Part shown: positions 1 through 38,672 of the stretch, piece after piece | How the letters are laid out: each line of letters begins with the position of its first letter | Position numbering within the stretch: position 1 is the stretch's first letter | NCBI GenBank assembly: GCA_937904325.1 | Contig: CALGTK010000327.1 | Coordinates: 1 to 38,672, forward strand | Source: an uncultured Planctomyces sp. | GTDB taxonomy: Bacteria; Planctomycetota; Planctomycetia; Planctomycetales; Planctomycetaceae | Direction of reading: 5' to 3' | Length of the DNA stretch: 38,672 nucleotides | The notes under the pieces: model-generated | Told to the model about the DNA's origin: nothing | Database searches by the model: none | Seen by the model: the letters and a program-made list of their open reading frames with translations, nothing else | Translations under genes and position numbers: made by a program

Positions 1-1193
1 TCTCTGTCGTCTGATCCACCACCGCCGCCGCCAAGTTGATCCTCTATAAGTCCAGCATTGTCGACAATTCCATCACTATCGTCGTCAAATCCATTTGGTA
101 AAGAATGAATCTTTACATCCGGTAACGGTGCACCAGTAGCATTGTCCTGCCCATCATAAAGGATGCCACTTTCCTGTCCGAAGAATCCGAACCGGTCACG
201 ATATCCCGTATATCGGATTCCTGCGTTGGGTCTCAGCTTGAAGCTACTTGTTTTGTAGAGCGGCATGGATTTCCAGCGGAGACCCGTGGCGAAAATTTCG
301 AGGTCAGAACGAACTTTAAAATTCAAGTCATAAACGGCACTGGCACCACCAAAGATTATTCCGCCGGCTAGAGTCGTAACTGTTCCATCATCCAATGGAA
401 TCCCTCGAAGGTTCAACAGATTGTTCTGCAGAATTTCTATCGGATCGGGAAAGTTTGCTGGTGGATTAATTGGTGCCAGTAGTGCTGGATTATCGATCAA
501 CATTTGAACAAAGGCCTGCTGGTTCCCGCGACTTGGAGCAACATCTTCTCTGGCATCAAATTCGTTGTCGCCGTCCTTGGCCCATAGTCCCCACAGTTCG
601 AGGCCTGATCCATCGGCGTTTTCAGAGGAGAGCGTCAATCGCACCCCTCGAAGCTCGGGACGATCAAGCTCTTTTGCTGAAACGGGATCAAACAGGTTGA
701 AGCCGGGGTCAGTGAGTGCATCCACATAGTCCTGGATATTGCCGCCACCACCGCCACCACCGCCACCGCCACCGCCGTCTTCGAGCGTCGTGGCAATTTG
801 CTCTCGATAAATCGGTGCATCCTGATTGCCGAGCAACTTGCGACCACGCTCAGCCTTCATCCGAACATACTCAGTGCGAAACTTCCAACGACTGGGCATC
901 GAAATACGGTTTTGAGACTCCGATTCCCAAATCCCGCCGCGATTGGCAATCTGGTTGAATTCATGTTCGTACGGGCTGATCGCCGGGTAGGGCTGGTAGT
1001 AGCCTGGGTAAGCTCCACCTTGAGGCCCCATTCCCGAAAAATCACTCGCAGGACTGCCGCCCATTGCCGGGCCTGGCGGATAAGGCCCCACGCCAGCGCC
1101 AGGGGGGTATACCCCTTGAGACTGTGCAGACCCCGCAGTTCCAAAGAATGAAACCGTTCCCAGCAGTATTGCGATGCAAAGGTGTCGCCGCAT
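1..1193 (-). CDS. Gly-rich secreted protein, BBP7-like outer-membrane beta-barrel candidate (partial)
   Basis: The frame starts with ATG at 1191-1193 and stays open past position 1, so the C-terminus is missing; about 397 residues are visible. The N-terminus is a clear signal peptide (charged start, then a hydrophobic stretch ending near an AQSQG site). A Pro/Gly/Tyr-rich segment follows (about residues 27-72), then a region beginning WKFRTEYVRM. A run of 12 glycines (coded at 741-776) and one of 6 glycines (coded at 17-34) interrupt the chain. Late segments such as GLRWKSMPLY and GIRYTGYRDRFGFFG look like alternating strands of the planctomycete BBP7 (formerly DUF1551) outer-membrane family, but that assignment is from memory of the family and is uncertain. 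An Asp-rich stretch (FDDDSDGIVDN) between the second Gly run and the barrel-like part may bind calcium. Likely location: outer membrane or cell surface. No strong ribosome binding site is seen. Confidence 0.6.
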   Translation of the reverse strand, partial: MRRHLCIAILLGTVSFFGTAGSAQSQGVYPPGAGVGPYPPGPAMGGSPASDFSGMGPQGGAYPGYYQPYPAISPYEHEFNQIANRGGIWESESQNRISMPSRWKFRTEYVRMKAERGRKLLGNQDAPIYREQIATTLEDGGGGGGGGGGGGNIQDYVDALTDPGFNLFDPVSAKELDRPELRGVRLTLSSENADGSGLELWGLWAKDGDNEFDAREDVAPSRGNQQAFVQMLIDNPALLAPINPPANFPDPIEILQNNLLNLRGIPLDDGTVTTLAGGIIFGGASAVYDLNFKVRSDLEIFATGLRWKSMPLYKTSSFKLRPNAGIRYTGYRDRFGFFGQESGILYDGQDNATGAPLPDVKIHSLPNGFDDDSDGIVDNAGLIEDQLGGGGGGSDDR

Positions 1194-2343
1194 CAGTCAG
1201 TCCCTGACAATCGGTGGTTGCGGAGGCGATCCTGGCGCGGCAACCCACGCACAAGACCATGACTCTGCCGCATTTATCGTCGGGCTGAGTTGTTAATCTG
1301 TAGCGATTGTCAGGATTGTACGGATTTTTTGGATTGTAGCTGTCCAGGCCCGTGAACATTTCTCACAGATGAACTCAAAATTGAACAAGAACCATTAACG
1401 ACGTAGCCCGAGCGACTTGGGCTCGGCAGACCATTAGTCTCAAAGCAGCTCACTTCACGCCACTCATGATAGACGGCATGGATGATTTTAGATCTCTGAT
1501 ACGCCGGCTCGGCAAGGGTGACCTGGCGGGCTGGGTGGCCGATGAATACGACGCTCTTGAAGCGAGAGAATTCGAAAAGGCTGAGCAACTATCCCGCACG
1601 GCAAAACAGTTTGATGAAGGACACGAAGGAGCCGAATCCAGATGGCTCCGGGCGAATTTTCACCGTGGATAAGGTCGAAACGGCGGCCCGAGCTGGTGAA
1701 AACTCTACAACGACGGCACTCCAGAGAAGGTGTCCCTTCGTGGACTATGCTACGCAGCAGTAGATGAGCATCCTTTTCCTATTCTTATCGTACGAAGGAT
1801 GCAATCGCAGGTGAACTTGAGACTCGGGAGAGCCTGACGAATCCTCGATACGGTTCTGGGAAGAGTGGCCAGCACGACGAGGCCGTTGGAGTCCCTGGAC
1901 TGATGGGGGCGACACTAACGAGTGCCAACCTGATACTGATCTCATGTATAATCAATGGTCTGGCAGCGTCGAGGGGCCCGTGGGAAGCGAATGCACCAGT
2001 TTGACGATCCACTTCTGGTCAGTTTGATCGAAGACTGCAGCGATATTCCTGCCAAGTGCAAAACCGCTTCGAATCTCTATGTCACCTTTACGAGGATCGT
2101 GGCAGGCAACGATCCAGCGGCAAAGACAGAGTGGGCGCAAAGTTCGTTCGATGCGTTTCAGCCTGGAGTAGAAGTTAGGTTTGGATGTTGCTGACTGGAA
2201 CGAAGTCAAGTTCTTCATGCCTGAATCGATCCTGGCGACGAAATAGGAGCAAAACGATCTACAGAACAGGACAATACCCGGCGGTCGACACAGCACAGAA
2301 CTCTATATCCGCTCGACCCGCTTCACGGGACGAACTTTGAACG
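1194..2343. other. Long stretch without a confident gene
   Basis: The first 200 bases should hold the promoter of the leftward secreted-protein gene. An imperfect hairpin lies at 1405-1423. Further on there are only short open frames of protein-like composition that do not join up: a plus-strand frame at 1466-1672 (68 codons, acidic and charged), an ATG-less frame at about 1756-2004 with one hydrophobic segment, and a plus-strand frame at 1955-2194. None has a good ribosome binding site or a family I recognise. The pattern fits old, decayed coding DNA, but ordinary non-coding sequence is equally possible. Confidence 0.4.
1405..1423. repeat. Imperfect intergenic hairpin
   Basis: The arms AGCCCGAG and CTTGGGCT pair with one G-U type mismatch around a 3-base loop. 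The element starts just after the bases GT, as in GTAGCCCGAG. A loosely similar GTAGCC-type palindrome lies near 17232-17251. It may belong to a dispersed intergenic palindrome family; there is no T-tract, so a simple terminator is less likely. Confidence 0.4.
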
Positions 2344-2700
2344 ATGGACGGGAAGAAACTTAACAAACAACCGGCTTCCGAAGTCATCCAGTCTGATTGC
2401 GACTGCAACGGAATAGTCATCCGTCTGAACCAGTCCCTGTCACATCGCCAGGTAAGGCCGAAATTGGTTGGTCGGGTTATGGGACCACGCTCGAACTTAT
2501 ACTTGAACTCGTCTCTAGATATAGTCGCCCTGTTCATTCAGCTTGTATTCACGCTCCTCGTCAAGGTACCCGGCTTCGTAGTCGATCTCGTGTTAAAGCC
2601 GGGAAACGAGGCTCAGGCGAACAAGTGGCCTCTAGCGATTGCAGGAATATATTTTTACGGGTTGATCATCGGCCCGATTCTGCTTTTCGGAATACTCTGA
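2344..2700 (+). CDS. Possible small membrane protein, unknown function
   Basis: A 118-codon frame starting with ATG. The first 55 residues are polar. Two hydrophobic segments follow: about residues 57-82 (LDIVALFIQLVFTLLVKVPG) and about 93-118 (PLAIAGIYFYGLIIGPILLF), ending right at the stop. Two clean hydrophobic helices are unlikely in random frames, which argues for a real gene, or the remains of one. Against it: no obvious ribosome binding site, no recognised family, and a longer overlapping frame on the same strand. It converges with the K+ transporter gene, whose stop lies 41 bases downstream. Confidence 0.3.
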   Translation: MDGKKLNKQPASEVIQSDCDCNGIVIRLNQSLSHRQVRPKLVGRVMGPRSNLYLNSSLDIVALFIQLVFTLLVKVPGFVVDLVLKPGNEAQANKWPLAIAGIYFYGLIIGPILLFGIL

Positions 2701-2740
2701 CGACGTTTCCCGCCGCCCGATGGCAGTCGGTTCAGCTCGC

Positions 2741-4585
2741 TTATCCGAGCGACACTCGCTCCTGCGGATACTGGTACTGGCTGGTCGTTTGGCTTGTTCC
2801 GGCAAGTGCGATCAGTAATGTCAAAGGGCCAACGCGACCGAGAAACATTGTCGCAGCAACGACGAGTTGTGAGGCAGGTGTCAGGTCTCCCGTAATTCCC
2901 GTCGAAGCTCCAACCGTCGCACAGGCACTTGTTGCCTCGTACAGGATGTCGAGAAACGAGAACGAATCGGCCTCGAACACAGTCAGCAGCAAAGTTGAAG
3001 TCATTGTTGCTGTGAGACCCATCGCGACAATAACGAATGCGTAACGGACCTGTTTCTCAGGAATCATCCGGCCGTAGCATTCGACCTGGTTTCGGCCACG
3101 CAGTATCGCAATCAGGGCAAGAACGACGATGGCCAGCGCCACAGTCTTGACACCACCGCCAGTCGAGCCTGGTGAAGCCCCGATAAACATCAGGCCGATG
3201 GAAAACAGCTTGGTCGCAGGATTGAGTTCGCCATGATCGACGGTATGGAAACCCGCGGTGCGGAATGTAACCGATTGAAACCATGCATCCGCGACACGCG
3301 TTCCGAACGTCGCGTCACCTTGCACACCGACTGACTCCAGCACGCCATAAACGAATGTGCCACCGATCAGCAGGATGGCCGTCGTTGTAAGGATGAGCCT
3401 TGGTGAAAGGGGCAATTGTTCGCGCAGGCGGCGGGGGCGGAACAGCGAGGAGGGTTCGCGGTAATTCTGCCAGGACAGCAGTACGGTTGCCCAAAGAGAC
3501 CGCAACGTTCCAAAACCAAGGCTGCCTACGATGATCAGTCCGCAAACAACTCCCCAGACCTGCCACCGAGTTCCCATGTCCAGAAAGCTCTGGCCAGTCA
3601 GTGAGAAGCCGGCGTTACAGAACGCACTGATTGAGTGAAACGTGCCGTAAAATGCGCGGTCGCCGAGTGGAAGATCGCTCCATAGACTGGAAAGTAAAAC
3701 TGCTCCAATCGCCTCGGCGATCAACGTGAAGCTGATAATCGCAATCAGTAATTGCCGGACGTCTCGGACCGTTGATGCTTCCGACACTTCGGTGACAGCG
3801 GCACTTTCGCGAAACGCCAGTCGGTTGCCCATTAGCAGCGCAAACGTCGCGCTCAGACTCATCATGCCCAGACCGCCGATCTGAAACAGAATCATGATCA
3901 CGACCTGGCCGAAGCGACTCCACCAGGCATCAGGCCCCCCCGTCGGAACAACGACCAGTCCGGTTACACATGACGCACTCGTTGCGGTAAAGAAAGCAAG
4001 GCGGCAACGCTCCAACATGGTTACATCGTTGGCTTTTTCGGTAACGCTACCGGGCAGCAGCAAGAGCAGAGTCCCCACAAAAATCAGTCCAACAAATGAC
4101 ACGACAAAGATCATCGCCGGATTACTCCAACTGGTTGTGCGGCTGACAAACTTCAGCAATTGAGCCAGTCCGATCAGCAACAGAAACATCTCGGACCATG
4201 CAACCAGAGCGGCCCCGCGACTACTGCCGTACCAAACGGGCAATACCGGTCCAAATAACAGAAGCACGATCGACCCGGAAATCCAGACTCCCGCAAACAC
4301 GCACGCTCGTCGATGTAGATGGAAGAATTCCGAGCGGTCATCACTCAGATAGACCCTTAAGCTGACAATCGTCGCTCTCACCAGCATCGCCACATACGCG
4401 AAGAGTCCAAATTCCCACAGAACTCCCTCGCCTGAGATGCCATGCTGAAGCACTGTTGAAGCGAGGCCGACGGCGTAAGCGGGAGTGGCCATCACAGTCA
4501 GGCGTTCGAGAATCAAACGAAGCCGGTCTTCGCTTGATCCGCTAGACGACATTCTACCAGACAGGGTTGTCCGTTTGCGTGACAT
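2741..4585 (-). CDS. TrkH/KtrB-family potassium channel subunit
   Basis: An integral membrane protein of 614 residues that would form the K+-conducting pore of a Trk/Ktr uptake system in the inner membrane. All four pore-loop filter segments are visible, each with the expected glycine: SCVTGL (about 205-210), FCNAGF (about 322-327), FRTAGF (about 441-446) and CATVGAS (about 555-561). The GSTGGGVKT stretch (about 473-481) is also typical. The first 150 residues add roughly four hydrophobic segments before the conserved core, so the protein is longer than a standard KtrB of about 450 residues. No RCK-type regulatory partner (TrkA/KtrA) is next to it, so the partner is presumably elsewhere. The start is ATG, with a weak ribosome binding site. 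TrkH and KtrB cannot be told apart by eye, so no symbol is given. Confidence 0.92.
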   Translation of the reverse strand: MSRKRTTLSGRMSSSGSSEDRLRLILERLTVMATPAYAVGLASTVLQHGISGEGVLWEFGLFAYVAMLVRATIVSLRVYLSDDRSEFFHLHRRACVFAGVWISGSIVLLLFGPVLPVWYGSSRGAALVAWSEMFLLLIGLAQLLKFVSRTTSWSNPAMIFVVSFVGLIFVGTLLLLLPGSVTEKANDVTMLERCRLAFFTATSASCVTGLVVVPTGGPDAWWSRFGQVVIMILFQIGGLGMMSLSATFALLMGNRLAFRESAAVTEVSEASTVRDVRQLLIAIISFTLIAEAIGAVLLSSLWSDLPLGDRAFYGTFHSISAFCNAGFSLTGQSFLDMGTRWQVWGVVCGLIIVGSLGFGTLRSLWATVLLSWQNYREPSSLFRPRRLREQLPLSPRLILTTTAILLIGGTFVYGVLESVGVQGDATFGTRVADAWFQSVTFRTAGFHTVDHGELNPATKLFSIGLMFIGASPGSTGGGVKTVALAIVVLALIAILRGRNQVECYGRMIPEKQVRYAFVIVAMGLTATMTSTLLLTVFEADSFSFLDILYEATSACATVGASTGITGDLTPASQLVVAATMFLGRVGPLTLLIALAGTSQTTSQYQYPQERVSLG

Positions 4586-4811
4586 ACAGGTTGCTCGTGG
4601 CTGGCGACTTAAACAAAGGCGGAACTGATCACTACGAAAGCGGCATCATGGTGGACAAAGCCGAATCCGCCAAACGAACGATCCGTGCTTCGGACCAATG
4701 CGAGCAAAAATACTGCCGCTATACTGTGTCAGGCCGCTCGGTTTCATTTTAACTCAGTCTCGAAATTTCAGCTTGTTCGGTCGAGGCAACGGGCAACATC
4801 AGGTTCTCTGC

Positions 4812-4817
4812 AGGAGA
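4812..4817 (+). promoter_or_regulatory. Ribosome binding site of the HD phosphohydrolase gene
   Basis: AGGAGA lies 9 bases before the ATG at 4827. This decides the start: a frame open further upstream (to 4698) encodes residues unlike the family, while the family motif DPVHGYI falls 13 residues after this ATG. Confidence 0.7.
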
Positions 4818-4826
4818 CGGCAAGTC

Positions 4827-6230
4827 ATGCCGCGCGATTTCGTTTCCGAAAGTCTTAGCCACGATCCCGTTCACGGGTACATCCCGTTTATTTCGGGCGA
4901 CAACCTGCCGGAAGGCGAGGTGGCTGAGCAGCAGATCATTGATCATCCCTGGGTTCAGCGTCTGCGGCACATTCACCAGTTACAAACGGCGTGGTTTGTG
5001 TTTCCGTCTGCCGAGCACATGCGGTTTCAGCACGTTCTGGGAGCAATGCACCTCGCGTCAAAGGCGATGGATTACTGGTACGAATCGCTGGCCAGCGTTT
5101 GTCCGAATGTGCCATCGAGACCGTATGTTGAGAGTCTGGTCCGTATGGCTGCCCTGCTGCACGATGTCGGGCATGGTCCATTCGGACACTTTTTCGACGA
5201 TCAGTATCTCGATCAGTTTGACGTCACGCATGAAGACATCGGCGCGGTGATAATCGAGCAGGAACTTGGTGATCTGCTCTGCAGGATTCGACGGAATCCG
5301 AACGGCACGCTCGGGCCGCTTGAAGAACTCGATCCCCGGCAGATCGGCTGGCTGATTCGGCGGCCGCAACCTGGTGACGAAACCGACGGGAATCCGGATT
5401 GGCTCCGCAAGTTGCGGGCACTGTTCAGCGGGATCTACACCGTCGACAACATGGACTTCGTTCTGCGCGACGCGTACATGTCCGGTTACAACACGAAGGC
5501 GTTCGACCTGTCGAGGCTGCTTCACTACAGCTTCTTCACGCCAGCGGGATTAACAATTCACGCACGCGGGAGATCGGCGCTAGTCCATTTCATCGAGACA
5601 CGAGCAAATCTGTTTCGGTCTATCTATTTCCACCGGACGGTAAGGGCCCTCGATCTCTCGCTGGAAGACATCTTCGCCGAGACGATGCAGCACCTGTTTC
5701 AGGGAAACCCGATCGACAATCTTGACGCCTACCGGCAGTTCAACGAGTCCACATTTCTGGTCGATGTGCAGCGTTGGTCTAACAGTAAGGATGCGGAGAT
5801 TGCACTGCTGGGATCGCAGTGGCAGTCAATCCTGCATCGTGATTCGTCGTGGAAAATGTCGGCCGAACGGACGATCAACTTTCATTCGGCGATGAACGCT
5901 CAGACGACGATATTTTCTGAAAAGGAACTTGTCGCGAAGCGGCTGCGGTCTGCACTTCCGGCCGCGCTGCAGGACATCCCGCTGCGGCTGGACGTTGCCC
6001 GGCATTATCACCGGCCAAGTGCTCGATTGCCGGCTGGCGGCCAGAACTGGCTGTTGACGCCGGGGTATCCGGAACCCGTCGAGCTGATGGACGACGAGTT
6101 GTTTCGGACGTTGCCGGTCAGCTTTCTGATTTTCCGAGTTTACTCGCACGACCATTCGCACGACGCTGACATCAATGCGGCTCTGGAATCAGTTCTTGGA
6201 GCGGCCTCCGATTCGAAAACGAACATGTAG
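4827..6230 (+). CDS. HD-domain phosphohydrolase (SAMHD1/dGTPase-like)
   Basis: A 467-residue cytoplasmic metal-dependent phosphohydrolase. The N-terminus carries the family signature DPVHGYI (13-19), then VQRLRHIHQLQ (43-53) and HMRFQHVLGAMHLA. Metal ligands of the HD fold are H69, the pair H112-D113 in LLHDVGHGPFGH, and an Asp in VDNMDFVLRDAYMSGY, whose RD...GY end is typical of this subfamily. Related enzymes hydrolyse dNTPs to nucleosides and triphosphate; the true substrate here cannot be read from sequence. The C-terminal 200 residues are less conserved and hold a His/Asp-rich tail (YSHDHSHDAD). The gene converges with the oxidoreductase gene, with only 12 bases between the stops. Confidence 0.88.
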   Translation: MPRDFVSESLSHDPVHGYIPFISGDNLPEGEVAEQQIIDHPWVQRLRHIHQLQTAWFVFPSAEHMRFQHVLGAMHLASKAMDYWYESLASVCPNVPSRPYVESLVRMAALLHDVGHGPFGHFFDDQYLDQFDVTHEDIGAVIIEQELGDLLCRIRRNPNGTLGPLEELDPRQIGWLIRRPQPGDETDGNPDWLRKLRALFSGIYTVDNMDFVLRDAYMSGYNTKAFDLSRLLHYSFFTPAGLTIHARGRSALVHFIETRANLFRSIYFHRTVRALDLSLEDIFAETMQHLFQGNPIDNLDAYRQFNESTFLVDVQRWSNSKDAEIALLGSQWQSILHRDSSWKMSAERTINFHSAMNAQTTIFSEKELVAKRLRSALPAALQDIPLRLDVARHYHRPSARLPAGGQNWLLTPGYPEPVELMDDELFRTLPVSFLIFRVYSHDHSHDADINAALESVLGAASDSKTNM

Positions 6231-6242
6231 CAAACTGGAGAC

Positions 6243-7223
6243 TCAGGTCAGCGGCATTCCACAGGCCTTGAGCAACGTTTCCTGCACGGCGAGATCGTGG
6301 TCGTAACTGAACTCCGGATCTTTTTCGCCGCGGATGATTGCGGCCAGGTCGGCGGCGTCGCCGGTGTATCGCGAGTAACTTCCGAACTCGACTGTCTGGT
6401 AGCCCTTCCTGTATTTGCCGCGGGCGGTCGAAAACGCAACGCGAACACTGGGCCGATCAAGTGGTTCGATGTGGAACGTGCCTTCCGTTCCACAGACGAC
6501 AAAGTGCCGCCGGGCGAAGCCTTCAACTTCCATCGCGCTCGACTTTACTGTGGCGATCGCCTTTGGATAAACAAGTGTCGTGAGCATGTTGTCGACCAGC
6601 GTGTCGTCAATGTTCGCAGCGTGTTGCCGTACGGCCTGAACGGATTCCGGCTTACCGAGCACTCCGACCGCCAGATCAAGGATGTGGCAGCCAAGTTCGA
6701 ACATGATTCCGCCAGGATAATCAGCCAGTCCTTTGCGGGAAGCCGCTGGCACAACTTTGCTCATGACGGTGTGGACTTCGAACGGTTCACCGAGCCAGCC
6801 TTTCTTTAGACAATCTCTCATGAAAATAACGGCCGGGTTGAAGCGGTACATGTATCCCATCTGAACGGCAAGATGCTTGCGAGACGCTGCGTTCAGGATG
6901 CTTCGAAACTTCGGCAATGATTCGCCGGCGGGCTTATCAATGTGAACGTGCTTTCCGGCCGCAATGCACTTTCCAGCGGTTGGCAGAAGGTCACGAACCT
7001 TCGTCTCGATGCCCACAACCTGCAATCCGGAAGTGTTGAGCAATTCTTCTTCGGTCATCCACTTGAGGTCTCGATAGGCCGCGTGGTCGGTAAACCGCTT
7101 TCTGAGTTCCGGATCCGATTCAGCAACGCCGACAACTTCGTAGTCAGACGAATTTCGATAGACACTCATCTTTGTAGCGTGAGCATGTCCAACCCCGATT
7201 TGTCCGTAACGAATAGCGGCCAT
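6243..7223 (-). CDS. Gfo/Idh/MocA-family NAD(P)-dependent oxidoreductase
   Basis: A 326-residue enzyme with an N-terminal Rossmann fold (YGQIGVGHAHATKM at 6-19, ending the first strand) and the family motif as HIDKPAGES (about residue 93), with Asp replacing Glu of the usual EKP. The second half has FELGCHILDLAVGVLG, carrying the conserved active-site His of the GGG...H-D region. Members oxidise or reduce ring hydroxyls of sugars, inositols and similar compounds with NAD(P). There is no signal peptide, so it should be cytoplasmic. The start ATG at 7221-7223 is supported by GGAGAAG (complement of 7231-7237), 7 bases upstream. The DUF1080 protein on the same strand suggests a shared role in carbohydrate oxidation, but 600 bases separate them, so co-transcription is doubtful. 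Confidence 0.9.
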   Translation of the reverse strand: MAAIRYGQIGVGHAHATKMSVYRNSSDYEVVGVAESDPELRKRFTDHAAYRDLKWMTEEELLNTSGLQVVGIETKVRDLLPTAGKCIAAGKHVHIDKPAGESLPKFRSILNAASRKHLAVQMGYMYRFNPAVIFMRDCLKKGWLGEPFEVHTVMSKVVPAASRKGLADYPGGIMFELGCHILDLAVGVLGKPESVQAVRQHAANIDDTLVDNMLTTLVYPKAIATVKSSAMEVEGFARRHFVVCGTEGTFHIEPLDRPSVRVAFSTARGKYRKGYQTVEFGSYSRYTGDAADLAAIIRGEKDPEFSYDHDLAVQETLLKACGMPLT

Positions 7224-7831
7224 ATTCTGACTTCTCCGATTGTGTGGGCGATGCTTGATCCTGAAGAATTCTGACTACCGCGAATCGGCTGCAACCTTCG
7301 AAAAATAATCCGCGTACTTTGGCGTACCGAGTGTCAAACCTTCACGGCCTGGCTGATGTTTCGATTCAAGGACCTCGACAATGAAATCTTTCGCTGCGAT
7401 TCTGATCAGATGCCTCGCGGTATTCAACAGGCCGCTGGTCGAAACTCCGCAGCCGACAATGACTCAGCAGATGCCGGAGAATACGTCGCACGCTCTGATG
7501 TTTCGCAACGTGCCTGAATTGAAAGAGCGAGGCGGCGAGTTTGCCGAAGAAATGGGATTCAAAGGCGAGGGGCCGATGTTGCTCAGCATGGTCAGGGCCC
7601 AGCTAATGGTGAAGGGCTGACTGTGGGCGAGCCTGCAAAGCTGAATGCCCCGGCGTTGTCGTCGATCAGCGAGACACTCGAACCCGACTTTTTCACGCTC
7701 AAGTGGCGGCTGTCGTTACCCGATCTGAAAGCAATTAAAAAGATCGGATTCTGATCGTGCCGACTGGAACAAGTGATCGCTATTTCATTTAACCAGGGAG
7801 CAGGGTGCGTCGCGACGCACCTGCGGAGCTA
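7224..7831. other. Intergenic stretch with possible gene remnants
   Basis: No intact gene is recognised. A plus-strand ATG frame at 7381-7620 (79 codons) is followed in another frame by a protein-like tail at about 7596-7755 (GEGLTVGEPAKLNAPAL, ending LKAIKKIGF before a TGA). On the minus strand, a start-less frame from about 7450 down to 7272 ends in a plausible C-terminus (EGLTLGTPKYADYFSKV). Protein-like pieces in shifting frames suggest one or more decayed genes. No family was recognised. Confidence 0.3.
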
Positions 7832-9412
7832 TTATTCCTGCGGAAATTCCGGCACGCCGCCGTTGTCGACGATGTTGTCAAACGTTGGCTCGGTTTCCTC
7901 AGCGACGGCGATCTCTCGAGTCTCGCGTCGTTTGGCTTCGTCAGCTTTGGAATGCTTCCAGACTCGCAGCCCGAAGCGGCCAACCATCAGCGTGGCGACG
8001 ACCGCGACAAGTAGTTGCATCCTGGCGCTCAGGCCGAGATTGAATGGGTTGATCGATGCAGCCGGCGGACGATGTTCGATCTTCTGAGCGATCAGCATCG
8101 GGGCAAAACGAAATGCGTCCTGGCCTTCGTAGCCGTAGTTCTTGAAAAAGTAGCCAGTGACAGAAACGTGATCGACGATAAGCTCGGTTGCTTCTTCCAG
8201 ACCTTCGTCGCGACTCGTACTGATGATCACAGCTGGATGGTTCTGCCCGTGCGGGTCGTACAGCCAGCCTTCCCAGAGTTGTCCTTCGATCCCGTAGGGA
8301 TTCTCGTCAGGGGAAAACGAGCTGAGCTTTCGCAAGTGCCCCTGCAGAGTGACCAGCTTTCCGTGGTACAAATCGGGAACGTCGTACAGGTCAACAAAAT
8401 CTGGAAAATCGTACGCGGGACGATCTTTATACTTACCGCCAAATGCTTCAGTCTGACGCTGACGTCGAAATTCACCGGCTGCTTTCTTCATAGTCGACAG
8501 GTCGAGTTCTCGAACCTTCTGAATGATCGCGTAGTACGGGTCCCGCTCCGCCGACTGGAACCCCGCCGTCCGTTGCCTGAATCCCAAACGTCGAACAGGC
8601 GCGAGTACATCGTCAGGTATTACGACGTCGTGATATCTGGTCCAGACTTCGGAGGCATCCGGCTGAACGTCCAGTTCCAGCTTACGAATGCCGACAATTT
8701 CAGTTCTCGCTTCGCTGGGAAGAGTCGTCAGGCGATCTTCCGGAAAGGTCTCCAGTAAGAGCTTCCGGAAACGGATTTCCTGGGGAACTTCATTCGAATG
8801 AAGCTGCAGCCCGATTGGTCCGGTAAGCAGTGCATCAGGCATGGGATCTCGCCAGTCTGAGATCAGCGTCCCGTTCAGCACGATACGAATTCGATTGCCC
8901 TGGGCGAGAATCTCGATGCGGTTCCAGTCGTGCTGGCGGCCGATCGCTTTAGCTTTGTCCGCGTTGTCGTGAATCTTCTCGCGGCCATAGAGGTCCCAGA
9001 TCCCGTAGTTCGACGGAAACATGACCAGCGGACCGGCATAAGCAAACGGGTCGCCTTTTTCAGGATCGACTTTTCCCCACAAAGCGATGCCGGAATGCAT
9101 TTCCGATTGAACGAGTTTGAAATCAAACGTCAGTCGAAAATCGGAAAAGTCGACTTCCGTCAGCAGGTACGTGCTGACGTCGAGTGGCTCTGTGTTGCGG
9201 CCGACGATCTCGCCATCTTCAACGCTCCAGTATTCCTGATCACCAACCCAACCTTTAAGATCGCTCCCGTTGAACAGACGAATATTGGAAGAACGACCCT
9301 GACGGGGCCGAATGTCCGGAGCATCCTGCGACAACGACGGGTTCGTGTTCAAAATAAGCAACATACCTGCGATCAGATTTCTAACGCAGTTTGTAGAACA
9401 TCTGGTAATCAT
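7832..9412 (-). CDS. DUF1080 (3-keto-disaccharide hydrolase-like) secreted protein with C-terminal membrane anchor
   Basis: A 526-residue exported protein. A hydrophobic signal segment (10-23) precedes a DUF1080 jelly-roll domain (about 43-222) with typical features: IRLFNGSDLKGW at its start, FDFKLVQSEMHSGIALWG in the middle, and DWNRIEILAQGNRIRIVLNG near the end. DUF1080 proteins include hydrolases or lyases acting on 3-keto-glycosides. A second, less known domain (about 340-440: KLVTLQGHLRKL, then VSVTGYFFKNYGYEGQDAF) occurs, as I recall, in other planctomycete proteins. A single transmembrane helix (about 465-482) follows, then a short acidic tail, so the catalytic part likely faces the periplasm or outside. 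The start ATG has GAGAAG about 10 bases upstream. It is divergent from the isochorismatase-ThuA gene. Confidence 0.85.
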   Translation of the reverse strand: MITRCSTNCVRNLIAGMLLILNTNPSLSQDAPDIRPRQGRSSNIRLFNGSDLKGWVGDQEYWSVEDGEIVGRNTEPLDVSTYLLTEVDFSDFRLTFDFKLVQSEMHSGIALWGKVDPEKGDPFAYAGPLVMFPSNYGIWDLYGREKIHDNADKAKAIGRQHDWNRIEILAQGNRIRIVLNGTLISDWRDPMPDALLTGPIGLQLHSNEVPQEIRFRKLLLETFPEDRLTTLPSEARTEIVGIRKLELDVQPDASEVWTRYHDVVIPDDVLAPVRRLGFRQRTAGFQSAERDPYYAIIQKVRELDLSTMKKAAGEFRRQRQTEAFGGKYKDRPAYDFPDFVDLYDVPDLYHGKLVTLQGHLRKLSSFSPDENPYGIEGQLWEGWLYDPHGQNHPAVIISTSRDEGLEEATELIVDHVSVTGYFFKNYGYEGQDAFRFAPMLIAQKIEHRPPAASINPFNLGLSARMQLLVAVVATLMVGRFGLRVWKHSKADEAKRRETREIAVAEETEPTFDNIVDNGGVPEFPQE

Positions 9413-9560
9413 GATTGATGTACTTCTCAGTGAGTAATCCGAGGACCGGGTCAGTTCGGGAATCTTAGAACGTTTGCATCCCGAAGTCGCAGGCAGACCT
9501 GTCTTCCTTGCCGAGCAGACCCTTGCGAAACCACAATGTCAGCTTCCATGTTCTGTTCAG

Positions 9561-9567
9561 AGAAGGG
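9561..9567 (+). promoter_or_regulatory. Ribosome binding site of the isochorismatase-ThuA gene
   Basis: AGAAGGG lies 8 bases before the ATG at 9576. This start places a proper signal peptide at the N-terminus, while the longer frame from 9474 adds 34 residues with no export signal. Confidence 0.6.
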
Positions 9568-9575
9568 CGTCGACA

Positions 9576-11195
9576 ATGAGAAAATCAGTTCAGAAACTCT
9601 TCAGTTCAATAATGGCTGCTTCCGCAGTGCTTCTCGTGACGTTCGGGGTGGTCGCTGGCACTGAAGCGGCAGAGAGCGAGTCTCTGAAGCTTCAACTTCG
9701 CAGCCGGACTGAAACGGATGCAGGCAGTGGCCGGTTTCACACGGTCACCCGTCCCGAAGCCTGGCATGCGAATCAGACCGCGATCATCGTCTGCGACATG
9801 TGGGATTACCATCACTGTCTCAACGCTGTGCGGCGAGGGACCGAAATGGCTCCTCGCATGAATGAAGTGCTGAAGAAGGCGCGGGACCAGGGTGCGATCA
9901 TCATTCACGCTCCGAGCAGTTGCACGGGCATTTATGCTGACCATGCTGCTCGAAAGCGAGCACAGTCGGTCGAACGCGTCGACAACCTGCCAATCGAAAT
10001 TGGCAAGTGGTGCTACAGGATTCCTGAAGAAGAACAAGGCAAATACCCGATCGATCAGTCCGACGGCGGCGAGGACGACGATCTGGAAGAGCACGCTGCG
10101 TGGGCGAAGAAACTGGCTTCGATGGGGCGAAATCCGAAGGCTCCGTGGAAGGCGCAAATGGCCGCTTTGAAAATCGATGCCAAGCGAGATTTCATCAGCG
10201 ACGATGGCGAAGAAATCTGGAGCATCCTCGAACGCAACGATCGCAAAAACGTGATACTGCTGGGCGTGCATACCAACATGTGCGTGCTCGGCCGTCCGTT
10301 TGGTCTTCGGCAGATGGCGAAGAATGGGAAGAACGTCGTCCTGATGCGAGACATGACCGACACGATGTACAATCCGAAAATGAGTCCGTACGTCAGCCAC
10401 TTTACCGGTACGGACCTCATCGTTGAGCACATCGAAAAGTGGGTTTGCCCGACCATCACCAGCGACCAGATTCTTGGTGGGAAGCCGTTTCGATTTAAAA
10501 AGGACACTCGGCCGCACGTCACCATCGTCATTGCCGAACGAGAGTACCAAACCAACGAGACGCTGCCGCCGTTCGCGCTCAATCATCTCGGCAAGGAATT
10601 TCGAGTCAGCTTTGTCTTTGCAAACGAACAGGAACGTAACGACCTGCCCGGTATCGACGTGCTGAACGACGCGGACGTTTTATTACTGAGCGTTCGTCGG
10701 CGAGTATTGCCGCCAGCTCAGATGTCTGTCGTCCGAAAGTATCTTGAAAGTGGCAAACCCATCGTCGGAATCAGAACGGCTAACCACGCTTTACTGCTGC
10801 GGAAGCAGACTGCACCGGACGGCTTCGAATCATGGGACACCTGGGACGCTGACATTTTCGGCGGCAGCTACACCAATCACTACGGAGCCGGCCCGGAGGT
10901 TTCCATCACCGTTGCAGCCAACGCGGCATCGCATCGAATCCTGAAGGACGTCGCCGCCGCTTCGATTAAAGGCAAAGGTTCACTCTATGTCGTCAATCCG
11001 TTAGCAGATTCAACGACTCCGTTACTCATCGGAGCAATTCAAGGCAAGGCTCCGGAAACGATCGCGTGGGCAAACCGAACAAAGTTCGGGGGAAAGTCGT
11101 TCTACACCTCGCTCGGTCACGTCGACGACTTCGCTCAGCTGGAATTCAAAAAACTTCTGGCAAACGCGGTCCGCTGGGCTGCGAGCAAGGATTAG
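9576..11195 (+). CDS. Secreted isochorismatase-family hydrolase fused to a ThuA-like domain
   Basis: A 539-residue protein with a signal peptide (about 1-32). Residues 55-295 form an isochorismatase/cysteine-hydrolase domain: catalytic Asp in IIVCDMWDYHH (D74) and nucleophile Cys in GVHTNMCVLGRPFG (C236). The third member of the triad (Lys) is not certain by eye. An insertion rich in Asp/Glu lies at about 150-172. Residues 310-539 look like a ThuA/glutamine-amidotransferase-like fold (HVTIVIAEREYQTNETLP, then IVGIRTANHALLL, ending with a family-like LGH...F...LL.NAVRWA). ThuA proteins belong to trehalose/3-keto-sugar use, and ThuA-like domains are common in planctomycetes. Substrate unknown. 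The divergent DUF1080 gene and nearby Gfo/Idh/MocA enzyme suggest a role in glycan breakdown. Confidence 0.85.
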   Translation: MRKSVQKLFSSIMAASAVLLVTFGVVAGTEAAESESLKLQLRSRTETDAGSGRFHTVTRPEAWHANQTAIIVCDMWDYHHCLNAVRRGTEMAPRMNEVLKKARDQGAIIIHAPSSCTGIYADHAARKRAQSVERVDNLPIEIGKWCYRIPEEEQGKYPIDQSDGGEDDDLEEHAAWAKKLASMGRNPKAPWKAQMAALKIDAKRDFISDDGEEIWSILERNDRKNVILLGVHTNMCVLGRPFGLRQMAKNGKNVVLMRDMTDTMYNPKMSPYVSHFTGTDLIVEHIEKWVCPTITSDQILGGKPFRFKKDTRPHVTIVIAEREYQTNETLPPFALNHLGKEFRVSFVFANEQERNDLPGIDVLNDADVLLLSVRRRVLPPAQMSVVRKYLESGKPIVGIRTANHALLLRKQTAPDGFESWDTWDADIFGGSYTNHYGAGPEVSITVAANAASHRILKDVAAASIKGKGSLYVVNPLADSTTPLLIGAIQGKAPETIAWANRTKFGGKSFYTSLGHVDDFAQLEFKKLLANAVRWAASKD

Positions 11196-11361
11196 TTAGT
11201 CCGGTCGATTCTCTTCTGCCTGAGTGACGATGGTCAGAGCCTGGTCCAGCCTACGATTGAATCCAAAAGTGGCTAAACTGCTGAAGCTGTACATCCTCAA
11301 CCCATGAGGAAATTCTTTCACAGCACCGAAGTTTCAACGGCAATCAGCGAGCTTGTTCAAA

Positions 11362-12264
11362 ATGGCGGAAGACTTTTATCAGGTGCTGGGCGTTTCTCGA
11401 AATGCGTCTGAGGCTGACATCAAGAAGGCATACCGAAAGCTCTCACGCGAGAACCATCCGGACAGCAAACCCGACGACAAAGTCGCTGCTGAAAAGTTCA
11501 AGCAGGTTCAGGAAGCGTACTCCGCGCTGGGCGATACTGAGAAACGCCAGAAGTACGACCGGTTTGGCCACGCAGCGTTTCAGGGCGGAGGACGTGGTGG
11601 TGAATCGCCGTTTGGTGGCGGACAGGTTGACCTCGGAGATTTGTTTGGGGGGGCGGGCGGCGGCTTTGACTTCGGCGATCTGTTCGGGGGAGGCAGTCGT
11701 CGAGCGTCACGCGCCCGGAAAGGGCAGGACTTCGAAACAACGATCGACGTCCCGTTCAACACCGCGGCGGAAGGTGGCAGTTACAGCCTGACTGTCAACA
11801 CCGCGGGAAAGCCGGAGCAGATTACGGCAAGGATTCCGGCGGGTGTCGACACTGGCAGTGTAATTCGTCTGTCAGAGCAGGGGCATCCTGGAATGGGTGG
11901 TGGCCCGAACGGTGACCTGATGGTCAAAATACGAGTCGCTCCGCACCCTTACTTTCGGCGAGACGCTTCAAATCTGCTGGTCGACGTACCAATCTCATTG
12001 ACTGAGGCTGCACTGGGAGCAAAGGTCGACGTGCCAACACTCAGCGAAGGACTGGTGACAGTGACAGTTCCCCCCGGTTCGGCCAGCGGAACCAGGCTGA
12101 GGCTCCGCGGCAAGGGTATCGTGAACCGAAAGAGCAAAGCGTCCGGCGATCTGTACGCGATGCTGCAGATCGTCGTTCCAAAAGAGTTGGACGATCGGTC
12201 GCGTGAACTACTCGAAGAATTCGCAGAGCTTCACCCCGAAGACCTGCGTGAAGATCGCTGGTAG
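11362..12264 (+). CDS. DnaJ-class (class B, CbpA-like) co-chaperone
   Basis: A 300-residue Hsp40. The J domain (1-70) starts AEDFYQVLGVSRNASE and carries the HPD tripeptide needed to stimulate DnaK ATPase. A long Gly/Phe-rich linker follows (about 74-115, with repeats of LGDLFGG/FGDLFGG). There is no Cys-rich zinc finger, which makes it a class B (CbpA-type) rather than full DnaJ protein. Two C-terminal beta-barrel substrate-binding domains follow (about 120-285), with conserved HPYFRRDASNLLVDVPISLTE spread across 195-215. The in-frame TTG at 11353 is a less likely start than ATG 11362. No dnaK or grpE is adjacent. Confidence 0.93.
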   Translation: MAEDFYQVLGVSRNASEADIKKAYRKLSRENHPDSKPDDKVAAEKFKQVQEAYSALGDTEKRQKYDRFGHAAFQGGGRGGESPFGGGQVDLGDLFGGAGGGFDFGDLFGGGSRRASRARKGQDFETTIDVPFNTAAEGGSYSLTVNTAGKPEQITARIPAGVDTGSVIRLSEQGHPGMGGGPNGDLMVKIRVAPHPYFRRDASNLLVDVPISLTEAALGAKVDVPTLSEGLVTVTVPPGSASGTRLRLRGKGIVNRKSKASGDLYAMLQIVVPKELDDRSRELLEEFAELHPEDLREDRW

Positions 12265-12320
12265 ATTGAATTTCGAGTATCGCTGGTACAGCACCGACTG
12301 ATCGCGGCATAATCTGTAGA

Positions 12321-12707
12321 ATGGCTAATTCACCACCGGCAAATTCGGAATCTACGAAAGTCGAAGTCAATCGCCCACTCGTCGGTGTGATCGCTCTCGT
12401 GTGTGTTGTGACTTCCGTCGTGCTTGAATTTCTGCCAGATGCCAATGAAATGTGGGTTGCTGGCTTCAGACGCGCCGGCGTGATGACCGGAGCCATCTGG
12501 CTGGCTCTGCCGACGAAGAATCGAGCCGCCGCCTGGGCGAATGTTTCACCGTGGACGCTGATCGGTGTAGTCGGCGGAATTGTAGCCGTTGCTGCTCGGC
12601 CTCGAGTGTTAATCTTCTTCGTGCCGATCCTGGTTGCGCTGGCAATTCTGGGCAAAGTTCTGAAGGGTCGAGGAGCAGACCGGCCCGGGCGGGATTCGTG
12701 GAAGTAA
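12321..12707 (+). CDS. Small integral membrane protein, unknown function
   Basis: A 128-residue protein with a polar N-terminus and four hydrophobic segments: RPLVGVIALVCVVTSVVLEF (about 19-38), a short one around GVMTGAIWLAL, SPWTLIGVVGGIVAVAA (about 76-92) and VLIFFVPILVALAILG (about 96-112), then a basic tail. Codon usage and the clean membrane pattern support a real gene. I do not recognise a family. It lies 56 bases after the DnaJ-like gene and about 116 bases before the transporter gene, all on the same strand. Confidence 0.7.
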   Translation: MANSPPANSESTKVEVNRPLVGVIALVCVVTSVVLEFLPDANEMWVAGFRRAGVMTGAIWLALPTKNRAAAWANVSPWTLIGVVGGIVAVAARPRVLIFFVPILVALAILGKVLKGRGADRPGRDSWK

Positions 12708-12823
12708 TCCGGCTGGCAGGTTCCCGTCAGTTGTGCTGTTTTATGGGGTCGGATAATCTCGTCGGTTCTGATTTTCGAGCCGCTCAGGCTCCTGCCTGCA
12801 TTGATAAACCGCTGGAGTGATAC

Positions 12824-14686
12824 ATGTCTGCTGAGTCTTCTGCCGCTCAATCTTCCCCCGTCGAACGTGAACGCGCGATGTTGCTCGACGCCGAAGCCAA
12901 AGGCGGCGGAGCGAAGCTATCTGTCTGGGTAAGACTGTCCGGCCCGGGTTGGCTGCAGTCGGCAATTACTCTTGGCGGCGGCTCGCTGGCTGGAAGTCTG
13001 TTTCTAGGCATGGTCGGAGGCTACAGCCTGTTGTGGCTGCAGGTGGTGGCAATGCTCTTCGGCGTAGTGATGCTCGGAGCAATCGGCTACGTCACGCTCT
13101 CGACGGGCGAGCGGCCATTCGGACTGATCAATCGGCACGTCAATCCAGTACTCGGCTGGTCGTGGGCTCTGGCGACACTGGCTGCAAATATCGTATGGTG
13201 CCTGCCGCAGTTCAGTCTGGCCGATGCAGCCGTCTCACAGAATCTCATGGCCGAGACTCGGATAGCCGAGGAACTCAAGGAAGGCGATGTAAGAATAGCT
13301 GCGATTAATGCTGTCGCAGCTTCAGAAAACCGGGAAGTTACGGAAGACGAAGCAGTCGAAATTGCGGCCCTGCAATGGCGACGAACTCGGCTGACAATAA
13401 TTACCTGCGGCATACTGCTCGCGGTGGCCATTTTCATCACGATGATCTACGGCAGCGGCGGGAAAGGCTTGAAGATCTATGAAAACTCACTGCGAGTTCT
13501 CGTCGGGTTGATCGTTCTGAGTTTTTTCGGCGTGGTCGTCAAGCTGATGACTTCTGGTGAACTGCAATTCGGAGCCATCTTTGCGGGGTTGATTCCTGAC
13601 TTGAGTTTGATGAGCAATCCAGCTCCGACGTTCAACGACGCCCTGGCTGCTACGGGTGAATTCAGCTCGTTCTGGTCGAACAGAATCGTCAGCACTCAGC
13701 GTGACATCATGATTACGGCAGTTGCGACGGCCGTCGGCATTAACATGACATTCCTGTTCCCGTACTCGCTGCTCAAGAAAGGCTGGGACAGATCATTCCG
13801 CGGCCTTTCACTTTTTGACCTGTCGACGGGAATGGCAATTCCGTTTGTCGTCGCGACAGGCTGCGTGGTCATCGCATCGGCCAACAGCTTCCATGCAAAG
13901 CCTGCTCCTGGTTTGCTCGGTGAAACGGACCCCGACGGAAAAATTGTCGTTGCTGACGCAAAACAAATGGGGCAGTTCGAAGGCATGCTGGTCGCTCGAG
14001 TAGCAGCCGAACACCCGACTGAATTCGCAGGACTCGAAGACGACGCTAAGACTGAGAAAGCGAAAGAGTACTTCGACACACTGCCTGAAGGTGACAAGCG
14101 AATGGCCGCGATGCTGGTTAAACGTGACGCCAAACATCTTGCAAAAGCTCTGGCACCGCTGACTGGTCCGTTCGTCGCTAATATCGTGTTTGGATTCGGC
14201 GTACTGGCGATGGCACTTTCTACAATCACAATTCTGATGCTGATTTCCGGCTTCACGTTCTGCGAAGTCTTTGGATTTCCTCAGACCGGAATTTATCACC
14301 GAATCGGCTGTCTGCTACCGGCGATCGGCGTTCTCGGGCCGTTCGTCTGGTCAGGTAAGGTCGCCTTCTGGCTGGCAGTTCCCACGAGTGTATTCGGAAT
14401 GGTTCTGCTTCCAATTGCTTACTTCACGTTCTTTCTGCTGATGAATAATAAAGCGGTGCTGGGTGACGATCTTCCCAAAGGCGGCAGTCGCGTTATCTGG
14501 AATTCCTTGATGGGCATCGCCTGCGGACTGGCGACCATTGGGGCCGGCTGGTCGATCTGGGCGAAGGCCGGCTACTTCGGAGTTGCCGGAGTTGTCGCTC
14601 TGGTAACTCTTGCACTGTTCGTACAATTCAAGCGTTCCTCGGCCCCAGTGGCCGTTGCCGCAACAGATGGCGATGCTGTAAATTAA
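12824..14686 (+). CDS. Nramp-like transporter lacking the canonical metal ligands
   Basis: A 620-residue polytopic inner-membrane protein. The opening GPGWLQSAITLGGGS (40-54) aligns with the first helix of Nramp metal transporters, and a later FGFGVLAMALSTITILML matches their conserved helices. The hallmark DPGN of helix 1 reads GGGS here (51-54), and the MPH of helix 6 reads FPY (312-314), so the residues that bind Mn/Fe in classical Nramps are replaced. Two soluble insertions are rich in charged residues (about 128-190 and about 355-450), making it longer than a normal Nramp of about 430. It may carry another ion, such as Mg2+, or work differently; this is inference. A ribosome binding site (GGAG, 12814-12817) sits 6 bases before the ATG. 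The next gene encodes a CBS-pair protein. Confidence 0.75.
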   Translation: MSAESSAAQSSPVERERAMLLDAEAKGGGAKLSVWVRLSGPGWLQSAITLGGGSLAGSLFLGMVGGYSLLWLQVVAMLFGVVMLGAIGYVTLSTGERPFGLINRHVNPVLGWSWALATLAANIVWCLPQFSLADAAVSQNLMAETRIAEELKEGDVRIAAINAVAASENREVTEDEAVEIAALQWRRTRLTIITCGILLAVAIFITMIYGSGGKGLKIYENSLRVLVGLIVLSFFGVVVKLMTSGELQFGAIFAGLIPDLSLMSNPAPTFNDALAATGEFSSFWSNRIVSTQRDIMITAVATAVGINMTFLFPYSLLKKGWDRSFRGLSLFDLSTGMAIPFVVATGCVVIASANSFHAKPAPGLLGETDPDGKIVVADAKQMGQFEGMLVARVAAEHPTEFAGLEDDAKTEKAKEYFDTLPEGDKRMAAMLVKRDAKHLAKALAPLTGPFVANIVFGFGVLAMALSTITILMLISGFTFCEVFGFPQTGIYHRIGCLLPAIGVLGPFVWSGKVAFWLAVPTSVFGMVLLPIAYFTFFLLMNNKAVLGDDLPKGGSRVIWNSLMGIACGLATIGAGWSIWAKAGYFGVAGVVALVTLALFVQFKRSSAPVAVAATDGDAVN

Positions 14687-14805
14687 TTTGAAATTCACCG
14701 TAGACTCGACAGACTGTGAATGTAAACAAAACATTTAACGGAGCATTACACGTATCAGACCGGCGGTCGCTGACATCTCGCGACGCCGCAGTCCTCTCAA
14801 TTACG

Positions 14806-14811
14806 AAGGAG
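14806..14811 (+). promoter_or_regulatory. Ribosome binding site of the CBS-domain gene
   Basis: AAGGAG lies 6 bases before the ATG at 14818. This favours that start over the longer frame from 14716, whose extra residues are not family-like. Confidence 0.7.
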
Positions 14812-14817
14812 TGCGTG

Positions 14818-15342
14818 ATGACTGATCATTACCTCGATGACGAAGCTAACGTCGCCGCAGAGCAGGATCTTTTCGACAGCCACTCGTTGCAGCGTCCGAT
14901 CAGTGAACTTCCAGAACTGCGACCGGTCGTCTGTTTACCTTCCACAGCAAAGGTCTCCGAAGCGATTCAAGCGATGACCGACCAGCGTGTCGGTTTCATC
15001 ATGATCGTTGATGACGGAAAGCTCGTCGGCGTTTTCAGCGAACGGGATGTTCTCGTAAAGGTGGCCCCTTCAGATATCGACATCACTGCCACACCAGTCG
15101 CGGAGCTAATGACGCCAGACCCGCAGTCACTTCGATCAACGGCAGAACTTGTGTACGCACTGAATCTGATGTCGGTCGGAGGCTATCGGCATGTACCGAT
15201 TGTGGATGATTCCGGCAATCCGGTGGCGGTAGTTTCGATGCGGGATATTGTGGAACACATCGTCTCGCAATTCCCCGACGAAGTTCTCAAACTGCCGCCG
15301 AGCCCGGATCAGTCGATCTCACAGAATCGTGAAGGCGCGTAA
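14818..15342 (+). CDS. CBS-domain-pair regulatory protein
   Basis: A 174-residue soluble protein made of two CBS motifs after a short acidic N-terminus. The first (about 27-85) has ISELPELRPVVCLPSTAKVSEAIQAM and then GVFSERDVL. The second (about 94-155) has VAELMTPDPQSLRSTAELVYAL and then RHVPIVDDSGNPVAVVSMRD. CBS pairs bind adenosine nucleotides or metals and act as sensors. With no catalytic domain attached, this one probably regulates another protein. It follows the Nramp-like transporter by 131 bases on the same strand, so a role in controlling that transporter is possible but unproven. Confidence 0.9.
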   Translation: MTDHYLDDEANVAAEQDLFDSHSLQRPISELPELRPVVCLPSTAKVSEAIQAMTDQRVGFIMIVDDGKLVGVFSERDVLVKVAPSDIDITATPVAELMTPDPQSLRSTAELVYALNLMSVGGYRHVPIVDDSGNPVAVVSMRDIVEHIVSQFPDEVLKLPPSPDQSISQNREGA

Positions 15343-15552
15343 GTAGTCGGTTCAGAGGTGGGCAATGCATACTGTCAGTTGCTCGCGCGGACTCGCAGAG
15401 AAAGTGAAATTCTGTACCTCTGTGACTTCAAGGCTCTGCGCGAGACTTTTGCATGACTTAGGCGTGCCTGCTCCTGCACAAAAACCATGAAAATGGTCTA
15501 AGCTTCGAGTGTTCTTCCGACCAATGCGCCGACACGAGTTCAGGTACTCATC

Positions 15553-16923
15553 ATGCAGAATCACGCTTACATCGAACGTCTCATAAATTTGCTTGACCCC
15601 GAGGGCAACACGATCTTCAACATGGCCGTTGAAGAGGCCGTCGAGCATGTTGGCAGCGGCGACGCTCAGAAAGTCCGTGGCATTGACGGGCAATTTGCGC
15701 TGCTGCACCGCGAAGGAAAACGAATCCGCATGGCTCGTTCAATCGGTCGTCCGATGCGGTACTTCCTGGCGAAACAAGTTGACGGACCGTGCCTGATCGT
15801 CGCAGAACGGATCGACGAAATCGCCGCATGGCTTAAGCAGGAAGGATTCGACGATCAGTTTCACCCATCGTACACGCGGATGGTGCCGGCGCATCATATT
15901 GTCGAGCTGTCGCTTGTCGGATGCCCGGATCCGAACCCCACACTGACCCGGTACTTTGATCCTGAACGCAACTGCCTGGGAACTGACCTCAACGACATCG
16001 GCAAGGCCTACATCGGGACCCTCGCTGATGAATGTTCCAAGTGGCTCGACGGGATCAACGGCCAGGACCCGCAGGCTCCAATCGGCGTAATGTTTTCCGG
16101 CGGTATCGACAGCGGAGCACTGTTCGTCGTGCTGTACCACCTGATGAAGCAACGCGGAGAGAATCTGTCGCGTCTGAAGGCGTTCACGCTGTCAGCCACT
16201 GACGAAAGTAATGGCGGGCAGATCAGCCCCGATGCAGAGCAGGCTGCACGCTTCCTGGACGATGTCGACCTGAGCATGTTTCTCGAAGTGATCGACGTAC
16301 CGAAAAGTTCACTCGACTATGTCGAAGCGATTCGGATCACCGAAGACTACAAACCGCTCGACATACAGTCCGCAACGATGGGAATCGCGTTGTGCCGGGA
16401 AATCAGAAACCGTTATCCGGACTGGAAGTTTCTGGCCGACGGCGACGGCGGTGACGAGAACCTCAAGGACTACCCGATCGAGGACAATCCGGAACTCACC
16501 ATTCGCAGCGTGTTAAATAACCAGATGCTGTACCACGAGGGGTGGGGCGTTCAAGCCATCAAGCATTCGCTTACTTACTCAGGCGGTCAAAGTCGTGGCC
16601 ATGTTCGAACCTGGGCACCGGCCCGCGCCTTCGGATTCAACGGCTTCAGCCCGTTCGCTTTGCCAAACGTCATCGAAGTCGCCGAAGGAATCCCATTCAT
16701 CGAGCTGACCGAATGGGACCACGGAAAACTCTACGACTTGAAAGGCGAAGTCGCTCGCCGCGGTGTCGAAGCTGTCACCGGTATCACGATGCCCGTCTTC
16801 GAAAAACGCCGCTTCCAGCACGGAGCCGTCGACAAAGCCGCATTCGACGATGTATTTCCGGCTGATGAACTTTCCTATCGCACGGCTTTTGCTGAGCTGT
16901 TCGGGACGGCAACTGGCCGGTGA
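15553..16923 (+). CDS. Asparagine-synthase-like protein without the glutaminase Cys
   Basis: A 456-residue cytoplasmic enzyme of the asparagine synthase / beta-lactam synthetase superfamily. The PP-loop of the ATP pyrophosphatase domain is clear: MFSGGIDSGALF (SGGIDS at 182-187). A downstream acidic motif GDGGDENLKDY (297-307) stands where GEGSDE occurs in AsnB. The N-terminal part keeps GATase-like segments (RGIDGQFALLHREG, about 42-55), but the protein starts MQNHAY, so the catalytic Cys2 of class II glutaminases is missing. It should activate a carboxylate with ATP but cannot use glutamine in the normal way; it may take free ammonia or an internal amine. The product is unknown. It lies 210 bases after the CBS gene, and its stop is 14 bases from the RTX remnant on the other strand. 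Confidence 0.82.
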   Translation: MQNHAYIERLINLLDPEGNTIFNMAVEEAVEHVGSGDAQKVRGIDGQFALLHREGKRIRMARSIGRPMRYFLAKQVDGPCLIVAERIDEIAAWLKQEGFDDQFHPSYTRMVPAHHIVELSLVGCPDPNPTLTRYFDPERNCLGTDLNDIGKAYIGTLADECSKWLDGINGQDPQAPIGVMFSGGIDSGALFVVLYHLMKQRGENLSRLKAFTLSATDESNGGQISPDAEQAARFLDDVDLSMFLEVIDVPKSSLDYVEAIRITEDYKPLDIQSATMGIALCREIRNRYPDWKFLADGDGGDENLKDYPIEDNPELTIRSVLNNQMLYHEGWGVQAIKHSLTYSGGQSRGHVRTWAPARAFGFNGFSPFALPNVIEVAEGIPFIELTEWDHGKLYDLKGEVARRGVEAVTGITMPVFEKRRFQHGAVDKAAFDDVFPADELSYRTAFAELFGTATGR

Positions 16924-16936
16924 TGACGTAGTCAGC

Positions 16937-17248
16937 TTAGTTTGCGATGACCGTTTCAACTCCGTCCGCTCTAACGAACGTTGCAGGACCTGCGTAGCCT
17001 GACGCGTCGATTGATTGAATGTTGGCGAAACCTATTCGCGTGTCTCGACCTCCGCCACCGAACACGAGGTCATCACCGTCGCCCGAAAAGACAGCGTCAA
17101 ACCCTGTTCCACCGTTGATTGTGTCGTCGCCGGCGCTGCTGAAGGCTTTGCCGTTGCCCTTTCCAGCGGTGGTCGTGTTGCCAGCGAAGGGTAGTGTTAT
17201 ACAGTTCGGGCATCCCGGAATGCAGCATCTGAAGTCTTGCGACTCCGG
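16937..17248 (-). pseudogene. Truncated C-terminus of an RTX (Ca2+-binding repeat) protein
   Basis: The minus-strand frame from the TAG at 17249-17251 down to the TAA at 16937-16939 has 103 codons and no ATG. It carries RTX nonapeptide repeats (GDDTINGGTGFDAVFSGDGDD, split about 48-68, then LVFGGGGRDTRIG). A conserved-looking ending follows and stops with GVETVIAN. Such repeats bind Ca2+ in exported proteins. With no start codon and no upstream body, this looks like a remnant of a larger gene. A short palindrome lies at its upstream edge. It is on the same strand as the mre operon and starts 23 bases past the mrdA stop. Confidence 0.7.
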
Positions 17249-17251
17249 CTA
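17232..17251. repeat. GTAGCC-type palindromic element
   Basis: AAGTCTTGCGACTCCGGCTA contains the perfect dyad AGTC-TTGC-GACT. Read on the minus strand it begins GTAGCCGGAGTCGC. It marks the break point of the RTX remnant and loosely resembles the hairpin at 1405-1423, so both may belong to a dispersed intergenic repeat family. Confidence 0.35.
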
Positions 17252-17270
17252 CGCCAGCAACTGGAAGGAC

Positions 17271-19652
17271 TCAGAAGGATCCAGTGGAGTCAGCGTGCTG
17301 ATCGGTCGTCGGGATGATCAGCCCAAGCCGAAGCATTTCCTCGACGAGCCCCTTCGCCAACGGGCCGGCGACTCGACCACCGGAACCACCATGTTCGAGG
17401 ACGGCGACAAAAGCCACCTGCGGGTCCTCTGCGGGAACGTAGCCCGCGAACCAGCCGTGGTCACGGCCAGAACCTGTTTCTGCGGTGCCCGTCTTTCCGG
17501 CGATCGAAACATTTTTGGTAAACACCGCGCGATGACCGGTGCCGCTGCGAGACGCGACGACTTTTTCAAGTCCAGCTCTCACGTACTTAAGAGTTCTTTC
17601 GGACAGCGGAACCCGCTCTTCCTGTGAAGTGACGAAGAACTCTTTCGCTGGCCGATCCGATGAACCAGGCGACCTGATAGCTCGAACGACTCGCGGTGTT
17701 GGCAAGTCGCCACCGGTCGCGACGGCGGCCATCAGCCGAGCAATCTGCAAAGGAGTAACCGACAAGCGGGATTGGCCGATCGCCAGGCCGAGAGTGTCGC
17801 CATCGTACCAGGGCTCTTGCTGTTTCGAGTCCGTTGGCGATTCCGCGACGGAAGCGACGTCTTCAAAGTTTGCCAGCGTGATTGTCTGTGCGGCACTCGG
17901 GCGGGGGAGATGTCCCCCGCTTTCATAAGGGAGATCGATGCCAGTTGGACGTCCAAAACCAAGACGATCTGACCATGCAACTAAAGGCCCGGCCTTCATC
18001 TCAGCGCCAACCGTGTAGAAGTAAACGTTGCACGATTTGCAGAGGGCATCGACCAGCGTGACGTCGCTGTGCCCGACGCCGTAATGCCGATAGATGTAGC
18101 AACGATGACGCTGTGGTGTTTTCAGGTAGCCTCGGCAGAAGACCGGCTTCTCCGGATCCAGTGTTCCACTTTCAAGACCAGCGATGGCTGTCAGAGTTTT
18201 GTAAACCGACCCAGGTGCAACGGCCATACTCGTAACACGCGGATACATCGGACTTCGTTTGTCGTACTGCAAAGCCTGCCAGAGTTCCTCGTTATGGTCG
18301 ACCAGTAACCGTAGATCGAATCGCGGTGCCGCTGCTGCGCACAGAACCTGTCCGGAATGGATATTGATCGCGACTATGCAACCACCAGTCGGCCTTGAGG
18401 AAGACGTTGCTGCCTCTTCCATCGCCTGGGCTGCCCGAGCCCTTGATTCGTCACTTCCTTCGGGAAACCACATATACGGTGAACTGCTGGTCGCCGTGTC
18501 GAGCAGCGATTCGGCATGACTTTGCAGAGGCTCGACGATAGCCAGATCGATATCGGAGCCTGGCTGAGGTTGTCGCACGACTTCGCGCAAAATGATCTCG
18601 CCAGCAGAGTTTGCGACGATCCGCTCCAGCCCGCGTTGTCCGCGGAGATAACGATCGTACGAACGTTCGACACCAGTACGTCCCGTGCGGTCGCCAGCCT
18701 TCAGTCCACCATGTCGGATATCTACAGCGAGTTTACCGTCCGATTTTCCCGCCAGTTGATCGACGTCTTCATCATCGACAGGCTGGCGGGTTCCAACAAT
18801 GTGCGAGGCCAGCGATCCCTGCGGGTAATCGCGTTCCGTCCGCATTTCAAAATCAACACCGGGGTAAAGTTCCGGACGAGTAACGATGGCCGCTACTTGC
18901 TCGTACGGTAAGTCTTCAGCGATGACGTGATATTCGAACTCTTCCCGGACCGTGATCGGTTCTCGACGACGACGTTTCGGTGGAGTCGTCAGTTCCGTAC
19001 GCAGACGTTCCCACGCGTTACCCCACAAGGTCTCTTTATATGACTGCTCTTGTCGTAGCTTTCGTGCAGCTGCGGATTCTTCGTCAGCGCGTCGATCTCG
19101 GTTCTGTTCAACAAGCTTGACGATCCGCTCGACACGCTTCTGAGTTTCGGATCGTTGCATGGAAAACTCCTCATCGGAGAGTCCGATCGCTGAAGCAAGA
19201 CGAGTCCACATACGCTGCCGTTCGGCAAGAACATCATGTTGTGCCGCATCGACTTGTTGGCGGTCGGAACGTTCTGTCTTGTTTAGTCGTTCACGAGCCC
19301 GTGCTCGTAACCACAGCCCATCGGCAGGTTCTTCCAGCCAGCGATAGTGGACCTTTAATTCGTAGGTGGCGACATCACGAGCAAGTTCTTTATTGTCGAT
19401 CAAAATTCGCCCGTCGGTTGTCTCGATCGGTTTGAAGGTTTCTGTGACGCGAGACTCGAAGCCAGCGATAAAATCTTCGGACTGAAACGCCTGCAATGTC
19501 GCCAGTTTTCCACAGATGACCAGCAACGGAACAGCAATCAGCACGAAGAGCCCCAGCAACCTGATCCCAGGGTTTTGATCCAAGCCGTAATCGTCGCGCA
19601 GTCCAGAACAGCTTTCCGATTCTGAAAAGATATTGCCTGGACGATTCAACAT
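17271..19652 (-). CDS. mrdA: Penicillin-binding protein 2 (peptidoglycan transpeptidase)
   Basis: A 793-residue class B PBP. A membrane anchor (about 31-50) is followed by the dimerisation/pedestal region, then the transpeptidase domain with all three catalytic motifs: SVYK (482-485, active-site Ser482), SCN (540-542) and KTGT (720-723). It should cross-link peptidoglycan in the periplasm during lateral wall growth, with MreBCD and a RodA polymerase; rodA is not in this window. It is longer than typical PBP2 (about 630), mostly because of a charged, coiled-coil-like insertion (about 112-235, rich in Arg, Glu and Gln). The start ATG is backed by GGAGAAG (complement of 19659-19665), 6 bases upstream. 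It is the last gene of the mreB-mreC-mreD-mrdA order, 41 bases after mreD. Confidence 0.93.
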   Translation of the reverse strand: MLNRPGNIFSESESCSGLRDDYGLDQNPGIRLLGLFVLIAVPLLVICGKLATLQAFQSEDFIAGFESRVTETFKPIETTDGRILIDNKELARDVATYELKVHYRWLEEPADGLWLRARARERLNKTERSDRQQVDAAQHDVLAERQRMWTRLASAIGLSDEEFSMQRSETQKRVERIVKLVEQNRDRRADEESAAARKLRQEQSYKETLWGNAWERLRTELTTPPKRRRREPITVREEFEYHVIAEDLPYEQVAAIVTRPELYPGVDFEMRTERDYPQGSLASHIVGTRQPVDDEDVDQLAGKSDGKLAVDIRHGGLKAGDRTGRTGVERSYDRYLRGQRGLERIVANSAGEIILREVVRQPQPGSDIDLAIVEPLQSHAESLLDTATSSSPYMWFPEGSDESRARAAQAMEEAATSSSRPTGGCIVAINIHSGQVLCAAAAPRFDLRLLVDHNEELWQALQYDKRSPMYPRVTSMAVAPGSVYKTLTAIAGLESGTLDPEKPVFCRGYLKTPQRHRCYIYRHYGVGHSDVTLVDALCKSCNVYFYTVGAEMKAGPLVAWSDRLGFGRPTGIDLPYESGGHLPRPSAAQTITLANFEDVASVAESPTDSKQQEPWYDGDTLGLAIGQSRLSVTPLQIARLMAAVATGGDLPTPRVVRAIRSPGSSDRPAKEFFVTSQEERVPLSERTLKYVRAGLEKVVASRSGTGHRAVFTKNVSIAGKTGTAETGSGRDHGWFAGYVPAEDPQVAFVAVLEHGGSGGRVAGPLAKGLVEEMLRLGLIIPTTDQHADSTGSF

Positions 19653-19693
19653 GGAATTCTTCTCCGGAAACGCTCAGGCAAGGATGACAGCAA

Positions 19694-20200
19694 TCAGTGA
19701 ACGGCACTCGGAGACTGAGTAACCACGTTTCCACAACGTCGAATGACGACGGCACTCAGAGTTGAAACCGTAGCGGCGACGATCAATGAGATCGCGATGG
19801 ATGTGAGCAAAACCGATGGATCGACCGGTAACGGCGCCGTCAATAAGGAGCACGTCGCAACGAGCATCGCCAGCAGGCACCCGCTCACCATACTGACAAA
19901 AAAGATTCGAGGCCCAGACTCGAGTGACTTCGGAGTGATCATCCTCTGCAGGATGCACACTGCGATGATGCTTGCCGCAATCAGCATACCGGGATTGTGA
20001 TTCGAAACGGCGTCTATCATCAGACCATAGAACGCTGAAGCAAAGATCGAGGCTGAGGGCGACGGCAGCGTAGCCAGCCAGGGAAGCAGCATCCAGACAA
20101 ACGAACCGTAAGGCGTAACAAGACCCGATTCGGTTTGCAGAGAAGTTTCGATGGCAATCAGAGCGTAGGCGGCGATCAGTAAAGTCACATATCGAGTCAT
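19694..20200 (-). CDS. mreD: Rod-shape-determining protein MreD
   Basis: A 168-residue inner-membrane protein with about five hydrophobic segments. Family features include the early PYGSFVWMLLPWLATLPSPS and FYGLMIDAVSNHNPGM (MreD proteins have a G...D pattern there). MreD links cytoplasmic MreB to periplasmic MreC and PBP2. Sequence conservation is low, as is normal for MreD; the call leans on position between mreC and mrdA. A perfect GGAGGA (complement of 20209-20214) sits 8 bases before the ATG. The mreC stop is only 5 bases upstream, so the two are translated from one message. Confidence 0.85.
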   Translation of the reverse strand: MTRYVTLLIAAYALIAIETSLQTESGLVTPYGSFVWMLLPWLATLPSPSASIFASAFYGLMIDAVSNHNPGMLIAASIIAVCILQRMITPKSLESGPRIFFVSMVSGCLLAMLVATCSLLTAPLPVDPSVLLTSIAISLIVAATVSTLSAVVIRRCGNVVTQSPSAVH

Positions 20201-20205
20201 GAGTC

Positions 20206-21375
20206 CTATCCTCCGCTGGTACGATGAGAGGTGTTGTTGCTCAAACGCGATCTGTTCTGTTGAGTTGCCTCACTTGTCAGTGCCGCACTGTTTGGACTTG
20301 AGTGTGAGACTGGCCTCGCAGGGTCCAATGTGGATTCAACGGCGATCCGTGGAATCGTTCGACCTGGTTTTATGCCTGCCAGGTCGGTCTCCGAATCTGG
20401 AGATTCAAACTCAGTGCTTAGTTTCGGTACGACAATTTCGACGTTGAAAATATCGTCCTGTTCAACTGCCGGACTGAAAGTGATAACCCAATGCAGTGCA
20501 CCCGGCGGAACTTCTGCGGACACAACATGCCCGAAGAGCATCGGTGCATCGACCGCGTGGCCCGGCGGAGAGTACACCGGCATCCCGACGTCGACCTGTT
20601 CCGTCGCGGGAATTTGAGTGAGTTCGCATAGCCCTTTCTCTTTCAAATCCGACCGTCCTTCAATGAGTCCCTCGGACCCGAATGAAAACTGCGTGGCATT
20701 TGGAACGTCACCGTTGACGCGTGCGATCACGGCCCGGGCACGAAATCCCGGCTCGATAACGAACTGCAAAGAACTGGTCCAGCGGCCGGCAGACACAATC
20801 CGGCCGACAATACATCGTCCGGCAAATACCGGCAGTCCGTCTGCGACACTTAGTTCCGAGCCAGCCTGAACGATGGGAAAATCTCCGTTCAGAACCCAAA
20901 GATCGGCTGCGACGCCGTCGGTGTCACCTCGATCAAGAATGCGTCGAGACTTCAACTCGGAAAGAATTTCGCGGCCCAGCACGGCCGCCCGGATTGCATG
21001 AGACCGAAGCAGCGGCTGTGTCGTTTCGACTGCAAACGGCGACGCTCCGTTACGTCGCACACAGGCCAGTTCTTGAAATGCCGCCTCAGCCGCCAGCAAC
21101 GCTCGTCGCTCCTTGAACTGGCTTTGTGCGATTTCGCGGTGAAGTTGATCGAGTTCCCGCTGCTGCGTTGCCAGCTGCTCGTTGAGTAGCTGCTGCCATC
21201 GCAACTGCGTGGTGGCAATGGCGGAAGTGACCAGTCGTTGCCCCGGTGCGACGGCGAGGCGGATGATGTCTCGAATCGGTGTGGTGGCCGAAGCTGGCAA
21301 AACGGCAAACATCGCAGCAGCCAGCAGGCAGGCGGCGAGCACCCGAACTGTGCCGGTTTGATGCGATTCCGTCAT
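20206..21375 (-). CDS. mreC: Rod-shape-determining protein MreC
   Basis: A 389-residue protein with an N-terminal membrane anchor (about 10-32), then a coiled coil (about 58-100, rich in Gln, Glu, Leu and Arg). The paired beta-barrel MreC core follows (about 130-320, with GLPVFAGRCIVGRIVSAGRW and GLCELTQIPATEQVDVGMPV). A Ser/Pro/Thr-rich tail of about 60 residues follows the core. MreC organises PBP2 in the periplasm. The start ATG lies 11 bases past the mreB stop, which fits one operon. Confidence 0.92.
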   Translation of the reverse strand: MTESHQTGTVRVLAACLLAAAMFAVLPASATTPIRDIIRLAVAPGQRLVTSAIATTQLRWQQLLNEQLATQQRELDQLHREIAQSQFKERRALLAAEAAFQELACVRRNGASPFAVETTQPLLRSHAIRAAVLGREILSELKSRRILDRGDTDGVAADLWVLNGDFPIVQAGSELSVADGLPVFAGRCIVGRIVSAGRWTSSLQFVIEPGFRARAVIARVNGDVPNATQFSFGSEGLIEGRSDLKEKGLCELTQIPATEQVDVGMPVYSPPGHAVDAPMLFGHVVSAEVPPGALHWVITFSPAVEQDDIFNVEIVVPKLSTEFESPDSETDLAGIKPGRTIPRIAVESTLDPARPVSHSSPNSAALTSEATQQNRSRLSNNTSHRTSGG

Positions 21376-21386
21376 GGGCCATTCCG

Positions 21387-22424
21387 TCAGGCGGCATTCT
21401 CTATAGTTTCAAACCGCTCCTGCCACTCGCTGAGATGCTCCAGGCAGATTGCCGCGCCGCGCGCCACCGTGTTCAGCGGCTCATCAGCGATTCGGACTGG
21501 AATACCCAGCTGCTCGTGCATCAGTCGGTCGAGCCCGCGAAGCAATGCTCCGCCTCCGGTAAGAACCATTCCCGTGTCAACGATGTCGGCAACCAATTCT
21601 GGCTTGCAGCGTTCAATGACTGACTTGACGCAGCCGACGATCGATTCAAGTTGCGGATTGAGTGCCTCTCGAACTTCTTCACTGGTCACAACAGCTTTTC
21701 GAGGTACTCCACTGATTGTGTCGAGACCGCGGATGTCGCTGGTAAGTTCCTGCTCAAGTGGGAAAGCGCTGCCAAGTCGAATCTTGATCTGCTCAGCAGT
21801 CTGCGTTCCGACCTTCAACGAGAACTGCTGCTTCATGTAATCGACAATGGCTCCGTCAAGTTTGTCGCCAGCCACGCGAACAGATTCGCTGACGACGATT
21901 TCTCCGAGACTGAGAATCGCAACATCGGATGTCCCGCCGCCAATGTCGCACACCATGCTGGCGATTGGTTCGGAAATCGGAAGCCCGGCACCAATACCTG
22001 CCGCGCGAGGTTCTTCGATCAGATAAATCCGACCTGCCCCAGCTCGTTCAGCACTGTTAAAGACGGCTCGTTTTTCGACCGGAGTAATTCCACCTGGCAC
22101 GGCGATCACAACTCGAGGTCGCATCCCTTTCACGTGCCGGCTGGCCTTCTGAATGAAATAACGCAACATCGCCTCACACTGCTCGAAGTCGGTGATAACT
22201 CCGTCTTTAAGTGGCCGGACGGCGGTGATCGATTCCGGAGTGCGTCCCAGCATTTGCTTGGCGAGCTTACCGACAGCCGCGCCTTTGCCGAGCACTCGAC
22301 GCGTGCCTTTTTGCAGCGCAACAACAGACGGTTCGTTCAGGACGATTCCTTCGCCTTGAATGATGACAAGAGTATTAGCTGTCCCAAGATCAATCGCCAG
22401 ATCCGGGCACAGTCGTTGACGCAT
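21387..22424 (-). CDS. mreB: Actin-like cell-shape protein MreB
   Basis: From ATG 22422-22424 the protein has 345 residues, the usual MreB length, and starts MRQRLCPDLAIDLGTANTLV with the first phosphate motif (DLGTANT). The second phosphate motif is DIGGGTSD and the adenosine motif is VLTGGGALLRGL. MreB forms membrane-bound ATP-dependent filaments that guide wall synthesis. The frame stays open upstream to a TTG at 22596-22598 (58 extra residues, not family-like) and contains a GTG at 22434-22436 that would add four residues. No strong ribosome binding site decides between them, so the exact start is open; ATG or GTG is preferred. First gene of the mreBCD-mrdA operon and divergent from the C39-ATPase fusion. 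Confidence 0.95.
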   Translation of the reverse strand: MRQRLCPDLAIDLGTANTLVIIQGEGIVLNEPSVVALQKGTRRVLGKGAAVGKLAKQMLGRTPESITAVRPLKDGVITDFEQCEAMLRYFIQKASRHVKGMRPRVVIAVPGGITPVEKRAVFNSAERAGAGRIYLIEEPRAAGIGAGLPISEPIASMVCDIGGGTSDVAILSLGEIVVSESVRVAGDKLDGAIVDYMKQQFSLKVGTQTAEQIKIRLGSAFPLEQELTSDIRGLDTISGVPRKAVVTSEEVREALNPQLESIVGCVKSVIERCKPELVADIVDTGMVLTGGGALLRGLDRLMHEQLGIPVRIADEPLNTVARGAAICLEHLSEWQERFETIENAA

Positions 22425-22598
22425 CCAGTTCAACACGCGTGGTTGGCCATCCGTGGTCAGAGTAGGTGAGTCTCGTCGCCAATTCGTGGCGAAGTACGCA
22501 GCCGCTCCTTTTTCGTCGGCCAAACATCCTGCTGCCGCGAATTGGAGTCCGGGTTTGTATCTCGGCAGCGAAAACAGGGCAATATGGGGTTTCAGCAA

Positions 22599-22702
22599 GG
22601 CGATTCACGCGTCAGTACACGGCCGCCCGTTTTCGGTATTGCTTCAAACTGTGTAATTTGTGAGGTATCCATCCGACAAACTTTCCTCACTGACGACCAA
22701 CC
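22599..22702. promoter_or_regulatory. Divergent promoter region between mreB and the C39/ATPase fusion gene
   Basis: This short gap must hold the start signals for the rightward fusion gene; signals for mreB may also lie inside its non-coding upstream frame. An inverted repeat GTGAGG (22660-22665) / CCTCAC (22685-22690) could be an operator or mRNA hairpin ahead of the rightward gene. No convincing -35/-10 pair was found by eye. Confidence 0.35.
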
Positions 22703-25024
22703 ATGCCGAAATTAGTTGCCGAAGAAGTCGCCCGCTTTCTTAAACAGACGTCGCTTTTCGCGATTCTGGACAACAAATCCGTCGACCGAATGGCGAATCG
22801 AACGACGATGCACCGCTTCTCGTTAGGCGAAACGATCATTGAAGAGGGCGACGACGGTCGTTTTGCGTGGCTGATCTTTTCCGGCCGAGTCCGCGTCCTG
22901 AAGCGCTCAGATTCCGGTCGGCAGGTGACTTTAGGAACGCAGACAGTCGGCGAAATCTTTGGCGAGCAATCGATCCTGACCGATTCCCCGCGCAGCGCTT
23001 CCGTCCGAGCCGCCGAAGAAGTTGTTTTATTCCGCATTGACCGAATGGACTTTCTCGATCTCCTGAACAGCTCGCAGAATCTTCGGCAGTACTTCGATCA
23101 GTTTATTCACGAGCGTGCTGTTCGTGATTTTCTCCGAACACAGACGTTTCTGGAAAAGCTCCGAGCCAGGGATGTCATCTCGCTGCTTGACCAACTGCAG
23201 CCTCGCGAGTTTTCTGCCGGCGAGGTCGTCATCCGCGAGAGTACGGCTGCAGACGTCATGTATATTGTGCGGGAAGGCCGGCTGAAAGTTGTTCGTGGGG
23301 CCGGCAAAAACGAAATGCTTCTCGGATGCTTGAGTGCAGGCGATTTTTTTGGCGAACGTGCGTTGCTCACTGACGAATCCAGGTCGGCATCCGTCGTGGC
23401 TGAAACGCCGACTCGGTGTTTTGCTCTCAGCCGCCAGCATTTTGACGGACTCCTGGAAACGTCACCCGCCATTCGTAAACAACTTACCGAGCGATTCTCC
23501 CGCTACGACGCTTCTAACGATTTACTCGTTTCTCCTCGTGATTTACCGCATCCCAAATTCGCAGAGAAGGACCGAGCGGAACTAACACCGCAGGGTGATG
23601 CCTCGCGAGAATCAGACTCGCAGACGTCATCTCAAGACGCGTTAAATAAGGTCCCCATTTCATACGGCCAACGGTATCAGAAACTGCGTTCTGGACCTCG
23701 ATGGTTTGAACCGCTCCCGTGGATCGCACAACAGGACGAGTCAGACTGCGGAGCGGCATCTCTTGCGATGGTTGCTCGGTATTTCGGAATCTGCATTCCG
23801 GTCGAGAGGCTGCGGCGGCTCGCTCAAACCGGCTATGCGGGAGCGAGTCTCTATTTCCTGTCGGCTGCCGCGGCACAAATCGGCTTCCGGCCAAGAGCTA
23901 CTCGTTCAACGGTTGAGCAGATTGCGGAGACTCGATTGCCCGCGATCGCTCACTGGGACAACCGCCACTTTATTGTGCTTTACCGAGTCGACTCTGCCGC
24001 CGATGAGTTTGTCGTCGGAGACCCAGAGCGAGGTCTGCTTAAGCTGACTCGGCAGCAATTCGAAAACGGCTGGTCCGGAAGACTGCTACAGTTGGAGCCG
24101 ACACCCCGACTGGAAGAGCACCCACAGCCAGACTCAATACTCAAACGATTGTTTGTATCGATCCAGAATCGTATTCCGGGGTCAGTCAGTAACCGCGACG
24201 TCAAGAGACCGGTCCTGGAAAGCGAAAAATCGGAGAGGCTAAACAACATACTACCAGTGAACATTCGGCTCGAGAATGTCAGCTACCGATTCTCGACAGA
24301 CGGACGCAATATGCTTTCGGAAATCAATCTCGACGTCCAGACAGGCCAGACGGTCGCCATCGTCGGACGTAGCGGGGCAGGAAAGTCCTTGCTGGCCGCG
24401 GTCCTGCAGGGATCACTGACTCCGACAAGTGGTCGAATCGGAGTAAACGGGAAGACATCGCATCCAGAAAACAGCCTTCGTCCACTTTACAACTATCAGC
24501 TTCTTCGAGAGCGTGACGTGTTTGATGGCCTGACCATCGCAGAGCACATCTCGCTTGATTCCAGCGTAGACCCCACCGACAGAAAGATGATCGCCGCGGC
24601 TGCCGAACTGGCAGAAGCCGATCCGTTCATCAACCGTTTGCCTTACGGATATGACACGCCAATCGGCAACGGCTTCGCACAACTTTCCTCAGGAGAAGGG
24701 CAGCTACTTTCATTAGCCCGAGCAGCGTTAATGGACGCTCCGCTGTTAGTGATGGACGACTCCCTTTCGGCTTTGCCTTCTACTCAGGCACGTCGAATCC
24801 TGCTGCGACTGCGAAACTTTACAACTGCCGACGAAGGACACGGGCCCGCCCACGAGCGAACATTCATCGTGACGTCACGAAACATCGCCACCATACGAGA
24901 CGCCGATCAGATCGCTGTTCTGGACGACGGACATCTCGTCGAATCGGGAAAACACCATGACCTGATTGCTCGTGATGGTCTCTACAATTTCCTCTGGCAA
25001 GAACGCTCACTTCAGATGAGCTGA
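22703..25024 (+). CDS. Double cNMP-binding + C39 peptidase + ABC ATPase fusion lacking a membrane domain
   Basis: A 773-residue protein in one unbroken frame. Residues 10-135 and 145-260 are two cyclic-nucleotide-binding folds (FGEQSILTDSPRSASV; FFGERALLTDESRSASV). Residues 335-465 form a C39 peptidase with the triad C349 (DESDCGAAS), H422 (NRHFIVLYRV) and D440 (VVGDPERG). Residues 520-770 form an ABC ATPase with Walker A GRSGAGKS (555-562), a signature written LSSGEGQ (661-667) and Walker B LLVMDDS (D685). Family knowledge: C39 exporters and cyanobacterial HetC-like proteins put a six-helix membrane domain between peptidase and ATPase. Here only about 55 hydrophilic residues separate them, and no membrane segment is present. 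The ATPase also departs from the norm: D686 replaces the catalytic Glu and S725 stands near the expected switch His. A soluble regulatory or processing role is possible. The start ATG has no clear ribosome binding site. Confidence 0.85.
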   Translation: MPKLVAEEVARFLKQTSLFAILDNKSVDRMANRTTMHRFSLGETIIEEGDDGRFAWLIFSGRVRVLKRSDSGRQVTLGTQTVGEIFGEQSILTDSPRSASVRAAEEVVLFRIDRMDFLDLLNSSQNLRQYFDQFIHERAVRDFLRTQTFLEKLRARDVISLLDQLQPREFSAGEVVIRESTAADVMYIVREGRLKVVRGAGKNEMLLGCLSAGDFFGERALLTDESRSASVVAETPTRCFALSRQHFDGLLETSPAIRKQLTERFSRYDASNDLLVSPRDLPHPKFAEKDRAELTPQGDASRESDSQTSSQDALNKVPISYGQRYQKLRSGPRWFEPLPWIAQQDESDCGAASLAMVARYFGICIPVERLRRLAQTGYAGASLYFLSAAAAQIGFRPRATRSTVEQIAETRLPAIAHWDNRHFIVLYRVDSAADEFVVGDPERGLLKLTRQQFENGWSGRLLQLEPTPRLEEHPQPDSILKRLFVSIQNRIPGSVSNRDVKRPVLESEKSERLNNILPVNIRLENVSYRFSTDGRNMLSEINLDVQTGQTVAIVGRSGAGKSLLAAVLQGSLTPTSGRIGVNGKTSHPENSLRPLYNYQLLRERDVFDGLTIAEHISLDSSVDPTDRKMIAAAAELAEADPFINRLPYGYDTPIGNGFAQLSSGEGQLLSLARAALMDAPLLVMDDSLSALPSTQARRILLRLRNFTTADEGHGPAHERTFIVTSRNIATIRDADQIAVLDDGHLVESGKHHDLIARDGLYNFLWQERSLQMS

Positions 25025-25110
25025 CGAAAATCCCACGAGTAGTAGTCGCGTTTCGCAAACACACTAAACTGCTTCCGCGATCGGGACTCTGGCCGATCAT
25101 CCACATGTTC

Positions 25111-25116
25111 AGAGGA
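25111..25116 (+). promoter_or_regulatory. Ribosome binding site of the acyl-CoA synthetase gene
   Basis: AGAGGA lies 9 bases before the ATG at 25126, favouring that start over the in-frame ATG at 25105, which overlaps the site. Confidence 0.6.
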
Positions 25117-25125
25117 ACGGATGCC

Positions 25126-26790
25126 ATGAGCGAATGGAATAACCTGTGCACGATGCACCGCTCGCAAAGCGAACGTTTTGGCAATCGTGTGGCGATGCGA
25201 CATCCTCAGGATGGGCTGTACCACGACCTTGCCTGGAACAGCTATCGCAGACAGGCTGACCAGGCAGCTTCTGGACTCATCGATCTCGGCATTCAAGTCG
25301 GAGATCGAGTGGTTATTCTTTCGGAGAATCGATTCGAATGGCTGATCGCCGACCACGCGATCCTCAGTTCCGGCGGCGCGGATGTGCCACTTCATGCTCC
25401 GCTTTCGCCGAAGCAGGTCGAGTATCAGGTTGGGCATAGCGAAGCTCGCGGGATCATCGTCGGCGACCAGGCTCAAGCTGACAAAGTCTTTGCAGTTCTC
25501 GACAACCTTCCATCGCTGGAGTTTCTCATTTCGTTCGACGAGATCGACGTACCGAATTGTCGACTCAAGACTCTTACCTGGCAGGGATTAAAACATTGTT
25601 CCGGGACGATCAGTATCGAAGAAATCGCACGTCGAGAAGAATCACTCGAAGAAACCAGCCTCGCAACGATCATCTACACCAGCGGCACAACGGGAAATCC
25701 CAAGGGCGTCATGCTGACTCATGGCAACCTGTTGTGTAACGCAAAATCGACCAGCGATATTTCGTTCGTATCGACTGACGACGTGCTGCTGAGCTGGCTG
25801 CCCTACAGCCATATTTATGCTCGTACGGTCGACCATTACCTCACTTCAATCGGTGGACTGACGGTCGTACTGGCTGAGTCTGTCGACACCCTCATGGACA
25901 ACATTAAGCAGGTTCAGCCGACCTGGCTGACCGCCGTACCGCGTGTTTACGAGAAAGTCTGGAACGCCGTCGGGACGCTCGACCAGGAAAGTCGCACTTC
26001 CGCACTGCGGTCAATATTCGGGTCGCGAGTAAAGCAGTTAACGTCCGGCGGTGCTCCCCTGCCCCGCTACATTGCCGAAGGGTTCTTCGAATCTGGTATA
26101 CCTCTGCTCGAAGGGTATGGGCTGACAGAAAGCTCGCCGGTTATCGCATTTAACAGTATTGAGAATTACCGACTCGGCTCCGTCGGTCAGGCGTTGGGCG
26201 ATGTCGAAGTGAAAATCTCAGACGGCGGCGAAATTCTGACCAAAGGCCCGCACGTCATGACGGGCTACTGGAAAAATCCCGGCGCTACGACCGAAACGAT
26301 CGTCGACGGCTGGCTGCACACCGGCGACGTTGGCCGCCTCGATGAAGACAGCTACCTCTTCATCACCGACCGAATGAAAGACCTGTTTGTCACTTCGGCT
26401 GGAAAAAACATCGCCCCGGCGGAACTCGAACGAATCCTCAGTCGCGACAAATTCATCGACCAGGCCGTCGTCTATGGAGACGGTCGCCAGTTCGTCAGCG
26501 CGCTGATCGTGCCGAGCTTCGAAACGATTCAGACGCTCGCCGACGAAAACGGCTGGACGATCGAATCCAACAATGACTTTATCACGACTCCTGAATTGCT
26601 GTCGTTTCTCGATGAACGAGTGCAGGCGATCATGCAGCAAGTCAGCCAGCCGGAACGAGTGAAACGTTTTCTCACGCTGGCCCGTCCGTTTCAGGTGGAA
26701 AACGAAGAGTTAACAGCAACACTGAAAGTCCGCCGCCGCCACATCATCAGCCGCTACGAAGAATACCTCGCCGCTCTCTATGAAAACTGA
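25126..26790 (+). CDS. AMP-binding long-chain fatty-acid-CoA ligase-like enzyme
   Basis: A 554-residue enzyme of the ANL superfamily, closest by eye to FadD15/long-chain acyl-CoA synthetases. The ATP/AMP-binding P-loop is IIYTSGTTGNPKGVMLTHGN (about 176-195). Later motifs are LPYSHIYAR, the acyl-adenylate-binding GYGLTESSPV, the hinge Asp in GWLHTGDVGRLDEDSYLFITDR (split across the A8 region), and KNIAPAELE. It would activate a fatty acid to acyl-AMP and then acyl-CoA in the cytoplasm. The usual C-terminal catalytic Lys of the family is probably the one in LTATLKVRR near the end. The enoyl-CoA hydratase-like gene follows by 169 bases on the same strand, which fits fatty-acid metabolism. Confidence 0.9.
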   Translation: MSEWNNLCTMHRSQSERFGNRVAMRHPQDGLYHDLAWNSYRRQADQAASGLIDLGIQVGDRVVILSENRFEWLIADHAILSSGGADVPLHAPLSPKQVEYQVGHSEARGIIVGDQAQADKVFAVLDNLPSLEFLISFDEIDVPNCRLKTLTWQGLKHCSGTISIEEIARREESLEETSLATIIYTSGTTGNPKGVMLTHGNLLCNAKSTSDISFVSTDDVLLSWLPYSHIYARTVDHYLTSIGGLTVVLAESVDTLMDNIKQVQPTWLTAVPRVYEKVWNAVGTLDQESRTSALRSIFGSRVKQLTSGGAPLPRYIAEGFFESGIPLLEGYGLTESSPVIAFNSIENYRLGSVGQALGDVEVKISDGGEILTKGPHVMTGYWKNPGATTETIVDGWLHTGDVGRLDEDSYLFITDRMKDLFVTSAGKNIAPAELERILSRDKFIDQAVVYGDGRQFVSALIVPSFETIQTLADENGWTIESNNDFITTPELLSFLDERVQAIMQQVSQPERVKRFLTLARPFQVENEELTATLKVRRRHIISRYEEYLAALYEN

Positions 26791-26839
26791 GAGTCACAAA
26801 AATTAGAACGCAGAGTTCGCCCTGGACTCACAGAGAAGA

Positions 26840-26945
26840 AGAAAACGAGTAGGCTGGGTCTTGCTCCATCAATTGCGTTCTGGAAAACGCTGGGGCGAAA
26901 CCCGGCTTGCACACCCCAACCCTGCGTTCCGAAATCTTCTGAATG
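26840..26945. repeat. Intergenic palindromic/repeat-like sequence
   Basis: The stretch GTAGGCTGGGTCTTGCTCCA (26850-26869) and the following AACGCTGGGGCGAAACCCGG are GC-rich, partly self-complementary (GGG...CCC pairs) and unlike coding DNA. It starts with GTAG like the elements at 1403 and 17251, so it may be another member of a dispersed intergenic family. This rests on visual likeness only. Confidence 0.25.
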
Positions 26946-26959
26946 TGGAGAGAACTACG

Positions 26960-27757
26960 ATGACCACTGAAGTCACGCTGACAACCAACGGTCCGATCGC
27001 AAGAGTCAAGTTGTCCGGTGAGAAAGGCATTCAACTACTCGGAGCTGAGACTCGTGGAAGGCTGCACGAAGTCCTGGCAGAGATCGAGCAGCTTTCGGCG
27101 ATCAACGTCGTCGTTTTCGAAGCTGAAGGCCGAACCTTCATCGCCGGAGCCGATATCAACGAATTGCGATCGCTTAACGCCGAAACAGGATTTGCGAACT
27201 CGCAGCAAGGTCAGGCGTTGATGACTCGCATCGCTGCTTTGTCCGCAACAACGATTGCCGCGATTCATTCGGCCTGCGCCGGAGGCGGTACTGAACTGGC
27301 GTTGGCATGTGACATGCGAATGGCCGCGGAAGATTCGGCTATCGGGCTGCCTGAAACTCGAATCGGAGTTCTGCCCGGCTGGGGCGGCACCGTTCGGGCA
27401 ACGAGGCTGCTGGGCAGCGCTGCGACTCGACGTCTGATTCTTACGGGTGAACTTGTTTCAGCCGCGACTGCCCTGCAGTTGGGACTCGTTGATCAGGTCG
27501 TCAGCGAAGCTGAGTTCCGCAGCGCCGTCGAGGAACGGATCAACCTCGTTGCAAGCCGGGGGCCGCATGCGCGTGCAACTGCTAAGAAGCTGATTGCTCA
27601 ACTCGAAGGCCCGGACGATGAGGATCCGTTTCTGGCTGAATCAAAGGCCTTCACAGCATGCTACCCGACAGGTGAGCCGGAACTCGGAATGGCGGCGTTC
27701 CTGTCGAAAACTGAGGCAAACTGGGCTTCGCTTAACAACTCACAGGCCAGACGCTGA
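26960..27757 (+). CDS. Enoyl-CoA hydratase/isomerase (crotonase) family protein
   Basis: A 265-residue crotonase-fold protein. The first oxyanion-hole loop is FIAGADINELRSL (about 63-75). The second is AIHSACAGGGTELALACDMRMA (split, about 102-123), with the glycines that form the hole. The Glu of LPETRIGVLPGWGGT (about 131-145) matches one of the two catalytic Glu positions; the other (near GGGTEL) is also present as Glu. It probably hydrates or isomerises enoyl-CoA in fatty-acid breakdown. The start ATG has GGAGAG (26947-26952) 7 bases upstream, which is better than the in-frame TTG at 26861. Confidence 0.9.
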   Translation: MTTEVTLTTNGPIARVKLSGEKGIQLLGAETRGRLHEVLAEIEQLSAINVVVFEAEGRTFIAGADINELRSLNAETGFANSQQGQALMTRIAALSATTIAAIHSACAGGGTELALACDMRMAAEDSAIGLPETRIGVLPGWGGTVRATRLLGSAATRRLILTGELVSAATALQLGLVDQVVSEAEFRSAVEERINLVASRGPHARATAKKLIAQLEGPDDEDPFLAESKAFTACYPTGEPELGMAAFLSKTEANWASLNNSQARR

Positions 27758-27908
27758 CTGACGAATTCATTTTTCAAGCCGCGATCCTCAAATTCAAGTA
27801 ACCGGACACTGCTGGTTTGGACCGGAGAAGCAGACGGTCTACGATGCCACCTCGCCGACGCTCATGCGCCGAGTATTCACATTCTTAAGTCATTGAACTG
27901 AGACACCT

Positions 27909-28463
27909 GTGTCACGGATTTTCCTCTCGCTCTGCATGGCTGGTACAGCCATCGTCGGCATTGCTTTTTTTCTTGGACTGGGCATCGACGACCCAACCAT
28001 CAAAGATCCCAGTGTTCAACAGGGCGTTTCACGACACATGCTGCTGGGGCTCGGCGGGTTGATTTTTGCGGCGTTTGTGCACGCAATCGTTCTGACCTAT
28101 TTCATGGGCACGGGCCGGTGGGTCGAAGAAACTTCGCGAGCGTACAAGCTACCTGCAGACTTCCATGCAAAGAACCAGAAAATTAAGTACCAACTAATGC
28201 CCGGCATTGCTGCCAGCATCCTGATGCTCGTCATGACGGGGGCGTTCGGCGGCGCAGCCGATCCTGCTTCAGCGGTCGGCTTTCAAGGCTGGTTTGGCTT
28301 TGCGCCTTCGACCGTGCATCTCACAATCGCCGTGCTGACCGTTGCGGTGAACGTGTGGGTCAGTATTTTTGAGTTTCGATCAATCGAGCGAAACGGCGAG
28401 ATCGTCGACCAGGTCATGGACGAGGTAAACCGAATCCGAACCGAACGCGGCTTACCCGTTTGA
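27909..28463 (+). CDS. Four-helix membrane protein, unknown function
   Basis: A 184-residue protein starting at GTG 27909. Hydrophobic segments lie at about 5-24, 44-68, 97-118 and 134-156. Conserved-looking polar pieces sit between helices: RHMLLGLGG, HAIVLTYFMGTGRWVEETSR and KIKYQLMPG. Two histidines in or next to the second helix could be heme ligands, but this is a guess; no CxxCH motif or other cofactor site is seen. A charged C-terminal tail follows (EIVDQVMDEVNRIRTERG). Family not recognised. The nucleoside transporter gene starts 72 bases downstream on the same strand. Confidence 0.7.
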   Translation: MSRIFLSLCMAGTAIVGIAFFLGLGIDDPTIKDPSVQQGVSRHMLLGLGGLIFAAFVHAIVLTYFMGTGRWVEETSRAYKLPADFHAKNQKIKYQLMPGIAASILMLVMTGAFGGAADPASAVGFQGWFGFAPSTVHLTIAVLTVAVNVWVSIFEFRSIERNGEIVDQVMDEVNRIRTERGLPV

Positions 28464-28534
28464 TCAGGTCGAGAATCGCTCGCACCTGCTAAGTCTGTAT
28501 TCGCAATTCAACTCGCAACGTTAGGAATATCTGA

Positions 28535-29785
28535 ATGGAACGCGTTGTGAGTTTCGGCGGCCTGTTTGTGATGATGGGCCTTGCCTGGGCGATGAGCACC
28601 AACCGGAAGAAGATCAACTTCCGGATCGTTGCCGGCGGTCTTGTTTTGCAGTTTGGAATGGCGTTGCTCGTTTTAAAGACCGACCCCGGGCTCGCGCTGT
28701 TTCAATGGCTTGGTGATCTGTTCAAGAACATGCAGACCTTTACTGACGAAGGCTCGAAGCTGGTTTTTGGAGTGAACCCAATGCCGGACGATATTGGATT
28801 TCCTCCCCATGAAACGCTGCTTCGGACGATCACCTTCGGCATCCTGCCGACGATCATTTTCTTTTCTTCGGTGATGTCGGTTCTCTACTACCTGGGAATC
28901 GTGCAGGTCGTGGTTCGAGCCATCGCCAAAGTCATGCAGCGGACGCTGGGAACATCCGGAGCTGAGACGCTATCAGCAGCGTCCAACATCTTTGTCGGAC
29001 AGACCGAAGCGCCGCTCGTCATCAAGCCCTACCTCCCGAAGATGACCGAGTCAGAACTGATGGCTCTAATGGTCGGAGGCTTCGCAACTATCGCTGGCGG
29101 AGTGCTTGCCGTTTATGTCGGAATGGGAATTCACGCTGGGCACCTGATGACAGCATCGGTGATATCGGCTCCAGCTGCGTTGCTTATCGCAAAGATCATG
29201 GTTCCCGAAGTCGAAGTTCCGGAAACAGCCGGCGGAGTCATCCCCGAAATCAAGCGAACGGGAACCAACGTCGTCGAAGCGGCAACACTCGGTGCCACCG
29301 ATGGTTTGAAACTAGCTCTGAATGTCGCAGCCATGCTGATTGCCTTTACCGCTTTAGTCGCGGCGCTGGACGCGCTGATCGTCTGGGTCGGCGAGTTACT
29401 TCGCCAGGAATGGTCGCTGGGCATGTTTCTCGGCTATATTTTTTCGCCATTGGCATGGGCGATGGGGATTCCACGAACGGACATCTTCCATGCTGGCGAG
29501 CTACTCGGTCTGAAAATGGTGGCCAACGAATTCGTCGCATACAGCCAGTTGACCGAATGGCAGAAACCTGAGTCGGCCGTGCAATTGACCGAGCGAACCC
29601 AGATCATCCTTACTTATGCACTGGCTGGTTTCGCGAACTTTGCGTCGGTAGGAATTCAGATCGGCGGAATCGGCAGTCTGGTCCCGGAGCGGCAGAAAGA
29701 CCTCGCAAGAATCGCAGTTAAAGCGATGCTGGGCGGAACGCTCGCCTGCTTCATGACCGCGTGTATTGCCGGTATTTTGCTTTGA
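28535..29785 (+). CDS. Concentrative nucleoside transporter (CNT/NupC family)
   Basis: A 416-residue inner-membrane nucleoside:cation symporter. Family motifs are clear: the substrate/ion site SAASNIFVGQTEAPLVIKPY (about 148-167) and GGFATIAGGVLAVYVGMG (about 186-203). A Gate-like FANFASVGIQIGGIGSL lies near the C-terminus. About eight to ten hydrophobic segments are visible, and the length is the standard one for NupC. It imports nucleosides with H+ or Na+. The start ATG has AGGAA about 10 bases upstream. No nucleoside-catabolic gene is adjacent; hemL follows after 113 bases. Confidence 0.93.
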   Translation: MERVVSFGGLFVMMGLAWAMSTNRKKINFRIVAGGLVLQFGMALLVLKTDPGLALFQWLGDLFKNMQTFTDEGSKLVFGVNPMPDDIGFPPHETLLRTITFGILPTIIFFSSVMSVLYYLGIVQVVVRAIAKVMQRTLGTSGAETLSAASNIFVGQTEAPLVIKPYLPKMTESELMALMVGGFATIAGGVLAVYVGMGIHAGHLMTASVISAPAALLIAKIMVPEVEVPETAGGVIPEIKRTGTNVVEAATLGATDGLKLALNVAAMLIAFTALVAALDALIVWVGELLRQEWSLGMFLGYIFSPLAWAMGIPRTDIFHAGELLGLKMVANEFVAYSQLTEWQKPESAVQLTERTQIILTYALAGFANFASVGIQIGGIGSLVPERQKDLARIAVKAMLGGTLACFMTACIAGILL

Positions 29786-29820
29786 TGATTTTTAACATGA
29801 TTACAATATTACATCGATTT

Positions 29821-29839
29821 ATTGACTAACTTTGTCAAT
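29821..29839. promoter_or_regulatory. Dyad ATTGAC-N7-GTCAAT upstream of hemL
   Basis: A perfect 6-base inverted repeat spaced by 7 bases in an AT-rich gap 60 bases before hemL. The left arm also reads TTGACT, resembling a -35 box. It could be a regulator-binding site controlling hemL; no regulator is identified. Confidence 0.35.
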
Positions 29840-29898
29840 TCGCATTGAGAATATCGTCAGGCACAGCCTGACCTGCACCAACGGAATTCCAAGAACAC

Positions 29899-31194
29899 AT
29901 GACTGCTATTTCACGAGAGAAGAGTCTGGCCCATTTCGCCGAAGCCCAGAAGTTGATTCCGGGCGGCGTCAACAGCCCCGCTCGCGCATTTGGCGGCGTC
30001 GGCGGCAGCCCGCTGATCATTGACCGAGGTATCGGCGCTTACCTTTACGACATCGACGGAAACCAACTGATTGACTTCATTGGCTCATGGGGACCGCACA
30101 TTCTGGGTCATCAACATCCAGCCGTCTTAGCTGCTGTTGAAGAGACCTTAAAGAAAGGCACGAGCTTCGGTGCTCCGACCAAACTTAAAACAGAACTCGC
30201 TCAAGTTGTCGTCGACGCTGTTCCGTCGGTCGAAAAAGTTCGCATGGTCAGCTCCGGCACTGAAGCCACGATGAGTGCGATCCGCCTTGCTCGAGGATTC
30301 ACTGGCCGGGATCGGATCATCAAATTCGCTGGATGCTACCACGGGCACGTTGACAGTCTGCTTGTTCAGGCTGGCAGCGGAGCACTCACACTGGGCGTTC
30401 CGTCCAGTCCGGGTGTTCCCCAGGGCTGCACCGCCGACACGACCGTTCTGGAATACAACAATACTCAGCAGCTCAGCGATACGCTCGAAAAAATCGGCAG
30501 CGAAGTTGCGGCGATCATTCTTGAACCCGTCGTCGGCAACATGGGCTGCGTTCCGCCGGAAGACGGATTCCTGGAAGCCTGTCGCGAACTCTGCACCAGG
30601 CACGGAGTCGTCCTCATCTTTGACGAAGTCATGACCGGCTTCCGAGTGGCCTATGGTGGTGCTCAGGAACGCTTCGGCGTGACGCCTGACATGACCACAC
30701 TCGGAAAGATCGTCGGCGGCGGGATGCCCGTCGGAGCGTACGGCGGCCGAGCCGAAATCATGGATACGGTTTCGCCGGTTGGACCGGTTTACCAGGCCGG
30801 AACTTTGTCAGGTAACCCACTGGCGATGGCCTGCGGGCTGGCAACGCTTAAGCAGCTTCGTGACGAAAATCCGTACGCGAAGCTCGAAGTTCTGACGATG
30901 CACCTGTGCGATGCTCTTAGTCGAGCGGCTCAGGCAGCCGGCATCGAACATTCGATCGGTCAGGTCGGCAGTATGTTCACGCTGTTTTTCAATCCGGAAC
31001 GCGTTGTCAGTTTCACTCAATCTGAAAAGAATAACACCGATCGATTTGCCAAATACTTCTGGGGCATGATGGATCGAGGCGTCTATTTACCGTGCAGCCA
31101 GTTCGAGGCCAACTTTGTTTCGACTGCTCACTCGGACGAGGACCTCAAAAAGACAATTGATGCCGCAACAGAAGTGCTGAGTTCGCTCGATTAA
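29899..31194 (+). CDS. hemL: Glutamate-1-semialdehyde 2,1-aminomutase
   Basis: A 431-residue PLP enzyme that converts glutamate-1-semialdehyde to 5-aminolevulinate, the tetrapyrrole precursor in the C5 pathway. Strong family motifs: LIPGGVNSPARAF (19-31), SSGTEATMSAIRLARG (118-133), FAGCYHGHVDS (143-153) and FDEVMTGFR (241-249). TLGKIVGGGMPVGAYGG (267-283) includes the PLP lysine K270. Length is normal. HemL belongs to the aminotransferase class III fold, but the GGVNSPARAF start separates it from ordinary aminotransferases. The gene stands alone here, without hemA or other heme genes. A hairpin with T-tract follows it. Confidence 0.97.
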   Translation: MTAISREKSLAHFAEAQKLIPGGVNSPARAFGGVGGSPLIIDRGIGAYLYDIDGNQLIDFIGSWGPHILGHQHPAVLAAVEETLKKGTSFGAPTKLKTELAQVVVDAVPSVEKVRMVSSGTEATMSAIRLARGFTGRDRIIKFAGCYHGHVDSLLVQAGSGALTLGVPSSPGVPQGCTADTTVLEYNNTQQLSDTLEKIGSEVAAIILEPVVGNMGCVPPEDGFLEACRELCTRHGVVLIFDEVMTGFRVAYGGAQERFGVTPDMTTLGKIVGGGMPVGAYGGRAEIMDTVSPVGPVYQAGTLSGNPLAMACGLATLKQLRDENPYAKLEVLTMHLCDALSRAAQAAGIEHSIGQVGSMFTLFFNPERVVSFTQSEKNNTDRFAKYFWGMMDRGVYLPCSQFEANFVSTAHSDEDLKKTIDAATEVLSSLD

Positions 31195-31197
31195 GCC

Positions 31198-31264
31198 GCA
31201 GGGTGGTACTGCCCACCAATATTTCATTGAGTGGTGAGATGTGTCCACCCTGCAAACTTTTTTT
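31198..31264 (+). terminator. Hairpin plus T-tract after hemL
   Basis: The arms GCAGGGTGG (31198-31206) and CCACCCTGC (31245-31253) are exact complements. A second, inner pairing is possible (CCCACCA with GTGGTG). A T-rich run (31258-31264) follows, as in an intrinsic terminator. The structure is long and resembles a double GGTGGGCA-type intergenic repeat, so it may be a repeat element serving as the terminator between the convergent genes. Confidence 0.5.
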
Positions 31265-31266
31265 CT

Positions 31267-34200
31267 TCAGTCCTGATCGTCAAAGACCGCTCTCAACAGG
31301 TTGTCGACGGGAGCGTAGTCGTCCGTCAGGATCAACCCGCGTGATGTTTCAATCATCGAATCCATTTGACCGGTCGTCGTTTTTTTTCCATCGGAAGAGG
31401 TGTGCAGCGTGGCGAACGGCGGCGTGTCCCAATGTTCGCCGTGCGCTGCCAATCTCAGAACGTCGATCTGCTTCATCGAGGCGACGATCACAAACGTGTC
31501 GCGAACATTCGATGGTGTTCCGTGAGCGGTGCTGAACACGTAAACGTTCGGAAAAACTTCACCAAGAGTGACCGTGCAACTACTGAGGAATCTGCCGACT
31601 TCCGTTTTCTTTGAATCCTCAAAAGCCGCCAGCACAGCTTCTTTAAATTTCTGGCTGCCTGGTCCCGAAGCGTCCGCAACAAGACGGTCACACAAGGTTC
31701 CCGGCATGACTCCTCGTATGGCAATTCGGTATTTTCCTCCCTGGTAAGGCAGTACTTCGACGCCACCGTAGTTTTCAGGAGCGAATTTCCAGGCGAGCAT
31801 CAGCCCCGGATCGAGCATCAACTCGCTGGGTATCCCGCTCGAGAAGACCTGCCCCACTGCTTCGTCATCGTTGGATGCTTCACTGGAGTCGTCGCCAACG
31901 GAAGCGATCTGCCCTTCACCGATCGGTGTCAACGGCCAGGCGTCGATCACGTTGATCAGATAAACGCCAGACTCAAGATTCAACAAGGCTTTGATCTTCT
32001 TGTTAAATTCGAGCGTCGTCAGATGCCACGGCACACTGAAATCGTTGAATGCATCGCCGTAGACGAAGTCATATTGCACTGTTGCCTCGCCATTGGATTT
32101 ACGAGCGTCGTTATCTCTCATCAGATCATCAACGACGTTGCGGGCGTCTCCGATCAACGTACGCACGACGGTGTGGCTATCCGGAGGCAAACCCATTTCT
32201 TTCTGAACAGCCAGCTTGACGGCGGGGTCAAGCTCCGCAACATCGATGCGTGACTTGTTGGAGAATTCGCTTTCGATCCATCGGGGAAAGACAAATCCGC
32301 CGCCACCAATAAAGAAAGTACTGACCTGCCGCGACTCAGTCATCAATTGGTCAACTGCCTGCTTCCAGGCGATGCTCTTGCCGATGTCACCAACCGAACA
32401 CAGTCGCGTAACATCTGCGTCATTGAGCACGCGGAAGGCGTTGAGAGATTTGAAACTCGGCTCAAAGGTCAACCGATCTTTAAGGAATTCGTCTGCGTCA
32501 GCCCCCCGCGGAAGTTCGCTCATTTCGACGGAACTAAGTCCACCCCAAAGCGGATCGCGAGTGGCTTCAGCCAGTTCTTCGATTGACAGCCAGAAGTCTC
32601 CATGCGGCGACGCCTTCAGAAGTTGCTCGCGTCGTTGAAGCGTCAGCACACCCTGGATAGTAAGTTCGCCTGATTCGAGGTCAACTTTCGCCCACGCCGG
32701 CAGTCTCGTCGTCAATTCACTAAGTCCATCGAACGGCTCGAGGATAATCGTTGTTTCCCGTGCCCAGCCCGTGGCGACTCGTTCGGTGACCTCGGCGTAA
32801 ATCTTTTCGTACTCGTAGTAGAGCTTTGACGGCTGTTCCGGGTTGAAGTAACTGTGGACGAGTTTGTCGAGTCGCAACTGCCGGACAACTTCGCCGTCTT
32901 CCAGTGTGTCGCTGACATTGACGTACGAGTAGTTGCTTTCGTCGTGGTACTCGTCCGTCTGATCTCCTCGAAGAAAGCAGTAAATGCCCAGCGAATGCAG
33001 GTGGTACCCCAACTCCTCGCCGTGTTCACGCCAGCGATCAATCGTCGCTCGATCGAGTCGCTGCTCGTCGATAATGGCCTCAATCGAGGCTCGGAGCCCT
33101 TCCTTGAAGTGCTCCCTCAAACCGTTGCGGACCCACTTCTTGAATTCTTCCGTTGCTTCCTTATCAAGTGGCGACAGCTTCCCGGAATTTGCACGCTTCA
33201 GCAGCTTTGTCCGCATTGTCTTGTGAAGTTGTTTGCTGTCTTCGTCCTCGTACCAGTCCGCTAAATCCTGAATCGTTTCGTCCCGTTCGGCGTTCCAGTG
33301 GCCGATCTTTTCTCCGATTTCTCCGACCATTCCTGAAGTGACCGAGGCCGCAGCCGTTGTCACAACCAGAAACTGCAACCAGCCAAAGCACACGGCTGTG
33401 CGAAACAAAATCTGCTTTGACGAAACCGCAACGCCGAGCAAAGCCAGAAGCGCGGCAGTACCGCCGATAATCATGCGAGTTCCGAACACATCGATCAGCC
33501 AGAAGCCGGTCAGGAATGTTCCGACGATCGAGCCGAACGCTCCCCATGCGTAAACGTTGCCGACAGTGCTGCCCGTGTACTCACTTCGGTCGAGCGCAAT
33601 GCTGGCCACAACGGGTGAGATCGTGCCCAGTGCCAAAGCCGGCAGGAAGAACATTTCAGCGACGGTCAAGAATACCCACATCGGCCAGTCAACGTCGTCT
33701 GGACGAGTTCTTCCGGCAGCAAGTTGGTCAAGCCATAACACACTCAAGCTGGCAATGCTGGCGAGCAAAAATAGTCGGCCGAGAACCTTTTCGCGATCCA
33801 TGCGATCGGCTATCCACCCTCCGAGAAAATTGCCAATCGTAATTCCGGCAAGCACGACCCCGATGACCGACGTCCAGGTGTAAAGCGAACTACCAACGTG
33901 CTTGGCAATCAGCCGAGAAGCCGTCAGTTCGAGAACCATCACACAGACACTGGAAACAAACACAATCAGGTTGCACGCCATCGGGTTCAGCACGGCAGCC
34001 TGCTTCTTCCGCCGCATCGAAGACTTCTTCGAAATCGTTACCCGAGGCGGATCGACTTTTTCAACACGGTGCCATTCCGGGCCAGCCGTTTCCCAGGACT
34101 CAGACGGATTCAAGAGGGAATACTCTTCGCCGGTTGGCACAGCGGCAGTCTGCGAATCTATTTTGATGTCCGAATCGTACGGCCTGATCGCTGGCGAGTT

Positions 34201-34302
34201 CTCATCGCCGGACTCAGGCTTCAGTGGCATCGTGTTCGGCTCGGCGTCGCTGCTCGAACCAGCGTCGTCTTCTGACGGCAAGTCGACATCGGAATCAGTC
34301 AT
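31267..34302 (-). CDS. Membrane (MFS-like) protein fused to a spermidine-synthase-like domain
   Basis: From ATG 34300-34302 the protein has 1011 residues. After a polar, acidic N-terminus (about 1-100), roughly eight hydrophobic helices follow (about 108-330), with the typical opening VMVLELTASRLIAKHVGSSL and GGWIADRMDREKVLGRL. A large hydrophilic insertion (about 330-690) separates this from a Rossmann-like SAM/dcSAM domain: STFFIGGGGFVFPRWIE, VAELDPAVK, IGDAR, then YDFVYGDAFNDFSVPWHL. The ending ILTDDYAPVDNLL matches spermidine-synthase-like proteins. True aminopropyltransferase activity is doubtful; such fusions are common in planctomycetes and related bacteria with unknown substrates. The frame extends upstream to a GTG at 34399-34401 (33 more residues), less likely than the ATG. 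Confidence 0.82.
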   Translation of the reverse strand: MTDSDVDLPSEDDAGSSSDAEPNTMPLKPESGDENSPAIRPYDSDIKIDSQTAAVPTGEEYSLLNPSESWETAGPEWHRVEKVDPPRVTISKKSSMRRKKQAAVLNPMACNLIVFVSSVCVMVLELTASRLIAKHVGSSLYTWTSVIGVVLAGITIGNFLGGWIADRMDREKVLGRLFLLASIASLSVLWLDQLAAGRTRPDDVDWPMWVFLTVAEMFFLPALALGTISPVVASIALDRSEYTGSTVGNVYAWGAFGSIVGTFLTGFWLIDVFGTRMIIGGTAALLALLGVAVSSKQILFRTAVCFGWLQFLVVTTAAASVTSGMVGEIGEKIGHWNAERDETIQDLADWYEDEDSKQLHKTMRTKLLKRANSGKLSPLDKEATEEFKKWVRNGLREHFKEGLRASIEAIIDEQRLDRATIDRWREHGEELGYHLHSLGIYCFLRGDQTDEYHDESNYSYVNVSDTLEDGEVVRQLRLDKLVHSYFNPEQPSKLYYEYEKIYAEVTERVATGWARETTIILEPFDGLSELTTRLPAWAKVDLESGELTIQGVLTLQRREQLLKASPHGDFWLSIEELAEATRDPLWGGLSSVEMSELPRGADADEFLKDRLTFEPSFKSLNAFRVLNDADVTRLCSVGDIGKSIAWKQAVDQLMTESRQVSTFFIGGGGFVFPRWIESEFSNKSRIDVAELDPAVKLAVQKEMGLPPDSHTVVRTLIGDARNVVDDLMRDNDARKSNGEATVQYDFVYGDAFNDFSVPWHLTTLEFNKKIKALLNLESGVYLINVIDAWPLTPIGEGQIASVGDDSSEASNDDEAVGQVFSSGIPSELMLDPGLMLAWKFAPENYGGVEVLPYQGGKYRIAIRGVMPGTLCDRLVADASGPGSQKFKEAVLAAFEDSKKTEVGRFLSSCTVTLGEVFPNVYVFSTAHGTPSNVRDTFVIVASMKQIDVLRLAAHGEHWDTPPFATLHTSSDGKKTTTGQMDSMIETSRGLILTDDYAPVDNLLRAVFDDQD

Positions 34303-34627
34303 GAGTGGGTCCGGAAGTTGAGTCCGCGGGGTGATTTCGTGGGCGGGAACACCGATCAGTCGAGCATACCACCCTGTACAATCCGACGCTCGCTCAAACA
34401 CCCTGCATAGTCGGGCAGCAAACGGTCAGTCACTTCAGTCACTTCAGTCACTGGTCATCAACCGCGGATTACGCGGATAAGTTCGGACAAGTGCTCGACA
34501 TTTCCAAACTTTAATAAACACAACGGGACACGAATACAGACACGTTAAATCTACAGTAATTCACTTATTCTTTGTGTCCGTCCATCGAGAGCTGTCGGCA
34601 GAACCAGAACGGCGATTCCAGAAAGTT
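34303..34627. other. Intergenic stretch with short repeats
   Basis: No gene is seen. It should include the promoter of the leftward fusion gene. It holds three tandem copies of the 9-mer CAGTCACTT (34427-34452, the last ending in G) and a small dyad CCGCG-GATTA-CGCGG (34462-34476). The remaining 150 bases are AT-richer and featureless by eye. Confidence 0.5.
34427..34452. repeat. Three tandem 9-bp repeats (CAGTCACTT)
   Basis: Two exact copies of CAGTCACTT are followed by a third with the last base changed. Too short and too few for CRISPR; may be a simple-sequence expansion or protein-binding sites near the fusion gene promoter. Confidence 0.7.
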
Positions 34628-34725
34628 GCCAGCGTACACTACATCGTTTGGCCAAACAGGATTTCGGCGAGGAAGCTGGGGTTCCAGCCGACCATGCGTC
34701 GCTTCATGACGAGGCTGTGCTTTCT
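34628..34725 (-). mobile_element. Solo end of an ISAs1-type element
   Basis: About 98 bases match 38206-38303 with only four or so differences, ending abruptly on both sides. The matched part covers the last codons of the transposase and the short non-coding end of the IS (the shared left edge is GCCAGCG). In the transposase frame it reads KRRMVGWNPSFLAEILFGQTM before the stop. It is therefore a remnant left by deletion or recombination, in the same orientation as the copy at the right edge. Confidence 0.8.
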
Positions 34726-34772
34726 TAGTCGACGGGATGATGGAGAAATTCAACATCCTCTGAGGCGACTGA

Positions 34773-34970
34773 CCGAATCCGGTCGCAGAAGCCCTGTCAG
34801 GGCTTCCAGGTGTGGAGAAAGCCAGCTCAAAATGGCCCGATAATTTTGTGCATGTCACCTACGATCCGGCGAAACTCGATCACGAAACAATGCTGGAACT
34901 GATTCATCTGCAAGGTATTGAGGCGACCGTCTACCAGGCAGATTGCGTGAGTCGGCCCCGACTAGATTGA
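34773..34970 (+). pseudogene. 5'-truncated heavy-metal-associated (HMA) domain fragment
   Basis: A 65-codon frame between TGA 34770-34772 and TGA 34968-34970 with no start at its head. It reads like the second half of an HMA metal-binding domain: VAEALSGLPGVEKAS, then NFVHVTYDPAKLDHETMLEL, then IEATVYQADC. The N-terminal part that should carry the metal-binding CxxC is missing, and the solo ISAs1 end lies only 47 bases upstream. Probably the tail of a copper/mercury-type carrier or exporter gene destroyed by IS activity. A very short, degenerate intact gene cannot be excluded. Confidence 0.6.
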
Positions 34971-35138
34971 GCATTTGACGATGCCGCATGTTTTCGCTGG
35001 TGACGGCCTGTCCGAAATCAATGCGTCGCGAGGATCGATCGGTTTGCGATGTGGGTGGTGGCACTGAAGTTCGCCTGGAAACTTCGACTCTCTCTGTTTG
35101 CAAATACGGAACGGGTTGCCCTGCGGGCCGGACGCGGG

Positions 35139-36350
35139 CTACTTCATCGAGGCTTGATCTACGGCCAGCAACGATACCAGCAAGCTAGCCATCCGGTGGA
35201 TTTCCGACTCGGGTATCTCTCCGTAGAGCGGAAGAAAGATGGCCGATTTCAGCAATGTTCGGGCGGTTTCCGGAGCTGCTTCCGGGCGACCGTCGGTTGC
35301 CTCGACAGGCTGCATGGAACTGTCGGCGGTCGAGTCGAAGCCCGCTTCGCGCAGACCAGCAACGATGCGTGGAGGATCGTCGACTCGCAGCGGGAAGACC
35401 CAGTACGAATGCGCGCTGGCTGCAGTTCCGGGGCAATGCTCGAGTGGGAGGAGGCTTGCCAGCAGAGCACCTCGCGCGGCGCGGCGATCAAGGTCCTCGT
35501 TGCGGTAACTGCGGAGACGACGGGCGATGAGGCGCAGAAGCGGGAAGGATGGTTGCTCACGGAGGCTCGCGAAGAATTCGTCTTCGGGGAAGTTCCGGAT
35601 GGAACCGTTGAGCACTTCGTCAAAGTCCTTGCCGAGCAACCGGCATGCGCGGACAAAAATCCCAAACGCCAACTTGCCTCCGAGAATTTTCAGCAGTGTG
35701 TAAAACAGAACACGTTTCAGAAAGAACCATCGTGACTGCACGGGGTAGGCCGCCTGTAGTTCTCTCATCCGGGCGAGCAGTGATTCGTCTTTGATTCGAA
35801 AGACGCCGCCCCCGAGGGCCGTTGCTGTTTTGATCGGGCCGAAGCTGAACATCGACACGTCGGCCTCATCGTGCCCTTTGTAACGGTCACCCTCGAATGC
35901 CTGGGCACAGTCCTCGATCAGAACCAGATCGTGCTGCCGCGCGAACTCGACGAACGGAGCCAGACCGAAGCGGCCGCCGAACAACTGCGCGACAAGGATC
36001 GCTCTTGTTTTTTCTGCGACGAGTTGTGCGAGCAGTTCGACGCGTGGCGAGACACCTTCGTCGTGCAGGTCGATCGGAACCGCGACCAGACCGTGATGTT
36101 CGATGATGCGGACCATGTCGGGAATCGTGAGGGCCGAGATCAGGACCTCACTGCCGGGCGGAAGTTCCAGCGCCTTCAGGGCAAGATCGAGTCCACTGCG
36201 GACGGAGAGACATGCGAACGCGCGACCATCGGTCGACCAGGCAGCTTCGGCCACGTCACTCGCCGACGACCGGGAACCGGGCCACACGCAGTTGAAGCGA
36301 GCACTCAGCAGGTCAAGCCAGCCAATGTCAATTCTCTTGCGAACCCACAT
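35139..36350 (-). CDS. DegT/DnrJ/EryC1/StrS-family PLP aminotransferase
   Basis: A 403-residue PLP enzyme of the sugar-aminotransferase family. Key parts: FACLSVRSGLDLALKAL (45-61, cofactor-phosphate region), EVLISALTIPDMVRIIEHHG (68-87), LVLIEDCAQAFEGDRYKG (142-159, with Asp147 for the PLP pyridine) and MFSFGPIKTATALGGG (167-182, Schiff-base K174). These enzymes usually aminate keto-sugar nucleotides for surface glycans, antibiotics or lipids. The ATG lies inside the 3' end of the FAD oxidase gene (23-base overlap), so the two are translated together and probably act in one pathway: the oxidase could make the ketone that this enzyme aminates. Flanked by ISAs1 material on both sides. Confidence 0.9.
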   Translation of the reverse strand: MWVRKRIDIGWLDLLSARFNCVWPGSRSSASDVAEAAWSTDGRAFACLSVRSGLDLALKALELPPGSEVLISALTIPDMVRIIEHHGLVAVPIDLHDEGVSPRVELLAQLVAEKTRAILVAQLFGGRFGLAPFVEFARQHDLVLIEDCAQAFEGDRYKGHDEADVSMFSFGPIKTATALGGGVFRIKDESLLARMRELQAAYPVQSRWFFLKRVLFYTLLKILGGKLAFGIFVRACRLLGKDFDEVLNGSIRNFPEDEFFASLREQPSFPLLRLIARRLRSYRNEDLDRRAARGALLASLLPLEHCPGTAASAHSYWVFPLRVDDPPRIVAGLREAGFDSTADSSMQPVEATDGRPEAAPETARTLLKSAIFLPLYGEIPESEIHRMASLLVSLLAVDQASMK

Positions 36351-37875
36351 TGGCTTCTCCGTACTTCAGGTAAAAGCGGTTTTGAAACAGCTCGCCAGGG
36401 TCGTGCTCGCGTTTTTTTTCGAAGAATTCTCGGGCCATCGGGTAGACCGAATGAAACTGCTCGGGCGTGGCGTGCAGCCGGTATGGCAGGTAGTAACGGC
36501 CGCCGATCGCCGATGCGGCATCGATCATTCGGCGAGTCAGCTTCCGCATCGCGGCCTCACCGTCGTCCGTTCGCTTCTGATTAAACAGCATGACGAGAGC
36601 CAGCATCGGACCATCGGCGTACCGCAGGAATGTGTCCTCGTCTTCATCGATGTGCCGCACCGTGACGTTCAGGAGATTACCGTTTTCATCCGGAATGATT
36701 TCCCGGAGCTTTTCGACCAACAGCTCGATGCGATCTTCGGGAACGAAGTATTCGTGCAGAATGTCCGTCGAGTCGGCCTGACGGTTTTCGTAAATCTCCA
36801 CGCCTTCGTTGAGCAGCTGATTTCGGGAAAACGCTTTCTCGCGAATCTGAGACTGCAGCTTCGTCTCCGCGGCCCAGCGGAGTCGCTTGCCGTAATCGCT
36901 GTCGACCGAGCCGCGAAAAACCGTCCGCCGAATCCCAACGAGGCCCAGTTCTCCCAGCGGCGGGATCGCTGCCTGCGGATCAGGATCCTCCGCAAGCACG
37001 TTCAGAATCACGTCCTGCAGAAACCGATCAGGGTCGACGTTCATCCGCGCGTAAACCATTGCGGCGTCGGACCGCGGCCCGACTTTCTGCTTGTAAGTCG
37101 ACATCGCTTCCCTCGCGGGGATGACATAACTGGTAAGCAGGTAGCGGCGATTCTTTTCCACGCGAAGTTCAGCATCGAGGATGATGCCGAACAGCCCATA
37201 GCCGCCCAGGACAAGCGAGAACAGCTCGACGTTTTCATCGCGGCTGCACCTGACAATCGCGCCGTCCGCCTTCATGAGCCGAAATGACTCCACGGTGGAT
37301 GCAATCGGCGGTCGGCCATGCTGCCAGCCGTGACAGTTCACGCTGATCGAGCCGCCCACTGAAAAGGAATTGTTCGACTGCATGACGGATACCGATCGGC
37401 CACCTGCATCGAGAAACGGAATGATGTCGCTCCAGAGTGCCCCGGACCCAACCCGCAGGATTTCCCGCTCCTCGTCGAGCACCATTTGATTGAGCGGCAG
37501 CATATTGATCAAAAGGCCGCCTGGATAAATCGTGTGGCCACCCATGCTGTGCCGGGCACCTGCGATTGAAACTCGCAAACCATCGCGGCGGGCTCGCGCC
37601 AGCAGTTCCGCCAGCTGATCTTCCGCTCGGTCAATCTCGACCGGAACATCGACGACTTCCGCAACAGGTGTCTGGTTGAGCCGGCTGGCATCGTCAACCT
37701 GGCCTGGTGGAACGATTTCAACATCGGTTGAGTCGTTCCAGGCCGTCGACAGCAGGTGCCACGTCGGTCGGGCGACAGAGACTGCTGCGATCACAGCCAG
37801 AACTGCGATGACTCGCTTCCCCCTTCGTTTCCGTGAAGGCGTGTCCTGTTTTGAAGTCTCTTCCTGGGTGGGCAT
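36328..37875 (-). CDS. FAD-linked oxidase (PCMH/FAD_binding_4 type) with N-terminal membrane anchor
   Basis: A 515-residue protein. A basic start (SRKRRGKR) and a hydrophobic segment (about 22-38) form an anchor or signal. The FAD-binding PCMH domain (about 75-245) has VSIAGARHSMGGHTIYPGGL (102-121), SNNSFSVGGSISVNCHGW (split, about 166-183) and VLGGYGLFGIILDAELRV (about 217-234). The C-terminal half ends with GGRYYLPYRLHATPEQF and RFYLKYG, as in aldonolactone oxidase and DprE1-like enzymes. DprE1 makes a keto-sugar lipid, which would suit the aminotransferase that follows, but this is inference. The start ATG has no strong ribosome binding site. A long antisense open frame (36103-37287) is a shadow of this gene. 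Confidence 0.88.
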   Translation of the reverse strand: MPTQEETSKQDTPSRKRRGKRVIAVLAVIAAVSVARPTWHLLSTAWNDSTDVEIVPPGQVDDASRLNQTPVAEVVDVPVEIDRAEDQLAELLARARRDGLRVSIAGARHSMGGHTIYPGGLLINMLPLNQMVLDEEREILRVGSGALWSDIIPFLDAGGRSVSVMQSNNSFSVGGSISVNCHGWQHGRPPIASTVESFRLMKADGAIVRCSRDENVELFSLVLGGYGLFGIILDAELRVEKNRRYLLTSYVIPAREAMSTYKQKVGPRSDAAMVYARMNVDPDRFLQDVILNVLAEDPDPQAAIPPLGELGLVGIRRTVFRGSVDSDYGKRLRWAAETKLQSQIREKAFSRNQLLNEGVEIYENRQADSTDILHEYFVPEDRIELLVEKLREIIPDENGNLLNVTVRHIDEDEDTFLRYADGPMLALVMLFNQKRTDDGEAAMRKLTRRMIDAASAIGGRYYLPYRLHATPEQFHSVYPMAREFFEKKREHDPGELFQNRFYLKYGEANVGSQEN

Positions 37876-38205
37876 ATCAAACCGCGGGGAGCCGCGTTAG
37901 GCGAGTAGGAATTTTCGATTCAGCAGCACCTGTTGGCTTCAATTAAAACAGTTTTTCACTCGGGAAACAGGGTTTTTCTTTCCGGCGAGCGGAGTTGGCG
38001 TGGCACGTATTGCGAGAAGAGAGAGCCCGCCGCCGTCCACATCTTTGACCGAGAATCCCAACGGAGCCGCCGCCCGGCTGAAGCCTCGCCCTCTCGGTCC
38101 TGCTTAGCAACTCGTAACGCGCCATTCCCTACTTATATATATACACGCGAGAGTCGCGAACTCACCGCGAAATTGGAAGGATTTTGAGAATAGTATGAGG
38201 TCAAG
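37876..38205. other. Intergenic stretch between FAD oxidase and IS element
   Basis: No gene is supported. It should contain the promoter of the FAD oxidase/aminotransferase pair, read leftward. An AT-rich TATATATATA tract at about 38136-38145 is the most promoter-like piece. A start-less minus-strand frame across 37960-38100 looks protein-like (EGEASAGRR, then SKMWTAAGSLFSQYVPRQL), but no family is recognised; it may be a dispersed repeat. Confidence 0.4.
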
Positions 38206-38672
38206 GCCAGCGCACACTACATCGTTTGGCCAAACAGGATTTCGGCGAGGAAGCTGGGGTTCCAGCCGGCCATGCGTCGCTTCATGACGAGGCTTTGCTT
38301 TTTGCCGGAGCGTTGTTTGAGCAGACCCAGGGTGAATCGACGGAGCCAGGCCAGGTTCTCGGCGGCGTGTCGGTCTCGTGTTCGACTTTCGTCCTCGCGT
38401 AACGTCATATCCAGGCTCCAGTGGCACGTATTCTCGATACCCCAGTGGCCGCGAACTGACCAGGCGAAGACTTTCACGTTGCGCTTCAGACTCGAAATGT
38501 AATACTGCACGTCGCCGCTTTCGATGCCACCGGTCTCGCGCATGCGAATGACCAGGCCGAGCGTGCGCAGGCCCTTCCACTTCTTCAGGCCACGCAGCGG
38601 CGGCGGCACGTTCACCTGGTAATACCACCGTTGCTCGATGCGGCCATGACGCGTCTCGCTCGTTTTGTGACG
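38206..38672 (-). mobile_element. ISAs1-family insertion sequence, partial (cut by window edge)
   Basis: The element's transposase-3' end lies at about 38206, set by the edge of the homology with 34628-34725. The rest, including the other end, lies beyond the window. Terminal inverted repeats and target duplication therefore cannot be checked. Confidence 0.75.
38217..38672 (-). CDS. ISAs1-family transposase, C-terminal part
   Basis: The minus-strand frame enters from the right edge and ends with TAG at 38217-38219; 151 codons are visible. Family hallmarks: HGRIEQRWYY at the entry, YYISSLKRNVKVFAWSVRGH, then WGIENTCHWSLDMTLREDES with the last acidic residue of the DDE catalytic triad (E of GIEN), followed by HAAENLAWLRRFTLGLL. 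These match the DDE domain of ISAs1 transposases. The visible portion has no frameshift or stop, so the element may be intact. Confidence 0.9.
   Translation of the reverse strand, partial: RHKTSETRHGRIEQRWYYQVNVPPPLRGLKKWKGLRTLGLVIRMRETGGIESGDVQYYISSLKRNVKVFAWSVRGHWGIENTCHWSLDMTLREDESRTRDRHAAENLAWLRRFTLGLLKQRSGKKQSLVMKRRMAGWNPSFLAEILFGQTM

Follow-up and report, generated by a model that had tools for sequence, protein, structure and literature searches.

The window (the whole 38,672-nucleotide stretch of planctomycete DNA analysed here) encodes a 773-aa protein that combines two cyclic-nucleotide-binding (cNMP) domains, a C39 peptidase domain and an ABC ATPase. On balance, this is probably a former peptidase-containing exporter (PCAT) with a HetC-like layout. 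Precise loss of the membrane domain would have turned it into a nucleotide-controlled C39 cysteine protease of the cytosol. The gene and its domains are as follows.

22703..25024, + strand: cNMP-cNMP-C39-ABC protein, 773 aa, without a membrane domain (single open frame, Pfam, orthologue, dN/dS)
22811..23068, + strand: cNMP domain 1, about residues 37-122 (Pfam PF00027; limits read from alignment)
23204..23461, + strand: cNMP domain 2, residues 168-253 (Pfam PF00027; structure matches)
23717..24106, + strand: C39 peptidase, residues 339-468, with Q343, C349, H422 and D440 (Pfam, alignment, dN/dS)
24113..24250, + strand: hydrophilic linker, short (residues 471-516); relatives have a membrane domain of about 300 residues at this place (alignment)
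24257..25006, + strand: degenerate ABC nucleotide-binding domain, residues 519-768 (Pfam, invariant-site comparison)

A Pfam search identified two cNMP stretches (PF00027, E 9e-47), a C39 domain (PF03412 at 339-468, E 8e-31) and ABC_tran at 538-687 (E 2e-22); ABC_membrane (PF00664) was not identified in the protein. No 19-residue window reached a Kyte-Doolittle mean of 1.6, the criterion used for a membrane helix, and the maximum (1.53) lies within the C39 domain. Both analyses agree with the initial annotation, which had read two cNMP domains, a C39 domain with the triad C349/H422/D440 and an ABC ATPase from one frame that lacks a membrane domain.

The phosphate-binding cassettes of the cNMP domains are FGEQSILTDSPRSAS, with E88 and R97 retained, and FGERALLTDESRSAS, with E218 and R227 retained. 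PKG and PKA regulatory domains are among the best solved-structure matches of both. These are thus PKA/PKG-type domains as judged by the Glu and Arg of the cassette, with putative binding of cAMP or cGMP. In the alignment, Q343 and the triad occupy the positions of the catalytic residues in PCAT1 and LahT, whose roles are described in PMC6959990 and PMC6363468, and the C39 domain of PCAT1 matches that of the window protein with an E value of 3.5e-18. Presence of the Cys-His-Asp triad and the Gln predicts cleavage activity by a C39 cysteine protease. The predicted structure (three-row alignment) has a mean pLDDT of 42 and is unusable beyond the cNMP domains. The protein shares the C39 peptidase domain with PCATs and the N-terminal cNMP domains with HetC-like PCATs, and has neither the exporter membrane topology nor functional ATPase motifs. 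As it is without a membrane domain and intact ATPase motifs, two PCAT-defining features, it should not be filed as a transporter. A second C39 match in the window's genome is weak (30.8 bits) and lies in a 293-aa frame (G000:C38:14843-15295).

We identified an orthologue of the same length in a genus-level relative (G064). It is 82% identical without gaps, has the same layout and sits at the same locus, between mreB and an acyl-CoA-ligase-like gene. G064 is very probably the same genome as that of the public MAG contig CALSLT010000017.1 (locus L010). Between the two genes dS is 0.54 and dN/dS 0.19 overall. By part, dN/dS is lowest in C39 (0.06), the most constrained domain of the pair, followed by the cNMP domains (0.11 and 0.09), the linkers (about 0.24) and the ATPase (0.29). 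From this pattern, we conclude that selection has kept the membrane-free form since the species split. Assembly error or local deletion is ruled out by the independent orthologue, which also has no membrane domain, a pseudogene by the dN/dS, and chance architecture by the identical length and layout together with the dN/dS. The membrane-free gene is known in two species only, and was lost in a third.

Other matches to the cNMP-cNMP-C39 order are in full-length frames. The family sample (170 genomes, all that the order holds) has them in four genomes, all within frames of 1056-1071 aa; an even sample of the phylum (392 genomes) added four, in frames of 1021-1045 aa, and a genome scan one more, in Elusimicrobia. 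These relatives are 29-42% identical to the window protein over the cNMP-C39 part. The initial annotation had proposed that close homologues with a membrane domain would point to a local deletion; only such distant ones have it. Six planctomycete and Elusimicrobia exporters (G046, G012, G023, G522, G191 and L011), aligned in full, share the domain order, including two cNMP domains, but unlike the window protein they have a membrane domain of about 300 residues (3-6 hydrophobic segments in place of the linker) and canonical ATPase motifs. PF00664 was found in all four relatives scanned with Pfam. The window protein parallels the exporters in the alignment as far as the stretch that precedes helix 1, and the match picks up again immediately ahead of the ATPase; this order and these junctions fit an internal deletion. 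Because all other relatives are peptidase exporters, with a membrane domain in each one examined fully, the domain was most likely excised in this lineage from a peptidase-containing exporter. The genome-wide scan reached close relatives only, and similar excisions may exist elsewhere.

The exporters of G046 and G191 adjoin an HlyD-type gene. Close to that of G191 there is also a gene for a double-glycine peptide whose leader is of textbook form (ELSSKQMGAVIGG), hydrophobic residues occupying -4, -7 and -12. The small protein encoded there (L045:13453-13695 and G191:C126:1-195) has a double-glycine leader (MASIKIEDLATEAQELSSKQMGAVIGG...) and no NCBIfam match. Its gene follows the HlyD-type gene of the full-length exporter at a distance of about 1.6 kb, and a second copy, 88% identical, is elsewhere in that genome. 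This protein is likely an export substrate of a cNMP-containing planctomycete exporter. No relative of it was identified in the window's genome or G064. Apart from one match at 3400-3534, which is implausible, the window, L010 and L047 contain no double-glycine peptide gene near the gene of interest.

The diagnostic motifs of the ATPase are as follows.

24365..24388, + strand: Walker A, GRSGAGKS, residues 555-562, intact (alignment)
24683..24697, + strand: signature, LSSGE for LSGGQ, residues 661-665 (LSAGE in the G064 orthologue)
24743..24778, + strand: Walker B, LLVMDD, in which D686 takes the place of the catalytic Glu; D-loop SALP for SALD (D to P692)
24878..24880, + strand: R726 at the switch-histidine position (invariant-site alignment)

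The signature, catalytic Glu, D-loop and switch His are replaced in both species. The Q-loop Gln is probably Arg602 in the window protein and is Gln in the orthologue, with uncertain gap placement. The intact Walker A, the signature change and D686 are as initially described; the D-loop change is additional, and the residue that aligns with the switch His is R726 (H to R) rather than the S725 named there (A to S). Among ATPase sites invariant in the six exporters, 37 of 90 are altered in both membrane-free proteins, compared with 4 of 33 in C39 and 3 of 27 in the cNMP domains (ATPase versus the rest, Fisher p = 1e-4, with sites only partly independent). The stem branch of the ATPase measures about 1.6-2.0 substitutions per site, compared with 0.05-0.3 for the end branches of the six exporters; the C39 stem branch is 1.24, against 0.36-0.65 in four singly placed PCATs, and the cNMP stem branch is not longer than those of relatives. 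Thus, the ATPase motifs have decayed selectively, most likely after excision of the membrane domain. The degenerate ATP sites of heterodimeric exporters such as TAP1 and TM287 likewise have Asp in place of the catalytic Glu and no switch His. Such sites can still bind ATP, and are partnered by a canonical site in a membrane transporter. Unlike them, the window protein also has a degenerate signature and D-loop, and no membrane part.

The gene is flanked by two genes.

21387..22433, - strand: mreB, 348 aa, divergent from the window gene (this adjacency is not kept across the genus)
25105..26790, + strand: AMP-binding ligase resembling long-chain acyl-CoA ligases; follows the window gene in the same orientation

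A conserved start at 25129 (MSEWNNLC) is the probable one for the ligase, as the upstream extension (window 25105-25129) contains stops in the G064 orthologue. In a third genome of the genus (G063), the gap of about 660 bases between mreB and the ligase holds only a short 5' remnant of the gene, corresponding to residues 12-37 (about 57 bases, 86% DNA identity), that adjoins an inserted palindromic repeat; thus, we conclude that the gene was lost there. The repeat at the loss site (CATGCCCGCGCAGGCGGGCACCCAG..., L024:5820-5990) has similar copies in L028 of G031. No homologue of the window gene was identified in G031 or G061 (both at least 93% complete), in which mreB and the ligase are on different contigs with other neighbours. 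The cell-envelope link that had been suggested from the position next to mreB is therefore not supported: the arrangement is not conserved, with a remnant in one genome and absence from two. The orthologous loci share a conserved sequence upstream of mreB (AACAGGGCAATATGGGGTTTC, window 22540-22600). It seems to be present also upstream of the G031 mreB, which has a different neighbour, and is possibly a promoter or leader element of mreB. Elsewhere in the window, a 1043-aa frame (31267-34401) has a weak MFS_1 match over part of its length only.

Comparison with characterized systems suggests how the protein may work. HetC of Nostoc PCC 7120 has the same progression from N-terminal cNMP to active C39 to C-terminal ABC ATPase (C39 activity being predicted in the window protein), and its soluble N-terminal part alone has protease activity (PMC10986499). 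Unlike the window protein, HetC retains the membrane domain and needs the catalytic Glu of its ATPase (PMC10986499); one cNMP domain is described in HetC, rather than two, and it bound ppGpp, not cAMP (PMC10986499). PCAT1, LahT and ComA share the C39 fold, the triad and Gln, and exporter-type ATPase ancestry, but have no cNMP domains and require the membrane domain for export; in PCAT1 that domain, which the window protein is without, is also required for full protease activity. We found no published C39-ABC protein without a membrane domain in the open part of PubMed Central.

In the proposed mechanism, binding of a small nucleotide (cAMP, cGMP or ppGpp) to the tandem cNMP domains would be the signal that switches C39, and C39 would cut a cytosolic peptide or protein behind a glycine-type site. 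Efficient ATP hydrolysis would have been lost, the intact Walker A may still bind ATP, and the ATPase may have been retained for dimerisation or as a structural part, no longer as a motor. The many class III cyclase domains in both genomes (8 and 12 matches) make a cyclic nucleotide signal plausible. The positions of A55 and I59, leader-groove residues tested in PCAT1 (PMC6959990), are L383 and S387 in the window protein. The nearest exporter (G046) has the same two residues, and a similar peptide might therefore be recognised. We infer the protease activity, ligand, ATP binding, substrate and direction of regulation. More tentatively, it is possible that loss of the membrane domain turned an ABC exporter into a cytosolic signalling protease in which the cNMP pair senses a second messenger, the hydrolysis-dead ATPase serves as an ATP-bound clamp or dimer switch, and C39, uncoupled from export, cuts an intracellular target.

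Several other explanations bear on origin and partners. Instead of excision from one PCAT, the origin could be a recent fusion in which a cNMP-C39 piece was joined to an unrelated ABC ATPase. The ATPase branch is long, and the best ATPase tree groups it with the G046 and G012 PCATs at weak support (55/31); a tree with a distant outgroup gives it no firm position. A fusion is unlikely, though the weak support leaves room for it. Against it, G046 is the closest exporter both in the N-terminal part (42%) and in the ATPase (42-44%), whereas exporters of the window's own genome reach only 30-38% in the ATPase, the best tree places it among PCATs, and the order and junctions are those expected of an internal deletion. 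A split exporter, in which the window protein would contribute the peptidase and ATPase and another protein the membrane subunit, had been offered as an option by the initial annotation and is very improbable. Membrane and ATPase domains of PCATs are separable in principle, and a search with a relative's membrane domain matched one ordinary exporter in the window's genome (membrane part 23% similar). That exporter has its own ATPase, however; no orphan PCAT-like membrane subunit was identified in the window's genome or G064, where the query had no match at all. In addition, residues for ATPase coupling are lost (Q-loop region, D-loop, signature and switch His), and there is no HlyD-type gene beside the window gene, unlike those of G046 and G191.

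The C39 domain could instead hold leader peptides or glycine-tailed proteins without productive cutting, with release controlled by nucleotide binding, so that the protein would be a peptide-binding or sequestering regulator. Excised C39 domains can act alone, as shown by LahT150 (PMC6363468) and the N-terminal part of HetC (PMC10986499), but that of PCAT1, once disengaged, is barely active when the transporter core is missing (PMC6959990). PCAT peptidase domains can be weak in isolation, and a membrane-free form could be a poor protease unless adapted. Catalytically dead C39-like domains serve as substrate-binding modules (PMC10986499), and the faster evolution of C39 on the stem means that specificity may have changed or that the role may be binding only. 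We nevertheless regard such a regulator as rather unlikely, as the full triad and Gln are present in both species in the domain under most constraint. Least probable of all is an exporter remnant with no present function that is heading for loss. The truncation in G063, the degenerate ATPase motifs and absence from two nearly complete genomes of the genus would be expected of it; the identical frame length in two species at this dS, with low dN/dS (lowest in C39), is not. These values imply coding constraint since the species split and leave only very recent decay in the window strain. A soluble, nucleotide-regulated peptide processor, the other option of the initial annotation, thus seems the best fit to the evidence, as read from sequence comparison.

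In PCAT1, cutting is strictly coupled to export, since the peptidase does almost nothing when it is away from the membrane core. If our reading is true, a membrane-free relative maintained by selection would show that evolution can break this coupling, and would offer a C39 protease for study that is soluble and switched by a ligand. It would also exemplify in nature an ABC ATPase domain retained after loss of transport, and would provide a test of the effect of cNMP domains on the peptidase in HetC-like exporters. Because the channel is missing, the ATP motor looks broken, and the cutting and sensing parts have been kept by selection, the findings suggest conversion of an exporter to a soluble, signal-regulated protease in two related planctomycetes.
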